64,000 nucleotides of DNA. It comes from Varibaculum massiliense. Its GTDB lineage: Bacteria > Actinomycetota > Actinomycetes > Actinomycetales > Actinomycetaceae. The stretch covers positions 1,798,001 through 1,862,000 of the forward strand of contig NZ_FNWI01000004.1 in the NCBI RefSeq assembly GCF_900106855.1, given 5' to 3'. The notes beneath the pieces are model-generated. The model worked only from the letters and a program-made list of their open reading frames with translations. It did no database searches and had not been told where the DNA came from. The translations under genes were made by a program, and so were the position numbers. Every line of letters begins with the position of its first letter. The first letter of the stretch is position 1. This document shows, one piece after another, positions 1 to 64,000 of this stretch.

Positions 1-1190
1 CAGCATATACGCGGGTCTCAACCAACGCCGTCGAGCAGTTAGCATCCCTATCGGCGCAAGTGTCGTATTATTCGCGCCTGATCCAGTCCACGCCCGGATG
101 GGCCTATGCGGGCGTGTTCACCGATGAGGGTATTACTGGCACTTCGATGAAATCCCGGCAAGGCCTGGCCGACCTGATGAACGCTGCCAGAGCAGGAAAG
201 ATCGATCTTGTGTTGTGTAAATCGATCTCGCGCCTTGCCCGCAACACTGTCGACCTGCTCGCTACGGTTCGTGAGCTGAAAGACCTTGGTGTGGCCGTGC
301 GCTTCGAACGCGAACGCATCGACACCCTCAGCGCTGACGGAGAACTCCTGCTGACCTTGTTGGCGTCGTTTGCTCAAGAAGAATCACGTTCCCTGTCCCA
401 GAACGTCAAATGGGCGATCCGTAACCGGTACAAGAACGGTGGAACAAACTCCTTCGTCGTCTACGGCTATAGCTGGGCAGACGGCGAGTTCACCATCATT
501 GACGATGAAGCCAAGATTGTGCGCCTACTGTTTGCCAATTATCTCGATGGGATCAGCCCGGAAAAGACAGCCGCGATCCTCAATGGTCAAGGTGTACGTT
601 CGCGCGGTGGAGGACGCTTCTACGGGTCAGTGTTTCGTCGCATGCTCGAAAATGAGCGCTACAAGGGCTGCCAGATGCTGCAGAAAATGTACCGCCCTGC
701 GATCCAAGCACCCACACGTGCCCTCAATGACGGGGAGCTGCCGCGATACTGGGGTGAGCAAGCCCTCCCACCCATCATCGATAAGTCTGTGTTTGACGCG
801 GTGCAAGCAGAAATCGCCTATCGGCGTGAGATTGGTCCGGCTGCGACCCCGTCAAAGAACACGGGCGTGTTCACTGGACGGATCTGTTGTGGCGCGTGTG
901 GGAAGAACTATCAACGCAAAACCCGCACCTACAAGTCTGGAACCTCGTATAAGTTTTGGCGATGTTGGAGTGCCTGTACCGGGAACGGCAACCCCTGTAG
1001 GGGGCATAATCTGCGCGAAACGCTCCTCGAACACGCCTGCGCAGATGTGCTCGGCACCCAAAGTTTCGACCCTGTGTCGGTTGTTGAGCAGATCGTGATG
1101 ATTGAAGCCTTCGAGCATCAGCTCACATTCCACCTCGCGGATGGAACTATGACGCCGGTGGGCTTAACCAGTGAGGGGAGGTTGGTGTGA
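1..1190 (+). CDS. Large serine recombinase (5' end outside window)
   Basis: Site-specific DNA recombinase of the large serine (resolvase/invertase) family, expected to integrate or excise a mobile element. The frame is open to the left edge. Codons from base 3 encode AYTRVSTNAVEQLASLSAQV, the N-terminal strand and helix with the catalytic Ser of the R-V-S motif (codon 18-20). The GTG at 60 is therefore an internal valine, not the start. Further on are the resolvase signatures (DEGITGTSMKSR, SISRLARNTVD, FAQEESRSLSQN), a recombinase DNA-binding domain (about 500-800), and a zinc ribbon with CCGACG and a C-x(n)-C pair near 890-1005. Unlike the next gene, it has no coiled coil after the ribbon. 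It overlaps the next gene by 4 bases (GTGA). Confidence 0.93.
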   Translation, partial: AYTRVSTNAVEQLASLSAQVSYYSRLIQSTPGWAYAGVFTDEGITGTSMKSRQGLADLMNAARAGKIDLVLCKSISRLARNTVDLLATVRELKDLGVAVRFERERIDTLSADGELLLTLLASFAQEESRSLSQNVKWAIRNRYKNGGTNSFVVYGYSWADGEFTIIDDEAKIVRLLFANYLDGISPEKTAAILNGQGVRSRGGGRFYGSVFRRMLENERYKGCQMLQKMYRPAIQAPTRALNDGELPRYWGEQALPPIIDKSVFDAVQAEIAYRREIGPAATPSKNTGVFTGRICCGACGKNYQRKTRTYKSGTSYKFWRCWSACTGNGNPCRGHNLRETLLEHACADVLGTQSFDPVSVVEQIVMIEAFEHQLTFHLADGTMTPVGLTSEGRLV

Positions 1191-2764
1191 GTCGCACGGT
1201 CACTGCGATACCCGCAACAAAGAAACCCGGAACTGTCACAACCCTGTCTGGTGTACCGGCACGCAGAAGGGTCGCCGCCTACGCGCGAGTCTCTACCGAG
1301 ATGGAAGAACAAACCTCCTCCTACGAGGCGCAAATCGACTACTACACCACCTACATTCGCTCCCGTAATGATTGGCAGTTCGCGGGCATGTACTGCGACG
1401 AAGGTATCTCTGGCACCTCTATGAAGCGCCGTGAGGGATTCCAAACCATGATCGATGACGCCCTGGCAGGCAAAATCGACCTGATCCTCACCAAGAGTGT
1501 GTCCCGGTTTGCTCGCAACACGGTCGACTCCTTGACCACAGTCAGGAAACTCAAAGAAGTGGGAGTGGAGGTGTACTTCGAAAAGGAAAATATTTACACC
1601 TTTGACGCCAAAGGCGAATTGCTCATCACGATCATGTCCAGCCTGGCCCAGGAAGAATCCCGCTCTATCTCCGAAAACGTCACCTGGGGACACAGGAAAC
1701 GTTTTGCCGATGGAAAAGTCATGGTGCCCTACAAGTCGCTGCTCGGATACAAGAAAGGAGCGGACGGCAGTCTCGTCATCGATGAAACCCAGGCACCGAC
1801 TGTCCGGTTGATCTACCAGTTTTTCCTTGACGGGATGGCTATCAGTGAGATCAAAACCGAGCTCGCTGCCCGCAAGATTCTCACCCCGCGTGGGAAAGAA
1901 GTGTGGTCAACGTCGACAGTGCGTTCCATCCTGTCGAATGAAAAATACAAGGGCGATGCCCTGCTGCAAAAGACGTTCACCACCGATTTCCTTACTAAGA
2001 AGATGAAGGTCAACGAAGGCGAAGTACCCCAATACTACGTAACAGGCAATCACGAGCCGATTATTGCTCCGCGCATCTGGGATCAGGTGCAATACGAGCT
2101 CACCACCAGGCATGGCAACATATCGTCAGCAAAAGTCGGCTTATTCTCCACCCGGCTCAAGTGTGCGCAGTGTGGTGCATGGTATGGGCGTAAAACGTGG
2201 GCGTCGAACACGAAATACAAGTACACAGTCTGGCAATGCAACCACAAATACGCAGGCGAACACCCTTGCAGCAGCGCGACGGTGAAAGACGAACATATCA
2301 AGAACGCTTTCGTCCAAGCACTCAACCAACTGATCGCCCGCCAGCCACGGCAAAGCCACCTACTGCAAATCTTTGACTCCATGTTTGATACGAGCCGTAT
2401 GGAAGAACAAGCCGCCGCTTGCCAAACAAAAATCGTGGAACTCACTGAGCAGATCGAAGCACTGATAGCCGAAAACCAGCAACGCGCGCTCGACCAAGAC
2501 GCCTACCAAAACAAGTACACAGAGCTCGATACTGCCTACCGTAAGACACTCGCACGCAAAACAAGCCTAGAGGCAGATATTGCAGCGAACACCGCCAAGC
2601 ATGCCGCCGTCACCACAGCCCTAGACGATCTGGCAGGCGAACCTGTGAGCGAGTTCCGCCCCGCCCAGTGGAGCGCACTCATCGACCACGCCATCGTAGA
2701 CGAGGATACGATCCGATTCGTATTCCGCACCGGTGAACAGGTGAGCATGACCCTGCAAGGGTGA
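1187..2764 (+). CDS. Large serine recombinase
   Basis: A complete 525-residue large serine recombinase. The catalytic domain has AAYARVSTEMEEQTSSYEAQ with candidate nucleophile Ser36, then DEGISGTSMKRR, SVSRFARNTVDS and LAQEESRSISENV. A recombinase domain follows (around residues 165-290) with the YKGDALLQKTF motif. Next come a zinc beta-ribbon (LKCAQCGAWYGRK through CNHKYAGEHPC) and a predicted coiled coil (about 400-480) typical of serine integrases. The GTG start overlaps the stop of the upstream recombinase (GTGA) and has GGGGAGG upstream at 1175-1181, so the two proteins are probably made together. They may act as a pair, as CcrA/CcrB do in staphylococcal cassettes; that is inference. 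No directionality factor is seen. Confidence 0.95.
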   Translation: MSRTVTAIPATKKPGTVTTLSGVPARRRVAAYARVSTEMEEQTSSYEAQIDYYTTYIRSRNDWQFAGMYCDEGISGTSMKRREGFQTMIDDALAGKIDLILTKSVSRFARNTVDSLTTVRKLKEVGVEVYFEKENIYTFDAKGELLITIMSSLAQEESRSISENVTWGHRKRFADGKVMVPYKSLLGYKKGADGSLVIDETQAPTVRLIYQFFLDGMAISEIKTELAARKILTPRGKEVWSTSTVRSILSNEKYKGDALLQKTFTTDFLTKKMKVNEGEVPQYYVTGNHEPIIAPRIWDQVQYELTTRHGNISSAKVGLFSTRLKCAQCGAWYGRKTWASNTKYKYTVWQCNHKYAGEHPCSSATVKDEHIKNAFVQALNQLIARQPRQSHLLQIFDSMFDTSRMEEQAAACQTKIVELTEQIEALIAENQQRALDQDAYQNKYTELDTAYRKTLARKTSLEADIAANTAKHAAVTTALDDLAGEPVSEFRPAQWSALIDHAIVDEDTIRFVFRTGEQVSMTLQG

Positions 2765-2783
2765 TATTGTAGCGGTTGACGTG

Positions 2784-2832
2784 CACGGTTAGACACACCT
2801 CCCAGAAATAAAGTAAGGTTAGACTTACCTAA
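2784..2832 (+). promoter_or_regulatory. Tandem DtxR/IdeR-like iron boxes before the transport operon
   Basis: TAAGGTTAGACTTACCTAA (2814-2832) matches the actinobacterial DtxR/IdeR consensus TTAGGTTAGGCTAACCTAA at most positions and is nearly palindromic. A second copy, GGTTAGACACACCT (2787-2800), lies exactly 30 bases upstream of the matching GGTTAGACTTACCT (2817-2830). Both sit between the recombinase stop and the GTG of the first ABC gene. The expected effect is iron-dependent repression of the operon. The exact -35/-10 was not resolved. Confidence 0.75.
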
Positions 2833-2848
2833 TAAGGACGGTGTTTAC

Positions 2849-4636
2849 GTGGACGATAGTGTAACAGATCAGGTTGTTGAAGGCGAGTATGGATCCGCGA
2901 AGGAAAAATCTGTCGCTGGCCAGAACGCGATCCGTCAGCTATCGCAGCCGGTGAAAGGCAAACTGTTCGTCGCGCAGGTCTTAGCGTTCGCCTCCGGGGT
3001 GTTGGCCATTGCCCCGTATGTGGCTTTGGTGGAGCTTGGCAGAGAACTTATGCAAGACCAGGTGGACCCGGCGCGGGTGAACTGGATCGTCATGCTCCTC
3101 GTCAGCGCATACATGACCCGGTTGACTTTATATTTTGTTGCATTGGGCGTGACGCATTTTATTGACCTGTCGTTGCGTAATCAGATGCGTCGGCAAATTG
3201 CCGCCCGAATGTCGACTGCTCCGCTGTCGTGGTTTACCCGCGAGGGTGAGGGGAAGATCCGCAAGACCATTCAGGATGATACGTCCACGGTGCACACAGT
3301 GATCGCGCACGGGCCGATCGAGAAACTGAACGCGATCGTATCCCCGCTCGCCTTGTTGATATATGCGTTTGTGGTGGATTGGCGACTCGCGTTGCTGTCG
3401 ATTGCGACGATCCCGCTCTATGTGGGCATGTATGGCATGTCGATGCGTGGGATGAATGAGAAGACCGCCCAAATGGACACCAAGCTCGCTCAGGTTTCGG
3501 CAACGATGGCCGAGTTCGTTGCCGGTATCTCAGTGGTGAAAGCGTTCGGCAAGGTCGGCCAAGCACATAAAGCCTATTTAGATGCAGCTAACGAGTTTTC
3601 TAAGTTCTACCGGGCGTGGTGTATGCCGCTGGTGTCGATGTCGGTCGCCTCATTTTCGTGGGTGTCGATCCCGGTGTTGTTGATCGTGAACCTTGGCGGT
3701 GGCGCGTTGATGATGAACGCCGGTTGGGTGAGCATCTACGAGGTGATAACGACGACGTTGATTGCCTTGGTGTTGCCGGGAGCGTTGATGACGGTGGCAA
3801 CGATCGCCTGGTCGTACCAGCTCGCAGGGTCTGCGGCAGTGAGGCTGGTGAACGTCATGGAGCTACCGGCGTTGAGTCAGCCCGATGCGCCACAGACACC
3901 ACACGGTCATGATATTGAGATTCGGGGTGTGTCGTATGCCTATGACGACACCCAGGCATTAGACGAGGTGAGCCTGAGCGTTCCGGCAGGCACGGTGACC
4001 GCGCTGGTTGGTCCGTCGGGTGCGGGGAAGTCGACGTTGGCGAGTTTGATGGCCCGCTTCGATGACCCGGACGCTGGCATGATCACTATCGGCGGGGTTG
4101 ATCTAAAGAGCATTTCCCAGGATGTGTTGTATTCGACGGTTGCATTTGTCCTGCAAGATGCACAGCTTATTCGCGACACCATCCACAACAACATTGCCCT
4201 GGGCGCGCCAGACGCAACCTTGGATCAGGTGCGGCAGGCGGCGCGGGCAGCGCAGATCGATGAGTTCATCATGAGCCTGCCAGATGGTTACGACACCGTG
4301 TTGGGGGAGGACACCCACGTTTCGGGCGGGCAGGCAGCCCGTATCGCGATCGCTCGGGCGCTCATGGTTGATGCCCCAGTGTTGGTGCTGGACGAGGCGA
4401 CGGCGATGGCGGACCCGGAATCGGAATCGAAAATCCAACAAGCTCTCTCGACTCTTGCCAAAGGCAGAACCGTGATTGTGATCGCCCACCGACTGGCCTC
4501 GATCAGAGGGGCAGACCAAATCGTCGTCATGGAACGCGGGCGCATTGCTGTGGTCGGTAAACACGACGAGCTGTTGGGTAATGCGCACTATCAGGCACTT
4601 CTTGCCCAAGGTGCATGCGAGGAGATGACACGATGA
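2849..4636 (+). CDS. ABC transporter, fused membrane/ATPase subunit, YbtP/IrtA-like
   Basis: A 595-residue half-transporter of exporter (type IV) fold: an N-terminal six-helix membrane domain (about 40-330) and a C-terminal nucleotide-binding domain. The latter has Walker A GPSGAGKST, signature VSGGQ, and Walker B VLVLDEATAMADPES. The DEATAMADPE form of the D-loop resembles YbtP/IrtA, exporter-fold proteins that import iron-siderophores, rather than the usual DEATSALD of drug exporters. The start is a GTG about 10 bases after AAGGA. It overlaps its partner at 4633 and follows a tandem iron box, so siderophore or heme uptake is the best guess. An export role cannot be excluded. Confidence 0.85.
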   Translation: MDDSVTDQVVEGEYGSAKEKSVAGQNAIRQLSQPVKGKLFVAQVLAFASGVLAIAPYVALVELGRELMQDQVDPARVNWIVMLLVSAYMTRLTLYFVALGVTHFIDLSLRNQMRRQIAARMSTAPLSWFTREGEGKIRKTIQDDTSTVHTVIAHGPIEKLNAIVSPLALLIYAFVVDWRLALLSIATIPLYVGMYGMSMRGMNEKTAQMDTKLAQVSATMAEFVAGISVVKAFGKVGQAHKAYLDAANEFSKFYRAWCMPLVSMSVASFSWVSIPVLLIVNLGGGALMMNAGWVSIYEVITTTLIALVLPGALMTVATIAWSYQLAGSAAVRLVNVMELPALSQPDAPQTPHGHDIEIRGVSYAYDDTQALDEVSLSVPAGTVTALVGPSGAGKSTLASLMARFDDPDAGMITIGGVDLKSISQDVLYSTVAFVLQDAQLIRDTIHNNIALGAPDATLDQVRQAARAAQIDEFIMSLPDGYDTVLGEDTHVSGGQAARIAIARALMVDAPVLVLDEATAMADPESESKIQQALSTLAKGRTVIVIAHRLASIRGADQIVVMERGRIAVVGKHDELLGNAHYQALLAQGACEEMTR

Positions 4637-6381
4637 ATCAACTATTGCTGCCACGCTTTAAGCGTTTGATGGAACCCGCCTCGTGGCGAGACCTCTCGGT
4701 CGGTCAAGCGTGGGGTGCGGTCTCAGGACTGTGTCACGGCTTTGCCCTGCTGACTCTGCTTCCCGCAGCAAGTGCCCTAGCAACCGGAATGCCGGTGTGG
4801 GGGCTGTCGTTTTCGGGCTGGCTCATCGCCTTGGCAGTGATCGCGATGCTGGGCGTGGGCACGGAGTTTTATGGCATGCGCACCGGCTATATCGGCGCGC
4901 TCGGATTCATTCACGACGTCCACCAAGCGGTCGGCAACAAGGTAGCCCGCCTACCGTTGGGAGTGTTCGATTCGGGTAGCTCTGGACGGCTGTCGCGCAT
5001 GGTCACCCAGGAAATGATGAACCTGGGCGAGTCAGCGGCACATTTCATTTTCTCCCTCGTCCAAAAACTCTCAGCCGTGCTGGTGATCACTGTGGGAACC
5101 TGGTTCTGGGATTGGCGACTGGGCCTGACCTTGACGATCGCCTTCCCGATCATGCTCGCCTTCCTCCATATTTCCCGCGTGCTTCTTGATAAAGGTAAGC
5201 AGGTTTCCGAACCAGCCGAATCGGAGCTGGCGGCTCGCATGGTCGAATTCGCCACCTGCCAAGGCGCGCTGCGCTCCTGCCATGTCGCCGACGACTACCC
5301 GGCCCTTGATCGGGCATTCAAACAGGCTGACCGCAAGGGTCGCAAAGCATTGTGGATCGAAACATTAGCGAACCTGATTAATGGAATGTTCGTCCAAGCG
5401 CTCATTGTGGTGATGATCTGGCTGACCGCCCAACTCGCCCTCGGCGGGCAAATGAATGCGCTGAACGCCGTGGTCACAATCGGCATGTGCCTGCGGTTCA
5501 CCACCATGCTCCAAGACATCGGTGGCTGCATGACCGGGCTGGAAGAACGCCGCCAGCAGATGAACCACGTCGACAAGGTCATGGATGCCCCCGAACTGTC
5601 CGAACCCGATGCCTCTACACCGATAAACGCCCCTGGTGATGTTCGTTTCGAGGACGTCACCTTCAGCTACGATCCGGACACCCCGGTTCTCCGTGATATT
5701 TCCTTCCATGTCCCGCAAGGTGGCATGTGTGCCCTGGTTGGTCCATCTGGGTGCGGGAAGACGACGATCGCCCGGTTGGTTGCACGTTTCTGGGATGTGC
5801 AGTCCGGCAGCGTGCGCGTTGGCGAAGTGGACGTGCGCGAGCAGACCATCGAAGACCTGATGCGCCAGGTGTCTCTCGTCTTCCAAGACGTCTACTTATT
5901 CAACGACACTCTCGAAGCCAACATTCGCCTTGGCAACCCAGAAGCCACCGATGAAGAAATCAGGTGGGCGGCTGACCTGTCGGGCGTGACGGAAATCGTC
6001 AACCGCCTCCCAGACGGCTGGAATTCATTGGCGGGTTCTGGCGGGCGTGCACTGTCAGGTGGGGAACGCCAACGAGTGTCCATCGCTCGCGCCTTGGTGA
6101 AGAAAGCCCCAATCGTGCTGTTCGACGAGGCCACCAGCGCGTTGGACGCGGAAAATGAAGCCAACATTGTTGCGGCGATGAATGAGCTACGCAAACACTC
6201 CACACTGATTGTCATCGCCCACAAACTTGAAACCATTCGCCAAGCTGACCAAATCATTGTGCTCTCCCACGGTGGGCGTATCGCTCAGCGCGGGCCTCAC
6301 GACGAGCTGGTCAACCAGTCTGGCCAATACCGCGATTTCTGGCAAGAACGCATCAACGCCGCCGGATGGCAACTCGTCTAA
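4633..6381 (+). CDS. ABC transporter, fused membrane/ATPase subunit, YbtQ/IrtB-like
   Basis: The partner half-transporter (582 residues), with a six-helix membrane domain and an ATPase carrying Walker A GPSGCGKTT, signature LSGGERQR and Walker B IVLFDEATSALDAENE. The first subunit has a non-standard D-loop and this one a standard one, so the pair is asymmetric, as YbtPQ and IrtAB are. The start chosen is the ATG at 4633, which overlaps the upstream stop (ATGA) and has GAGGAG at 4619-4624. The ATG at 4615 is too early and lacks a ribosome site. It is followed 36 bases later by the ECF S-component, which suggests the exporter-fold pair and the ECF importer handle the same or related ligand. Confidence 0.85.
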   Translation: MNQLLLPRFKRLMEPASWRDLSVGQAWGAVSGLCHGFALLTLLPAASALATGMPVWGLSFSGWLIALAVIAMLGVGTEFYGMRTGYIGALGFIHDVHQAVGNKVARLPLGVFDSGSSGRLSRMVTQEMMNLGESAAHFIFSLVQKLSAVLVITVGTWFWDWRLGLTLTIAFPIMLAFLHISRVLLDKGKQVSEPAESELAARMVEFATCQGALRSCHVADDYPALDRAFKQADRKGRKALWIETLANLINGMFVQALIVVMIWLTAQLALGGQMNALNAVVTIGMCLRFTTMLQDIGGCMTGLEERRQQMNHVDKVMDAPELSEPDASTPINAPGDVRFEDVTFSYDPDTPVLRDISFHVPQGGMCALVGPSGCGKTTIARLVARFWDVQSGSVRVGEVDVREQTIEDLMRQVSLVFQDVYLFNDTLEANIRLGNPEATDEEIRWAADLSGVTEIVNRLPDGWNSLAGSGGRALSGGERQRVSIARALVKKAPIVLFDEATSALDAENEANIVAAMNELRKHSTLIVIAHKLETIRQADQIIVLSHGGRIAQRGPHDELVNQSGQYRDFWQERINAAGWQLV

Positions 6382-6417
6382 AACACAGCACTGTTCATAA
6401 TCATGAAAGGAATAACT

Positions 6418-7014
6418 ATGTCCACACCCACGTCCTCGCGCCTCAACGCGCGCGACTTCATCAACATCGGCGTCTTCACCGCTTTGATGTTCGTCATCGT
6501 GTTTGCATTCGGAATGCTCGGGTTCATCCCCGCCGCCATGTATGCCGGTTTCTTGCTTTCTATCCTCGTTAACGGCATCGTCTTTGCGCTGTTCACAGCA
6601 CGCACTCCGAAGATGGGGGCGTTGACAATCATGCTGATTATCATCGAAATCCTCTTTTTCGTGACCGGTCACTGGGTGGGAGGCATCGCGGTGGCCGCTG
6701 TGTTCGGCCTGCTCGCCGACCTAGTCATCACCAAGGGGCCGAAGAACGTGAAGGTTCGCGTCCCGCTGGCATACGCACTGTTTATTCTGCCGATCTATGT
6801 TTCCCCGTGGATGCCGCTGTTTATGAACCAAGACGCATATATGTCGCAGATCGCCGAACAAATGGGCGCAGAGTACGCCGCCAAGATGGCGCAGGTTGTC
6901 ACGATTCCGATTCTACTGGGCTTCTTCGTCGTGATGCTCATCGTTGGCTGGCTTGCTGGTCTGTTGGGAACCAGGGTCGCGCGCAAACACTTTGAACGGG
7001 CCGGTCTTGTCTAA
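6418..7014 (+). CDS. ECF transporter S-component, MptD (Trep_Strep)-like membrane protein
   Basis: A 198-residue membrane protein with about six hydrophobic segments. It resembles the Trep_Strep/MptD family of putative ECF substrate-binding (S) components. It would capture a small ligand and dock on the EcfT/EcfA module encoded directly downstream. The start is the ATG at 6418, 6-7 bases after GAAAGGA; the in-frame ATG at 6403 precedes that ribosome site. Known S-components take up vitamins or metals, but MptD-like members have no firmly assigned ligand. The iron-box promoter and YbtPQ-like neighbours point to an iron complex or heme. This is inference. Confidence 0.8.
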   Translation: MSTPTSSRLNARDFINIGVFTALMFVIVFAFGMLGFIPAAMYAGFLLSILVNGIVFALFTARTPKMGALTIMLIIIEILFFVTGHWVGGIAVAAVFGLLADLVITKGPKNVKVRVPLAYALFILPIYVSPWMPLFMNQDAYMSQIAEQMGAEYAAKMAQVVTIPILLGFFVVMLIVGWLAGLLGTRVARKHFERAGLV

Positions 7015-7693
7015 ACTTCCCGACCCGCGCACGATTATCGTAGCGCTCGTCATCGTCTCCACCACGATCTACAGTGCCTACTCGCCGTGGTTCGTGTGTG
7101 CTCTGGGCGGATTCGCCGCCGTGATGCTGGCGAGCGCTGCGATCAACCCCAACACGCTCGTGCGCCCGAGCTGGGTGGCCGTCTACCTGGCCACGTTTGC
7201 GGTCCTCAGCGGGCTCGTCTTCGTGATACCACTGGTGTGGAAGTCAACGGCCAGCGCGTTCCTCGTGCTGTTTTTGCAGTGGATGTGGCGATTCAGTGTC
7301 AGCGCAGGAATGGGAGCCTACGCGATCGGCGTGATCCGACCCGCCACCTTGCAAAAAGCACTCGCCAGCTCACGGATCCCGGCCTGTTTCACGATCCCAA
7401 TCTCGGTTGCCTTACGTGTGCTGCCCGTGATCGGCCACGAGGTTAAAGCGATCTCAGATGCCATGAAACTACGCGGCATGTCCGCGCTTTCCCTGCGTGC
7501 GGCGCAATACTTCACAATCCCGCTGCTATCGACCGTGGTACGCAGCGGGGACGAACTGGCATCGGCTGCCCTCGTGCGCGGACTGGGCGGAACCGCAAAG
7601 CCCACCTCAGTCACAGTCGTGAAATTCCGTGTGATCGACGCAGTCATTCTGCTCATCGTTATCGGCTTCGCGATATGGAGAATCGTCCTATGA
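7007..7693 (+). CDS. ECF transporter transmembrane component EcfT
   Basis: An integral membrane scaffold (about 228 residues) that couples the S-component to the ATPase. It has N-terminal hydrophobic segments and a cytoplasmic coupling region. The helix MKLRGMSALSLRAAQY and ASAALVRGLG carry the paired Ala-Arg-Gly coupling signatures typical of EcfT. The start is uncertain: TTG at 7007 overlaps the S-component stop by 8 bases and yields MSKLPDPRTIIVALVI, with the membrane segment close behind; ATG at 6944 would overlap by 71 bases and add an unlikely basic/cysteine extension. The stop overlaps the next gene's ATG (ATGA). Confidence 0.85.
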   Translation: MSKLPDPRTIIVALVIVSTTIYSAYSPWFVCALGGFAAVMLASAAINPNTLVRPSWVAVYLATFAVLSGLVFVIPLVWKSTASAFLVLFLQWMWRFSVSAGMGAYAIGVIRPATLQKALASSRIPACFTIPISVALRVLPVIGHEVKAISDAMKLRGMSALSLRAAQYFTIPLLSTVVRSGDELASAALVRGLGGTAKPTSVTVVKFRVIDAVILLIVIGFAIWRIVL

Positions 7694-9081
7694 CAACAGC
7701 CCAAGCCACCGGCGTCACCTTCACCTATCGAGGAGCAGACCACCCCTCAATCAACGACGCAACCATCACCATCACACCCGGAACCGTCACCTTGCTGTGT
7801 GGCGCGTCAGGGTCAGGAAAAACCACCGCACTACGGCTATTTAACGGGCTCATCCCGCACTTCCACGACGGCGACCTCACCGGAAACGTCACAGTCGACG
7901 ACATTGACGTGGCACAAACAGACCTGCCACGCCTTGCCCACCACTGTTCGACAGTGTTTCAAAACCCGCGCACCCAGTTCTACACCACCCACGTGCGCCA
8001 AGAACTCGCCTTCGGCCCAGAAAATCTCGGCCGCGCCCCGCAGGAGATTTGTGCGCGCATTGACGAGGTTGCAGCCGAGTTAGGTATCGCCGACCTGCTG
8101 GAATCCCGCGTCACACAACTATCAGGCGGACAGATGCAACGCGTGGCCTGCGCCGTCGCCATGTGCAACAACACGTCGCTGATCGTCTTTGACGAGCCGA
8201 CTGCGAACTTGTCCGCTGACGTTATCGACCAACTCGCCACACTCATCGCCAGCCTCAAAACCGATGGACACACCATCATCATTGCTGAACACCGGCTAAG
8301 TTTCCTTTCCGGGATCGCTGACCGTGTCTACTGCTTCGACAAAGGCAACATCGTCCTCACCGCAACCGGCGAGGACTTCTACGCCACGCCAGAGGCGGAA
8401 CGCAAACACCTTGGACTACGGTCCCTTGTTCCCGTGTCCATTCCACAACTCCCGCCACCAGCAGGGAACGGGCTCACGATCGACAACCTCACCTTTGCCT
8501 ACCGCCACGGAAACACAGTCCTCAATATTAACCACGTGTTGTTTCCGGCAGGGAAAATCACAGCGCTCCTCGGCCCGTGCGGGTCAGGGAAATCAACACT
8601 GGCACGCATCATCTGCGGACTCGAAAAAGCCAAAGGTGCCTCCATCACACTCGGCGGACAAAAATTCACCAGCCGCGACGCCTACCTTGTGATGCAAGAC
8701 CCTACCCGACAGTTGTTCTCAGATACCGTCATCGACGAAGTCACGCTCGGCACGACCAAAGCCGAAAAGCAACACATCGATGCCCACGCGATCCTTGAAG
8801 AACTCGACCTTGCCGACCACGAGGCTGATCATCCCCAAGCACTCTCTGGCGGGCAACGTCAACGTCTGGTTATTGCTACAGCACTGGCTGCGAACAAGAA
8901 AGTTTACATCTTCGACGAGCCCACATCCGGTGTTGGCTACAAGCACCTTGTCGCGATTTCCCGAGTAATGCGTAAACTCGCTGACACCGGTGCCGTCGTC
9001 ATCGTCATCACCCACGATGCCGAACTCGTTACCGAGGTCGCCGATCATAGCGTCCGCCTCGATCAAATCAACGCCTGCTAA
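7690..9081 (+). CDS. ECF transporter fused double ATPase (EcfA-EcfA')
   Basis: A 463-residue protein with two ABC ATPase domains in tandem. The first (about 8-225) has Walker A CGASGSGKTTA, signature LSGGQMQR and Walker B LIVFDEPTANL. The second (about 255-455) has GPCGSGKST, LSGGQRQR and VYIFDEPTSGV. Fused ATPases powering ECF importers are common in actinobacteria. The start is ATG 7690, overlapping the EcfT stop by ATGA; the ATG at 7675 lies inside EcfT. In the second domain the D-loop reads DEPTSGVGYK, where group II ECF ATPases usually have SGLD or similar, so the second site may differ in activity. Last gene of the operon. Confidence 0.92.
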   Translation: MTTAQATGVTFTYRGADHPSINDATITITPGTVTLLCGASGSGKTTALRLFNGLIPHFHDGDLTGNVTVDDIDVAQTDLPRLAHHCSTVFQNPRTQFYTTHVRQELAFGPENLGRAPQEICARIDEVAAELGIADLLESRVTQLSGGQMQRVACAVAMCNNTSLIVFDEPTANLSADVIDQLATLIASLKTDGHTIIIAEHRLSFLSGIADRVYCFDKGNIVLTATGEDFYATPEAERKHLGLRSLVPVSIPQLPPPAGNGLTIDNLTFAYRHGNTVLNINHVLFPAGKITALLGPCGSGKSTLARIICGLEKAKGASITLGGQKFTSRDAYLVMQDPTRQLFSDTVIDEVTLGTTKAEKQHIDAHAILEELDLADHEADHPQALSGGQRQRLVIATALAANKKVYIFDEPTSGVGYKHLVAISRVMRKLADTGAVVIVITHDAELVTEVADHSVRLDQINAC

Positions 9082-9196
9082 CGCAAACGCCCGCTCAACC
9101 AAAAGAGAGGAAAGCGTTTCCGCAGGTCAGGGAAAACGCGCTATACACTCGCTAACGCTTTGACCCCCTTGGGGCATACTCGCTAACGCAAACGCC
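9077..9196. repeat. 15-bp direct repeat flanking the end of the cargo operon
   Basis: GCTAACGCAAACGCC occurs at 9077-9091, overlapping the stop codon of the double ATPase gene, and again at 9182-9196. A shorter third copy, CTCGCTAACGC, lies near 9148-9158 and is repeated within the last unit (9179-9189). The block ends about 25 bases before the 3' end of the tRNA-Gly gene. It may be a remnant of recombination at an element boundary or simple local duplication; which is not decidable from one copy of the locus. Confidence 0.6.
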
Positions 9197-9428
9197 TACT
9201 TATCATTTTCGACGTCATAGTGGAGCGGGTGACGAGAATCGAACTCGCCTCTACAGCTTGGGAAGCTGTCGTTCTACCGATGAACTACACCCGCGTTGGC
9301 ATCTAGCCGCCTTTAGAGTATAACCAGTACCGGCGCTCCACTCAAGACGAGCGTTTAAAGTGAGAATAAAGACCGGAAACGATGAGCTAAGCGGCTAGCT
9401 TGGGCTCATCAACCCCAGGGAGGGACAA
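9082..9428. other. Intergenic boundary region
   Basis: 347 bases between the transport operon and the Nudix gene. It holds the GCTAACGC repeats, one tRNA gene on the minus strand and that tRNA's promoter (TATACT on the minus strand at 9317-9322, 22 bases before the mature 5' end). The rest (9323-9428) contains only the short leader of the Nudix gene with CAGGGAGGGAC as ribosome site. No further gene is seen. Confidence 0.7.
9221..9294 (-). tRNA. tRNA-Gly (CCC)
   Basis: Read on the minus strand, the acceptor GCGGGTG pairs with CACCCGC, followed by discriminator T and an encoded CCA (9221-9223). The anticodon stem ACAGC/GCTGT holds loop TTCCCAA, anticodon CCC, reading GGG. The T-arm has GTTCGATTC. 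The gene is intact, so it was not visibly split or duplicated by the neighbouring element. Confidence 0.95.
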
Positions 9429-9866
9429 ATGACTTTCGTAGTAGCGCTAGCGGCGATATGCGATGGCAAACTACTATGCGCGCAGCGATCCTACCCCGAA
9501 AAACTACGCGGCAAATGGGAGCTACCAGGTGGAAAAGTGCGCGAAGGCGAGGAACCAGTGGCAGCATTGGTACGGGAAATAAAAGAGGAACTCGACTGGG
9601 AGATCCCTCCCTCCCAGTTGGGGCAGATTTTACCCGGACCGCTCCCGGCGGGGAACTGGCCGCTACTAAAAGGCGCCCAGATGCGAGTAATGCTTTACTA
9701 TCCCCGTGATATACCTGTCCTGCAAGCAGGGAATTCACATCTCAGCTTACAGTGGAGCCTGGCAGAAAAAGTAACGCAGCTAGACTGGCTAGAACCCGAC
9801 TTACCTATCGCCGAAGCGTTAAGTCGACTCCTCAAAAAAACCAGCCTAGCTGCGTCCTCAAAATAG
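9429..9866 (+). CDS. Nudix (MutT-family) NTP pyrophosphohydrolase
   Basis: A 145-residue Nudix hydrolase. The box reads G-KVREG-E-(7)-RE-I-KEEL, matching Gx5Ex7REUxEExGU except that the last Gly is Asp (KEELDW). The N-terminal strand VVALAAICDGKLLCAQR and KWELPGGK are typical of MutT-type enzymes that hydrolyse oxidised dGTP (8-oxo-dGTP) or other (d)NTPs to the monophosphate. A ribosome site GGGAGGGA precedes the ATG. The gene stands alone and ends convergently with glpC 43 bases away. The true substrate is not predictable. Confidence 0.88.
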   Translation: MTFVVALAAICDGKLLCAQRSYPEKLRGKWELPGGKVREGEEPVAALVREIKEELDWEIPPSQLGQILPGPLPAGNWPLLKGAQMRVMLYYPRDIPVLQAGNSHLSLQWSLAEKVTQLDWLEPDLPIAEALSRLLKKTSLAASSK

Positions 9867-9909
9867 ATACGAAGCGGGGGGCAAGCTAAAAGCCCCAGCT
9901 AACTTAGCC

Positions 9910-11157
9910 TCAGTTATCTTTTAGCCCCATGGCCTCAAACAACAGGTAGATCGGGTGAACAGCCGGCTTGCCGCCGCCCTTCTCCAACTGCCAGCGACAA
10001 GTCTCGGTGTCCGAAACTACCAGGTCAGAGTTGGTGCTCTTAATCTTGTCGAATGCGGTCTTACCTACTGCCTGTGCAATGTCGTACTTTTCACGCTTCA
10101 ACCCGTAGGTACCGGCAATCCCGCAGCAGGTAGCGCCTGATTCGTGGACGGTCAGGCCGGGAATCTTATCCAGTAGCTGCTTGCCCGGGGTACCGATCCC
10201 GGTGGATTTTAGCTGACAAGGCGCGTGGTAAGTAACCGTCAGGTTCATCGGCTCCAGATTATCTAGATCCAGTTCGCCCCGGTCATACAAATCCAGCAGG
10301 AACTCGGAAATATCCCAGATGCGCCGCGAAACCTGTGCGAGTTCCTCATCTTGAACTCCCAGAATCTCACGGGCTTCATGCTTGACCATGCCCACACAGG
10401 ATCCGGAAGACCCGATAATTGTCAGGTCATCCCCGGGGACGTTCAAATCATGCGCCAGCTTGCGAATCAGTTTCTTTGCCCCGTCATAAAGACCGTTAGA
10501 CTGCTGCGCTAATCCACAACAACCATGGGGAGGTACTAACACCTCGTATCCCAAGTACTCGAGAATCTGCACCGAGCGAATAGAGGTAGTAGTTTCGAAG
10601 AACTCTCCTGCACAACCATGGAAGAACACTACCTTGCCCTTGGTGGGAGCAGGAGCGGTGCGGGCATGCTTCTTGAACCATTTTTCAAAACTGAACCCGT
10701 CAGCCACCGGCATCGGCGCCTCATGGTGAATCCCGAAAGTCTTCTCTACAATCTGGCGAATCGGTTTTTGTCGGAGCGCCCAGTTCGCCAGCGGCGCCAC
10801 CGGGGTCATCGCTTTACCCATAAACATAGTGTTGGAAATCAGCACGTCCCGCAGCGGGCGTCCATTTTGCTGCTTCATCGCGGCACGCGCCACGTTATTT
10901 AGCTCAGCCACTTTGACGCCCTGCGGACATACCAAAGTACAAGTCCCGCAGCTGGAGCAGTAATCAATGGTGTGATCAACCGAAAACCCCTTGCGGAACC
11001 GTTCCGCTTGGGGACCCACATATTTAGGTCCCGGGAAAAGAGGAGTAACTGCCGCTACCGGGCATTGAGTTTCACAAATCGTGCATTTGACGCAAGCATC
11101 CAAGCTGGCGCGCATCAGCGGATTGAACTCGGGTTTATTACGTAAATCCTTAGTCAT
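9910..11157 (-). CDS. glpC: Anaerobic glycerol-3-phosphate dehydrogenase subunit C
   Basis: The membrane-linked iron-sulfur subunit (415 residues) that passes electrons from GlpAB to the quinone pool. It has two 4Fe-4S ferredoxin-type motifs near the N-terminus (CVKCTICETQCPV and CSSCGTCTLVCPQGV). Two CCG domains follow in the second half (HGCAGEF/HGCCGLAQ and APCQLK/ATCCGIAG) that bind further Fe-S or heme-disulfide-type centres. The start chosen is ATG 11157, overlapping the glpB stop region by 8 bases with GGGGGA upstream; an earlier in-frame codon at 11181 lies inside glpB. Third gene of glpABC, translationally coupled. Confidence 0.93.
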   Translation of the reverse strand: MTKDLRNKPEFNPLMRASLDACVKCTICETQCPVAAVTPLFPGPKYVGPQAERFRKGFSVDHTIDYCSSCGTCTLVCPQGVKVAELNNVARAAMKQQNGRPLRDVLISNTMFMGKAMTPVAPLANWALRQKPIRQIVEKTFGIHHEAPMPVADGFSFEKWFKKHARTAPAPTKGKVVFFHGCAGEFFETTTSIRSVQILEYLGYEVLVPPHGCCGLAQQSNGLYDGAKKLIRKLAHDLNVPGDDLTIIGSSGSCVGMVKHEAREILGVQDEELAQVSRRIWDISEFLLDLYDRGELDLDNLEPMNLTVTYHAPCQLKSTGIGTPGKQLLDKIPGLTVHESGATCCGIAGTYGLKREKYDIAQAVGKTAFDKIKSTNSDLVVSDTETCRWQLEKGGGKPAVHPIYLLFEAMGLKDN

Positions 11158-12397
11158 TGGTATCCCCCAAAATCGTGTCACAAGCCCGCAAAGCGGAAGC
11201 TAGCGCAATGCCGTCACCGGACTTTTCCCGCCACCGGGTGGCTCCCGCTAGTAACCCGCCAGCGGCATACAGGTTCTGATATAGTGAATCCCCGGAAGCA
11301 TCAAGTACCCGCATCTGGGAATCGACCTGTACCCCCACTTCGAACAGGGGTTGATCCGGTCCCCAATAGTCGTCATGAACTAGCGGCCCGGTCGGGATTG
11401 TCAGCGGCAAATCAAAGGCTCTTTCCTTAACGTTCCAGTAAGAATCCACATTCAAAGTTCCAGACTCAAAGCCCCCACCAGCGTAGATAAAGTGCTTAGC
11501 TTTGATAATGGTGTCAGAGCCCGCAGAGTTGATAGTAACCGATTCCACCCGACCATCTCGGGCGGTAAGTCCGGTCACTTCACTGCCGATAATGTAGCGT
11601 ACTCCCAGATCACGCACCATTTGCGTCATAGTTTCATTGATTCGCATTCCCGGAATAGAGGGAGGTAGCGCGGGAATCTCGAAAACCTCATGACCCAGAC
11701 GGCGAGCAATATCCTTCCAGGCGCCCCGATCTTTCAGTCCTAACACCGCTGGGAAACCAACCACTTCCCCCTCTTTCAAATGAGGTTTAACCTGGTCACA
11801 GAATTTTGTGCGGAAATCTTCGGTGTCGAGGGCGCGTGCGAAGTTCAAGCCGGACGTATCCATTTCGTCTTTACGTACCGCAATATCTATCCATATATGT
11901 CGGGCGTTAACTTTACCCCCGCCGGGAATCTCTGCCTTTTCTAGATTTTCGGCCACCATCTGTGGGTAAAAGTCTTTCAGGCGGCGTAGTCCCACAATTA
12001 CGTACTTCTTACCATCTTCGGGAGCTCCCGCCAGCATTGACGGTTGGGGTAGGCAGGTGGGACGCCAAGCGCCCAGACAGGTGGGCAAGAACACGTTCTT
12101 ATCGGGGCTGCCGACGAGCAAATCTGCCCCCAACTGCTCTTTTAGCCAGTTTGCAGAGTCGGTAACTGTCTGGGATCCCAGTTTCCCGTAAGGGTGGGAT
12201 TCGGGTAATTTATCAATCGCCTCGAGAGGGTTATCTACCCGCTCCGGCCCGTATCCATACAGGTCAATCGTGCCTTGTCCCAGCTGGATACCCCCGATGC
12301 CCTTGGTTACTAGATCAACTTCCTGTCCGGCCTGAAGCAGGCGAACTGCGGCACTAAGTCCGGAAAGGCCAGCGCCGATTACTACTACGTCTCTCAT
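11150..12397 (-). CDS. glpB: Anaerobic glycerol-3-phosphate dehydrogenase subunit B
   Basis: A 415-residue flavoprotein subunit with an N-terminal Rossmann FAD motif (VVVIGAGLSGLSAAVRLLQ) and a C-terminal FAD-contacting segment YAAGGLLAGATR. In the GlpABC complex it binds FMN/FAD and relays electrons from GlpA to GlpC. The ATG overlaps the glpA stop (ATGA) after AAAGGAGG. The length equals the usual family size. With glpA and glpC it forms a complete three-subunit enzyme for oxidising glycerol-3-phosphate to dihydroxyacetone phosphate under low oxygen. No glpK or glpF lies in this window. Confidence 0.92.
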   Translation of the reverse strand: MRDVVVIGAGLSGLSAAVRLLQAGQEVDLVTKGIGGIQLGQGTIDLYGYGPERVDNPLEAIDKLPESHPYGKLGSQTVTDSANWLKEQLGADLLVGSPDKNVFLPTCLGAWRPTCLPQPSMLAGAPEDGKKYVIVGLRRLKDFYPQMVAENLEKAEIPGGGKVNARHIWIDIAVRKDEMDTSGLNFARALDTEDFRTKFCDQVKPHLKEGEVVGFPAVLGLKDRGAWKDIARRLGHEVFEIPALPPSIPGMRINETMTQMVRDLGVRYIIGSEVTGLTARDGRVESVTINSAGSDTIIKAKHFIYAGGGFESGTLNVDSYWNVKERAFDLPLTIPTGPLVHDDYWGPDQPLFEVGVQVDSQMRVLDASGDSLYQNLYAAGGLLAGATRWREKSGDGIALASALRACDTILGDTND

Positions 12398-14040
12398 GCG
12401 AGTGCCTCCTTTACGGTTTCCCGCTCCTGTCTATCGCGTTCTTGTTCTACTGGGTTGAGTGCCACCTCGCTAAGTTGTGTTTTTCCCGGTACGTGCGCAA
12501 GGTCAAAAATCCCCTGCATAATCCAGTTATCGAGGGCGACTTCCCGGACGGACTCCCCGAAAAGAATCGGTTTGATTCCAATCCAGCGGTTTTTCATAAA
12601 TAGGGAAATCATATTGGTTGCCCGCTCAACCGAGGCGGCACCCTGTTCATTTACAATCCCGGCGCAGCGCATAGAGCAGAACCCACCCTGACATGGTCCC
12701 ATCCCAATCCGTAGCTGGCGGCGCAGGTCATCGAGGGAAGCATTGGGGAATTCCTGGATTTTTTCTTCCAGCATCCGCCGGGAAACCAGTTCACATTCGC
12801 AAATAATTTGGTCTTTATTCCATTGTTGTTCTCGCGCCTGCAACCGGTCAGTCAAGCGGTGTTCGCGGGCGTCTTCTTGACCGGGAACTGCTTCCAGGGC
12901 GGTGCGACAAGGACGCTCATCCTTCATAATGTCGCACATAATGTTTACAGCGCGCTCGGCCATCAGACGGCAGGTAGTTAGCTTGCCACCAGCAACGGTA
13001 AGCATGCCTTTGACCCCGTCGCGTTCCTCGTGATCCATAACCGACATGCCGCGGGACATGTGGCGCGAATCGGTAGCCGCCACCCGGTTGTCTTTGACCA
13101 GGGGGCGCGCCCCTACCCATACGTGCAGAGGACGAGAATGACGGAATCCCGGCAGGAGAGCCTCCCCAGCATCGAGCATTTGTTGGACTTCCTGGTCTTT
13201 TATTTGTAAAAAGTCGGCGCTGGATGCTACATGGTCGGTGGTGCCGATGATGGCTACCTGGTGGGCAGGCACAATCAAATCCCCATCCGAAGGGTAAACA
13301 CAGCGGTTGATTACGTGATGGCATATACGGTGATTCATGGCGATCATAATGCCTGCGCCGGGAACCACATCCACATCATGGCAACCTGCTAGAGCAGCGA
13401 TTTCGCCTGCCCAGGGGCCCGCGCAGTTAATTACAAACCGGCAGTCAATGCGGACTTTTTCCCCACCATTTTTGTGATCCTCACAGATGACCGCGCAAAC
13501 TGCGCCATCGGTAACCTCTATAGCGGTAACCCAATGGTAGGGGAGGATTTCTGCGCCATACTCATTGGCCGACTCAGCAAACCCCCACACCATTTTCCAG
13601 CCATCAACCGTGCCATCTTGTACCGCGAAAGCCCGCTTCAGTTTCCGGTCTAGACGGGGTTCGCGCTTCAAGGCCTCGGCAGGAGAAATCTCGTAGGCAG
13701 GCACCTTGGTCTTGTTGGCGCACTCCAAGAAAATATCGGCGTGCTCTTCACTGTCTTGAGAAGTAGTAACAAACAGACCACCAGTGTCCTCAATCGCGTG
13801 AGGAATAATTTTGCGTAAAATAGCGTTCTCTTGCGCACATTCGGTTGCAGATTCAGGATCTGATTTTACGTAGCGTCCTCCCGAATGGAGTAAGCCATGA
13901 AACCTAGCAGTAGTGCCCTGAGCTAAATCCACCCGATCTACCAGTGCAGTTTTAAATCCGCGCATAGCAACATCGCGTACCACGGCGCTGCCAGTGGAGC
14001 CACCACCAATCACCACCACATCGACTTCTAGTTTTTTCAC
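12394..14040 (-). CDS. glpA: Anaerobic glycerol-3-phosphate dehydrogenase subunit A
   Basis: The catalytic FAD subunit (548 residues) oxidising sn-glycerol-3-phosphate. The N-terminal dinucleotide motif VVVIGGGSTGSAVVRD and the GlpD/GlpA signature ARFHGLLHSGGRYVKSD are present. The C-terminus adds the BFD-like [2Fe-2S] domain of GlpA (IICECELVSRRM with GMGPCQGGFCSMRCAG), absent from aerobic GlpD. The GTG start follows GGAGGCAAAGG. First gene of glpABC; its roughly 180-base upstream region is shared with the divergent MFS gene. A small hairpin (GCGGC/GCCGC near 14065-14080) lies in the leader, function unknown. Confidence 0.94.
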   Translation of the reverse strand: MKKLEVDVVVIGGGSTGSAVVRDVAMRGFKTALVDRVDLAQGTTARFHGLLHSGGRYVKSDPESATECAQENAILRKIIPHAIEDTGGLFVTTSQDSEEHADIFLECANKTKVPAYEISPAEALKREPRLDRKLKRAFAVQDGTVDGWKMVWGFAESANEYGAEILPYHWVTAIEVTDGAVCAVICEDHKNGGEKVRIDCRFVINCAGPWAGEIAALAGCHDVDVVPGAGIMIAMNHRICHHVINRCVYPSDGDLIVPAHQVAIIGTTDHVASSADFLQIKDQEVQQMLDAGEALLPGFRHSRPLHVWVGARPLVKDNRVAATDSRHMSRGMSVMDHEERDGVKGMLTVAGGKLTTCRLMAERAVNIMCDIMKDERPCRTALEAVPGQEDAREHRLTDRLQAREQQWNKDQIICECELVSRRMLEEKIQEFPNASLDDLRRQLRIGMGPCQGGFCSMRCAGIVNEQGAASVERATNMISLFMKNRWIGIKPILFGESVREVALDNWIMQGIFDLAHVPGKTQLSEVALNPVEQERDRQERETVKEALA

Positions 14041-14313
14041 CCTTTGCCTCCAGAATCAAACGCGGCCTCGCTGCCGCGCCTTCAGCTATTTCCTCAGGAT
14101 TTGCTCCTGTGGCTCTTTTTTAGGGTATATCGTGCGAGTATCTCTCGCCCCAGATAGTACTCACTTTGCACATATTTTCTCTTCTGTATTTTCTTAATAC
14201 ACGTCCTCTCAGGAGCGAAAAGCGTGCTAGCTGCAATTAATCCTTCGGAAGGCGTTGCACAGATTTTCAGCCCTATAGGGTGGGCAATCCTACTAACTGG
14301 GCAAAGGCGGTAC

Positions 14314-14319
14314 TATACT
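14314..14319 (+). promoter_or_regulatory. -10 box placing a leaderless start for the MFS gene
   Basis: TATACT (14314-14319) ends exactly six bases before the GTG at 14326, so transcription would begin at the start codon. No clear -35 was found. The competing GTG at 14224 has a good AGGAG, but its extra 34 residues do not resemble a transporter N-terminus. Confidence 0.5.
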
Positions 14320-14325
14320 TGCCAG

Positions 14326-15609
14326 GTGTCAAAACCTCCTTCCTCGCCGCTAGTGCAGTTAACCCTGCCGCTCTATGCGCCCTCACTGACTTGGGGGATC
14401 GGGCTGGGAACCTTGAATGCGGTTATGGTGATCACCGCCTTGGAATTGGGGATGCACGCGTCCTTAGCTTCGGCGCTGGTAGGAATTGCGGGCATCACCG
14501 CAGTCATAACCGGCCCGCTTATCGGGCGTTTCGTTGATCGGCTAGGAGACCGCAACGCCCTAATTACGGGTTCTGTGTTAGCTACCTTCGCCCTGGTTGC
14601 CACCCTGATTTCTTTGCGGTTTTCCGGACACAGATTCGCGCAACTGATTTACCTCGGCGCAATAGTAGCATTGGCGCTGTCCAGCGGAATTTGGCAGCTA
14701 GGGCGGCAATGTTACGTAACCGAAACGGTTCCGGTAGCTTTTAGAGCCCGGGCAATGGCCATGTTAGGAGGAATCGCTCGGCTTGGACGTCTGTTAGGTC
14801 CCGCCATTGGCGCGGCAGTTATTGCCGCCTGGGGAGTTGCGGGAGCATTCTATTTGCAGATAGTAACGGCGCTGCTAGCGGCGGCATTAGTGGCCATATT
14901 TACCGCCCCAGATCCGCAAATGTTAGCAGCGGGCGCGACCGGAATAAAAACCGCTGCCCCGAAATCGGTGGAAACTCCCGCTGCCAGCAGTATTCCCCCG
15001 CAGGTGGCGGAGCGATCTTCCTCCGACGCACTAGCCACCGCCCTGCTGGCGGTGTGTGCAGTATTGCTGTCACTGGTGCGAGCAGGACAGATAGTGATAG
15101 TACCACTGGTAGGGCGAGCCCTAGCGGTGTCTAATGAAGTTATTTCCGCAACCTTCGCGGTTAGCGCCCTGCTGGATGTGGCAGTGTTCTATGCCTCCGG
15201 GCAGCTAATGGATCGCTTCGGGCGCCGCGCTGCCATCATCCCTTCCCTGACGATTATGGGCGTCGGATTCATCGCTTTAGGTATGGCAGGGAGCCTGGTG
15301 CCCTATTTCATCTCTGCCTGCACCGTAGGGCTCGGCAACGGGCTGGCTGCTGGAATTTTGTTCACAATGGGAGCTGACCTATCTCCCGAGGTAGGACGCT
15401 CGCGGTTTTTAGGAATCTGGCAATCTATTTCCCAAATCGGCCCTACGGTAGGTCCTTTCCTTACCTCCGCCATAGTGGGATTTGCCAGCGCGGCAACAGC
15501 AGCCGAAATTACCGGGATACTAGCTTTTAGTGGCTGCCTGTGGTCATTTTTCGCCATCCCGCGTGCCTATCGCCGGATTGGGATGGATGAGCGTGCGCGT
15601 CCTCTGTAA
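14326..15609 (+). CDS. MFS transporter (probable drug/metabolite efflux)
   Basis: A major facilitator superfamily permease of about 427 residues with some twelve hydrophobic segments. The loop 2-3 signature is GRFVDRLGDRNALITGS, and a related MDRFGRRAAIIPS in the second half marks the internal repeat. A central hydrophilic loop (about 14930-15030, rich in Ala/Ser/Pro) separates the halves. The substrate is unknown; the fold and gene context suggest efflux. The start is set at GTG 14326 from the -10 spacing; with GTG 14224 the protein would be 461 residues. It stands alone, divergent from glpA. Confidence 0.82.
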   Translation: MSKPPSSPLVQLTLPLYAPSLTWGIGLGTLNAVMVITALELGMHASLASALVGIAGITAVITGPLIGRFVDRLGDRNALITGSVLATFALVATLISLRFSGHRFAQLIYLGAIVALALSSGIWQLGRQCYVTETVPVAFRARAMAMLGGIARLGRLLGPAIGAAVIAAWGVAGAFYLQIVTALLAAALVAIFTAPDPQMLAAGATGIKTAAPKSVETPAASSIPPQVAERSSSDALATALLAVCAVLLSLVRAGQIVIVPLVGRALAVSNEVISATFAVSALLDVAVFYASGQLMDRFGRRAAIIPSLTIMGVGFIALGMAGSLVPYFISACTVGLGNGLAAGILFTMGADLSPEVGRSRFLGIWQSISQIGPTVGPFLTSAIVGFASAATAAEITGILAFSGCLWSFFAIPRAYRRIGMDERARPL

Positions 15610-15690
15610 TATCCAGTAGTAAAACCCGATAGGCAGAAGATAGCTAGCAGCTGCCCCTAATACCTATCCCGGCTGCGCTAGACTGAAGCC

Positions 15691-16284
15691 ATGCTTTTAT
15701 CTGACCGTGACATTGCCAAGCTGTGTGCCTCCGGGGAAGTTGAGATTTCCCCCTTTGACCCCCAAATGATTCAGCCCGCCTCTATCGATGTGCGCCTGGA
15801 TCGTTACTTTCGTCTCTTCGATAACCATAAATACTCGGTAATTGACCCGGCGCTGCCCCAAGACGACCTCACCCATTTGATAGATGTAGGGGAGAATGCG
15901 CCCTTTGTGCTGCACCCCGGCGAGTTCGTATTAGGATCCACTCTGGAGCGGGTGCGCCTAGCCGACAATGTGGCTGCCCGCCTGGAAGGGAAATCATCGT
16001 TGGGACGCCTGGGGCTGCTCACTCACTCCACTGCCGGTTTTATCGATCCTGGTTTTAACGGTCACGTGACTTTGGAACTATCAAATACCGCAACTATGCC
16101 GATTCTGCTCTACCCAGGTATGAAAATCGGTCAGCTATGTTTCTTCCAGTTATCTTCCTCGGCAGAAAAACCGTATGGCTCTAAGGCTCGAGGATCGCGT
16201 TACCAGGGACAACGTGGGCCGACCGCCTCCCGATCCTACCTGGGATTTAGCTGCAGTGAAGTTCCGGAAATGGAAGAAATGTAG
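15691..16284 (+). CDS. dcd: dCTP deaminase (probably dUMP-forming)
   Basis: A 197-residue deoxycytidine triphosphate deaminase of the trimeric dUTPase fold. The signature [20 protein letters not shown] contains the catalytic Glu/Ser/Arg region, and the C-terminal [10 protein letters not shown] lid is present. Actinobacterial Dcd enzymes (such as that of Mycobacterium) convert dCTP through dUTP to dUMP in one active site for thymidylate synthesis, so a bifunctional role is likely. TAGACT at 15679-15684 lies six bases before the ATG and no ribosome site is visible, pointing to leaderless translation. The next gene's GTG shares the last base of its stop. Confidence 0.94.
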
Positions 16285-17435
16285 TGAGCGATAATCCGCT
16301 TACTGATACCTCTACCTTTGCGCGGATTGAAACTGGCAAAGTTCCTGCGCTGCGCCTAACTGAGCAGGGAATACAAACTCAAACCCAAGCGGCAGCTATC
16401 AATCCGGGAGCCGCCTATATGCGCAGTCAGGGCTTGCTGAAAGCCGCTGACTTTACCCCGGCAGGTTGCCCACAATTGGTAGTTTTCCCCGCGGAAGTCA
16501 CCCCGGAAGAGATAGAGGCACTGGCGGTCTCTCTTTGGGAGGACGCAGGCTGGGTGAGCCCCGGCAGGTTGCGCCTGAGTGGACAGGCGGAACTTAATGG
16601 CCCTTTCTCTCTTGACCAGCAAATTCGTGAATGCTTGCAGCTTCCCCCGTATTCCCAGATTGCCTTTCGCCTGGACTGTCCGCGCTGCCGTAGCGGAGAA
16701 CTAGCAGAAGAATTACGGGGAATTGACCCGCTCACCGATGCCTTTGCCGCCAGTGAGCCGATTGGTCTGGAATATGATGCGCTCAGTGGCTTGCTGGCGA
16801 TTTGCCGCCGCCTAGGAGGGAGTCTGCGGGTCGGACCAGGTAATCGCGCTACTGGTTCACCGGCGCAGATACTTTCCCCCGACCCGGACTCGGCGGTTAA
16901 TCTAGCGATTTATTCCCCTTATTGGATAGAAAAAAATGCTTTAAAGCAACTGCTAGAACCAGTGTTGGGAGAATTGAGTACCGATCCCGGAGCCCCCGAT
17001 CGCCCCAGTCGCGCTCAGCAGCGTCTTAACCAGGAAGCCGAAGCCCTGGTAAGCGCCCAATTGGGGGAAGAAAAACTTGCGTGGATAGCCGCAGAGGCAG
17101 CCGCATTCGATAAAGAGGTGGGCAGTCAGCTAAATCAGAGCAATACATTAGCCCTTTACGGCTCCCTGGGGTCAGGGGCAGATTTCTTCTTGGGGGTCGA
17201 AACCAGCCTGCAGGTACCGACATCCTTGCGCTTTCACCCTCATCATGGAAAACCTTTCGCAATCTACCAGCTGCAATGGCTAGGGCAGCCGCCAGGGAAT
17301 AGGCGTCTTAGTCGCGTAGAGCGGGTGGCGCGGATGAAAGTAATAAACGCGTTTGAGGACGCGGCTCGTCTCTTGGCGCAGGTAGCTGCAGGAGCCGTCA
17401 TAGACGAAGATTCCTTCCTGGTAACTTGGAATTAG
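16284..17435 (+). CDS. Unrecognised protein coupled to dcd
   Basis: A 383-residue soluble protein without a signal peptide or membrane segment; I do not recognise the family. The GTG start overlaps the dcd stop by one base (TAGTG), so translation is coupled. Visible features are a possible metal-binding pair in RLDCPRCRSGE (near residue 130), a Gly/Ser-rich strand-turn ALYGSLGSGADFFLGVETS near residue 295 and an Arg-rich LSRVERVARMKV near 350. The codon pattern is that of the neighbours. Coupling to dcd hints at a link with nucleotide metabolism, but this is only context. Confidence 0.8.
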   Translation: MSDNPLTDTSTFARIETGKVPALRLTEQGIQTQTQAAAINPGAAYMRSQGLLKAADFTPAGCPQLVVFPAEVTPEEIEALAVSLWEDAGWVSPGRLRLSGQAELNGPFSLDQQIRECLQLPPYSQIAFRLDCPRCRSGELAEELRGIDPLTDAFAASEPIGLEYDALSGLLAICRRLGGSLRVGPGNRATGSPAQILSPDPDSAVNLAIYSPYWIEKNALKQLLEPVLGELSTDPGAPDRPSRAQQRLNQEAEALVSAQLGEEKLAWIAAEAAAFDKEVGSQLNQSNTLALYGSLGSGADFFLGVETSLQVPTSLRFHPHHGKPFAIYQLQWLGQPPGNRRLSRVERVARMKVINAFEDAARLLAQVAAGAVIDEDSFLVTWN

Positions 17436-17592
17436 TTTTCCTGTCACCAATAGTTGCGGCAGCAAGTAACCTCCCGACTGTCACAATTGTCAAGAACGAA
17501 TAAAAGGCTCAGCTTAAATCGCCAGATAAACTAGAAAAGTTTTCCTGGCGGCGGCTAGAATTCAGCGGTAATCACCAGGCGCAAGGATTTAA

Positions 17593-19383
17593 ATGATTTC
17601 AAATAATGAGGTCGCCTCTCCTAGACGGCATTCAGAAGTTATGCAAGTGCTATCGGGATTACTGATGGTGCTGTTCGTGGCGGTAATGTCGGTAACTATC
17701 ATCGGTACCGCGCTGCCCACAATGATGGCGGCACTTAGCGGCAGCGAATCTCAATACACCTGGATTGTTACCGCCATGATGCTCTCCGCTACGGTAGCCA
17801 CCCCGGTTTCGGGGAAACTGGCCGACATGTATGACTCCAAGAAGCTGCTAATTGGGGCCATCGGGCTCTTCACTTTGGGATCTTTACTGTCCGGAGCGGT
17901 TAATGCCGCCTGGCAATTAATATTTACTCGCATCTTGCAGGGCTTAGGCATGGGTTCGATTATGTCCTTGACCCAAGTGGTTATGGCGCTGATTATTCCG
18001 CCGCGCGAACGCGGACGCTACAACGGTTATATTGGGGCAATCATGGCAATTGCCAATATCTCCGGGCCGCTAGTTGGCGGTTTCATAGTGGCGACTCCTT
18101 GGTTGGGATGGCGTTGGTGTTTGTGGATTTCTATCCCCTTCTCCCTGGCGGCCATGGTGGTTCTTTGGCGCTTCTTGAAGGTTCCCACCCCGCAAATCAC
18201 TAAACCGAGAATTGATTTTTTGGGTACTGCCCTGATTACTGCCTCAGTTTCCGGTACCTTGATTTGGCTGTCGCTGGTCGGTAAGACTTTTGCGTTTGCC
18301 TCTTGGCAAACCGCGGTGATGCTGGCTTTAGCGGCAATTTTCCTGGTGACATTCGTGCTATGGGAGCTACATTTTCCCGAACCCATTATCCCAATGTGGA
18401 TGTTTACCCGGCGTACCACCCTGCTGGCAATTTTAGGGTCAATCTCAGTGGGAACTGCCTTAAATGCTCCGCCTTTGTTCTTCACCCAGTTTTTTCAAAT
18501 CGCCAAGGATATGAACCCGGCACTAGCGGGGATGGCGTTACTTCCGGGTATGGTCGGTACCTTTATTTCCTCCACTTTAATCGGGGTACTGGTTTCCCGT
18601 ATAGGGCGCTGGAAACGTTTTGTGGTCGGCGGTTTTGTGGTTATGTGTCTTGGGATTTTCCTCATTACCCTGATTGATAAAAACAGTCCCTACTGGTTTT
18701 GCGCCTTGGGAATGTTCCTGTTGGGAGCCGGTCAAGGTGCCAGTATGCAAAACCTGGTTCTAGCGGTACAAAACGGGGTGAAACTACGCGATATGGGGGC
18801 TGCCACTTCCACGGTTACATTTTGTCGTTCCATGGGTGGCGCGATTGGCATCCAAATCTGTGGTTTCGTGTTCACCTGGGAAATTGCCCGTCAAGTCAGC
18901 GAGGGGATGGCAAAGCTAGGGGAAAAAGGTGCCGCCATGGCTGAAGCTTCTACCTTAGAGTTGGACAAGCTAACCCCCGCCCAACAGCAGGTGGTGCGCG
19001 CTGCCTACGCGGGTGCTTTAGGGGATATTTTTGTGCCGCTCCTGGTGCTTTCTCTAATCGGATTAGTTTGCGTAACCCTCATGAAAGGTAGTGAACTGAT
19101 TTCCGAATATGCCGAGCATGAAGCCGACAGACACCAGGCAACCGAACGTGAACGTGAATTGGTGCGCCGCGCCCTCGAAAAAGATCAAATAAGTAAAGAC
19201 CTCTCTGCCCTTGCGCAAAAACGGGGGCAAAGGGTAAAAACCGGCGAAGAACACCCCGCCGAAGATGCCCAGGCAAGCGGGGAGGGCGCGCCCGATTCAG
19301 CGGACATTACGCACCAGGATTTAACAGAAAAACCCGATGCAGGTGAGCGGGATTCGGGAGCAGCAAAACCTAACCTAGGGTAG
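17593..19383 (+). CDS. DHA2-family MFS multidrug efflux transporter
   Basis: A 596-residue 14-helix drug:H+ antiporter-type MFS protein. The N-terminus shows the DHA2 pattern IIGTALPTMMAALSG, then GKLADMYDSKKLLIGA (motif A) and LQGLGMGSIMSLTQVV (motif C region). After the last helix (about residue 500) comes a roughly 100-residue charged tail rich in Glu, Lys and Ala, which is long for the family and may be a cytoplasmic coil. ATG follows AAGGA at 17584-17588. It probably exports toxic compounds or a metabolite; the substrate is unknown. The small DUF4235 gene follows 34 bases later and may be cotranscribed. Confidence 0.9.
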   Translation: MISNNEVASPRRHSEVMQVLSGLLMVLFVAVMSVTIIGTALPTMMAALSGSESQYTWIVTAMMLSATVATPVSGKLADMYDSKKLLIGAIGLFTLGSLLSGAVNAAWQLIFTRILQGLGMGSIMSLTQVVMALIIPPRERGRYNGYIGAIMAIANISGPLVGGFIVATPWLGWRWCLWISIPFSLAAMVVLWRFLKVPTPQITKPRIDFLGTALITASVSGTLIWLSLVGKTFAFASWQTAVMLALAAIFLVTFVLWELHFPEPIIPMWMFTRRTTLLAILGSISVGTALNAPPLFFTQFFQIAKDMNPALAGMALLPGMVGTFISSTLIGVLVSRIGRWKRFVVGGFVVMCLGIFLITLIDKNSPYWFCALGMFLLGAGQGASMQNLVLAVQNGVKLRDMGAATSTVTFCRSMGGAIGIQICGFVFTWEIARQVSEGMAKLGEKGAAMAEASTLELDKLTPAQQQVVRAAYAGALGDIFVPLLVLSLIGLVCVTLMKGSELISEYAEHEADRHQATERERELVRRALEKDQISKDLSALAQKRGQRVKTGEEHPAEDAQASGEGAPDSADITHQDLTEKPDAGERDSGAAKPNLG

Positions 19384-19417
19384 TTTAGAGATAACTAACA
19401 AGGCGGAAAGGCAAACC

Positions 19418-19687
19418 ATGGATATTGGGTGGAAAGTAGCAAGCGCCGCCAGCTTGGCGGGCGCCGGACTGGTAGCAAACCTGGTAATTAACGCCGGCTG
19501 GAAGCTGGTGACCGGGCATAAACCTCCTCAAGATGGGGAAGAAGCGGCACAGTCTTCGCTACTGGAGGTAGTGCTGTTTGCGGCGATCTCGGGGGTGGCA
19601 GTTACTTTGATTCAGCGGGCAGCCATGCGCCGCACCAACAGCTGGTATGGGGGACGCCATAAGGACGTCCTCGACCTGGGTAACTAA
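19418..19687 (+). CDS. DUF4235 small membrane protein
   Basis: An 89-residue protein with two hydrophobic segments (VASAASLAGAGLVANLVINA near residues 7-26 and LLEVVLFAAISGVAVTLIQR near 48-67) and a C-terminus AAMRRTNSWYGGR. This matches the actinobacterial DUF4235 family, whose function is unknown. GGCGGAAAGGCAAACC precedes the ATG. It follows the DHA2 transporter closely, and a hairpin with a short T run (19701-19724) ends the unit. Confidence 0.82.
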   Translation: MDIGWKVASAASLAGAGLVANLVINAGWKLVTGHKPPQDGEEAAQSSLLEVVLFAAISGVAVTLIQRAAMRRTNSWYGGRHKDVLDLGN

Positions 19688-19700
19688 AGTTCCCCAAAGT

Positions 19701-19726
19701 GTGTTAACCAGTATTAACACGCCCTT
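19701..19726 (+). terminator. Likely intrinsic terminator after the DUF4235 gene
   Basis: GTGTTAA (19701-19707) pairs with TTAACAC (19714-19720) around a six-base loop, followed by GCCCTTTT. It is A/T-rich and modest in strength, and lies between the DUF4235 stop and the TPP aptamer. Confidence 0.5.
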
Positions 19727-19771
19727 TTAGAGACTAAAGAATCACTGGTGATAAGCTCTAGGTGACAGTAA

Positions 19772-19903
19772 CGACAGGGGAGCCAAATAGGCTGAGAGTG
19801 TCCAGGTGGACAGACCCTCGCACCTGAACCAGGTAATGCTGGCGCAGGAAGTCGAGTCTCTTACTTGCGCCCGCAAGTCCCCTCCTGACAAATGGAGGGA
19901 AAA
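19772..19903 (+). ncRNA. TPP riboswitch with RBS-sequestering hairpin
   Basis: The conserved thi-box elements are present: AGGGGAGCC, then AATAGGCTGAGAG, CAGACCCTCGCACCTGAACC and GGTAATGCTGGCGCAGGAA. The P1 helix forms between CGAC (19772-19775) and GTCG (19851-19854). Downstream, ACTTGCG/CGCAAGT (19863-19878) forms a hairpin. Then CCCTCC (19880-19885) pairs with GGAGGG (19894-19899), the ribosome site of thiB. When thiamine pyrophosphate is bound this last hairpin would block translation. No terminator-type T run is present, so control looks translational. Confidence 0.96.
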
Positions 19904-20959
19904 ATGCGCAAACTCGCGCGATTTACCGCAACCCTAGCAATCGGAGCTTTGGCTCTGGGACTAAGCGGTTGTGGAAACGATAAAAGTTCCACCCCCACCA
20001 AAGGGGATAGCAACAAGGTAACTATTGTTACCAATGGCAGTTGGACGCTAGGCAAAGAATCTTTAGCCAAAGCTAAAGCCGCTACCGGGCAAGAAATTAA
20101 GCTGGTCAACGGGGAAGAATCGGGTACCCTCGATTCCAAATTAATCTTGCGTAAAGATTCTCCGCTGGGCGATCTGGCGGTAGGATTGACCGCCAATAAC
20201 GTGGTGAAGGTAGCCAAAGCGGGGGTAATCGCGCCCTCTAAAGTTAAGGTTCCTGCTTCAGCGGAGAAATATTTGATTAAGGAAGCAGAGGGGGCGCTGC
20301 CTTTAGATCGCTCCGATGTGTGCGCCAACTACGATATTGCCTACTTCAAAGAACATAATCTGCAAGTGCCAGAAAACTTTGACGACCTGCTAAAACCAGA
20401 ATATAAAGGCTTGACCGTGATTGAGAATCCCGCCAAATCTGATACCGGATTAGGGATGCTACTGGCTACGGTACAGGAAAAGGGCAAAGACGGTTTCGTT
20501 AACTACTGGAAAGACTTGATGGCGAACGGCACCAAAGCCGTAAACACCTGGGATGAAGCCTATAACCAAGAATTTACCCAAGGGGAAGGCAAAGGAAAAT
20601 TCCCAATCGTAATGTCTTACTCCTCCTCTCCCTATTGGTCGGTTTCTGAGGACGGCAAATCTGCTCCCACCGCTAATATTGCAGGTACCTGCTATCCGGC
20701 GGTCGAATATGGGGCCGTGCTGAAGGGTGCAAAGAACGCTGCTGGTGCGGAAAAAGTTTTGAACTGGCTTTACAGCGAGGAAGGTCAGAGCGCCATTATG
20801 AGTGAAAACATCACCTATCCCATTGATGAGCAGGTGAAGCTGGATCCGAAGCTAGAGAAGTTCGCTCCCCGTCCAGAAAACGATAAGCAACTAGATCCGA
20901 CGCAGATTGAGCAGAACCGCGGCGAGTGGATTCGCCAGGTGCAGGCGGTATTAGGATAG
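19904..20959 (+). CDS. thiB: Thiamine ABC transporter substrate-binding lipoprotein
   Basis: A 351-residue lipoprotein. The signal peptide MRKLARFTATLAIGALALG is followed by lipobox LSGC, then a periplasmic-binding-type fold of the TbpA/ThiB family (VTIVTNGSW at the N-terminus, YDIAYFKEH, NPAKSDTGLGMLLATV, SYSSSPYW). It binds thiamine outside the membrane and delivers it to ThiPQ. The ATG at 19904 lies 5 bases after the GGAGGG that the TPP riboswitch can hide; the ATG at 19892 is inside that hairpin and is not the start. First gene of thiBPQ. Confidence 0.95.
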   Translation: MRKLARFTATLAIGALALGLSGCGNDKSSTPTKGDSNKVTIVTNGSWTLGKESLAKAKAATGQEIKLVNGEESGTLDSKLILRKDSPLGDLAVGLTANNVVKVAKAGVIAPSKVKVPASAEKYLIKEAEGALPLDRSDVCANYDIAYFKEHNLQVPENFDDLLKPEYKGLTVIENPAKSDTGLGMLLATVQEKGKDGFVNYWKDLMANGTKAVNTWDEAYNQEFTQGEGKGKFPIVMSYSSSPYWSVSEDGKSAPTANIAGTCYPAVEYGAVLKGAKNAAGAEKVLNWLYSEEGQSAIMSENITYPIDEQVKLDPKLEKFAPRPENDKQLDPTQIEQNRGEWIRQVQAVLG

Positions 20960-20966
20960 CGGCTTT

Positions 20967-22637
20967 ATGAGGCTATCTGGCCGAAACCACCTGCTGCCAG
21001 GACGAGTACTACTCGTCCTGGCAGTGGGAATTCCTGCCCTTTTCCTGGGGATTTGCTTTTTCTATCCCGTTCTGGCACTTGCCTGGTTAGGGGTGGGGCA
21101 AGCCGGCGAAACCGGCTATTTTTCTACCTTTTGGCGAGTCCTATCTGATCCCTTCACTTGGCGGGCAATCCGGGACACCCTCATCCTGGCGCTGGGGGGA
21201 ACTTTCTTCTCTACCCTGGTAGGGCTGCCCCTCGCCTGGGTACTGTACTGCTTAAATTTTCGTTTTAGAACCACCCTACGCGCGGCGATAACTATCCCCT
21301 TTGTGCTGCCGACTATCGGGGTGGCGGCCGCTTTTAAAGCGCTCCTTGCCGAGGACGGCTGGCTAGCTGGGTTAGAGCTGGACGGTACCTTTGGAGCCGT
21401 CATTTTAGCGATGGTTTTCTATAACGTTTCCTTGATAGTACGCACCGTAGGGCCGGTTTGGGCGCGCATCGATCACCGCGCCTATCAGGCAGCACGTACC
21501 TTAGGTGCCGCACCTACCCGCGCGTTTTTCACCGTTACTTTGCCGCAACTGCTGGGGGCAATCGCCTCGGCAGCCTCCCTAGTGTTTCTTTACTGCTCTT
21601 CCTCCTATTCGCTGGTGATGATTCTGGGGGGAATCGGGGTAGTGACTTTAGAGAGTCAGATTTACCAAACCACCTCGGTTGATTTAGATCTAGCGGCGGC
21701 GGCAGTCCTAGCACTACTGCAGGTAGTAATAGTTGCGGCGGCGCTAGCCGGCTCGCAACATTTTCAAAATAAGGCACGTGGCGGGGTAAAACTCAAAGCT
21801 GTTGAGAGTTCCCGACCGGCTCGCGGAAAGCAACGCTTCGCGGTCTGGGGCGCAGCCGCAGTGATTGTAATCCTGATAGCCCTGCCGATGGCGCAGGTAG
21901 TGGCACGATCATTTCGTCGCCGCGGACAGTGGACCGTGCAAAACTATCTTGACCTCACCCGTCCGGATGCCTCTATCTTGATAGAGCAACCGGTAATCAA
22001 CTCTCTGGGGGTTTCGCTGCGAGCAGCACTTATCGGAGCGGTGGTCTCTACCTTGCTGGGGGCTCTAGTAGCAGCCGTGACCTCCCGGCAATATCGTAAT
22101 CTTCGATTGCGGCGCGCCGCCGAGATTTTTGACTCCATAAATATGTTGCCCTTAGGGGTTTCCAGCGTGGTGATTGGTTTGGGATTCTTAATCACCCTGG
22201 CTGCTCCTCCCTGGAACCTGGCTGACAGTCCCTTCCTGCTGCCTTTAGCCCAAGCGCTCGGGGCATCTCCGCTGGTAATCCGGTTAATGCGTCCGATGCT
22301 GCAAACTATTAACCCCAAGCAAAGAGAAGCCGCCGCCGCCTTGGGGGCGCATCCTTCCCGGATATTCTTAACCATTGATGGTCCCTATATTTGGGGAGCG
22401 CTAGTAGTGGCTTTCGGTTTTGCTTTCGCGGTTTGTTTTGGGGAGTTTGGGGCGGCCTCTTTCCTGGTGATGCCAGAATCTTTAACTTTGCCGGTGATGA
22501 TCTATAAACTCTCGGGAAGTGCGGGACCAGCCGAAAATGGGATGGCGATGGCCGCGGCGGTTATCCTCTGTTTAACCTGTTCTGTGGTGATGAGTGCAGT
22601 AGAAGCTCTGCGAAAAAGAAAAGTTGGTGAATACTAA
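20967..22637 (+). CDS. thiP: Thiamine ABC transporter permease
   Basis: A 556-residue permease with two fused binding-protein-dependent transport domains, each about six helices. The first contains the EAA-like loop DHRAYQAARTLGAAPTRAFF and the second KQREAAAALGAHPSRIFL. Fusion of both halves is the usual ThiP layout. It moves thiamine across the membrane with ThiB and ThiQ. It starts 7 bases after thiB, and its stop TAA overlaps the thiQ ATG by one base. Expression follows the upstream TPP riboswitch. Confidence 0.94.
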   Translation: MRLSGRNHLLPGRVLLVLAVGIPALFLGICFFYPVLALAWLGVGQAGETGYFSTFWRVLSDPFTWRAIRDTLILALGGTFFSTLVGLPLAWVLYCLNFRFRTTLRAAITIPFVLPTIGVAAAFKALLAEDGWLAGLELDGTFGAVILAMVFYNVSLIVRTVGPVWARIDHRAYQAARTLGAAPTRAFFTVTLPQLLGAIASAASLVFLYCSSSYSLVMILGGIGVVTLESQIYQTTSVDLDLAAAAVLALLQVVIVAAALAGSQHFQNKARGGVKLKAVESSRPARGKQRFAVWGAAAVIVILIALPMAQVVARSFRRRGQWTVQNYLDLTRPDASILIEQPVINSLGVSLRAALIGAVVSTLLGALVAAVTSRQYRNLRLRRAAEIFDSINMLPLGVSSVVIGLGFLITLAAPPWNLADSPFLLPLAQALGASPLVIRLMRPMLQTINPKQREAAAALGAHPSRIFLTIDGPYIWGALVVAFGFAFAVCFGEFGAASFLVMPESLTLPVMIYKLSGSAGPAENGMAMAAAVILCLTCSVVMSAVEALRKRKVGEY

Positions 22638-23647
22638 TGGATGGCTTAACTATTTCCCAAGCGCGGGTGCAATATGGGCAGGTGGAAGCGGTTAAAGATC
22701 TCAGTATCGAGGTTCCGCTAGGTACGGTAACTGCGCTCCTGGGACCTTCGGGGTGCGGAAAGTCTTCGCTCCTGCGCGCAATTGCGGGACTGGAACCTTT
22801 AGCGGCAGGCAGTATTTCTTGGCGCGGACGCAATATGGAGCAGGTACCGGTACATCAACGTCACTTCGGAATGATGTTCCAAGATGGACAACTTTTTCCC
22901 AGTCGCAATGTAAGCGGCAATATCGCCTATGGAATTGCGCATCTTCCTAAAGTGAAAAGGCAAGAAAAAGTTACAGAACTACTGGATAGTGTGGGTTTAA
23001 GTGGTTATCAAGATCGCACTATTGACACCCTCTCTGGTGGGCAAGCCCAGCGAGTGGCGCTAGCGCGCTGTCTAGCTCCCCAGCCTGAGCTGCTACTGCT
23101 AGACGAACCTTTGTCTGCTCTTGATCGGGCGTTGCGCGAGGAGCTGGTGATTACCCTGCGTAACATTATCCGGAGCCTGGAATTAACGGTCGTCTATGTA
23201 ACCCATGATCAAGATGAAGCATTTTCCTTGGCAGACCAGATAGTGATTATGGATCAAGGCAAAATCTTGGCGCTAAATAGTGCCGAGGAAATCTGGACTC
23301 ATCCCGGTTCCCAAGCTGCAGCCTCCTTCCTGGGGTATCGTCCCTTCCTCAGCGCTGAAGCTGCGGCAGAATTCGGCATAGAGATTGGTGAGCGCGAACA
23401 GCTAGCAGTAGCGCCGGGAGGATTAAAAATGTGCCTGGCGGAGCAAGGGGTTGCGGCTACCGCTCGAGATTTGCGGGTGCGGCGGGGAAAATATTTGGCT
23501 GAAGTTGCTTGGCGACAGGGCAGTGAAGAATATTCCGGACAGGCAGAGGCAGGATTAGGTCTACATTTGTCTAAAAAGCAAACTTCGCAAGAGGTGGGTT
23601 TACAGATTCAGCGTTCGGAAACCTGCGTAGTGCCAGTTTCTTCCTGA
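22637..23647 (+). CDS. thiQ: Thiamine ABC transporter ATPase
   Basis: A 336-residue ABC ATPase energising thiamine import: Walker A GPSGCGKSS, signature LSGGQAQR, Walker B LLLLDEPLSALD and switch His in VYVTHDQDEA. Enterobacterial ThiQ is about 230 residues; this one has an extra C-terminal part of about 100 residues (23340-23647) that may be a regulatory domain like those in Fe3+/polyamine ATPases (PotA/FbpC type). Its last 40 bases overlap the convergent beta-propeller gene. The assignment rests on the riboswitch and thiBP context. Confidence 0.92.
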   Translation: MDGLTISQARVQYGQVEAVKDLSIEVPLGTVTALLGPSGCGKSSLLRAIAGLEPLAAGSISWRGRNMEQVPVHQRHFGMMFQDGQLFPSRNVSGNIAYGIAHLPKVKRQEKVTELLDSVGLSGYQDRTIDTLSGGQAQRVALARCLAPQPELLLLDEPLSALDRALREELVITLRNIIRSLELTVVYVTHDQDEAFSLADQIVIMDQGKILALNSAEEIWTHPGSQAAASFLGYRPFLSAEAAAEFGIEIGEREQLAVAPGGLKMCLAEQGVAATARDLRVRRGKYLAEVAWRQGSEEYSGQAEAGLGLHLSKKQTSQEVGLQIQRSETCVVPVSS

Positions 23648-25347
23648 GCGTTTTTGCTCTGGCCACCTTCCACCTTGCCGGTACAAAGGGCAGAGATTTT
23701 CGGGTCAGCAATAGCGCTGGTCACCGTAATCGCACTGGTGGCTTTGGGGTTATCTAAACATTTGCTCATGTAGTCTTTCGCGGGTTTTCCCCGTTCCAGC
23801 TCTCCGGTATCGATAACCCGAATAACCTTTTCTGCACCTTTTAGTTTGCAGGAAACTCGGTCAAATTGAACCTGGTAGGAACTGCCAGAACCGCTCACAT
23901 CGCTGACGCGAATACAGGAATCAACTGGAAAATTAAGACCAGGTTTCGCTTTGTTCATGGGGTTAGCCGCCCCCTGGGCGACACCTTGGTTTTCTGTGCT
24001 TTGTTTCCCCCAGGCTTTAAATGCTTGCGGAGATAAAGTGCGTAACTGCTTGTCCTCGCGGATGGGCGGGAAATTAGTGCCAGCGGAATCAGAAAGAGAC
24101 CACAAAGTAATGCCATCGGCACTAGATATTGCTTTTAGCTCGCCCTCTTTAGTGGTGTAAAGCAAAATATCTTGGTGCAAACGTAAAGTATCCAGGTTTT
24201 CATTGAATTCCCAGAGGCGGTGCCCGTCCTGTCTGGAATAGCATCCCAGCTTTCCGCCACTAGCTATATAAAAAAACTTTTTAGTCGGTAGAATCTGGGT
24301 ATCATTCCCCAACTTGAACTCGGCTTCGGTGAAAACCGCGCGTAAAGAGCGGGAGGTTTCCCAATCCATCCGGAAAAGTTTTCCCTCTTTTTGCACCATA
24401 TTTAAAAGATGCCCGGTGTTATCGGCAGGAACTGTGGTGCCTTTCGGAAGAGGGGCGATATGCGAACGTTGCGGTTGGATGTAGAACGAGCGCACGCACC
24501 CATCCGCGGGACTGAGCGCCCACGCAGTGTCATCAGAGTTGCGGATCAGGCGTCCCGGGCTGGCAACTTGAATTTGGTTAGTCTGCGGATTAACCAGGTA
24601 GTTTACCCCTTTATGTCCGATTATCCATAAAGTATCTGAAAAGGTCTCAAAACTTTCTGGAGCTTGGGCGGTAGGTTGCCCATCGAGAGCGCAAGCGTCT
24701 AAATCTGGCTGGAACTGAATATCGGAGGGTTTTTGGGAAATTAATCCTTCGGCTAGCTGTTCACCGGTTTGCGAGATCCGTAGCAGGGAAAGATCCTCAC
24801 CCACCAGCACAATCTGGGAGTCAGTGGTGCCGATATTTACGTAGGGATCCGCTGATTCCCAGATCCAATCAGCAGTTCCCATTTTCAGATCTACTAGGGC
24901 GATCCCAGAGCCATTGCCGGATCGATAAAGGCAAGGCAAATAGCGATTTTCTTCAGCGGAATCTGCGATGGCCTGTCGGGAGCAGGCAACCAGGGGAGCG
25001 CCTAAATCAACTGACCAGGCAGAGGTACCATCCTCAGCCAGCTGCATAATAACTGCGCTGCCAGAGTCGGTAACACCTGCGGTAATGCGGTAATCGCCAT
25101 AGCTTACCGGTTCTAGTAAGGTCTGTTGACCCAGGAGGGGAATGAAGGAGTTGATGTGGTAGGCGCTGGCTTGGAAATCAGCCTGCAAAACCGGTTTGTT
25201 TTTGAAGTAACCACTGGCCTGCGCCTGGCGGGAGTTGTAGCGTAGCCATAAAAAAGTTCCCCCACAGATTATCGCTACTAAAGCTAGGGTCAGGATAACA
25301 ACGACCAGCCGGAAGAGTCGGCGTTTTATTCGCAGCGCGCGAGCCAC
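23608..25347 (-). CDS. Membrane-anchored PQQ-like beta-propeller protein
   Basis: A 579-residue protein. A basic N-terminus and one membrane helix (LVVVILTLALVAIICGGTFL, near residues 14-33) anchor a large outside domain. That domain has repeated strands of the PQQ/quinoprotein-propeller kind, such as CYSRQDGHRLWEF and AISSADGITLWSLSD. Conserved cysteines (for example in APLVACSRQ and YLPCLYR) may form disulfides. No catalytic residues are recognisable; these propellers often act as scaffolds. GTG start after GGAAGGAGG. Its 3' end overlaps thiQ by 40 bases in antisense. Function unknown. Confidence 0.82.
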   Translation of the reverse strand: MARALRIKRRLFRLVVVILTLALVAIICGGTFLWLRYNSRQAQASGYFKNKPVLQADFQASAYHINSFIPLLGQQTLLEPVSYGDYRITAGVTDSGSAVIMQLAEDGTSAWSVDLGAPLVACSRQAIADSAEENRYLPCLYRSGNGSGIALVDLKMGTADWIWESADPYVNIGTTDSQIVLVGEDLSLLRISQTGEQLAEGLISQKPSDIQFQPDLDACALDGQPTAQAPESFETFSDTLWIIGHKGVNYLVNPQTNQIQVASPGRLIRNSDDTAWALSPADGCVRSFYIQPQRSHIAPLPKGTTVPADNTGHLLNMVQKEGKLFRMDWETSRSLRAVFTEAEFKLGNDTQILPTKKFFYIASGGKLGCYSRQDGHRLWEFNENLDTLRLHQDILLYTTKEGELKAISSADGITLWSLSDSAGTNFPPIREDKQLRTLSPQAFKAWGKQSTENQGVAQGAANPMNKAKPGLNFPVDSCIRVSDVSGSGSSYQVQFDRVSCKLKGAEKVIRVIDTGELERGKPAKDYMSKCLDNPKATSAITVTSAIADPKISALCTGKVEGGQSKNAQEETGTTQVSER

Positions 25348-25544
25348 CCGCTTCCTCCTTCCTGTTAACTGGCAACCTAGTCAAGTTTAACCCTAGAACT
25401 TGTTTACTCGTGAGGGCGCGACCAAGCTGTAGCTATCCTCAGCTCGGGGACTTGACCCCAAAAATAGTTTAGAGTTTGCCTATTTATGGTTAGAATAAAG
25501 TTATAAGTTTAGACCTTAGGAAATAGGTAAAACTGAGGCAAAAT

Positions 25545-26366
25545 ATGCATGTAGATCCAGGTAAACAGGCTAATCCTCGGGTTGCGGTAATTATTCCCGC
25601 CAAGGACGAGGCCGAACGAATCGGCACCACTGTTCGGGCAGTAAAAGCTCTACCTTATGTCGATCTGGAACTAATCGTAGTGGTAGATGATGGTTCATCT
25701 GATGATACCCAAGCTATTGCCCGCCAAGCAGGCGCGGTAACCGTACGCCATACGGTTAACCGCGGCAAGGCCTCCTCGATGGAAACCGGGGCAAAAGTGG
25801 TGGCTATGCGGGCAGTAAAAGGAGAAACCCCGCCGCTACTATTATTCCTAGACGCAGACCTCGGCGACACTGCCGCTGAAGCTGCCCCGCTGATAGAGCC
25901 GGTAATCAAGGGGGAAGCTGATTTCACCATCGCGGTTTTGCCGCGACCGGCGGGTGCGGGCGGACACGGATTCGTACTCGGGCTTTCCAGGTGGGCGATT
26001 AGGCGCACCACCGGTTGGAATCCGCAGGCCCCGCTTTCGGGGCAACGGTGCCTAACTACCGCGGCTTTCCAAGCTGCCCTGCCTTTGGCTGCTGGCTGGG
26101 GAGTGGAAACCGATATGACGATTAGCCTGCTAAGTGCGGGATTTGCAGTTAAAGAAGTCCCGGTGGCTTTTAAACATCGCGTTAGCAGGCGGGATTTTGG
26201 TTCCCAAATGCATCGCCTGCACCAGTTTATTGATGTTGCGAAAGCGCTTTCTAAGCTGCGCGCGCGCCGGGTACATGTCAAGAAATACAAGTTCTTAAAA
26301 GTGGCGCTAAAACAAAAACCGGGGGAAGTTTATCGAGTTCCCTTGGGTAAAGGTTCTGAAAGCTGA
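25545..26366 (+). CDS. Family 2 glycosyltransferase
   Basis: A 273-residue GT-A fold transferase. RVAVIIPAKDEAERIGTTV opens the nucleotide-sugar domain, VVDDGSSDDT is the GT2 acidic motif, and LLFLDADLGD is the metal-binding DxD region. LSGQRCLTTAAFQ and WGVETDMTISLL match dolichol-phosphate-mannose/glucosyl-3-phosphoglycerate-type enzymes. There is no membrane domain. The product could be a polyprenyl-phosphate sugar or a compatible solute; context does not decide. An AT-rich promoter-like stretch (25470-25530) precedes it and GAGG lies before the ATG. Its last 37 bases overlap the end of the giant membrane protein gene on the other strand. Confidence 0.88.
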   Translation: MHVDPGKQANPRVAVIIPAKDEAERIGTTVRAVKALPYVDLELIVVVDDGSSDDTQAIARQAGAVTVRHTVNRGKASSMETGAKVVAMRAVKGETPPLLLFLDADLGDTAAEAAPLIEPVIKGEADFTIAVLPRPAGAGGHGFVLGLSRWAIRRTTGWNPQAPLSGQRCLTTAAFQAALPLAAGWGVETDMTISLLSAGFAVKEVPVAFKHRVSRRDFGSQMHRLHQFIDVAKALSKLRARRVHVKKYKFLKVALKQKPGEVYRVPLGKGSES

Positions 26367-29300
26367 GCAAATACTGCCGAACAATAGGTCAGAGCGGTCA
26401 GGAGTAGTCCGATAGCTGGTAGCTGGGTTCCGGAATCATTTAGCAGATAGGCAAAAAGCTGATTTACCGCAATAGCTGCCAACCCTATTCGCAAACCGGT
26501 TTCCCTGTCCACCAGGGAAATTTCGCCTAAACGGGGACGCAAATAGCTGCCCGAGTTGCTGATGATGTTTATCAGTTTCCGGGCTCGGGATTTAGCTTGC
26601 TGTCGCCAAGACCGTGCGGATTTATCCTCAGATTCTAGGTAGGAAGAATCAATTAGAGGTAACGACAAGTCCCAAGGACCCACCAAGTTATAGGGGTGGC
26701 TTTCCCGGGATAGGGCGGGGCGAAGCACGAGGGCGAAAACCAACAGGCAGCACAGTAGCGACCAAACATAAGTGGTGAAACCCCAGCTCCCCAAGTTGGC
26801 TAACAGCTTGCGGGTTAGAATCTCTAACAAGTCCCCATTTAAAATAGATTGCACAAAGTTACCCAGGTGAGTGCGTTGAGCCGCAGGGCGTAACCAATCG
26901 GCGAGAGCGATCCCTCCGGAAGCAGTCCCCGCTACTACTAGGGCGATAAGCAACCGTTTTATATTTACTTTTTTCCCGTTAATTAGCAGTAGTAGCACTA
27001 AGAAACCAGGCAGGAAAGAAATCGGACCGCCAAAATCAGCGCCAAAACGCGGCATCCCATCGACGATCATAAACGCTAAGGCGAGCACCACAATCAATGA
27101 GTTCGACAGCCAAATCTGCCAGCGGGCAAGTGTATGCTTACCGGAAACCGCGCGTTTAGCTAGGGGAGTTAGGCAGGCGCAAAGCAATAGTGTCCAGACT
27201 GCACACACGGAATAATAAACATTTCCGAAGCCAAAGAAACGGGCGCCTAATAGCGAGAAAGACCCGAAGGGCGAATCCATGGAAATATGCGATCCCCAAG
27301 CTACATCTAGGCAGATTACAAAAACGCTGAACCCGGCCACAACCAGCGCCGGACCTATCGGGCGACGGCGCCAAGGACCGGTGCAGGCTGCCAAGGAGAG
27401 TAATCCGGCAACAAGGAAACTGAGCAGAGTAAATATGGGGGAGGGGGAATCTGCCTCCCACCAGGGAAACATGGCTGCCACCAGGCAAGTTGCCGGCAAG
27501 GCTGCTATCGCCAGGCAGATAAAACGCCCCATATATCCCACTTGTGAAAGGAGATAAGACCGGTGCTGGGAAAAATGGATTCGCGGCAGTTTTAGTAGCA
27601 GTAACCCCAGAATCAATAGCGCATCCGCGGCGAAAATTACGTAGGAACTGGGAGGAAACCCCAGGCGAGAATAGCTGGCGTCCGCTCTTTCCCCATAACC
27701 CGCCAGACGTTCAATCCGTTCTCCGGCGGAGGTGCCCGCTTGCCTGCTAACCGTTAAGGGCGCACCCGAGGTACTTAGCTTGCTGTTGGAAGCATTTAGC
27801 CAGTCCAAAACGGTTGCACTCAGGTCTGCGCTTTGGGCAATCCCCACTTGGTGGGTAGAGGAAGAATAAGCTATACCTGCCGGCACGCCCTCCCCAAAAA
27901 TCATACCTGCCTGCAGTTTTTGCTTAGCAGAATCGGGGTTGGTAGAAACTACCAGAGTGCGGGTACCACGGGGTAGTGCCGCCAAGGTTTCTTGGAGGGC
28001 TTTTAGTTGCGCATCTTGCTGGTCAACAGAAATTCGTGCCGGCTGCATTCCGCGCAGCGCCTCGTGAGGAGAAACATTGGGGAATAACCGGGCGTTAGCG
28101 CGCCGGGTTTTCGCTACATATTCTTGGTCTTTACCCGGATCGGGTACCAACAGGGTTGACAGCGAAGATATGTGCAGGTTACCTGGCTGGAAATTATTAT
28201 CGGAATCCCCGAAAATACCCGGAGAGGAAGCCGGCGTGGGATTTTCTTGAGGATTCATCTCGGATTGCCGCAGTTCGTTGCGATCTTGGGTGGGGGCAGA
28301 CGCTACCTTCTGATCCGGAACTATAGCTCCTGCTTGCAGGGAATCTCCCGAGAGGGAACCGCCGTGTTCTAAAAGCCAGATCGGATCCCACACTTCGTTT
28401 GGCTGGGGAGTGTCAGTTCCTGAGGACGGGTTAAGGAAAGAAAATATCTCTCCCCGCTGCGCAAGCACTTCTTGATTCTGTCGGTTAGGGTTGCGGTTTA
28501 AGGGGCTGGCCTGCACATCGATTAGGGTAAGAGAGTGCGTAGAAACCATCTTCCGCACGACCTGGGAATACCCAGATTGTGTCGGGCGAATATCTTGTAC
28601 TTCCCCGCGAACGATTCCATTTTTGTCAGCTAAGGCCAGACCGGCACTATTGCCGATAGCCCCCACGTTCACTTGGTTTTCTTGGAGTTGTTCCGAGAGC
28701 ATTCCCAGCCGAGCCGATAGGGAACTCTGTTTAGCAGCTCGCTGATAGTAGCTCCATAGTTTGACCCGCTGATTAGGGCTTAAATCTTCCGGAATGATAC
28801 ATAGGTTCCTGCCCGCCAGAGAAGATTTGCTGGGATTTTTACCCGCAGAAAACGCTAACCAGGCATCTTGGGGGCAGGCCATCCCTTTAAGGGGGAAAGG
28901 CGCTAGGGAAAACAGGGTGCCAGAGTTTAGAGCGGCGGTACTTTCACTGTTTTGTGGGGAGGCCGCCATAAGATCCGTCCAGTTCAAGCCGGAGGTAAAA
29001 ACTACGGCAACTGGGGTTTTAGCGGAAGATGGCAGGGGTTTTATTTTATCGGGGGCAGCATCCGGGCTCACTCCGATAACTCCCACACTCGCCGCGCAAA
29101 ACATTGCGATTACTACGGTTAGCGAAGCAAAGGAAACTAGTCGTAAACGGGATTTGCTAACTACTTTAGGGCGGGGAGAAAGCGGAGGACGAGCCAGGGT
29201 GAAAAGCGCGACGGTTAGGGGGATTAGGAATAGTAGGGCAGCTAGCAGTGCCGCGAAGCTAGTGCAGTAGAAAATTACGGCAGACAGCAAAGCGGCGTAA

Positions 29301-30964
29301 AATGCCAGGGTTGCTGCTTGGCGGCGAGGATTTTGCAATAAAATCCGCCGCAGTGGCGCTAGTTGCAATAGCAGGCAGGCAATCGCTACTCCTAAGCCAC
29401 TAATGAGCAACCCGAAGGCCTCGGCAGATAGTTTCAGCAACCAGGGACCATGCAATAGTGAATAACCGAAAGGGGTACCGATCAGAGAGAATTCGGGATT
29501 CTGACTTACCCACCAAAGCACTCCCCAGGTGAGGGCGACTGCGCCCAGCCCGGCTATTTGCGCAACTGCGCGTCCTTTTAAGCAAAAAGTTTCCCGCAGA
29601 GCCCAGATGAGCAGGAATAGCAAGGCAGTTAAAACTAGGGAGCCCAGGCAAATTGCCCCGATTGCCGGCAGGAAAGAGGAAGTTAGCGTGAGCCCGGAAA
29701 GATAAAACCCGCAATAGCAGGCAGGAGCTAGCAAAGCGGTAAAGAAGGCCGTAAAGCTGAGCGCCTTATTTACCTTTGAGTGGTGTTTGCGGCTGTCGCT
29801 TTGGGTGGCAAAATATCCCAATACGGTTGCGAGCAGACCAAGACTCCAAAGCAGGTAAAACCAGTTATTAGCATCCTTGGCGGAAGCCGAACGGTAAAAC
29901 TGCTGGTCTAGATAGTCTAGGCGTTGTTGTAAGTTATTTTGTGCTGGGCGGGAGGAAGTGCCTGTCAGGTTTATCAGTGCCTGTTCTTTGCCGGGGATAT
30001 TACTGGCTTTGAAGGCTTTGCCGGCATTTGCAGCGCGGGAAGGCAGTTGCAATTGGTAAAGTATCTGGGCGTTAATGTCTGCCAAAGTGACCAAACCGGG
30101 GATGTCGGTGCTGGGGGAAGAAACCAGTCCGGTGGCGTCAATCGGAGAATAAGCAAGCAGGTAGGGTGCAGGGTTTTGCGAGGACGCCGGGGTTAGCGAA
30201 ACAGATATTAGCGCAGTTTCCGGAGCCAGGTCAGCCAGTGCGCCCTCAAACATTGCTAAAGCTGTAGCAGGTTCTTCGATGCCGCTCAAATCAACCACTG
30301 TCAAAGCTGATTGTTTAGTTGCCGCTTTAACCTGGGTTTGCAGCTGTTTCGGGCTGGTGGGGAGGGGATGATAATTTGCTATTTTTCCCTGGTTATCGGC
30401 TAACAGTAATCCCGCTTGGGGGCCGATTGCCTGGGATTTCAGTCCAAAGGCTTTTAAAATCCCGCTTAACTGTCCCCGAGAAGTAGATTCCAACTGCTCT
30501 TTGGAGGCATCCGACTGGCTAAAACCTGCGGCATCCTCTACTCTTCCACCCGCGATTTTCGTTTGGGGGCAAGAGGTATAGGTAGCGGGAGGGGCTCCAT
30601 TTTGAATAGCTATAACCGACCGGCTTGCGCAACTGGAATCAGCGCCGGCAACTGTTCCTAGCAACCCCGCAGTAGCGTAGCTTTTTAGGTTGGAGTTTTT
30701 TGCGAACTCTGCCGAAATATCTTCCCAAGAAAGCTTGGAGGTCAATACCACTAAAAGGGGAGCGCGCTTACGTGGCGGGGTGTAGGTCTCTAAATCAGGG
30801 TAAAAGACTTGCTGGGCTGGAGTAAGCGTTCTCGGCGCAGGATCAGGTTCCCAGGTAGTAGCCCCCGCAGAGCCTAAAGGTAAAGTAAGTAAAGTAAATA
30901 AAAAGCTAAACAGAAGGGTGAAGCCCGCGCGGAGGAAGTGCTTAACCGTTCTTGCCATAGCCAT
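26330..30964 (-). CDS. Giant duplicated membrane protein with AlkP-like ectodomains (unrecognised)
   Basis: A 1544-residue protein built as two similar halves. Each half has a secreted domain followed by a bundle of membrane helices. Domain 1 (about 65-340) begins APLLVVLTSKLSWEDIS and has CASRSVIAIQNG; domain 2 (about 650-1100) begins PVAVVFTSGLNWTDL and has CPQDAWLAFSAGKNP. Shared later blocks include QAGLLLADNQGKI versus SAGLALADKNGIV, each followed by a Leu-Ile/Val-Asp-(Leu/Val) strand. The fold and the phrase VGIAQSADLSATVLDWL recall the alkaline-phosphatase superfamily, but metal ligands are not obvious. An N-terminal signal is present. It starts at ATG 30964 without a ribosome site (TAGACC lies 7 bases upstream, perhaps leaderless). 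Possible role in envelope polymer handling. Confidence 0.8.
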   Translation of the reverse strand: MAMARTVKHFLRAGFTLLFSFLFTLLTLPLGSAGATTWEPDPAPRTLTPAQQVFYPDLETYTPPRKRAPLLVVLTSKLSWEDISAEFAKNSNLKSYATAGLLGTVAGADSSCASRSVIAIQNGAPPATYTSCPQTKIAGGRVEDAAGFSQSDASKEQLESTSRGQLSGILKAFGLKSQAIGPQAGLLLADNQGKIANYHPLPTSPKQLQTQVKAATKQSALTVVDLSGIEEPATALAMFEGALADLAPETALISVSLTPASSQNPAPYLLAYSPIDATGLVSSPSTDIPGLVTLADINAQILYQLQLPSRAANAGKAFKASNIPGKEQALINLTGTSSRPAQNNLQQRLDYLDQQFYRSASAKDANNWFYLLWSLGLLATVLGYFATQSDSRKHHSKVNKALSFTAFFTALLAPACYCGFYLSGLTLTSSFLPAIGAICLGSLVLTALLFLLIWALRETFCLKGRAVAQIAGLGAVALTWGVLWWVSQNPEFSLIGTPFGYSLLHGPWLLKLSAEAFGLLISGLGVAIACLLLQLAPLRRILLQNPRRQAATLAFYAALLSAVIFYCTSFAALLAALLFLIPLTVALFTLARPPLSPRPKVVSKSRLRLVSFASLTVVIAMFCAASVGVIGVSPDAAPDKIKPLPSSAKTPVAVVFTSGLNWTDLMAASPQNSESTAALNSGTLFSLAPFPLKGMACPQDAWLAFSAGKNPSKSSLAGRNLCIIPEDLSPNQRVKLWSYYQRAAKQSSLSARLGMLSEQLQENQVNVGAIGNSAGLALADKNGIVRGEVQDIRPTQSGYSQVVRKMVSTHSLTLIDVQASPLNRNPNRQNQEVLAQRGEIFSFLNPSSGTDTPQPNEVWDPIWLLEHGGSLSGDSLQAGAIVPDQKVASAPTQDRNELRQSEMNPQENPTPASSPGIFGDSDNNFQPGNLHISSLSTLLVPDPGKDQEYVAKTRRANARLFPNVSPHEALRGMQPARISVDQQDAQLKALQETLAALPRGTRTLVVSTNPDSAKQKLQAGMIFGEGVPAGIAYSSSTHQVGIAQSADLSATVLDWLNASNSKLSTSGAPLTVSRQAGTSAGERIERLAGYGERADASYSRLGFPPSSYVIFAADALLILGLLLLKLPRIHFSQHRSYLLSQVGYMGRFICLAIAALPATCLVAAMFPWWEADSPSPIFTLLSFLVAGLLSLAACTGPWRRRPIGPALVVAGFSVFVICLDVAWGSHISMDSPFGSFSLLGARFFGFGNVYYSVCAVWTLLLCACLTPLAKRAVSGKHTLARWQIWLSNSLIVVLALAFMIVDGMPRFGADFGGPISFLPGFLVLLLLINGKKVNIKRLLIALVVAGTASGGIALADWLRPAAQRTHLGNFVQSILNGDLLEILTRKLLANLGSWGFTTYVWSLLCCLLVFALVLRPALSRESHPYNLVGPWDLSLPLIDSSYLESEDKSARSWRQQAKSRARKLINIISNSGSYLRPRLGEISLVDRETGLRIGLAAIAVNQLFAYLLNDSGTQLPAIGLLLTALTYCSAVFAQLSEPLPKGTR

Positions 30965-31036
30965 ATTCTACGGTCTAGATAGGGGGAAAGCGTATCTTTC
31001 CTAGTATCGTGAAAGCAGTTGGAAAAGGAAACGGAA

Positions 31037-31969
31037 ATGAATACTGGGATAAAAAGTTATGCGTTCTTAGGGCCGGTGGGTACTTTCTGTCACCAGGCGT
31101 TGCTCCAAGTGGCACCGGCTGATGCGGAAATGATCCCCTGTGCAGGAGAACGCCTAGCTATGGATATGGTGCGGGAAGGGAAAGCGGATCGAGCCGTGGT
31201 TCCCATCGAAAACTCAATTGAAGGGGGAGTTAGCGCCACCCTGGATTCTCTGGGGTGGGATAAACGCCTGCAGATAGTAGCGGAAATGATAGTTCCGGTC
31301 GGGTTTACTTTGGCGGTGAGCGCCGGCACTAAGCTTTCCGATATTACCCGCATCGGTACCCACTCTCATGCCTGGGCGCAATGCCGTAATTGGGTGGCGG
31401 ATCATCTGCCGGGGGCAATTCACGTGGCCACCACCTCTACTGCCGAATCAGCCCGGATGCTGGCTGAGGGTAATGCTGGTTTTCAAGCAGTTCTGGCCTC
31501 AACAGCGGCGGTAAGTACCTATGGACTTAAAGCTCTCTACCAGGACGTAGCCGATAATCCGGGCGCAGTTACCCGTTTCGTGGAAGTAGCCAACCCCGGT
31601 CAGGTACCGGAAGCTTGCGGGGCGGACAAAACCACGATTCAAGTGCGTTTACCTAATGACTACCGCTCCGGGGCGCTACTAGAAATGCTGCAACAGTTCT
31701 CGGCTCGTGGAATTAACCTCAGTCGCATTGAGTCGCGTCCGCTAGCCGGGCAACCGGGACGGTACGTTTTCAGTATTGACTTGGACGGACATATTAGAGA
31801 AGAACGAGTGCAATCTGCTTTGCGCGGTCTCTACCGCATCAGTGAGGACTTACGTTTCTTAGGTTCGTACGCTCGCGCTGACCAAGTGCGAAACGACCAT
31901 GCTCCTCGCACCGGAAACAGTGATTTTCAGCGGGCTAGAGCCTGGGTGGATTCTATTTTGGGCAAATAG
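31037..31969 (+). CDS. pheA: Prephenate dehydratase
   Basis: A 310-residue single-function prephenate dehydratase making phenylpyruvate for phenylalanine. The catalytic domain includes FLGPVGTFCHQAL, VVPIENSIEGGVSATLD and the TRF motif in GAVTRFVEVA. A C-terminal ACT domain (TTIQVRLPNDYRSGALLEML, then the ESRP sequence in SRIESRPLAG) binds phenylalanine for feedback inhibition. No chorismate mutase domain is present. ATG at 31037 with GGAAACGGAA before it; the TTG at 31019 is less likely. It is divergent from the giant membrane protein gene and convergent with the lipid kinase gene. Confidence 0.94.
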   Translation: MNTGIKSYAFLGPVGTFCHQALLQVAPADAEMIPCAGERLAMDMVREGKADRAVVPIENSIEGGVSATLDSLGWDKRLQIVAEMIVPVGFTLAVSAGTKLSDITRIGTHSHAWAQCRNWVADHLPGAIHVATTSTAESARMLAEGNAGFQAVLASTAAVSTYGLKALYQDVADNPGAVTRFVEVANPGQVPEACGADKTTIQVRLPNDYRSGALLEMLQQFSARGINLSRIESRPLAGQPGRYVFSIDLDGHIREERVQSALRGLYRISEDLRFLGSYARADQVRNDHAPRTGNSDFQRARAWVDSILGK

Positions 31970-32010
31970 TCACGAGTGCGCGCAAATAAACTAAGGCTGT
32001 GGTCGGTGTC

Positions 32011-33096
32011 TTAGGGAACCCGTACCACGACTGCGCCGCGATCTAAAGAGGCAGAAATCTCGCGGTAGCTACCCACGGTATCCCCGTCTACCTGAATCAT
32101 CCGTGCCTGGCCGTGTACCTTGGCGCTCACGGTGCGGGTACGGATCACATCAGTTTTAGAAACCAACCCCGCAGTTAGCTTTTTTACTCCCAGAGTGTCC
32201 CGAAACACTCCGCTGATTACCTCTAAAAATCCGATTAAGCCGCCGCGGACACTCAGCATCAACACTTCTAACCAGCCATCATGGGGACTAGCTTCCGGCA
32301 GGAGCGGAATCCCCCCTACCAGCTCTCCGCAAGAAGCAAATAGTAGGGTATTGACTTTGCGAGTGCGTGGATGCGATTGCCCCCCAAAGGATACATCCAT
32401 GGTAATCGGGGGTTTATTGGAGGCAGCAATCCCGGAAAGCACGTAGGCGCCCCAACCAATCGATTCTTTCAGCTTGTCAGATACTCGGTTCATGACCTCT
32501 GCGTCATAACCAATTCCTGCCATCACTAGGAAGGGAAACTTTTCGCCAGTTTCCGTTTTAAGCACCCCCAAATCTACCCCGGTGTTTTTACCGGTAAAAG
32601 CGATTTCACAGGCGCGGGGTAAAGAATCAATCGGGATGTTGAGGTTGCGGGCTAAAAGATTCCCGGTTCCCAGCGGCAAAATCCCCAAGGGAATCCGACT
32701 AGTGGCTAAAGTGGCGGCGATAATCCGCAAAGTGCCATCGCCACCAGCAGAAATAACCAGTCCCACTTCCTGTCTGATCGCTTCTTGGGCTTGACTAGCC
32801 CCCAAAGATTCCTGGTCGGTTTTTAAAAAAATCGGTTCTTCATAGCCGGTGGCTTGAGCGCGCTGGGTAACGGTACTGCGAAAATCATCCAGATTTGCAA
32901 TCTTCATGGGGTTATAGATCACTACCACCCGCCGAGAGGATTCATTGCTACAGGTAGCTGTAGGAGCAGAAAATCCTTGTTTAATTGCGATTTTCATTGC
33001 TCGGGTGGCAATTCGGCGGGCATTCACTGCCCAAGATAAAGCGATAGCTCCTAAAAGTAGCGCCACGATTACAAGAATCCAGAGCACAGTGGTCAT
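32011..33096 (-). CDS. Diacylglycerol kinase family (lipid kinase) protein
   Basis: A 361-residue protein with an N-terminal membrane helix (VLWILVIVALLLGAIALSWA) and a DAGK catalytic domain. Its nucleotide-binding motif is ISAGGDGTLR, followed by IPLGILPLGTGNLLARNL. Such proteins (DgkB/YegS/BmrU-like) phosphorylate diacylglycerol or related lipids using ATP. The family usually lacks the helix, so membrane tethering here is notable, though common in actinobacteria. The start is ATG 33096 (MTTVLW); the longer frame from 33177 adds 27 unlikely residues and is not preferred. It ends 41 bases from the convergent pheA. Confidence 0.87.
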   Translation of the reverse strand: MTTVLWILVIVALLLGAIALSWAVNARRIATRAMKIAIKQGFSAPTATCSNESSRRVVVIYNPMKIANLDDFRSTVTQRAQATGYEEPIFLKTDQESLGASQAQEAIRQEVGLVISAGGDGTLRIIAATLATSRIPLGILPLGTGNLLARNLNIPIDSLPRACEIAFTGKNTGVDLGVLKTETGEKFPFLVMAGIGYDAEVMNRVSDKLKESIGWGAYVLSGIAASNKPPITMDVSFGGQSHPRTRKVNTLLFASCGELVGGIPLLPEASPHDGWLEVLMLSVRGGLIGFLEVISGVFRDTLGVKKLTAGLVSKTDVIRTRTVSAKVHGQARMIQVDGDTVGSYREISASLDRGAVVVRVP

Positions 33097-33259
33097 AGTC
33101 TTCAGTCTAAAACATATTGGGATTGTCGGCGGGGGAGCGACGGAGAATGCTGAAGGGTGAAGGAAAGCGACCTTCACTGGGGCCGGAAAACCCAGAAAAA
33201 TAAAATATCCAGGTCAAGGCAAGATGAGAACGGATGTCGGGTGACGATATGATTAATAC

Positions 33260-34543
33260 ATGATTGATATTCGTCAGCTGCGTGAAGACCCGCAGCCCGC
33301 TAAAGATTCGCTCGTTGCGCGGGGGGAAGATCCCGCTCGGATTGATGAGGTACTTGCCGCCGATGCGCACCGGCTTAAGAAACAACAAGACTTTGAAGCC
33401 ATGCGCGCCGAGCAAAAGGCGCTTTCTAAGAGCATTGGAAAGGCCACTCCCGAGGAGCGTTCTGCGGTGCTGGCTCAAGCAAAAGAGCTGGCCGGGAAAG
33501 TTAAAGAGGCAGAGGCAGAGGCGGGAGCTGCCGGGGAAGCAGCTCAGCAGCTGCTGGCAGCACTACCCAATATCATTATTCCCGGGATTCCCTCCGGAGG
33601 TGAGGATGACTACGTGGTGCTTGCCCAGCGTGGTCCCAAGATTCGTGATTTCGCTGCCGAGGGCATCAAAATACGCGATCACCTAGAAATCGGGGAGGCG
33701 CTGCAGGCAATCGACGTTAAGCGAGGCGCTAAAGTATCTGGCTCCCGTTTCTACTATCTACGAGGCATCGGGGCGCGCCTGGAGCTGGCGCTGCTTACCT
33801 GCGCTTGGGATTTGGCGGAGCAGCATGGATTTATCCCCATGACCACTCCTACCTTGGTCACTCCCGACACCATGCGGGGAACCGGATTCTTGACTGAACA
33901 TTCCGAAGAAATCTACTACCTGCCCGCCGATGATCTCTACCTGGTAGGTACCTCCGAGGTCGCCCTCGGTGGTTACCATGGCGGGGAAATCCTGGAACTA
34001 GGGGAAGAGCCTCTGCGTTATTCTGGCTGGTCTGCCTGTTACCGGCGGGAGTCCGGGTCGCATGGAAAAGATGTCCGCGGCATTATTCGGGTCCACCAGT
34101 TCAATAAGGTAGAAATGTTCTCTTACTGCCGCCCTGAAGTGTCGCAGGACGAACACCAGCGCCTGTTAGCTTTAGAAGAAGAAATGCTAGCCAAGGTAGA
34201 GCTGCCCTATCGAGTAATTGATACCGCAGCCGGGGATTTAGGAACTTCTGCGGCTCGCAAGTTCGATTGTGAAGCCTGGCTACCCAGCCAAGAACGCTAC
34301 CTAGAGCTAACCTCTACCTCCAACTGCACTACTTATCAGGCACGCCGCCTGGGGATTCGCTACCGCGACCAGAATGGAAAGACCCAGCCGGTAGCCACTT
34401 TGAACGGTACCTTAGCCTGCACTCGTTGGCTGGTAGCTATTCTGGAAAACCACCAGCAAGCAGATGGCAGTGTGTATGTTCCTCAGGCATTACGCCCCTA
34501 TTTGGGGGGTAAAGAAGTGCTGGAGCCAGTACTGAACTCCTAA
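33260..34543 (+). CDS. serS: Seryl-tRNA synthetase
   Basis: A 427-residue class II aminoacyl-tRNA synthetase charging tRNA-Ser. The N-terminal coiled-coil arm (about residues 25-100) contacts the long variable arm of tRNA. Motif 2 is [20 protein letters not shown] and motif 3 is [16 protein letters not shown]. The length is typical. TATGAT (33248-33253) lies six bases before the ATG and no ribosome site is present, so the mRNA is probably leaderless. A tRNA-Ser(TGA) gene lies 2.4 kb downstream. Confidence 0.97.
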
Positions 34544-34572
34544 ATCTGGGCGCGAAGCGTGAAAAGATAAAG

Positions 34573-34586
34573 CGAGGGCGCCCTCG
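34573..34586. repeat. Perfect 14-bp palindrome after serS
   Basis: CGAGGGC directly followed by GCCCTCG, in the 81-base gap between serS and the NadC-like gene. With no loop it is more like a protein-binding site than a terminator. No partner copy was found upstream of other genes here. Confidence 0.35.
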
Positions 34587-34624
34587 AGTATCCAAAATAG
34601 TCACCGACAGGACGGAGAAAATCA

Positions 34625-35485
34625 ATGGCTGATCATCTGCAGTATCCTCAGGGAGATTATGTGCCCAAAGTGGTGGAGCGTGCCCTCGCCCTTTCACGCA
34701 GCTATGGGGAAGATGTCGCCACGGCGGCAGTGGTACCCGAATATGACCGCTCTCGGGTACGTTTTGTAGCTAGGCAAGATGGCGCTATCTGTGGGATTCC
34801 GGTTGCCCGCGAAGTATTAGCACAGGTGTTAGGAGAGTATGACCTGCTTATGCGGGTAGCCGATGGCACTAACGTAACCGCGGGAACTCCCGTGCTAGAG
34901 CTAAGTGGTAACACTCGCGGACTACTAGAAGCGGGGGATCTTTGCCTCTGGTTTTTAACGCACCTGTCGGGTATCGCCACCAAGACCGCGCAGTGGGCGC
35001 AGGCGCTTTCACAAACGAAACTGGTAGTGCGCGATACTCTTTCAGTTACTCCCGGTCTGGGAGAGCTGGAAAAATATGCGGTGCGCGTGGGCGGAGGGAT
35101 GACTTCCCGCTTGGGGGTAGGGTCATTTCCGCTGGTGAGAGCCACTCATCTGCATTTAGGGAGCGGACTGGGGGACGTTATGAACCACGTACGTGCCGCC
35201 GCTGCAGGTAGCCCCATCCAGGTAGAGATTGACCGGGTACAAGATCTCGATCCGCTGCTGAAAATGCGGGTAGAGTTGCTAACTTTGCGAGGATTTAGCC
35301 CCGAGCAGGCGACACTTGCCGCCGATCATCGCGATACTTTAAACCCGGGAACCTTGCTGGAAGTGAGCGGGGACATCAGCCTTGAAGCGGCGGCAGCTTA
35401 TGGGGAATGCGGAGTCGATTACCTGGCACTAGATTCTTTAACCGATTGCGTGACCCCCCTAGCCATAAAAATGGAATTCATCTAA
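34625..35485 (+). CDS. NadC-like (quinolinate phosphoribosyltransferase fold) protein, active site altered
   Basis: A 286-residue protein that aligns along its length with NadC (nicotinate-nucleotide diphosphorylase): LSGIAT, TPGL-x-ELEKYAVRVGGGM, VEID and LLEVSGDISLEAAAAYGECG. Residues that bind quinolinate and PRPP in NadC are missing. The DTRKTTPG motif is DTLSVTPG, NHR is TSR, the IKDNH lysine region is VRATH, and MLDN reads TLRG. It is therefore unlikely to make NAD precursors the usual way. No nadA or nadB is nearby. It may use another ligand or be regulatory. The ATG follows GGACGGAGAA. It sits 31 bases before the AGE-family gene, possibly one unit. Confidence 0.75.
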   Translation: MADHLQYPQGDYVPKVVERALALSRSYGEDVATAAVVPEYDRSRVRFVARQDGAICGIPVAREVLAQVLGEYDLLMRVADGTNVTAGTPVLELSGNTRGLLEAGDLCLWFLTHLSGIATKTAQWAQALSQTKLVVRDTLSVTPGLGELEKYAVRVGGGMTSRLGVGSFPLVRATHLHLGSGLGDVMNHVRAAAAGSPIQVEIDRVQDLDPLLKMRVELLTLRGFSPEQATLAADHRDTLNPGTLLEVSGDISLEAAAAYGECGVDYLALDSLTDCVTPLAIKMEFI

Positions 35486-35516
35486 CCCCTTATCAGAAAG
35501 AAAAAGGAGCTGAACA

Positions 35517-36842
35517 ATGTTCTGGTTCGACTCACTCGAACATAATCGCTGGTTGTCCGGATGTCTACAGGATCTGCTGGATTATGGGCGTAAATCGGAA
35601 GTCAAGACTGGGTTTGCCTGCCTAGATCGCGATGGCGAAATCGACTTGGAACAGCCGATTCAGCTTTACTTGACTGCGCGAATGATACATGTGTTTTCTT
35701 TGGGGGTGCTGCTGGGGATGCCCGGTTGTCGCCGACTGGTAGAACACGGGATTCGCTGCCTAAACCAGTATTTTCGGGATCCGGAAAATGGGGGTTGGTT
35801 TGATGCGATTGAACACGAACTAGATGCGGACGGGAATGCGATTCCTTATGAGGGTCGCGATGATAAACGCTCCTATTCACACGCATTCGTATTATTAGGT
35901 GCCGCTTCTGCCACCGCCGCCGACAGGATAGGCGCTCATGAGCTAATGCAAGAGGCGATCCGCGATAACGATTTACACTGGTGGGATTCCGAATTCGGGA
36001 TGGTACGTGAAAGCTACAATCGCGATTATTCTGAGTGCGAAGATTACCGGGGTATCAACTCCAATATGCATATAGCAGAAGCCTATATGCTGGTGGCACA
36101 GGTTACTAATGAAGGAGAATGGCTAGAGCGTGCCCTGCGGATTCTGGAGCGAGTTGCTCAAGTTTCCCGCGAATATAACTGGCGGCTCCCGGAGCATTTT
36201 GATTCAGATTGGAAACCCCTGCTCGGATACAATCGTGAAAATCCGCAGGAAACCCATCGTGCCTACGGCAGCGATGTTGGGCATTCCTTTATGTTTTCGC
36301 GCTTGATCCTGGAAGCCAGAGCGATGCTCAAGCAAGCAGGTAAAGAAGTACCCGACTGGATGATTCTGGCGGCAACTGGAATGTTTGAGCGGGCTCGGGA
36401 GGACGCCTGGCGGCGCGACGGAGCGCCTGGTTTTGCCTTCACCGTAGATTGGGAAGGTAAACCGGTGATTCGAGATCGCCAAGCCTGGGTACAGTTTGAG
36501 GCTATCGGCGCGGCGGTTACTTTGCTGCGGGTAGCGCAAGCAGAAGATGCTGAGGCCGAAGAAGTAGACCATTACGAACATTGCTACCGTGTATGGATTG
36601 ATTTCGCCTACGAACATTTTCTGGTGCGTGGCGGGCGGATTGTTCATCGCCTCTCCCCAGAGAACCAGCCGCTAGATTTAGAGAACCAAAGGCTGCGCGA
36701 TAGCGTCTACCACGCGGTGCAGGCAATGTTATTGCCCCGCTTGCCACTAACACCGGCATTCTCGGTAGCGCTGGCACATGGATTGCTAGATAAACCAGTG
36801 CCGCAAGAGCCGGTTCGTAAAAAACGCTTCGGTGGATTTTAG
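35517..36842 (+). CDS. AGE-family sugar epimerase/isomerase
   Basis: A 441-residue (alpha/alpha)6-barrel protein of the N-acylglucosamine 2-epimerase family, which includes mannose isomerase, cellobiose epimerase and YihS-type aldose-ketose isomerases. Likely catalytic histidines lie in RSYSHAFVLLGAA, RGINSNMHIAEAYM and GSDVGHSFMFSRL; an Arg in the first barrel loop (LTARMIHVFSLG) also fits. The pattern RGxNxNMHxxEA is that of the YihS/mannose isomerase group, so an unphosphorylated hexose may be the substrate. AAAGGAGC precedes the ATG. It follows the NadC-like gene by 31 bases. Confidence 0.88.
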   Translation: MFWFDSLEHNRWLSGCLQDLLDYGRKSEVKTGFACLDRDGEIDLEQPIQLYLTARMIHVFSLGVLLGMPGCRRLVEHGIRCLNQYFRDPENGGWFDAIEHELDADGNAIPYEGRDDKRSYSHAFVLLGAASATAADRIGAHELMQEAIRDNDLHWWDSEFGMVRESYNRDYSECEDYRGINSNMHIAEAYMLVAQVTNEGEWLERALRILERVAQVSREYNWRLPEHFDSDWKPLLGYNRENPQETHRAYGSDVGHSFMFSRLILEARAMLKQAGKEVPDWMILAATGMFERAREDAWRRDGAPGFAFTVDWEGKPVIRDRQAWVQFEAIGAAVTLLRVAQAEDAEAEEVDHYEHCYRVWIDFAYEHFLVRGGRIVHRLSPENQPLDLENQRLRDSVYHAVQAMLLPRLPLTPAFSVALAHGLLDKPVPQEPVRKKRFGGF

Positions 36843-36897
36843 CCGTGGCACTAAGCGCCTGTAACATAGGGGTGTCCTAGCGCTTTTGCGTAGGCCA

Positions 36898-36987
36898 GGA
36901 GAGTTGTCCGAGTGGCCGAAGGAGACGGTCTTGAAAACCGTTATATCCGCAAGGGTATCAAGGGTTCGAATCCCTTACTCTCCGCCA
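36898..36987 (+). tRNA. tRNA-Ser (TGA)
   Basis: Acceptor GGAGAGT pairs with ACTCTCC, then discriminator G and encoded CCA. The anticodon stem encloses CTTGAAA with anticodon TGA (reads UCA/UCG). A long variable arm (TATATCCGCAAGGGTATC) and T-loop GTTCGAATC are typical of class II tRNAs. It lies 55 bases after the AGE gene. Confidence 0.96.
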
Positions 36988-37035
36988 AATACCTGTTTTA
37001 CCTGCAGTTTTACTGACAGTCTTTGCTGGTAGCTA

Positions 37036-38055
37036 TTACCTTTGGGGTGGGGCGGTGGTAGCGCGGACTATTAGCTCGGTAGGAATAGTCAGGTGTAGAT
37101 TCTCTGTTTCCCCTTTTAATTGGCGGTCAATCAGTTTGACCATTTCTACTCCGGCAGCATAAAAATCCTGGTTCACAGTAGTAAGGGGCGGGAAGGAGAA
37201 CTCGGAAAGCTCAATCCCGTCAAAACCTACTACCGACACGTCTTGAGGCACCCGCACCTGTTCTTCATGTAGCGCCCGAATCAGCCCCAAGGCAATCTCG
37301 TCATTGGCGCAAAATACTGCGGTGACTTCCGGGTTCTTCGCCAGCTGCTTGCCGGCTTCGTAGCCCGCATTAGCCGACCAGTCACCGGGGATTACCGCGG
37401 GAATCTGCCGCTTTTCCTGGGTAAGTGCTTCTCGCCAAACCTCTTCACGCACTCGCGCAGAACGAGAATGATCGGGACCGCTCACGTGATAAACGGTGCG
37501 ATGCCCTAAATCTAATAGGTGCCGCATTGCCGCGCGGACTCCTCCTACCTGGTCAGCAGAAGCTGACGGGTAGATATCTACCAGGTTCGAATCCGAGGAG
37601 GCGACCGGGAGGTTAGCGGGGAGGGCAAGTTGCTCGGCATCTGCGTCCCCGGCTTGCACGATTACTAGACCGTCAATATCTTCCTGGGAAAGCAGTGACA
37701 TTGCCCGCTGAACTTGCGGGGAATTCGGGTGTTCTACCTGCACCAGGCTTACCGAATATCCCAGCTCGCGGGCACGGTCAAATACCCCATTGGCAGTGTG
37801 TGCTTCGCCGGTACGCCGGATTTCTTGGGTCAGCAACCCGATTACTTCATAAGAACCGGTGCGCAGGGCGCGGGCAGTGCGATTAGGTTTATATCCCAGG
37901 TCAGAAATGGCTTTTAGCACCCGCTCGCGGGTTTTTGGGGACACATTCTGGTGTCCGCGCGCGACCCTAGAAACGGTCTGCGCAGACACTTTCGCTGCCC
38001 TCGCCACATCGTGAATAGAGGCAGTTCTGATTCCTCGGTTGTTTTTTCCTGCCAC
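37036..38055 (-). CDS. LacI-family transcriptional repressor of the galactosidase operon
   Basis: A 339-residue repressor. The N-terminal LacI helix-turn-helix (ASIHDVARAAKVSAQTVSR, then the hinge NRTARALRTGSYEVIGLL) is followed by a periplasmic-binding-protein-like sugar domain to about residue 335 (VVGFDGIELSEFSFPPLTTV is typical). It probably represses the divergent beta-galactosidase and symporter genes and responds to a galactoside. The start chosen is GTG 38055: TACGCT (38062-38067 on the minus strand) lies six bases upstream with TTGAAA 15 bases further, so the mRNA looks leaderless. The TTG at 38088 lies in that -35-like element. Confidence 0.88.
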   Translation of the reverse strand: MAGKNNRGIRTASIHDVARAAKVSAQTVSRVARGHQNVSPKTRERVLKAISDLGYKPNRTARALRTGSYEVIGLLTQEIRRTGEAHTANGVFDRARELGYSVSLVQVEHPNSPQVQRAMSLLSQEDIDGLVIVQAGDADAEQLALPANLPVASSDSNLVDIYPSASADQVGGVRAAMRHLLDLGHRTVYHVSGPDHSRSARVREEVWREALTQEKRQIPAVIPGDWSANAGYEAGKQLAKNPEVTAVFCANDEIALGLIRALHEEQVRVPQDVSVVGFDGIELSEFSFPPLTTVNQDFYAAGVEMVKLIDRQLKGETENLHLTIPTELIVRATTAPPQR

Positions 38056-38113
38056 GCGTGAAGCGTACCAGGTGAAAACAAATTTCAATTAGGACTTGCC
38101 CGGCTTTAACATG

Positions 38114-38148
38114 TGTTATCGTTGCCAGTATCGTTGGCATCGATAACA
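38114..38148. promoter_or_regulatory. Operator-like inverted repeat upstream of the beta-galactosidase gene
   Basis: TGTTATCGTTGCCA (38114-38127) and TGGCATCGATAACA (38135-38148) form an inverted repeat with one mismatch and a 7-base centre. Within it ATCGTTGCCA and ATCGTTGGCA are also direct repeats 12 bases apart. This fits a LacI-family operator between the divergent repressor and beta-galactosidase genes. Confidence 0.7.
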
Positions 38149-38193
38149 CCGCAGTGGGTGTGGACTGCAAACAATAAAAAATCGCATTCATAG

Positions 38194-41262
<3,069 letters not shown>

Positions 41263-41280
41263 TTAAAGGAAAGATACCCC

Positions 41281-42855
41281 ATGGAAGAAAAGAAATACCT
41301 TAAGTGGTACAACAAAGTAGGTTACGGCTCTGGTGATATCGCCGGTAACGTAGTTTATGCTTTCCTGTCGGCGTTCGTAATGATTTACCTTACGGACACC
41401 CTTGGGTTAAGCGCAGGAATCATTGGAACCCTGATTATGCTGTCGAAGTTCTTTGACGGATTTTCTGACATTATTTTCGGGCGATTAATGGATAAGACCA
41501 ATTCAAAAATGGGTAAAGCTCGCCCCTGGATGTTCTATGCATTCTTCGGCTGTGCCGCGATGCTGATAGCGATTTACGCCATTCCTACTTCAATGGGTAA
41601 AACTGCCCAGTATGCTTGGTTCTTCATTGCCTACACCCTGTTGAATGCGGTGTTCTACACCGCGAACAACATTGCTTATGCTGCGTTGACCGCGCTGATT
41701 ACCAAGAATCGCTCCGAGCGGGTGCAGATGGGGTCGATTCGCTTCATGTTCGCCTTTGGTACTAGCCTCACGATTCAGACCATTACCGTAGGTTTGGTGC
41801 AATGGATGGGTGGAGATGCCGCTGCCTGGCGAAACGTGGCGATTATTTACGCCATAATCGGTATCTTGTCTAACAGCTTGGCGGTGTTCTCGGTCAAAGA
41901 ACTTTCTCACACTGAACTGGACGATGGTGATGAAGAGGCGGCCAAGGATGACCAAGTTTCCTTCCTAGAAGCGTTGAAGCTGATGGGTAACCGTTATTAC
42001 GTGATTATCGTAGTTTGCTTTATCCTGATGCAGTTCTTTACCGCCACCCTAAATATGGGTATCTATTTCATGACCTATATTTTGGGTAATGCTAACTTGC
42101 TGGGGGTCTTTGCTTGGGCGATCAACATTCCGTTGATTGTGGGGCTGCTGATAACCCCGCTGGTAGTCTCCAAGCTGGGACGGATGCAACCAGTAACGGT
42201 TGTAGGGTACATCGTGGCCGTCCTCGGTCGTCTCGGGGTAGTTTTGGGCGCGTCTATGGGGTCAATCCCGCTGATGCTGTTCTTCTCCGGGTTAGCTTCC
42301 CTGGGTATGAGTCCGCTACAGGGAACCCTCAATGCCCTAATTGCAGAAATCAGTGAGAACACTTTCTTGCGCACCAAGAAACGCATTGACGGCATGATGT
42401 TCTCCTGCTCCTCTCTCGGCGTGAAGATTGGTAGCGGGGTAGGTACCGCTGTTGCCGGTTGGTTGCTAGAGGCCGGCGGCTATGTCGGAGGCGCCAAGGT
42501 GCAGGCTGAGTCCGCCCTGCAAATGATTAAGTTCATGTACCTGTGGGTACCCACGATTGCTAACCTGTTGATTTTGGTGTTGCTGTTCTTCTTGGACGTG
42601 GAAAAGAAGAACGAAGTATTGTTAGCCCAGCTCAAGGAGGAGGAAGCGGCCGCGCTTAAAGCTGCCTCTCCGAAAGTTAGCCCAGAAGAAAGTACTGCAG
42701 AGAAAATAGTGCAAGGGCATGCCATGGGCGGCTCGGGAGCTAAAGAATCCGAGGGACTTAAACTAGCTGAGCTAGATAAGGACAAGCTCCCTAATCCGGA
42801 TGAATTACCGAATGTGGTAGATCCTGATGACAAACAGCATAAGAGAGAGGAATAA
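41281..42855 (+). CDS. GPH-family sugar:cation symporter (probable lactose permease)
   Basis: A 524-residue permease of the glycoside-pentoside-hexuronide family (MelB/LacS type), with about twelve membrane helices. The N-terminus GYGSGDIAGNVVYAFLSAFV and FGRLMDKTNSKMGKARPW are GPH hallmarks. LacS of lactic bacteria carries a PTS IIA domain after the helices; here the roughly 90-residue tail is only acidic and low complexity (for example EESTAEKIVQG, LPNPDELPNVVDPDD), so no PTS phosphorylation control is expected. It should import lactose or a related galactoside for the beta-galactosidase encoded 18 bases upstream. It ends at a strong hairpin. Confidence 0.9.
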   Translation: MEEKKYLKWYNKVGYGSGDIAGNVVYAFLSAFVMIYLTDTLGLSAGIIGTLIMLSKFFDGFSDIIFGRLMDKTNSKMGKARPWMFYAFFGCAAMLIAIYAIPTSMGKTAQYAWFFIAYTLLNAVFYTANNIAYAALTALITKNRSERVQMGSIRFMFAFGTSLTIQTITVGLVQWMGGDAAAWRNVAIIYAIIGILSNSLAVFSVKELSHTELDDGDEEAAKDDQVSFLEALKLMGNRYYVIIVVCFILMQFFTATLNMGIYFMTYILGNANLLGVFAWAINIPLIVGLLITPLVVSKLGRMQPVTVVGYIVAVLGRLGVVLGASMGSIPLMLFFSGLASLGMSPLQGTLNALIAEISENTFLRTKKRIDGMMFSCSSLGVKIGSGVGTAVAGWLLEAGGYVGGAKVQAESALQMIKFMYLWVPTIANLLILVLLFFLDVEKKNEVLLAQLKEEEAAALKAASPKVSPEESTAEKIVQGHAMGGSGAKESEGLKLAELDKDKLPNPDELPNVVDPDDKQHKREE

Positions 42856-42916
42856 CCACCAGCTGGTGGCACTACTAAGGGTGCCGAAATAGCAGCTGGT
42901 TTAGATAACCGCAAGA

Positions 42917-42955
42917 TTCCGCCGGGTGAAACTAAGAGGATTTCACCCGGCGGAA
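42917..42955. terminator. Strong bidirectional terminator between symporter gene and galK
   Basis: TTCCGCCGGGTGAAA (42917-42931) pairs perfectly with TTTCACCCGGCGGAA (42941-42955) around a 9-base loop; CAAG/CTTG extends the stem outside one bulged A. It lies between convergent genes, and moderately T-rich tracts follow on the plus strand (TTGTATTTATTT). Confidence 0.85.
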
Positions 42956-42973
42956 CTTGTATTTATTTGGCGA

Positions 42974-44281
42974 CTATTCTACTTTCCCAGCTGCCGGTGA
43001 AGGAGATACTGAAAGGAAGCGCGGACGGTTAAAACCAGCCTTATTAAAGGCTTCCACTACCGCGCGGGCAGTAGCCTCCACCTGGTCGCTATTAACCAGA
43101 GTAATCGCGCAGCCGCCGAAGCCTCCTCCGGTCATCCGGGCTCCGAATGCACCCGCCTTGCGCGCAGCCGCTACTGCCGCATCCAGTTCCTTACAAGAAA
43201 CTTGGTAGTCACGCCGTAAGGAGTCATGGGAAGCGTCCAACAGTTTACGCCATTCGTCTAGGTCGGCTCCTGCCTCTAAAAGCTCGCAGAGTCGCTGGCA
43301 GCGGGCAATCTCGGTTAGTACGTGCCGAACTCGCAAAACTTGCTCCGTATCCTCCAATTTATCCAACTGTTGTTGCACCCAGGTTGGAGGATAATCGTCC
43401 GCATCCAAATCGGTGAGGTTATCGGCGGGGGAAATAATCTTGGGTACCAGTTCTCCCAGTTCTTCTACCCCCAGAACCCGGGCAGCCTCTTCGCAAGCTG
43501 CTCGGCGCGCCCCGTATTGTCCGTCTGCTAGGTCATGGGAAGTGCAGGTATCTATTACCAGCAAAGATAATCCCAGAGCCGGCAAATCAAAGGGATGGGA
43601 GCGGGTTTGCCAAGTGGAACAATCTAGCTCTAGCACGCAGTCTTTTTCGCAGAGCATCGATGCAGATTGATCCAGCCCTCCGGTAGGGGCTCCTACGTAG
43701 CGATTTTCGGCAAGCTTTCCCGCTTCTACCAGCAGTTTGCGTCCCTCAAAGCTTTTTGTCAGTCCTAGACCTGCTAGTTCGTCAATTCCTACTGCGATGG
43801 CGCACTCTAAAGCGGCAGACGATGATAGCCCGGCACTAAGCGGCACGCTAGAGGCTACTGCCACCTCTAGTCCGGGGACTTTTGCTTGCAGCCTCCGTGC
43901 GAGTTCCTCTTGACCATTATCCCCAAGGACCTGCGCTAATCCTAAAATTACGCCGCCTACGAAAGCTCCCGGTCCGGTAGCGGGATAATGTTTTTCCAAA
44001 TCGGATAGCTTTATGATGCTAAGCTCGGGGAAATCTTCGGAAATAATTTTTAGTTGACCATCCTCGCTAACCCTAAGGGCTACGTAAATGGCGTGGGGGA
44101 GGGCCAGGGGGAGGGCTTTGCCGCCGTTATAGTCGGTGTGTTCCCCGATTACGTTAACCCTGCCGGGAGCGCGCCAGACCCCCGAAGGCAGGGCGGAAAA
44201 GGTTTTTTCAAAAAGTTCTTTAGCTCGCTGCGCACCCTCTTTAGGCTGGTAAGCAGGGATGAACTCGGGTTTTATGCTCAC
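42974..44281 (-). CDS. galK: Galactokinase
   Basis: A 435-residue GHMP-family kinase phosphorylating galactose to galactose-1-phosphate, first step of the Leloir pathway. The galactokinase signature is GRVNVIGEHTDYNGG, the ATP loop is VPLSAGLSSSAALE, and the third motif is GARMTGGGFGGCAI. GTG start at 44281 with GAGGTG upstream. It converges on the beta-galactosidase/symporter unit and would handle galactose released from lactose; galT and galE are not in the window. It is somewhat longer than typical (380-400 residues). Confidence 0.95.
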   Translation of the reverse strand: MSIKPEFIPAYQPKEGAQRAKELFEKTFSALPSGVWRAPGRVNVIGEHTDYNGGKALPLALPHAIYVALRVSEDGQLKIISEDFPELSIIKLSDLEKHYPATGPGAFVGGVILGLAQVLGDNGQEELARRLQAKVPGLEVAVASSVPLSAGLSSSAALECAIAVGIDELAGLGLTKSFEGRKLLVEAGKLAENRYVGAPTGGLDQSASMLCEKDCVLELDCSTWQTRSHPFDLPALGLSLLVIDTCTSHDLADGQYGARRAACEEAARVLGVEELGELVPKIISPADNLTDLDADDYPPTWVQQQLDKLEDTEQVLRVRHVLTEIARCQRLCELLEAGADLDEWRKLLDASHDSLRRDYQVSCKELDAAVAAARKAGAFGARMTGGGFGGCAITLVNSDQVEATARAVVEAFNKAGFNRPRFLSVSPSPAAGKVE

Positions 44282-44426
44282 GTTAGCACCTCATTGTTAT
44301 TGCTGGTGAAAACTATTCTATCTATTGAGTAGGGCGCGAGTAGGGGCTTGCAAAAAATTTGGCTTCCCTTAAAGCAAATCCGCAAAGCCGTAAGGAACGC
44401 TCTACCTTCTTTGCCCCAGGCAAAAG

Positions 44427-45356
44427 CTAAAACAAAAGACGCGAGAGCCGCTGGCGTGCCAGTTTCACCGCATCAGGGTTACGTGAGAGGCGGAATAACT
44501 CCAGCAATCGCTCACGATACCCGTCGCGTTCCTCATCTGCAGATTTTGCGATTAGCGAAAGCAATAGATCAAAGGCCTGCGGTTCATTACCAGCTTGGAA
44601 AAACCTATCTGCCAGCACCAGAGGATCAGAGTCATCTTGGCCTTCTTCCGCATTTAACCGCTGCGCCATTGATACCTTGTCGACTAATGCCTGATAGCGT
44701 GATGCCTCCTCAGGGGAGTTGCGCAGCAGCTTTTGTGCCTGCTCCAGGGCTTCTGGATATTTTCCTGCCTCTACCAGTGCTTCTACTGCTTTTTCTTCTT
44801 CGGTGCGGGGATCTGCCTGACTGGCATCTGCCTCCCCCGCCATCTTTCCGGTTAGACCTGCCTGCCCCGCAATCTGTAACACCTGGTCGATAAGCGGTTT
44901 AATCTGGGCTTTTGGCTGTGCGCCTTGGAAAAGGGGAGCGGGACGCCCTCCGATTAACGCCACCACCAGTGGAATGGACTGCGCTTGAAAAGCCTGCGCC
45001 AACTGGGGAGATTCATCCACATTGATTTTCACCAATTGGAAACGCCCCTGATACTCGCGGGCGAGTTCTTCTAATATCGGACCGAGCTGTTTACACGGTC
45101 CGCACCAAGGTGCCCATAAATCAATAATTACCGGCACCTTCAGGGAAGTTTCCGCTACCTGATCAAAAGTACTCTCGTTAGCATCGCAAATAAACGGTCC
45201 GGGAACCACTTCGCTGCCCTCAGTTGCAGACATCGGTACTCCGGCGTTAGCAAAATCATCGCTACCTGCCGGATTTGCCTTTTGCCCCTCCTGAGGCTCC
45301 CCAGAATTGTTATTAGCAAACTGGGAAAGATCTACTGCTCCATGTGTTTGTGCCAA
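44427..45356 (-). CDS. Thioredoxin-TPR protein, CnoX/YbbN-like
   Basis: A 309-residue protein: a thioredoxin domain (about 60-165) with active site WAPWCGPCKQLGP, then a TPR-like helical part (about 185-309). The layout is that of YbbN/CnoX, a holdase that protects unfolding proteins and hands them to GroEL/DnaK. E. coli CnoX has lost the CxxC pair, whereas this copy keeps WCGPC, so it may be redox-active. The roughly 50 residues before the domain are low complexity. It follows the lipoprotein gene by 12 bases on the same strand, so it likely belongs to that three-gene unit. Confidence 0.88.
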   Translation of the reverse strand: MAQTHGAVDLSQFANNNSGEPQEGQKANPAGSDDFANAGVPMSATEGSEVVPGPFICDANESTFDQVAETSLKVPVIIDLWAPWCGPCKQLGPILEELAREYQGRFQLVKINVDESPQLAQAFQAQSIPLVVALIGGRPAPLFQGAQPKAQIKPLIDQVLQIAGQAGLTGKMAGEADASQADPRTEEEKAVEALVEAGKYPEALEQAQKLLRNSPEEASRYQALVDKVSMAQRLNAEEGQDDSDPLVLADRFFQAGNEPQAFDLLLSLIAKSADEERDGYRERLLELFRLSRNPDAVKLARQRLSRLLF

Positions 45357-45368
45357 TTGAAACCTTCC

Positions 45369-46376
45369 TTACTTAGAGGCTGCCGTCAACACTTCGGAAG
45401 CGGCTACTACCCGGATTTTGCCATCTTTAGTGTTTTTGGGAGGAATCTGCAGTAATACGCAGATAACCCGGTTCCAGGTAGCTTTTTCCGTAATTTTGCC
45501 ATTATCCAGCAGATTAACCACGTCCCCGCTGAGGGTAATGGGCTTATCTGAAGCTACATCCGTCAAGTTAACTTCCTGGGTGTAGGTAGTTGCCACCAGC
45601 GCCCCATTTTTCGCGGGCAGATCAATCGCTAAAGTATTTTCTTTTATTTCTAGAGGACTAATCGAAGTGGCAACTTTCCCCGCACTGCCAACCCCTTCTT
45701 TAAGGGATTTAAGCTCCTCCCGTTTGCCCTCCATTAAAGGATCGACAAAGACTTTGTCGGCATTTTTTGCCTTCTCGTCAAATACGGTCTGTGCCCAAGT
45801 GTTTATGGCCGTTTCTGGAGAAAGTAACAGTCCCTTGTCGCTCTTTATGTCCAGGGTCTTGGATCCGCGAGCCACTACGTCTGTTTCCGGTAGTGATGCC
45901 TTTGGCAACAGTTGCATCCACTGCCACAACTGATAAGGGTCGGTGGCTTTGCTCTGCCGGATGACCTCTACATATTTGGCGCCGTTACCATCAGCTCCAG
46001 TAACATTTATCAAGCTCCGTGGCCAATCGTTTCCAGAAGTAACGGTGGCTAGTTCCGAGGACGTCGGTAAGGCTGTGGGGGAGGAGTTGCTATTTTTCTG
46101 GTGCATTTTATATTGCGCACTGCGCATTTCTAATGCCGGCCCAGCTACTCGCCCGCTCAAATCATTCGCATCAAAACTCTTGTCTCCGGCAGCTAAGGCC
46201 GCGTTTACCGCTTTTAGTACAGAATCAACTTGCTCAGTGCGCAACGCCGGGTAGGACACGGTTTTGGTAGGTTTAGGAACTTCTTTGCGTTGGGCGGTAG
46301 TGGTGCATCCGGAAAGACTAGCCAGCGCCAGGGTACCGGCTATTGCCGTGCTCAACAGGATTCGCGTGCTTCTCAT
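45369..46376 (-). CDS. Secreted lipoprotein, function unknown
   Basis: A 335-residue lipoprotein: signal STRILLSTAIAGTLALAS with lipobox LSGC at about residue 24. The mature part has no recognised catalytic motif; it contains mixed alpha/beta strands and an NRVICVLLQIPP segment near the C-terminus. Similar proteins are common in actinobacteria and lack a known role. The ATG overlaps the stop of the upstream membrane protein gene (ATGA), so the two are made together and may act together at the cell surface. I do not recognise it further. Confidence 0.82.
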   Translation of the reverse strand: MRSTRILLSTAIAGTLALASLSGCTTTAQRKEVPKPTKTVSYPALRTEQVDSVLKAVNAALAAGDKSFDANDLSGRVAGPALEMRSAQYKMHQKNSNSSPTALPTSSELATVTSGNDWPRSLINVTGADGNGAKYVEVIRQSKATDPYQLWQWMQLLPKASLPETDVVARGSKTLDIKSDKGLLLSPETAINTWAQTVFDEKAKNADKVFVDPLMEGKREELKSLKEGVGSAGKVATSISPLEIKENTLAIDLPAKNGALVATTYTQEVNLTDVASDKPITLSGDVVNLLDNGKITEKATWNRVICVLLQIPPKNTKDGKIRVVAASEVLTAASK

Positions 46377-47791
46377 TGTTGCTGCCCTCCTTGGCTCTGG
46401 TTGAAGGTAGATTCTCCCTCAAAGTCCGCAATATCGGGACCTTCTCCTAAACCGTCTAGGTCAAAATTATCGTCTTCAAACCAATCTTCGGGGCGGTCTG
46501 CTACGGGAGCTGACTGTTGCGGCTGCGGCGTCGGCTGATAGGAATCTGCCGGGTTGTAGGAAGCCTGGGGCTGATAAGAGTCCGCCGGTTGCGAGGACTG
46601 AGCGGGATTCAATGAAGCCTGGGGCTGATAAGAGTCGGCGGGCTGCTGTGGCTCGTACGACTGAGCCGGTTGATAGGAATCTGCCGGGTTATAGGAAACT
46701 TGCGGCTGATAAGAGTCCACCGGTTGTGGGGATTGGGCGGGATTCAATGAAGCCTGGGGCTGATAAGAGTCGGCGGGCTGCTGTGGCTCGTAAGACTGAG
46801 CCGGCTGTATATCCGGGGTCTTTTCAACGGGCGTCGGCAGCGGACTGTCTGCAGGCGCCGGAAGTTCCAAGTTAGTAACAGCCGGGGTTAAAGAAACCCG
46901 CTCAATCGGCGCTGGGGAGGCAGCTACCTGTGGGTTTATCGCTTTCCCGTCCTCATCGGTGTGAATTACCGGCACCAAACCGGTGGGGAATTTAACCCCC
47001 TCCACCTCAATAGTGGCTTCTCCCCGCTCACGAGCTTTCCGCAGGGCGGCACGCGAAGGAGGATGGGCAACCGCATTTAACGAGGGCATTTGCACAGTTT
47101 CCGCTGCTTGTGCGGCAGCCGCCTGTTCAGCGCGCTGTTTGCGCCGCGCCCGCACCTGTGCTTCCTCTTTCGCTGCTGCCTTTGCCAGACGGTTAATAAC
47201 AATGGCAACTAGCGCCCCTAGCAGCACTAATAGCAGCCCCGCAATCAGCAGTGGCCAGAACCAAGGAGTGGAAACTACCTGGGTCCATTGCAGGGTTAGT
47301 TGCACGTTCCCTTCCTCCGACCAGGCGATCAGTGACCAGGCGCCCTCGGAGCGATCCCAGGTTTCGTTAATCTGACCCCCTTTGACCTCTTTATATTTCA
47401 CCCACATATCTTTACCGGCGGCTTCACCGGGCTGACGGGCTTTGCCTTTGCCGGGGTGCGGCTCAGTCAATAGGGTGTTCTGATCTTTTTGTCCGGTAAC
47501 TTCCACGTAATTCTGGTCAGCTGCCCAAGCGGTCACATCCGCTGAGCGTCCAATTGCCAGTGCAACTTTGCCTTGACCGGAGACAGTGATTTTGGTGGGG
47601 GAATCATAGAGCTCAAACATTCCCGGACGGGTAATCGCCAGTGTTTGCTTATTAGCAGCAGCGGGTAAAGAGGCTGCAACCCGCGGAGACGGTTTCCAAA
47701 TAGTCGCAGTCCCCACACCGCACAGCGCCACGATAGAGCCCACAATCACCAGCACCAGCGGAAGCCAATACCTGCGCAATAATTTATTCAC
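46373..47791 (-). CDS. Membrane protein with YQPQ-rich repeat tail, function unknown
   Basis: A 472-residue protein. A first membrane helix (WLPLVLVIVGSIVALCGVG) is followed by an outside domain of about 140 residues and a second helix (WPLLIAGLLLVLLGALVAIV). Next come a basic coiled stretch (AAAKEEAQVRARRKQRAEQA) and a long cytoplasmic Pro/Gln/Tyr-rich tail ending in acidic residues (DRPEDWFEDDNFDLDG). The tail holds two 45-residue copies. The start is GTG 47791, 8 bases after GGGGGA; the longer frame adds 21 residues with no ribosome site. It is coupled to the lipoprotein gene. Function unknown; low-complexity tails like this often scaffold other proteins. Confidence 0.8.
   Translation of the reverse strand: MNKLLRRYWLPLVLVIVGSIVALCGVGTATIWKPSPRVAASLPAAANKQTLAITRPGMFELYDSPTKITVSGQGKVALAIGRSADVTAWAADQNYVEVTGQKDQNTLLTEPHPGKGKARQPGEAAGKDMWVKYKEVKGGQINETWDRSEGAWSLIAWSEEGNVQLTLQWTQVVSTPWFWPLLIAGLLLVLLGALVAIVINRLAKAAAKEEAQVRARRKQRAEQAAAAQAAETVQMPSLNAVAHPPSRAALRKARERGEATIEVEGVKFPTGLVPVIHTDEDGKAINPQVAASPAPIERVSLTPAVTNLELPAPADSPLPTPVEKTPDIQPAQSYEPQQPADSYQPQASLNPAQSPQPVDSYQPQVSYNPADSYQPAQSYEPQQPADSYQPQASLNPAQSSQPADSYQPQASYNPADSYQPTPQPQQSAPVADRPEDWFEDDNFDLDGLGEGPDIADFEGESTFNQSQGGQQQ
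46537..46806. repeat. Two tandem 135-bp units coding for 45-residue repeats
   Basis: The block beginning GCGGGATTCAATGAAGCCTG recurs at 46602 and 46737, exactly 135 bases apart, so approximate units are 46537-46671 and 46672-46806. The copies are nearly identical at the DNA level, including third positions, which means a recent duplication or ongoing length change by recombination. Encoded unit: SYEPQQPADSYQPQ-type sequence. Confidence 0.85.
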
Positions 47792-48026
47792 CAGTTTCCC
47801 CCAAGCCGAATTCGAGCAACTATATATACACTGTACTTTTTTTGCCGCCTCCATGCTTAAACCTGGTTGCGGGTGTGACTAGGGTCAATTTTAGATGAAC
47901 GTTTGGTTTCAGACCACAAGAAGTGAAAGACTAGGCAATGATACGGGGTTTCGCGGTATCTAATTTATGGAATAAAATGTTTCAGGTAACGCGTTATCTC
48001 AGTGGCTCATCTTCAGGGAGGACCAG

Positions 48027-49412
48027 GTGGAAGAACAAACTGATTTCCCGATCGTAATGCGCGGTTACGATCGCGTTCAGGTCGATTTGCAGATTCAGAC
48101 TTTGAACAACCAAATTACCGAATTGCAGCAAAAGCTGGAAACAGTTGACCAGCGCAACGTGGATTTGGGTGAACAGCTGGCAGATGCGCAAAATCAATTG
48201 CGCTCTTCTGACCGCAGCTCTTATACCGGGATTGGTGCTCGGATAGAACAGTTGCTGCGCAGCGCGGAAGAACAATCTACCGCGGTGATTAACAAGGCCA
48301 ACGCCGAGGCCGAACAGCTGATGGATAAAACCCGCAAGAACGCTCAAGATATGGCAGAGCGGGCAGAGGCAGAGGCCGCCTCCCTAATTTCAGAGGCTCG
48401 CCGCGAGGCCGAGGAACGCACCACCACCGCCGCAACCGAATCCGAAACGGTGTTGACTAACGCGCAGCATCGGGCAGACGAATTGGTGGCCGCGGCAGAG
48501 CGGGAGGCCTCCTCTTTGCGGGCAGAAACCAACACCCAGGTTTCTGACCTGAAGGCAACGGTAGATCGGGAAACTGAACTACAGCGTGCTCAGGCCGAAA
48601 AAGACTACGTGGAGATGCGGGTCAAGGCAGAGCAAGAAGCTTCCCAGCTGCGCAATGATGCCACCGCCGAGGCGCAGGCACTGCGGGAATCGTCCCTGCA
48701 AGAAGCGACCAAGAGCCGAGAAGAGGCAAAGGCGCAGGCAGAAAAGACGCTCGCTGATGCTCGCACCCAGTCTGAAAGCATTTTGAAAGAGGCGCGGGAA
48801 AGCGCTGATAGCATCCGTGCCGAGATTCAGCAGATGCGCCAAGAGGCCGAAACCGAGATTGCGGCGGCGCGGGCAGCGGCTCGCGAGGCCGATGCCCAAG
48901 CGCATGAACAGTCTCGTTCCGAAACCTCCGCGATGGTGGCGGCAGCTAAGGCTCAGGTCGCCGATGCCGAGAAACACTTGGGTGAAACCTTGCAGCGGGC
49001 AGAGCGTTTGCTGACTGATACTGACGCAGTGGTTCGTCGCCGTCAGGAAGATGCGCGCCGCGCGGCGGAAGCTACCATTGCTGCTGCCGAGGGCGAAGCC
49101 GAGCAGGTGCGCGAAGCTGCTCGTATCGAGGCTCAGGCTGAACGCGCCGCCGCGCAGCGGACCGTGGAGCGCCTGGAGCGTCAGCGCGAGTCCATCGCCG
49201 CCTACCTTGAGGAGATGCGTGGCTTGCTAGGAACCGAAACTGCAACCGGCCTAGAGGGACTAACCCCCATGCAACAGTTGCCGGCAGTGCTGGCACAGCC
49301 GGAAGAAGCAGCCGAATCTGAACAACCAGCTCCGGTAGCTCCGCCGGTAAATCCGGTTACTCCCGATGAAGAGTCGGCAGCAACTGATTTGTTTACCAGC
49401 GAGGAACAGTAA
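48027..49412 (+). CDS. Long coiled-coil protein, DivIVA-like N-terminus
   Basis: A 461-residue protein. The N-terminus DFPIVMRGYDRVQVDLQIQT resembles the DivIVA/Wag31 polar-targeting segment, with the Y-D-R-x-Q-V turn. Almost all of residues 30-410 is charged Ala/Glu/Arg-rich coiled coil in heptads (for example KANAEAEQLMDKTRKNAQD), and the end is Pro/Glu-rich. Scy, FilP and related actinobacterial proteins share this plan and organise polar growth or the cell-division machinery. GTG follows AGGGAGGACCAG. No partner gene is adjacent. The N-terminal match is moderate, so the polar role is inference. Confidence 0.78.
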   Translation: MEEQTDFPIVMRGYDRVQVDLQIQTLNNQITELQQKLETVDQRNVDLGEQLADAQNQLRSSDRSSYTGIGARIEQLLRSAEEQSTAVINKANAEAEQLMDKTRKNAQDMAERAEAEAASLISEARREAEERTTTAATESETVLTNAQHRADELVAAAEREASSLRAETNTQVSDLKATVDRETELQRAQAEKDYVEMRVKAEQEASQLRNDATAEAQALRESSLQEATKSREEAKAQAEKTLADARTQSESILKEARESADSIRAEIQQMRQEAETEIAAARAAAREADAQAHEQSRSETSAMVAAAKAQVADAEKHLGETLQRAERLLTDTDAVVRRRQEDARRAAEATIAAAEGEAEQVREAARIEAQAERAAAQRTVERLERQRESIAAYLEEMRGLLGTETATGLEGLTPMQQLPAVLAQPEEAAESEQPAPVAPPVNPVTPDEESAATDLFTSEEQ

Positions 49413-49439
49413 GCTCAATAAGCTCGTTTAACTAACTCT

Positions 49440-49471
49440 GGGCGGGTCTTTGGAAAACCAAAGACCCGCCC
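49440..49471. terminator. Bidirectional terminator
   Basis: GGGCGGGTCTTTGG (49440-49453) and CCAAAGACCCGCCC (49458-49471) form a perfect 14-bp stem with an AAAA loop, then AAACTTTT. It lies between the coiled-coil gene (plus) and the UPF0210 gene (minus). Confidence 0.88.
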
Positions 49472-49544
49472 AAACTTTTATAACCGTGGCCCGCAGGGGC
49501 ATCGAATCTGACTAGGGTAGGGCTATCTTACAAGTCAGGTAGCG

Positions 49545-50909
49545 TTAGTTCTTAAAAGAATGTACCGGGGCGGGGATGCGCCCGCCCCGGGCAGCAAACT
49601 TTTCGGAAGAAAACGGGGATACCTCCATAATCGGTGCCCAACCCAGTAGGCCTCCAAAATTAGCTTGGTCGCCTACCCCTTTACCTGGCACCGGAATCAC
49701 CCGCACCGCAGTAGTTTTTCCGTTAGCCACCCCGATTGCGGCCTCATCAGCAATTAATCCGGTAATCGTGGCGGCAGGAGTGTCTCCCGGAATCGCAATC
49801 ATATCCAAGCCCACTGAACAAATAGCGGTCATAGCTTCCAGTTTTGCCAGACTTAAGGAACCGCGCTGCACCGCTTGGATCATATTCGCATCCTCAGAGA
49901 CCGGAATAAACGAACCGGAAAGCCCGCCTACCAGAGAACAAGCCATCAGTCCGCCTTTTTTAACTGCGTCGTTTAGCAGCGCCAAAGCGGCAGTGGTGCC
50001 GGGGGCACCTACTGCCTCTACCCCCAGTTCTTCTAAGATTGCGGCCACCGAATCTCCTACTGCCGGGGTGGGAGCCAGGGATAAATCTACAATCCCAAAA
50101 TTTACCCCTAAGCGTTTAGCCACGGTCTGTCCCACCAGCTGTCCCATGCGAGTGATCTTGAAAGCTGATTTTTTAATTGCTTCTGCACATTCTTCAAAAG
50201 GACGCCCCCGTACTCCCTCAAGCGCCCTCTCGATTACTCCCGGACCAGAAATCCCCACTGACACCACCGCATCCGGTTGACTCACCCCATGGAAGGCGCC
50301 CGCCATAAAGGGATTATCGCCTACGGCATTGGCAAACACCACCAGTTTTGCCGCCCCGATTCCATCTTGATCCGCGGTTTCCTGCGCGGCGGCAAGTACC
50401 TGCCCACCCATTTTGGCGGTCGCGCTCATATTGATACCGGTGCGGGTGGAACCGATATTCACCGAGGAACATACGATATCGGTAGTGGCTAACGCCTCGG
50501 GTATGGAATCGATTAACGCTAAATCACTGCGGGTGGCGCCAGCTTGCACCAACGCGGAGTAGCCGCCTACGAAATCAACCCCTACGGCTTTGCCTGCCCG
50601 ATCTAATACTTGGGCAAAGGGGAGAGGATCAGCGGTGCGACAAGCCGCTGCTACCAGGGAAATCGGGGTTACCGAGAGGCGCTTATTGATAATCGGCACC
50701 CCGAACTCGCCCGCGACTTCCTCGGCAGTGTCCACCAGGCGGGAGGCGGCGCTTAAAATCCGTTCTTCAATCCGCGCACATGCCCGCTCGATATCGGCAT
50801 CGGCGCAGTCTAGTAGCGACAGACCCAAGGTGACGGTGCGTACGTCGAGATTGTCCTCGGCAATCATCTGTATGGTTTCCAGGATTTCTCCGGTGGTATC
50901 CAGCCCCAT
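49545..50909 (-). CDS. UPF0210 (PFL family) protein
   Basis: A 454-residue protein of the UPF0210/DUF711 (PFL-like fold) family, with the characteristic N-terminal [19 protein letters not shown], the [14 protein letters not shown] block and the C-terminal [17 protein letters not shown]. Crystal structures exist for the family, but the reaction is unknown; the fold resembles glycyl-radical enzymes without an evident radical motif. It follows the UPF0237 ACT-domain gene by about 50 bases on the same strand. The pair is conserved in many Firmicutes and Actinobacteria, implying a common function. GAGGGAGAACA precedes the ATG. Confidence 0.92.
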
Positions 50910-50959
50910 TGTTCTCCCTCGTGGTTACGGTGCTTTACCTAGGTCAGCGGCAAGCCGAT

Positions 50960-51229
50960 TTAGAGTTTATGCATGGCGTTGAACAACGCCTCGGCCTGCA
51001 CTTTAATAACCAGCCCTTCGGCTTCCTCTACTGGCTTCATAGCTGCTTGCACCTGCGCTAACCCGATCTGTTCCTCATCGAATTCCAACTGCATAATCAT
51101 CGTAAAATATTCATCCATCAACGTCTGAGACACATTGATGATATTCACTTGATTTTGAGCGAGCGCCTGCGAAACTGCCGCGATAATCCCAGTGTGGTCG
51201 ATACCGGTAACCGTCATAATTGCTTTCAC
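50960..51229 (-). CDS. UPF0237 ACT-domain protein
   Basis: An 89-residue single ACT domain (KAIMTVTGIDHTGIIAAVSQ, then NVNIINVSQTLMDEYFTMIM), typical of the UPF0237 family. ACT domains bind small ligands such as amino acids and often dimerise; this one probably regulates or partners the UPF0210 protein encoded downstream. The start is GTG 51229, which gives the family-standard length; a longer frame from 51382 would overlap the divergent cadmium-transporter-like gene and is not preferred. Confidence 0.9.
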   Translation of the reverse strand: MKAIMTVTGIDHTGIIAAVSQALAQNQVNIINVSQTLMDEYFTMIMQLEFDEEQIGLAQVQAAMKPVEEAEGLVIKVQAEALFNAMHKL

Positions 51230-51317
51230 GTGCTTCAGCTTACGTTCTTCTACGGCTTTTTTGTGATTCCTCGCCCCCGGTTTCTTCACTTCGGCACTCT
51301 TTGGTAATAATGGCAGA

Positions 51318-51938
51318 GTGACCTCCACATTGATTTTTTCGACCCTCGTCCAGGCGGTAGTGCTATTTGTAGCCACCAACATTGACCACTTGGCGTTACT
51401 AACTTTGTGGTTTGTGCACGGCCAGAATCGCCCCGGAACTACCGCGCGTATATGCGCCGGTCAATATGTAGGTTTCGGGGTAATCCTGGTGATCACCCTG
51501 GTGCTCAGTACGATTTCTGGTTTCGTGATCCCTCAGGAGTACCTGCGGCTTTTGGGGTTGATACCGCTGGCCCTGGGGGTAAAAGCCGGGATCGGCGAAA
51601 TCCGGGAGCGGGTTGGGGCTAGGGACTGCGAGGACGAGGACGAGGCAGAGGCACAACTAAAAGGGAAAAAGGTCAGTGTGGGCGCAGTTGCGTTGGTTAC
51701 TATGGCTAATGGAGGCGATGAAGTAGCCGCCTATCTACCAGTTTTTGCCCTCTCCACCTGGTGGCAAATTGCCCTGTTTTGCGCCGTATTTTTAGTGCTT
51801 GCAGGGGTGCTCTTGGCGTTGGCGCGCATTATTACCGGACGCCTGCATCTAGCAGAAGTCCTAGAACGCTTCGAAGCGATTATTTTTCCCAGTGTACTTA
51901 TCCTGCTAGGAGTGCTAATCCTCGCCGATTTTCTCTAG
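51318..51938 (+). CDS. CadD-family membrane transporter
   Basis: A 206-residue membrane protein with five to six helices matching the cadmium-resistance transporter (CadD) family. It has ATNIDHLALLTLWF near the N-terminus, GQYVGFGVILVI and VTMANGGDEVAAYLPVF in the second half. CadD binds or exports cadmium in staphylococci; other members may move other cations. An acidic cytoplasmic loop (ARDCEDEDEAEAQLKG) includes a Cys and could bind metal. It is divergent from the UPF0237 gene; AATAAT (51306-51311) lies six bases before the GTG, so it is likely leaderless. No ArsR-type repressor is adjacent. Confidence 0.85.
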   Translation: MTSTLIFSTLVQAVVLFVATNIDHLALLTLWFVHGQNRPGTTARICAGQYVGFGVILVITLVLSTISGFVIPQEYLRLLGLIPLALGVKAGIGEIRERVGARDCEDEDEAEAQLKGKKVSVGAVALVTMANGGDEVAAYLPVFALSTWWQIALFCAVFLVLAGVLLALARIITGRLHLAEVLERFEAIIFPSVLILLGVLILADFL

Positions 51939-52273
51939 GCGCATGTAGCTTTTTTTCGAAGGGGCTGCGTATACGGGTGGTAGTCGCTAAAAGTTTCGAT
52001 CGCTGATAGCGCGGAAGTAGATTTTTCCTCCTGCCCAAGAATTTGGAAAACGTAGCGTCGTTTTCCAAATTCTTATGCCCACCGCGCCCGCTCGGATAAA
52101 ATCTCCTCCCGCACTCTCACAGTTGCTTTTACTGAACCAGGGTAGTGGCTATTATCTTCGCCGATTGGCTTTAGGTGTGGCGGCGCAGGCGGGGGAATGC
52201 TGGCTTATAAAGCGGTAAAACCATCAGGCGACTAAACTGGCAGAAAAGCGCGTGCAGAAGGATGGGTGAGCTT
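51939..52273. other. Intergenic region with a structured repeat
   Basis: 335 bases between the CadD-like gene and ybaK. It contains one copy of the structured element described separately (52009-52114). 51939-52008 and 52115-52250 have no recognised gene; the right part is the ybaK leader with GCAGAAGGATGGGTGAG. Confidence 0.7.
52009..52114 (-). repeat. Structured intergenic element, copy 1
   Basis: Outer stem GCGCGGAAGTAGATTTT (52009-52025) with AAAATCTCCTCCCGCAC (52098-52114), 14 of 17 paired. Inner hairpin: AAGAATTTGGAAAACG (52037-52052) with CGTTTTCCAAATTCTT (52059-52074), a perfect 16-bp stem. Conserved blocks, on the minus strand: TTATCCGAGCGGGC and TTGGGCAGGAGGAAAAA. The blocks match copy 2 (56944-57052), while the stem sequences are different. 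Confidence 0.78.
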
Positions 52274-52783
52274 ATGGGGAAGAAACATGTGAAAACTAAC
52301 GCCATGCGCGCCCTCGAAAATGCGGGTATTGCAGCGCAAATGACGCAGGTTTCTTCCAAGGGGGAGTTTTTGGATGCGCTCACGATTGCGCAGGCTTTGG
52401 GGGTGGATCCGAATCTGGTATTCAAAACTCTAGTTTTAGAGGGCGGCCCCGGGGAACATTTCGTGGCGGTAGTACCCGCTACGCATGAGTTGGATTTGAA
52501 AGCTGCGGCCAGGTGCTTTGGGGTAAAGCATCTGACAATGTTGCCCCTAAAACAGTTAACTCCGCTCACTGGCTACCTGAAAGGAGCGTGTTCGCCCTTG
52601 GGGATGAAGAAAGATTTCCCGACGGTGATTGACGAATCCGCTTTTGAGCAAGAAATGATTTACGTATCCGCGGGTAAACGCGGTTATCAGATTCTGGTGG
52701 CGGCAGCAGATTTACAGAGGGTGATTAGCGCAAAGCGAGGGGAGATTTTGCGCCCCCTAAATCATGGCACTCGAACGCCCTAA
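52274..52783 (+). CDS. ybaK: Cys-tRNA(Pro)/Cys-tRNA(Cys) deacylase YbaK/EbsC
   Basis: A 169-residue YbaK-type editing protein that hydrolyses Cys-tRNA(Pro) mischarged by prolyl-tRNA synthetase. Characteristic segments: KTNAMRALENAGI at the start, DPNLVFKTLVLEG (the conserved Lys is in FKTL), FVAVVPATHELDLKA and GYLKGACSPLGMKK. The start chosen is ATG 52274, after GGGTGAG; ATG 52262 is 12 bases earlier and has its purine run directly adjacent, which is less suitable. The gene stands alone, and the downstream region holds a large inverted repeat in front of mntH. Confidence 0.92.
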   Translation: MGKKHVKTNAMRALENAGIAAQMTQVSSKGEFLDALTIAQALGVDPNLVFKTLVLEGGPGEHFVAVVPATHELDLKAAARCFGVKHLTMLPLKQLTPLTGYLKGACSPLGMKKDFPTVIDESAFEQEMIYVSAGKRGYQILVAAADLQRVISAKRGEILRPLNHGTRTP

Positions 52784-52828
52784 CGGCATTGTTGCGTGGT
52801 TTTTATCTTCCGAAAAATCGAGGTAAAG

Positions 52829-52866
52829 TTTCGGGTATACGAAACTTATCTAAGGGATACCCGAAA
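52829..52866. promoter_or_regulatory. Inverted repeat in the mntH promoter region
   Basis: TTTCGGGTAT (52829-52838) and ATACCCGAAA (52857-52866) are perfect inverted repeats 18 bases apart. Nested inside, GTTTCG and CGAAAC (52828-52845) form a second inverted repeat. It lies 50-85 bases before mntH with no T run, so it is more likely an operator, perhaps for an MntR/DtxR-type regulator, than a terminator. It does not match the iron boxes at 2784-2832. Confidence 0.5.
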
Positions 52867-52914
52867 AACGGCTAAGGGAAAGTATAAGTCTAGCTAGATG
52901 AAGTAGTTTCCCCG

Positions 52915-54201
52915 ATGCAGAAAGGTGAAGCTGCGCAAATGGAACAATTAACCCCAGATTCTCAGAACGCTCCCGATGGCAAGGCGGCGGCGAAGAAAGG
53001 GCTGTTGCCGCTACTAGGCCCGGCTTTCGTGGCGGCTGTTGCCTATGTCGATCCCGGGAATGTGGCCGCTAATATCACTGCAGGCGCCCGCTACGGTTAC
53101 CTGTTGGTGTGGGTATTGGTACTGGCCAACCTGATGGCAGTAGTTATCCAATATCAAAGCGCCAAATTGGGGTTAGTTACCGGAAAATCCCTACCAGAAA
53201 TCTTGGGGGATAGACTGCCGAAAGCGAAACGCATCGCGTTTTGGATCCAAGCGGAAATCATTGCGGCTGCCACCGACCTCGCCGAAATAGTTGGGGGCGC
53301 GATCGCCCTGCAACTACTCTTTGGGCTGCCACTTTTAGCAGGAGGCAGCATAGTTGGTTGCGTATCTTTGGCGCTGCTGATTTTTCAGAATGAACGTCGG
53401 CAAAGACAGTTTGAAAGCATTGTGATTGGCCTGCTGGTAATCATTACCGTGGGTTTCCTATCCGGGCTAGTAATTAGCCCGCCCGATCCCGTGGGGGTGC
53501 TGGGGGGATTACTGCCGCGCTTTGCCGGTACCGATACCGTGCTAATCGCGGCCTCCATGCTGGGGGCAACCGTCATGCCGCACGCGATTTACCTACATTC
53601 TTCGCTGGTAAATCACCGGTTTCCGGAGCGGGGTTCCCATGATGTTCCTCACCTGTTACGGGTCTCCAAACATGACGTGGTCTATGCGCTAGTAGTTGCG
53701 GGCGCAGTCAATGTTGCGTTATTGCTGTTGGCGGCTTCGGCGCTATCTGGAAAGAGCGGGACTGACACTATCGAGGGAGCGCACGCCGCCATCCAAAGCG
53801 CCCTTGGCAACGGAATCGGAGTAATTTTTGCGATTGGCCTGTTAGCCTCCGGTTTAGCCTCTACTTCGGTAGGTGCCTATGCGGGTTCGGAAATCATGGG
53901 AGGGCTACTCCATATTCGGGTACCACTATTTACCCGGCGCCTAGTCACCTTGATTCCAGCATTATTGATTTTGTGGCTTTACCCCAACCCCACCTGGGCG
54001 TTAGTTATTTCCCAGGTGGCATTATCCTTCGGGATCCCCTTGGCACTAGTGCCGCTGGCGGCCTATACCCGCAAACGCGAACTAATGGGTAGCTACACCG
54101 ATGGACGCGGAATGCGTTGGATTATGGGCGTCATCGCGGGCTTGATTATTGCCCTGAACCTGCTGCTAGTAGTCCTTACTTTCATGGGAGTAGATGTCTA
54201 G
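52915..54201 (+). CDS. mntH: Nramp-family divalent metal (Mn2+) transporter
   Basis: A 428-residue proton-coupled Mn2+/Fe2+ importer with about eleven helices. Helix 1 has YVDPGNVAANITAGARYGYL (metal-binding Asp and Asn of the DPGN motif) and helix 6 has MLGATVMPHAIYLHSS (Met-Pro-His). The N-terminal 25 residues are hydrophilic. The start may instead be ATG 52939, which has AAGGTG 11 bases upstream; TAGTTT five bases before ATG 52915 would give a leaderless message. A large inverted repeat upstream suggests metal-dependent control. Confidence 0.94.
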   Translation: MQKGEAAQMEQLTPDSQNAPDGKAAAKKGLLPLLGPAFVAAVAYVDPGNVAANITAGARYGYLLVWVLVLANLMAVVIQYQSAKLGLVTGKSLPEILGDRLPKAKRIAFWIQAEIIAAATDLAEIVGGAIALQLLFGLPLLAGGSIVGCVSLALLIFQNERRQRQFESIVIGLLVIITVGFLSGLVISPPDPVGVLGGLLPRFAGTDTVLIAASMLGATVMPHAIYLHSSLVNHRFPERGSHDVPHLLRVSKHDVVYALVVAGAVNVALLLLAASALSGKSGTDTIEGAHAAIQSALGNGIGVIFAIGLLASGLASTSVGAYAGSEIMGGLLHIRVPLFTRRLVTLIPALLILWLYPNPTWALVISQVALSFGIPLALVPLAAYTRKRELMGSYTDGRGMRWIMGVIAGLIIALNLLLVVLTFMGVDV

Positions 54202-54319
54202 ACACCAGCATCCCCAACCCGCGCAGCTGGTTGCAAGCTAGCTGCGTCCTCGAGATAGGCTTTGTTACCTGCAGGCTTTGGGTATTAACCCCGGATTTTT
54301 AGCTCAGAAATAGGGAAAC

Positions 54320-54349
54320 GCCCTCGAGAACAATATTGCTCTCGAGGGC
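54320..54349. terminator. Hairpin between convergent mntH and glgB
   Basis: GCCCTCGAGA (54320-54329) pairs with TCTCGAGGGC (54340-54349) around ACAATATTGC. No T run on either side, so termination would rest on the stem alone. Confidence 0.6.
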
Positions 54350-54389
54350 ACATCCGGGCAAAGCCCCTAAAGGCTGAGATTAGCCGATT

Positions 54390-56573
54390 TTAGTCCCGTT
54401 TGGGGCGCAGCCAGAGGGCGCCCAAGGGCGGTACCCGCAGCTCTACCGAGTAGGGGCGACCATTCCATTCCATGGCTTCGGCGCTCACCTGCCCCAAATT
54501 GGTGACTCCCGAGCCGCCATACTTGGCATCATCGGTGTTGAGAATCTCTTCCCACTCCCCACCGTCAGGTAAACCTACCCGGTAGCCTTCATGGGGATTA
54601 CCGGCAAAGTTGCAGATACAAACCATCTTGTGTTCTTCACCGTGATCATCGCGGTACTTGCGTACATAAGAAATCACGTTGTGTTCAGCATCGTTAGACT
54701 CAATCCACTCGAACCCGGTGTGGTCGTCATCCCACAGTGCCGGTTCGGTGGTGTAGATGTGGTTCATATCGCGTACCGCAGACTGTACTCCCTGGTTACG
54801 CTCATCATCTAGTAAGAACCAGTCCAGGGAACGATTAGCATCCCATTCGGCACCTTGCGCGAATTCGCCCCCCATAAACAGGAGCTGCTTGCCCGGATGT
54901 GACCATTGATAGGCGTAGAGGCAACGCACTCCTGCCAGTTGCCGCCAGTAGTCACCTGGTTGCTTGGCCAGAATCGAGCCCTTGCCGTAGACGACCTCGT
55001 CATGGGAGAGGGGTAAAATATAGTGTTCCGAGAACGCATACACCAGGGAGAAAGTAAGTTCGCCATGATGCCAAGAGCGGTTGACCGGGTCTTCGCGCAG
55101 GTAACGCAAAGTATCGTTCATCCAACCCATATTCCACTTCAAGCCGAAGCCCAGACCCCCGGTATCGGTGGGAGCAGTAACCCCCGGCCAAGCCGTGGAT
55201 TCTTCGGCAATCATGCAGATACCGGGATGTAGCCGGTAGCAGGTGGCATTGGCTTCCTGCAAGAAAGAAATCGCTTCCAGGTTTTCGCGACCGCCGTATT
55301 GGTTAGGATGCCACTGGCCTTCCTCACGGGAATAATCCAGGTACAGCATGGAGGCGACGGCATCGACTCGCAAACCATCGATATGGAACTCTTCCAACCA
55401 GTAAAGGGCATTAGCCACCAGGAAGTTACGCACCTCGTTCCGCCCGAAGTTGAAGATCAAAGTACCCCAATCGGGCTGTTCCCCGCGGGTGGGATCCGGG
55501 TGTTCATAGAGTTTGGTGCCGTCAAAATCGGCGAGCGCAAACTGGTCTTTGGGGAAATGACCGGGAACCCAGTCTAGGATTACCCCGATACCAGCCTGGT
55601 GTAGTTTATCTACCAGGTAGCGGAAATCATCGGGAGTGCCATAGCGGGAAGAGGGGGCATAGTAGCCGGTCTGCTGGTATCCCCAGGAACCATAGAAGGG
55701 ATGCTCGGAAACCGGCATCATTTCTACATGGGTAAAGCCCATATCTTTCACATAAGAGACCAGGTCTTCTGCCAAATCCCGGTAATGGGTGTCATAAGAC
55801 CAAGACCCGATATGCATCTCATAGACCGACATAGGGGAGGTGTGGGGATTAGTTTTTTCCCGCTTCTCCATCCATTCGCTATCTTCCCACTGGTGATGTT
55901 TATCAGTAACTACCGAGGCGGTCAACGGGGGAATCTCGCAGGCGCGCGCCATCGGGTCCGCTTTTTGTCGCCAGTTGCCGTCCGGTCCTAAAATCTCGAA
56001 CTTGTACCGGGCTCCGATTTCCACGTTAGGAATAAACAATTCCCAAACCCCGGAGGAACCCAGGGAACGCATCGAGGAAGTTTCCCCTTCCCAATAGTTA
56101 AAGTCGCCAACCACCCGCACAGCTTGGGCGTTGGGCGCCCACACTGCGAAGGAGGCACCTTTGGTTTGCCCCATTTCGGTCTCGTAGGTGCGCAGGTGGG
56201 CTCCCAGCACCTCCCACAGTTTCTCGTGGCGTCCCTCGGCGATCAGGTAAAGGTCGAACTCGCCCACCGTAGGCAGGTAACGGTAGCCGTCATCTAGCTC
56301 TGTGGTTTCTTCACCGTAGGTGGTGCGCACCCGGTAATCAGGGATTTCGGTGCCGTTTAGGACTGTCACCCAAATGCCATCTTGTTCGTGGGTTGCCGGG
56401 AAAGTACCCTTGGGGGTCACAATCTCGACCGCATCTGCCAAGTGGGCAACGGTACGGATAGTTACGGAGTCCTCTCCAACGTGGGTGCCGAGCACCGAAT
56501 GGGGGTCAAAATAACGCCCATGGGCAACGTTAGCAAGAACATCTGGATCTACTGCTACAGGTTTTGAACTCAT
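54390..56573 (-). CDS. glgB: 1,4-alpha-glucan branching enzyme
   Basis: A 727-residue GH13 branching enzyme forming alpha-1,6 links in glycogen. It has an N-terminal N1/CBM48 region (residues 10-230: [31 protein letters not shown]) and a catalytic barrel. The nucleophile Asp lies in [19 protein letters not shown], the acid Glu in [13 protein letters not shown], and the third Asp in [16 protein letters not shown]-terminal beta domain follows. The length is that of actinobacterial GlgB. ATG 56573 has no clear ribosome site. The region upstream carries structured repeats. No other glg gene is adjacent. Confidence 0.97.
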
Positions 56574-56681
56574 GCATCTAGCGTGTCACGAATCGCGGAA
56601 TAATTCTGTGGAATAGCGCCCCGATTTCCAGAATTTTTCCGACCCGAGTTCCAACAGCGTGCATAGCTCGCGGGACTGCTA

Positions 56682-56830
56682 CGCGTACAGGGGCGGATTT
56701 TGCCTCGCGCCCCGAAATCCGGAATTTTTCCGACCCCCGGAGTTTCAAGAGGGTGCGCGATTTAAAGCTACGCGCGGGGAATAGCGTCCGCGTACAGGGG
56801 CGGATTTTGCCTCGCGCCCCGAAATCCGGA
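56682..56830. repeat. 42-bp direct repeat, 107-bp period
   Basis: The sequence starting CGCGTACAGGGGCGGATTTT and ending GAAATCCGGA occurs identically at 56682-56723 and 56789-56830. The second copy is the left part of structured element copy 3. The first is truncated after the inner-stem left arm, and its tail GAATTTTTCCGACCC (56722-56736) repeats an upstream block at 56631-56645. Confidence 0.85.
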
Positions 56831-56899
56831 AAATGCTCTGGCATTTTCACGGATTTAAGGCCCGAAGCCTACCCCTCGGCATAAATCCGCCCCTGCACG
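56791..56899 (-). repeat. Structured intergenic element, copy 3
   Basis: Outer stem CGTACAGGGGCGGATTT (56791-56807) with AAATCCGCCCCTGCACG (56883-56899), 16 of 17 paired. Inner hairpin AAATCCGGAAAATGC (56822-56836) with GCATTTTCACGGATTT (56841-56856), 15 bp with one bulged A and loop TCTG. Minus-strand blocks TTTATGCCGAGGGG, TAGGC and GAGGCAAAATCC align with the conserved blocks of copies 1 and 2. The CGGATTT/AAATCCG pair occurs in both outer and inner stems, so alternative three-hairpin folding is possible. Confidence 0.72.
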
Positions 56900-56943
56900 C
56901 TAAGTGCGTGCCTCTCGGGTATCTCGTACCGACCGTATTATTG

Positions 56944-57052
56944 GCGCGGGGGATTAGTTTTATCCGAGCAGGCTAGGCGGGCGTAAAACTCGAAAAATGC
57001 CCTTGGGGCTTTTTCGAGTTTTTGGGCAGGAGGAAAAACTAATCCTCCGCGC
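56944..57052 (+). repeat. Structured intergenic element, copy 2
   Basis: Outer stem GCGCGGGGGATTAGTTTT (56944-56961) with AAAACTAATCCTCCGCGC (57035-57052), 17 Watson-Crick pairs plus one G-T wobble. Inner hairpin AAAACTCGAAAAA (56985-56997) with TTTTTCGAGTTTT (57010-57022), capped by GCCC/GGGC. Conserved blocks TTATCCGAGCAGGC on the left and TTGGGCAGGAGGAAAAA on the right match copy 1 in the opposite orientation. Confidence 0.8.
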
Positions 57053-57164
57053 TTTACCCGGAGTGCTTTTACCGAGACAGCCTCGGGATAGGGAAACAGA
57101 TGAATCTATCCCTCGCGCGCGACGGAAGGGATCTCGTTTACACGGTGGTAATTAGCCGGTGGGG

Positions 57165-58634
57165 TTACCAATCAAGGCTGAAGTATTGCACCTCTTGGAA
57201 CTCCCTCATCCCTTCGCGGGCGCCCTCGCGGCCAATACCGGATTGCTTTACCCCACCAAAGGGGGCGGCGGGATCAGAAACCAGACCGCGGTTTACCCCA
57301 ATCATCCCGGCTTCGATTCTTTCTGCTAGGTGTAACGCCCAGTTCAGGTCGCCGTAAACGTAGGAGGCCAGCCCCATTTCGGTGCCGTTTACCATCTTGA
57401 GCAGTTCGTCCTCGCTAGAGTATTCCTTAATGGGGGCGAGGGGGCCGAAGATTTCGTTTTGTAGGAGGGGAGAGTCGGCGCGTGGCACGTCGATAACTGT
57501 GGGTGCCACGAAATATCCGGTCAAATCGTTGGGGAGGGGTGCTTGAGCCAGGACTTTTGCTCCTTGGTCTAGGGCGGACGAAAGTAGCTCGTTGATTCCC
57601 CGCATCGCTTTTTCGTTAACTACCGTGCCGATTTCGGTTTCTGGATCTAGTCCCGCGCCCACTTTCAGAGCCGTTACTCGTTGGCAAAGTTTTTGCGTAA
57701 ACTCTTCTTTAATGTCTTTGTGCAGGTAAATGCGGTTAGCGGCGGTGCAGGCTTGACCGCCGTTTCGGAACTTGGCAACCATCAGCCCTTCGATAGCGGC
57801 GTCTACATCGGCGGTGGCTCCCACTACGAAGGCGGCGTTACCTCCTAGTTCCATGGCGGTATTTACTACCCGAGGAGCGGCGAGCCCCAGCAGGGAGCGA
57901 CCAACTGGGGTAGAGCCGGTGAAAGATACTAGCCGCACCCGGGGATCGGCTAGCCAAGTATTGGAAATTTCGGCAGAGTGACGGGAGGGTACTAGGTTTA
58001 CTACCCCCTCTGGTACGCCTGCCTCTTTTAGGATGCGCATGATAGCGAGGGCGGTTAAGGGAGTTTCGGAGGCCGGTTTTAGCACTACCGCATTTCCGGC
58101 AGCGAGGGCGGGCGCGATTTTTCGGGTAGCCATAGCTGCCGGGAAATTCCAGGGGGTAATCAGCGCGCATACCCCGACCGGGCGGGCGGTAACCAGGGTG
58201 CGTGAGCCTCCTGCAGGCGGGATCGCAAAATCGCCATCGGAGCGGACTGCTTCTTCGGAGAACCAACGGAAGAATTCGGCGGCGTAGGAGGCTTCGCCCA
58301 GAGAATCCGTATAGGCTTTGCCATTTTCCCAGCTCATTAAGCTAGCGAGTTCCTGGGTGGATGCCATCATCAGTTCCCAGGCGCGGCGCAATATCTCGCC
58401 GCGTTCACGTGGGGAGCGCGCTGCCCACCCGGGTTGGGCGCTGACTGCAGCATCGAGAGCCTCACTGGCGTCAGCAGCGGTGCCAGAACTCACTTCGGTA
58501 ATCGTGCTGGTAGTGGCGGGGTCTATTACCGGGAAAGTTTCCCCGCTCGCGGCTGGTCTGCCGGAGTTATTAATCCAAATAGGTTTTGCCGGTTCCAAGT
58601 CTGCAACATACTGCGTTAGTTCTGCGCTATCCAT
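57165..58634 (-). CDS. NAD(P)-dependent succinate-semialdehyde-type dehydrogenase
   Basis: A 489-residue aldehyde dehydrogenase of the GabD group, oxidising succinate semialdehyde (or a similar aldehyde) to the acid. Motifs: PWNFPAAMATRKIAPALAAG, SFTGSTPVGRSL, catalytic Glu in MELGGNAAFVV and catalytic Cys in NGGQACTAANR. FGGVKQSGIGREGAREG near the C-terminus fits. It lies next to glutamate dehydrogenase on the same strand but is separated by a strong terminator; a link to glutamate/GABA breakdown is plausible but there is no gabT here. AGAGG precedes the ATG. Confidence 0.9.
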   Translation of the reverse strand: MDSAELTQYVADLEPAKPIWINNSGRPAASGETFPVIDPATTSTITEVSSGTAADASEALDAAVSAQPGWAARSPRERGEILRRAWELMMASTQELASLMSWENGKAYTDSLGEASYAAEFFRWFSEEAVRSDGDFAIPPAGGSRTLVTARPVGVCALITPWNFPAAMATRKIAPALAAGNAVVLKPASETPLTALAIMRILKEAGVPEGVVNLVPSRHSAEISNTWLADPRVRLVSFTGSTPVGRSLLGLAAPRVVNTAMELGGNAAFVVGATADVDAAIEGLMVAKFRNGGQACTAANRIYLHKDIKEEFTQKLCQRVTALKVGAGLDPETEIGTVVNEKAMRGINELLSSALDQGAKVLAQAPLPNDLTGYFVAPTVIDVPRADSPLLQNEIFGPLAPIKEYSSEDELLKMVNGTEMGLASYVYGDLNWALHLAERIEAGMIGVNRGLVSDPAAPFGGVKQSGIGREGAREGMREFQEVQYFSLDW

Positions 58635-58725
58635 AACCTCTTATTCTCTTTTCGTTTTAAATACCGCTTTTTCTGCGTCTTTGCGTTCAGTTTATAGCGT
58701 TACCGTCAGCGGTGACGGAAAAGCA

Positions 58726-58758
58726 TCTCCCCCGAGCGTCTGATCCGCTCGGGGGAGA
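58726..58758 (-). terminator. Intrinsic terminator of gdhA
   Basis: TCTCCCCCGAGCG (58726-58738) pairs with CGCTCGGGGGAGA (58746-58758), a perfect 13-bp stem with loop TCTGATC. On the minus strand it is followed by TGCTTTTCC, 43 bases after the gdhA stop. Confidence 0.88.
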
Positions 58759-58800
58759 AAAGTGTCACCTCAACGGGTAGATTATCTGCCTAGATGCCGA

Positions 58801-60057
58801 TCACGGGTAGAGACCGCGCCGTTTGTGAGCTTGCAAGACGCGCTCCACCGCCAATACGGTAGCTGCGACCCGCAAGGTTACGCCCTTTTCTTCGGCGTAC
58901 GCCTCTACATCTTTCCAGGCAGCGGTAATCCGCTCTTCCTCTTCCTTTTGTACCCGCTCTAGCGGCCAGAAGAAGTTGTCGCGTCCTTGTACCCATTCGT
59001 AGTAGGACACGATTACGCCACCGGAGTTCGCCAGGATGTCGGGAACCACCATGACGCCCTTTTCGTTCAGGATCTTGTCCGCGGCAGAATCGGTGGGGCC
59101 ATTGGCGCCCTCCACAATGATCTTGGCTTTGACATCGGGTGCATTGTCCTTGGTGAGCACCCCTTCAATTGCGGCCGGTACCACTACGTCTACGTCCAGC
59201 AGTAGCAGCTTTTCGGCTTCTAGAGGTTCTGCGCCGGGGAAGCCCACGACCTTGCCCTTTTCGTCAACATATTCGCCTAGCGCCCTGGTGTCGATACCGT
59301 CGGCGTTGTAGATGGCGCCGAAAATATCGGAGATGGCGACTACTTTGCCGCCGCGGCGCTGCGCGATTTCGGCTGCTCCGCGCCCTACTTTGCCGAAGCC
59401 TTGGACTGCCAGAGACGCCTCTTCAAACTTGATGCCCTTTTTCTTCAGAGCGGCTTCTACCATGATTACTACGCCCAGGGAGGTGGCTTCCGCGCGTCCG
59501 AGCGATCCGCCGAGAGAAACCGGTTTACCAGTACAAATCCCGGGGACGGTATAGCCTTGGAACTGCGAATAGGTGTCCATGATCCAGGCCATGGTCTGTT
59601 CGTTAGTTCCCACGTCCGGGGCGGGCACATCCTTTTCCGGGCCGATAATCGGCAGAATCTCGGAAATGTAGCGGCGAGTTACCCGCTCTAGCTCTGCTTG
59701 CGAATACTTGCTGGGGTCAATAGTCACCCCGCCTTTAGCTCCGCCGTAGGGCAGATTCACTAGGGCGCATTTCCAGGTCATCCACATAGACAGGGCGCGG
59801 ACTTCGTCAATATCGACGTGTTCGTTGTAGCGGATGCCGCCTTTGGCCGGTCCGCGTGTCAAGTTGTGTTGTACCCGGTAGCCGTGCAGTACCTCATGGG
59901 TGCCGTCATCGCGACGAATCGGAATGGAAACGCTCATTTCGCGGCGCGGTGAAGCGAGCATATCGTAGTCGCCTTCGGAAAAACCCAAGATTTTTTGGGC
60001 TTCCCGCAGCTGATTCTTCGCGTCCTCATAGGGATTCGGTTTGTAATCCTCGGACAT
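58801..60057 (-). CDS. gdhA: Glutamate dehydrogenase (Glu/Leu/Phe/Val family)
   Basis: A 418-residue dehydrogenase interconverting glutamate and 2-oxoglutarate plus ammonia. Substrate-side lysines lie in RGPAKGGIRYN and LPYGGAKGGVTID and the catalytic Asp in VPAPDVGTNEQ. The nucleotide fold has VQGFGKVGRGAAE. The length and sequence are those of the hexameric NAD-linked (small, class II) type. A good ribosome site (AAAGGAGATC) precedes the ATG. It is divergent from pucR, whose product might respond to nitrogen state; the shared gap of 218 bases contains repeats. It ends at a strong terminator. Confidence 0.95.
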   Translation of the reverse strand: MSEDYKPNPYEDAKNQLREAQKILGFSEGDYDMLASPRREMSVSIPIRRDDGTHEVLHGYRVQHNLTRGPAKGGIRYNEHVDIDEVRALSMWMTWKCALVNLPYGGAKGGVTIDPSKYSQAELERVTRRYISEILPIIGPEKDVPAPDVGTNEQTMAWIMDTYSQFQGYTVPGICTGKPVSLGGSLGRAEATSLGVVIMVEAALKKKGIKFEEASLAVQGFGKVGRGAAEIAQRRGGKVVAISDIFGAIYNADGIDTRALGEYVDEKGKVVGFPGAEPLEAEKLLLLDVDVVVPAAIEGVLTKDNAPDVKAKIIVEGANGPTDSAADKILNEKGVMVVPDILANSGGVIVSYYEWVQGRDNFFWPLERVQKEEEERITAAWKDVEAYAEEKGVTLRVAATVLAVERVLQAHKRRGLYP

Positions 60058-60227
60058 ATATTTTGATCTCCTTTAAGGTTTTAAAATAGGGTCTGACCTG
60101 AGATTTTTCCTGGGTAACAGGAAACGCTAGCGGATTTTATCTGCCGGCTCAGGTGGTCAGCGCCCCATCTACCTCCGTTTTTGAGCGGTGGTGACTTCAG
60201 TCTATATAGGACGTAAGTCAGGGGTAA

Positions 60228-60269
60228 ATATGCAATATGCATAAAATCTGGAACTAGGATGTGCATAAT
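60228..60269 (+). promoter_or_regulatory. Promoter and tandem ATATGCA repeats in the gdhA-pucR gap
   Basis: ATATGCA occurs twice back to back (60228-60241). Further on, CATAAT (60264-60269) sits six bases before the pucR ATG at 60276 and would be its -10 box. The ATATGCA pair may be an operator for PucR itself or another regulator. Confidence 0.45.
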
Positions 60270-60275
60270 GTATAT

Positions 60276-61772
60276 ATGATTACTGTGCAGGCGCTGCTCG
60301 GGCGACCGCAGCTACATATTCAATCCCTGTGGTGTCCCAATCCCTTGGCGAAGCTACGCTGGGTGGCGACCTCGGAACAGATAAATCCCGCTACTTTCTT
60401 AGAGGGAAACGAACTGCTGCTGACCACTTCCGCGGGGAATCCGGAGGGTGAAGGAGGCTGGCTAGAGTATACCCAGCGCCTGTTGGTCGGGGGTATTACT
60501 ACCCTGGGATTCGGTTTAGGGTTCAGCCACGATACCGTTCCTCCGCTATTGGTGCAGGCAGCCCGAAAAACCGGTCTTAACCTAATAGAGGTTGCCGCCG
60601 ATCAATCTTTTGTGGCGCTTTCTCAAGAGGTGGCGCGGATGATCGAGGTCGAAGCTACCTCGGGAAAATATAAGCTCACGGCTTTGCAGCAGCGCCTGAT
60701 TCAGGCATCTGCGCAGCCGCGCAGTGTCTACATGATTACCGGGGAGCTAGCGCGGGGAATCGGCGCCCTAGTAATGGTCAGGGATACGGCGGGCAGGACA
60801 ATAACGCAGACAATAGCCCCTACGGTAACTGTTGATTTAGAGGACTTAGCGGCAGACTCTTGGGAAAGATTTTCCGCCAATATGGCGCAGCTTTCCTTTG
60901 AAACCGAGGAAGGCTACTGTCTTTTCACTGCTATTAACGCTCTTGGGCAGGAAACCGCCTGGTTGCAAGCCTGTTGGACTACCTTTCCCCAGCCGTGGCA
61001 GCAGCAGGCGCTTTCCCAGGCGGGGCTGTTAATCGCTTCGGCCTTAGCTAACTCCCGGTTTGTTTCCTCCTATCATGGGCGCTTGTTGCAACGGGCTTTT
61101 GAACTGTTACTTTCTGGGGAGCTGGGGGCGGCGCAGATTCTAACCGAGATGGCGTTTCCTCTCTCTCGCGCCTTAAGCGGGCGGTATGTGCCGGTAGTAG
61201 TTACGGGGGAAGAGGGGGATTTGCGGGTCTTGACTGCTCGGGTGGAGCGGGCAGTGACAAAAAGTATGCCTCCACCGCTGTGGCGTTTTCACGCCGAAAA
61301 TCTGGAGATGGCGATTCCGGTAGCGGCGTTGCCGCTGACTTTGTCGAACTTTTCCCGGAAAGAGTTTTCTGCTTTGCGAGCAGGCGTGGGGCAGGAGTAC
61401 CCGATCTCTCGTTTTAGTTCGGGTCTCTCTGGGGCGCGGCAGGCGCTGCGGCACACCGGAAATAGTCAGCAGGTAGCCCGCTGGGAAGAGATTTCTCGTT
61501 CCGGGCTAATGCAGGTGATAGGTAGGGAAACCGCGGCTGCTTTTTCTCAACAGTTTCTGCGACCCCTGCGGGGAGAGACAGACCTGCTGGAACTGCTGGA
61601 ACAATATGTTGCCACTAAAGGTAACCGGCAGCAGATGGCCAATACCCTGGGGCTGCACCGCAATACGGTGGCGAAGCGGCTAGAAAAACTGCAAAGCAAA
61701 CTCGGGATTAACCTGGCAGAAGCCGGTGCCCAAGCCTCCGCCTGGGTAGCCCTCCAAGGACGCGAGCCCTAA
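60276..61772 (+). CDS. PucR-family transcriptional regulator
   Basis: About 498 residues. The N-terminal PucR (purine catabolism regulator-like) domain is recognisable: ITVQALLGRPQLHIQSLWCP, then EGNELLLTTSAGN and LVQAARKTGLNLIEVAAD. The C-terminal helix-turn-helix of the family reads LLEQYVATKGNRQQMANTLG followed by HRNTVAKRLEKLQ. Family members control purine, amino acid or nitrogen use. The divergent neighbour is glutamate dehydrogenase, a possible target. The start is ATG 60276 because CATAAT ends six bases before it; the GTG at 60261 lies within that promoter. The stop overlaps the convergent surface protein gene by 3-4 bases. Confidence 0.9.
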   Translation: MITVQALLGRPQLHIQSLWCPNPLAKLRWVATSEQINPATFLEGNELLLTTSAGNPEGEGGWLEYTQRLLVGGITTLGFGLGFSHDTVPPLLVQAARKTGLNLIEVAADQSFVALSQEVARMIEVEATSGKYKLTALQQRLIQASAQPRSVYMITGELARGIGALVMVRDTAGRTITQTIAPTVTVDLEDLAADSWERFSANMAQLSFETEEGYCLFTAINALGQETAWLQACWTTFPQPWQQQALSQAGLLIASALANSRFVSSYHGRLLQRAFELLLSGELGAAQILTEMAFPLSRALSGRYVPVVVTGEEGDLRVLTARVERAVTKSMPPPLWRFHAENLEMAIPVAALPLTLSNFSRKEFSALRAGVGQEYPISRFSSGLSGARQALRHTGNSQQVARWEEISRSGLMQVIGRETAAAFSQQFLRPLRGETDLLELLEQYVATKGNRQQMANTLGLHRNTVAKRLEKLQSKLGINLAEAGAQASAWVALQGREP

Positions 61773-64000
61773 CGGTCTTGGCGCAGTTTGCGCGCCGTGA
61801 GCAGTCCGGCACCGGCGAGTGCCAGAATCGCGGAGATCAAAGCCAAGGTGGCTCCGTTCGCGCCGGTCACCCGCAAGGAAGAGGGCGCCGGACCAGCCGC
61901 AGAACTAGACCCCGCAGAAGAACCACCTGTTATATAGGCACCGGCAGGGGCTTCGGTAGCTCCGCCGTTTTGGCCAGCTGACGGCTGCGTAGTGCTTCCA
62001 CCGTTGTCACCCGGTTGGGGTTCAGCGGTGGGGTCAGTCGGCTCGCTAGTCGGATTATCAGTAGGCTCCGTAGTCGGAGGTTGTTCCGGATCCGCCGGGT
62101 TAACGAGCGGACTCGTCGCGTTTTGTGACCACTTACCGTCCGTCTTATTAAAGGACAGCGTTTGCGGTTCTGCTAGTTTCATACCTTTGGCAGTCGTTAG
62201 CTGCTCTAGCCGGTACTGCAAGGTTACGTCATCAACCTGCACCTTATAGGCACCGACAGCGCCGTTTAGGTCAGTGGGTACCCTGAAGGAGGTGGGGCCA
62301 CTGACAAAATCCGTGACCGTAAAGGCAACCGCGGTATTGGGCTTCCCATCTTTGCCCAGGGGAGTGATCTGGAAAGAAGTCCCGGCTACTGCCTGACCTT
62401 TAGAATCAACCACTTTCCAAGTGAGTTCTCCGCCAATTGGTTGCGTAGGGTTATCAGTGGGCTCCGTGGTCGGCTCCGTTCCGGGCGTAGTCGGCTCGGT
62501 ACTGGGATCCGTGGTGGGATCGGTAGTCGACTCGGTAGCTTTCTTAGCATTGCTAATCACCAGCGCCCCATCAGTGAGGTCAACCCTGGTGCCATCTGGC
62601 GAAACCTGAACTTTTCCATCCTCATAGCTGATGGTGTAGGTCTTGGTGTCTTTTTCGTAGCCTTCCGGTGCTTCGGTCTGCTGCAACTTATAGGTCTTAG
62701 CTTGATTCAAAGTGGCCTGGAAAGAAGCATCTGCCGCATTTTCAGAGATACTGACCTTTTCGCTGCCATTAGTTAGGGAGAAGCTGCCGCCAGATAAAGG
62801 CTTCTTCGAATCTTTATCTACCAGTTTCCAAGTGAACTGGGCGGTCCTCATCACCGGGGTGTTTTCAAACTTGAGGCCGCTTCCTTCTACGTTTTGGAGG
62901 TAGCGTCCGTCAGCTTGCTTCGTGAAAGTTACCACCTGGGCGCCCGTCTTAGGCGCAAAATCAGGGCTGGTGGTTAGCTGTTCCACCTGGTACTTACGGG
63001 AACCATCCGGGACTACTACCCGGTACTGCCCCTCGCCCTTGTTCAAATCAAGACTGACCGCCGTGGTGGCATCAGATACGGTGAAAGCTTTCTCCGCATC
63101 CAAGGTCGTGCCATCGGCCTTAAAAGGAGTAATCTTAAAGGAAGTTCCTGGCACATACTGGGTAGCATCCGCGGAAGAAACTACTTCCCAACGAATCTCT
63201 GCCGGGGTGGGCAGCTTGACGTTCTTAATGACCAGACCGGTATCCGGCAAGTCTTTCCCGCCAATCTGCGACCGGTAGCTGGCACCATCGGCAACAAAAG
63301 TGAGCTGATAGCTGGCGGTATCGGCTTTGTAACCACTGGGAGCAGCAGTTTCAGTCAAAGTATAGGTCTTCTTGGGATCAAGATTCGAAGCACTGTAAGT
63401 CCCCGGATTAGCCGCATCTTGCGAGGTAACCGTGAGCGGAGTTTCCCCACCGCTCACGGTAAAGACTGCCCCATTGAGGCTCTTGCCGGCAGTGTCGGTT
63501 AGTTTCCAAGCAAAAGAAGTAGTGGCCGGAGGTTTCGGTAATGCCACATTAGTGAAGGTAACTTCGCTGGTTTCTTTACCGGCAACCACCGCGGCCCAAA
63601 TGCCGTTGGCATTATCTTTCTCTTTGAAACTAATTTCGTAGGAGGTGACGTCACCCAGCTCGTAGCCTTCGGGGGCGGCAGTTTGGGTGAGGGTACACCC
63701 TCCCTTGGTGGGATCTAAAGAAACGCTATAACTGCCCGAGGCAGTACCCGCAGCGGGAACTGCTACCTCCTCAGAGCCACAAACCAGTTTGAAGCTGCCG
63801 CCGGGTAGTAGGTTCTTATCTGCATCCTGCAGTTTCCAGTTGAAGGCTACCGGCTGGGGAGGCAGCGGGGTCTTGGTATTGGTAATAACAAACGCTTCAC
63901 CGCTGATTGCCTGGTCGTCCACTTTTGCCTGGTATTCCTGAGAAATCTTTTCAAAAGTAACGGTATGGGTTCTTTGCTGCGGCAAGTCGTAGCCCGAGGG
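61769..64000 (-). CDS. SpaA-repeat surface protein with LRVTG sorting signal (5' end outside window)
   Basis: A cell-wall protein cut by the right window edge; the frame stays open to base 64000, reading PSGYDLPQQRTH, which is the end of a repeat. Five complete SpaA/CnaB-like modules follow, each starting about FxWKLxDxxGK and ending near an APxGY-type turn. Between the last two is a linker rich in Thr, Pro and Glu. The C-terminus has LRVTG (61862-61876), a hydrophobic stretch LALISAILALAGAGLL and basic end TARKLRQDR, i.e. a sortase-type signal with Arg in place of the LPxTG proline. The TTG at 63985 is internal, not a start. Probably an adhesin or pilus component; no sortase gene is visible. 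Confidence 0.85.
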   Translation of the reverse strand, partial: PSGYDLPQQRTHTVTFEKISQEYQAKVDDQAISGEAFVITNTKTPLPPQPVAFNWKLQDADKNLLPGGSFKLVCGSEEVAVPAAGTASGSYSVSLDPTKGGCTLTQTAAPEGYELGDVTSYEISFKEKDNANGIWAAVVAGKETSEVTFTNVALPKPPATTSFAWKLTDTAGKSLNGAVFTVSGGETPLTVTSQDAANPGTYSASNLDPKKTYTLTETAAPSGYKADTASYQLTFVADGASYRSQIGGKDLPDTGLVIKNVKLPTPAEIRWEVVSSADATQYVPGTSFKITPFKADGTTLDAEKAFTVSDATTAVSLDLNKGEGQYRVVVPDGSRKYQVEQLTTSPDFAPKTGAQVVTFTKQADGRYLQNVEGSGLKFENTPVMRTAQFTWKLVDKDSKKPLSGGSFSLTNGSEKVSISENAADASFQATLNQAKTYKLQQTEAPEGYEKDTKTYTISYEDGKVQVSPDGTRVDLTDGALVISNAKKATESTTDPTTDPSTEPTTPGTEPTTEPTDNPTQPIGGELTWKVVDSKGQAVAGTSFQITPLGKDGKPNTAVAFTVTDFVSGPTSFRVPTDLNGAVGAYKVQVDDVTLQYRLEQLTTAKGMKLAEPQTLSFNKTDGKWSQNATSPLVNPADPEQPPTTEPTDNPTSEPTDPTAEPQPGDNGGSTTQPSAGQNGGATEAPAGAYITGGSSAGSSSAAGPAPSSLRVTGANGATLALISAILALAGAGLLTARKLRQDR

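Follow-up and report, generated by a model that had tools for sequence, protein, structure and literature searches.

The 2.28-Mb genome of Varibaculum massiliense contains about 54 copies (counted after removal by hand of reverse-strand and inner-hairpin-only rows) of an ~107-nt element that consists of an outer stem, a conserved left block, an inner hairpin and a conserved right block, in that order. They probably make up a family, specific to the genus Varibaculum, of short interspersed repeats that are non-coding and built as nested palindromes; the family would have a lifestyle like that of REP/BIME or ERIC and owe its pairing in part to template switching or recombination. The best reading of the family is as a genus-specific, REP/BIME-like palindromic repeat that is not a RAYT-type REP. 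We found no earlier description of these repeats among the open-licence papers listed, as judged by titles and abstract openings.

Three copies are present in the window (the whole 64,000-nt stretch of DNA that was analysed), at the positions and in the orientations given in the original prediction. Copy 1 (52006–52116, minus strand, 108.5 bits with model R1) has a 3′ outer arm of the sense strand at 52009–52026, an inner hairpin at 52037–52074 (minus strand) with perfect 16-bp arms (52037–52052 and 52059–52074), and a conserved left block at 52073–52101 (minus strand; TTTTATCCGAGCGGGCGCGGTGGGCATAA on the sense strand). It is flanked by genes for a Cad-family transporter (51318–51938, plus strand) and a tRNA_edit-domain protein (52262–52783, plus strand; both Pfam names), lying 68 nt past the stop codon of the former gene and antisense to it. 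Copy 3 (56943–57053, plus strand, 106.4 bits) has inverted-repeat matches for its left outer arm (56944–56961), inner hairpin (56985–57022, plus strand) and right outer arm (57035–57052), with the conserved left block at 56958–56986 and the conserved right block TTGGGCAGGAGGAAAAA at 57021–57038, both on the plus strand; a gene with the Pfam name Aldedh (57165–58634, minus strand) has its 3′ end 112 nt away, and copy 3 is again antisense to this neighbour. Copy 2 (56789–56900, minus strand, 52.3 bits, E-value 2.6e-11) belongs to a divergent sub-family (GCCGAGGGGTAGGCTTCGGGCC ... GGGGCGCGAGGCAAAA), has 18-nt outer arms (56790–56807 and 56883–56900) with 94% complementarity and forms a divergent pair with copy 3 across a 42-nt spacer. 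The first 43 nt of copy 2 (56789–56831) are exactly duplicated in a partial element at 56682–56724 (plus strand), and a fragment of a second palindromic repeat family is found at 57057–57080 (plus strand; G000:C4:1855057-1855080, 96% over 24 nt). The blocks are most similar between 52009–52114 and 56944–57052, with 56791–56899 being the divergent element, so that the predicted closeness of copies 1 and 2, with copy 3 looser, fits only if 56944–57052 is counted as copy 2.

Analysis of the distribution of the element showed that it is nearly restricted to the genus Varibaculum. Each of the six Varibaculum genomes examined yielded 48–63 matching rows, so the search of the genome and its relatives that had been suggested at the outset did produce further copies. 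Only two of the 207 other Actinomycetaceae genomes carried the element, in one copy each, and both copies reside in DNA that is 81–90% identical to Varibaculum; these single copies in two other genera did not multiply. Under strict filters, no match came from 395 further genomes of the phylum. A phage or plasmid origin was rejected: copy 3 had no blastn match in phages or plasmids, and the sole IMG/VR contig match agrees at every one of 2905 nt (100% identity) with a locus in one of the bacterial assemblies analysed.

The elements are intergenic, lie near gene 3′ ends with a bias in orientation and tend to be paired divergently. With gene calls from our own simple gene finder, none of the 54 copies in the genome extends more than 20 nt into a called gene, and 25 of 53 fall into convergent gene gaps. 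Of the 34 copies that lie no more than 150 nt from the 3′ end of a gene, 30 are antisense to it and 4 are sense (P = 6e-6); within 45 nt the numbers are 16 and 2, and at other Varibaculum loci 65 copies within 100 nt of a gene 3′ end are antisense and 16 sense. Adjacent elements are divergent in 12 of 14 pairs in this genome, and pairs at other Varibaculum loci show the same arrangement (19 in −,+ orientation, one in +,− and five on the same strand).

Of 46 rows from a pattern scan of the genome, 41 were kept for alignment (four were rejected by eye as false and one is a half-decayed copy at 474220). The blocks are largely confined to the elements, which account for 43 of 47 left-block matches and 47 of 53 right-block matches in the genome, the remaining six lying outside. 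The stems vary widely among copies: the arms pair within a copy while their middles differ between copies, with the outer GCGCGGGGG and inner TTTT parts partly common. Across the 41 copies, 94.6% of stem cells are paired, as compared with 83.9% after shuffling, and 22 of 32 stem pairs have changed on both sides. Double-changed cells number 145, against 39 in shuffles, none of 500 of which reached this value, and against 16–48 when partners were slid by 1–3 columns. These data bear out the view of a single structured family with conserved blocks and covarying stems. All three elements fold better than dinucleotide shuffles on either strand (z-scores of −6.2, −9.2 and −6.6 for the sense strands and −6.5, −7.6 and −8.2 for the opposite ones), with 0 of 200 shuffles folding as well in each case. 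A G-quadruplex in the G-rich internal loop was considered and rejected, since allowing G4 left the predicted fold unchanged in all four copies tried. In keeping with the original prediction, which recognized no known family, an Rfam cmscan of 51900–57200 at E-values up to 5 returned no match at the elements (its three hits all fall in 52600–52765).

Comparison of orthologous sites, from which 18 weak-scoring instances out of 222 had been left out beforehand, revealed changes of a kind that bears on the origin of this covariation. At 3 of 36 sites the core has been flipped in place with flanks and outer arms unchanged, at 8 of 36 it has been replaced by that of another sub-family, and the remaining 25 of 36 show neither flip nor swap. 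The site of copy 1 is an example, as the core has the opposite orientation in G003 (L068), G004 (L190) and ‘Tissierella sp.’ (L091). In-place inversion could alternatively arise by recombination between the arms. One hairpin, L124 as compared with the copy at 2020725 of the V. massiliense genome, carries a template-switch-like footprint: two left-arm bases are altered such that the 21-nt arms are now (by eye) perfectly complementary, and the 4-nt loop is reversed. Over 704 outer-arm cells at orthologous sites, there were 28 compensated double changes, 27 one-sided changes that broke pairing and 38 that left it intact. Because one-sided changes are this frequent and 18 of the 28 compensated changes come from just two element pairs, homogenization of arms is not overwhelming. 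Inversion of the apical loop only is not a common event, as 203 distinct copies include 74 with the usual loop, two with its reverse and 127 with other loops. One of these 127, the loop of the copy at 569881, looks reversed with one change.

The original prediction invoked selection on structure, acting on either RNA or a cruciform or attachment-type DNA. The DNA alternative stands in part: the in-place inversion of the core at 3 of the 36 sites lends partial support to the idea that the element behaves like a hairpin or cruciform in DNA. In the elements themselves we saw no sign of use as an attachment site. As for selection itself, it stays one candidate among others because template switching and inter-copy conversion, signs of both of which are present, can also keep the arms paired.

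We consider it unlikely that the element is a structured RNA (a small RNA or an mRNA 3′-UTR element) selected for its fold, with the conserved internal loops binding a protein or ligand. The strong, controlled covariation, the conservation of the internal loops and the position and orientation relative to gene 3′ ends would all fit such an RNA, as would the excess of G-U over A-C in the outer stems on one strand (84 vs. 26 cells, or 65 vs. 21 distinct contexts, on the sense strand). However, the inner stems lack this asymmetry (23 vs. 20), the core is on the other strand at three orthologous sites, the only two copies outside Varibaculum are in transferred segments, and there is no Rfam relative. 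The G-U excess in the outer stems is what would be expected from selection on a sense-strand RNA, and it counts against our main reading.

A slightly poorer prospect is a MITE-like non-autonomous element, moved by a putative transposase or recombinase that would use the conserved blocks to recognize the folded strand. Dispersal of near-identical blocks points that way, and so do, by eye, partial remnants and differences in presence between this genome and G004, as well as a site where the elements of two species are very unlike each other (L184/L081). Yet the arms differ among copies, no target duplication could be seen by eye in 30 copies of this genome, and no spread followed the transfer into two other genera. 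RAYT/IS200-type mobilization was rejected, since PF01797 (Y1_Tnp) is absent from all six Varibaculum genomes and was found in 5 of 14 control genomes. Neither is there a gene-carrying relative among the block matches examined in this genome, a check that excluded three lone right blocks (329017, 1077798 and 1297777); the right block at 1430288 and an enlarged copy at 1429431 look like a remnant. The 28 candidate rows for empty sites, many of which fall in repeat-rich DNA, include no clean one, and in the best candidate (L075 vs. L090) the element is absent alongside other changes. A dedicated bidirectional terminator or insulator that selection would have positioned downstream of genes agrees with the stable folds and the 16:2 antisense excess close to gene 3′ ends, but is highly improbable given that the outer stem is not followed by a U-tract (by eye), that several comparisons with G004 show the element absent from the other genome or in another arrangement there, and that cores are inverted at three sites.

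Under the preferred reading of a repeat family whose pairing is helped by template switching or recombination, the element would fold into a two-level hairpin during replication, and switching of the polymerase between the arms would copy one arm onto the other, leaving them complementary, and would occasionally flip the spacer. Recombination between copies would swap cores, and the conserved blocks would have to be kept by a sequence-specific agent (a binding or mobilizing protein) or by inter-copy conversion. Judging from placement, the likeliest effect on the host today would be that of a first strong hairpin past the stop codon, providing a transcript 3′ end or antisense insulation. If template switching and core exchange operate in this way, then part of the RNA-like covariation, perhaps a large part, would be a product of mutation and conversion. 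We suggest, tentatively, that mutation might even be its main source: template switching would rewrite the arms in concert, whole cores of ~70 nt would be inverted at their sites, and copies would trade cores.

Covariation is standard evidence for a conserved RNA structure. Given the inverted cores, the template-switch-like footprint and the REP/BIME-like reading, covariation alone is therefore no proof of RNA function here. With some 50 copies per genome, six related genomes offer dozens of orthologous comparisons in which template switching or conversion would leave flipped cores and copied arms, and the Varibaculum family thus makes a long-standing ambiguity of covariation directly testable with close strains. 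If its covariation is indeed made mainly by mutation, the family would offer a natural case against taking covariation to prove that RNA structure is under selection. The REP-like elements also gain a repeat from the actinobacteria that is almost restricted to one genus and follows a marked rule of placement at gene 3′ ends.

Several known systems invite comparison. Integron attC sites end in RYYYAAC and GTTRRRY boxes; read by eye, the 41-copy consensus has no such boxes at its ends. The ERIC, RUP, NEMIS/Correia and bcr1 repeats are of a similar size class, interspersed, folded into stem-loops and confined to one genus or group of species; to our knowledge, none of them combines a nested plan with cores inverted in place, likeness and difference both being judged here from descriptions. 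The bcr1 repeats, for instance, are 147–167 nt long (PMC2267715). The GTAG- and CGTC-tagged REP/BIME elements are described as palindromic, intergenic, many-copy repeats found near 3′ ends and in convergent or unidirectional gaps, often as opposed pairs (PMC3733652), and the Varibaculum repeats resemble them in being palindromic, intergenic and numerous and in their position near 3′ ends, presence in convergent gaps and arrangement as inverted dimers. They differ from the 20–40-nt REP units described there in their ~107-nt length, two nested stems, long conserved internal-loop blocks and stems that diverge widely between copies, and no GTAG or CGTC end tag stood out when the 41-copy alignment was read by eye. 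Unlike RAYT-mobilized REPs, they occur in a genus without a Y1 transposase gene, although the CGTC REPs are likewise reported to have no dedicated Y1 transposase (PMC3733652). Finally, template switching has been reported to homogenize arms and invert spacers (PMC8604942, PMC8794818), and the Varibaculum repeats share with such quasipalindromes arm homogenization and the inversion of spacers or loops between related genomes. The quasipalindromes described in those reports are in single genes or rRNA and have short spacers or loops, whereas the Varibaculum elements make up a repeat family in which spacers of ~70 nt have been inverted at several sites.

The three window elements have the plan that the original prediction gave them. 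Read on the strand of the forward copy (56944–57052), an outer arm is followed by TTTTATCCGAGNNGG(CTAGGC or CGCGGT)GGGC(G/A)T, an inner hairpin, TTGGGC(A/G)GGAGGAAAAA and the other outer arm, and both strands of all three elements fold far better than shuffled sequences. The blocks are similar between this element and the reverse-strand element at 52009–52114; the other reverse-strand element (56791–56899) is a diverged member. The original prediction had proposed comparison with Rfam, which gave three matches at E up to 5, none of them at the elements.

The predicted covariation of the stems is borne out: RNAalifold predicted 32 base pairs, 22 of them with changes on both sides, paired cells made up 94.6% of 1310 (83.9% in shuffles) and the covariation score was 0.351 versus 0.148 in shuffles and 0.045–0.118 with slid partners. 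In a comparison across several species (202 distinct copies), the nine middle positions of the outer stem paired with the copy's own arm in 90.5% of cells and with another copy's arm in 69.1%, and pairing is therefore kept per copy. The corresponding values for the inner stem, where fixed offsets misplace some copies, were 86.2% and 76.1%. Selection on a sense-strand RNA predicts G-U above A-C; these cells numbered 84 versus 26 in outer stems and 23 versus 20 in inner stems, so that the strand test is evidence both for RNA selection and against it.

Searching the copy at 56944–57052 against its own genome (GCF_900106855.1) with blastn yielded 57 rows. A covariance model of this first family, R1, was made from an alignment (A2) of 41 copies and gave 90 rows in the same genome at E up to 1, reduced to 54 places by manual exclusion of reverse-strand and inner-hairpin-only rows. 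Extending this search to 58 relatives, as the original prediction had suggested, revealed many further copies in the genus Varibaculum: R1 matched six of the 59 genomes, all Varibaculum, with 48–63 rows each (some of them reverse-strand rows), and none of the remaining 53. The two-block pattern occurred in 97 stretches of named genomes, and the 80 stretches listed all came from V. cambriense DFI.7.46 and DSM 15806, V. vaginae and 'Tissierella sp. Marseille-P2918'. We take the last record to be a mislabelled Varibaculum, because the flanks of its elements match our genome in order at ∼ 75–87%. A second model, from 129 matches, was positive in eight of 213 Actinomycetaceae genomes (the six Varibaculum and one copy each in two other genera), and our genome was the only match at E up to 1e-6 among 396 genomes of the phylum; searches of more than 40 genomes use strict filters, under which weak matches are lost.

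One stray copy (G124) is surrounded by 1.4 kb of Varibaculum-like DNA at 90% identity, the other (G195) by several kb at 81–89%, and both probably arrived with chromosomal segments. Each is single in its genome; this absence of multiplication speaks for a need for something present in Varibaculum, or for recent arrival. These Varibaculum-like chromosome segments in the two other Actinomycetaceae genera (L213, 6361–7787; L214, 3205–10638) are apparent cases of inter-genus DNA transfer.

For the 54 own copies, a simple gene finder made for this analysis showed no gene overlap longer than 20 nt. The 53 that could be classed lie between convergent (25), tandem (21) or divergent (7) genes. Of the 46 with a gene 3' end facing them, 34 lie no more than 150 nt from it, 30 of these in antisense orientation to the gene, and those farther away are antisense in five cases and sense in seven. 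In loci of other Varibaculum genomes, 141 of 163 copies were classed (77 convergent, 57 tandem, 7 divergent), with 65 antisense and 16 sense within 100 nt and two overlaps with a called gene; many of these copies are mutually orthologous, which makes p-values there too good. Neighbouring own copies (spacer up to 350 nt; counted by hand) are arranged (-,+) in 12 of 14 pairs, (+,+) in two and (+,-) in none, and the 25 pairs in other genomes comprise 19 (-,+), one (+,-) and five on the same strand. The (-,+) neighbours diverge, pointing away from each other. This placement suggests that the family may be used at transcript 3' ends.

A second palindromic repeat family, of 87 nt (GGGTC..GGTAAAAG ... 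CTTTTACC..GACCC), gave 20 blastn rows in the same genome, nine of them matching 79 nt or more of the query; examples are C4:1486904–1486990, 1512507–1512593 and 1328267–1328353 (C4, an own-genome contig), with a window fragment at 57057–57080. Seven of the nine long rows are on the + strand with a (-) first-family element no more than 400 nt to their left, in one case only 1 nt away. In L091 (1–640), inspection by eye suggests a first-family element within a second-family one, so that the two families may nest. In several decayed copies (C4:474161, 2209823 and 1429431; L010, L016) a recurring unit like TTCGGATACCCGGCT stands, again by eye, in place of the left part or directly beside it. The copy at C4:1429431–1429603 has an enlarged interior, and ∼ 700 nt on, at 1430288, stands a lone right half with the same arm. 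The window also carries, at 61769–63985, a gene for a large SpaA-domain (prealbumin-like fold) protein.

Pairing elements across species by flanks (match of at least 180 nt) gave 67 pairs at 36 sites, with losses under-counted since the compared loci were those fetched for holding an element, plus stretches of the Varibaculum genome G004. By a simple left-block label, the sub-family was kept at 25 sites, some of which also differ in the loop, another sub-family was present in one genome at eight, and the core between the outer arms was inverted at three (5 of the 67 pairs). In the inverted cases outer arms and flanks align straight through and the core alone is flipped: at 52009–52114 (own, and V. 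vaginae by inference, versus G003, DFI.7.46 and G004), at 1102.5 kb (own versus G004) and in L080 versus L119. Because the outer arms stay, we read these as in-place inversions rather than independent insertions. At 765 kb the loop and left block have changed, between flanks that reach 99% identity with G004. In the neighbouring own elements 1931226(-) and 1931441(+), the outer arm of one pairs better by eye with its neighbour's arm, as if recombination between the two had inverted the spacer.

Template switching has been described as homogenising arms and inverting spacers (PMC8604942), and it has been proposed as a source of compensatory RNA-stem changes, with loop inversion its strongest but very rare sign (PMC8794818). 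At 2020.7 kb the L124 copy has GGGCCCAAG... versus our GGGCATAAG...: its 21-nt arms are now perfectly complementary and its 4-nt loop is reversed (AGCG versus CGCT), a footprint that template switching should leave. Of the two changed bases one is unpaired in the consensus and one is in a U-G wobble; the G004 ortholog, L054, has the usual form. Among 704 outer-stem cells at orthologous sites (same orientation, several pairs sharing a site, 18 poorly outer-paired element pairs skipped and inverted pairs excluded), pairing was retained in 608 without any change, in 28 with changes on both sides and in 38 with a change on one side; a one-sided change had broken the pair in 27, and three were of other kinds. 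Two element pairs supply 18 of the 28 double changes: L184/L081, where one site appears to carry different elements, and L041/L164, which includes a base pair gained or lost on both arms. Single-step changes therefore occur too. The mechanism that we favour, beside the possible use at transcript 3' ends, is a probable upkeep of the family both by hairpin-driven copying and by conversion between copies, which the sites support.

The first family lacks the two features of RAYT-type REPs that were tested, the Y1 transposase and the unit size. Given these differences and the lack of an Rfam match, we place it among the small palindromic interspersed repeats as a new form. By lifestyle it is REP/BIME-like: the location at gene 3' ends and the dimer habit are also reported for REPs (PMC3733652).
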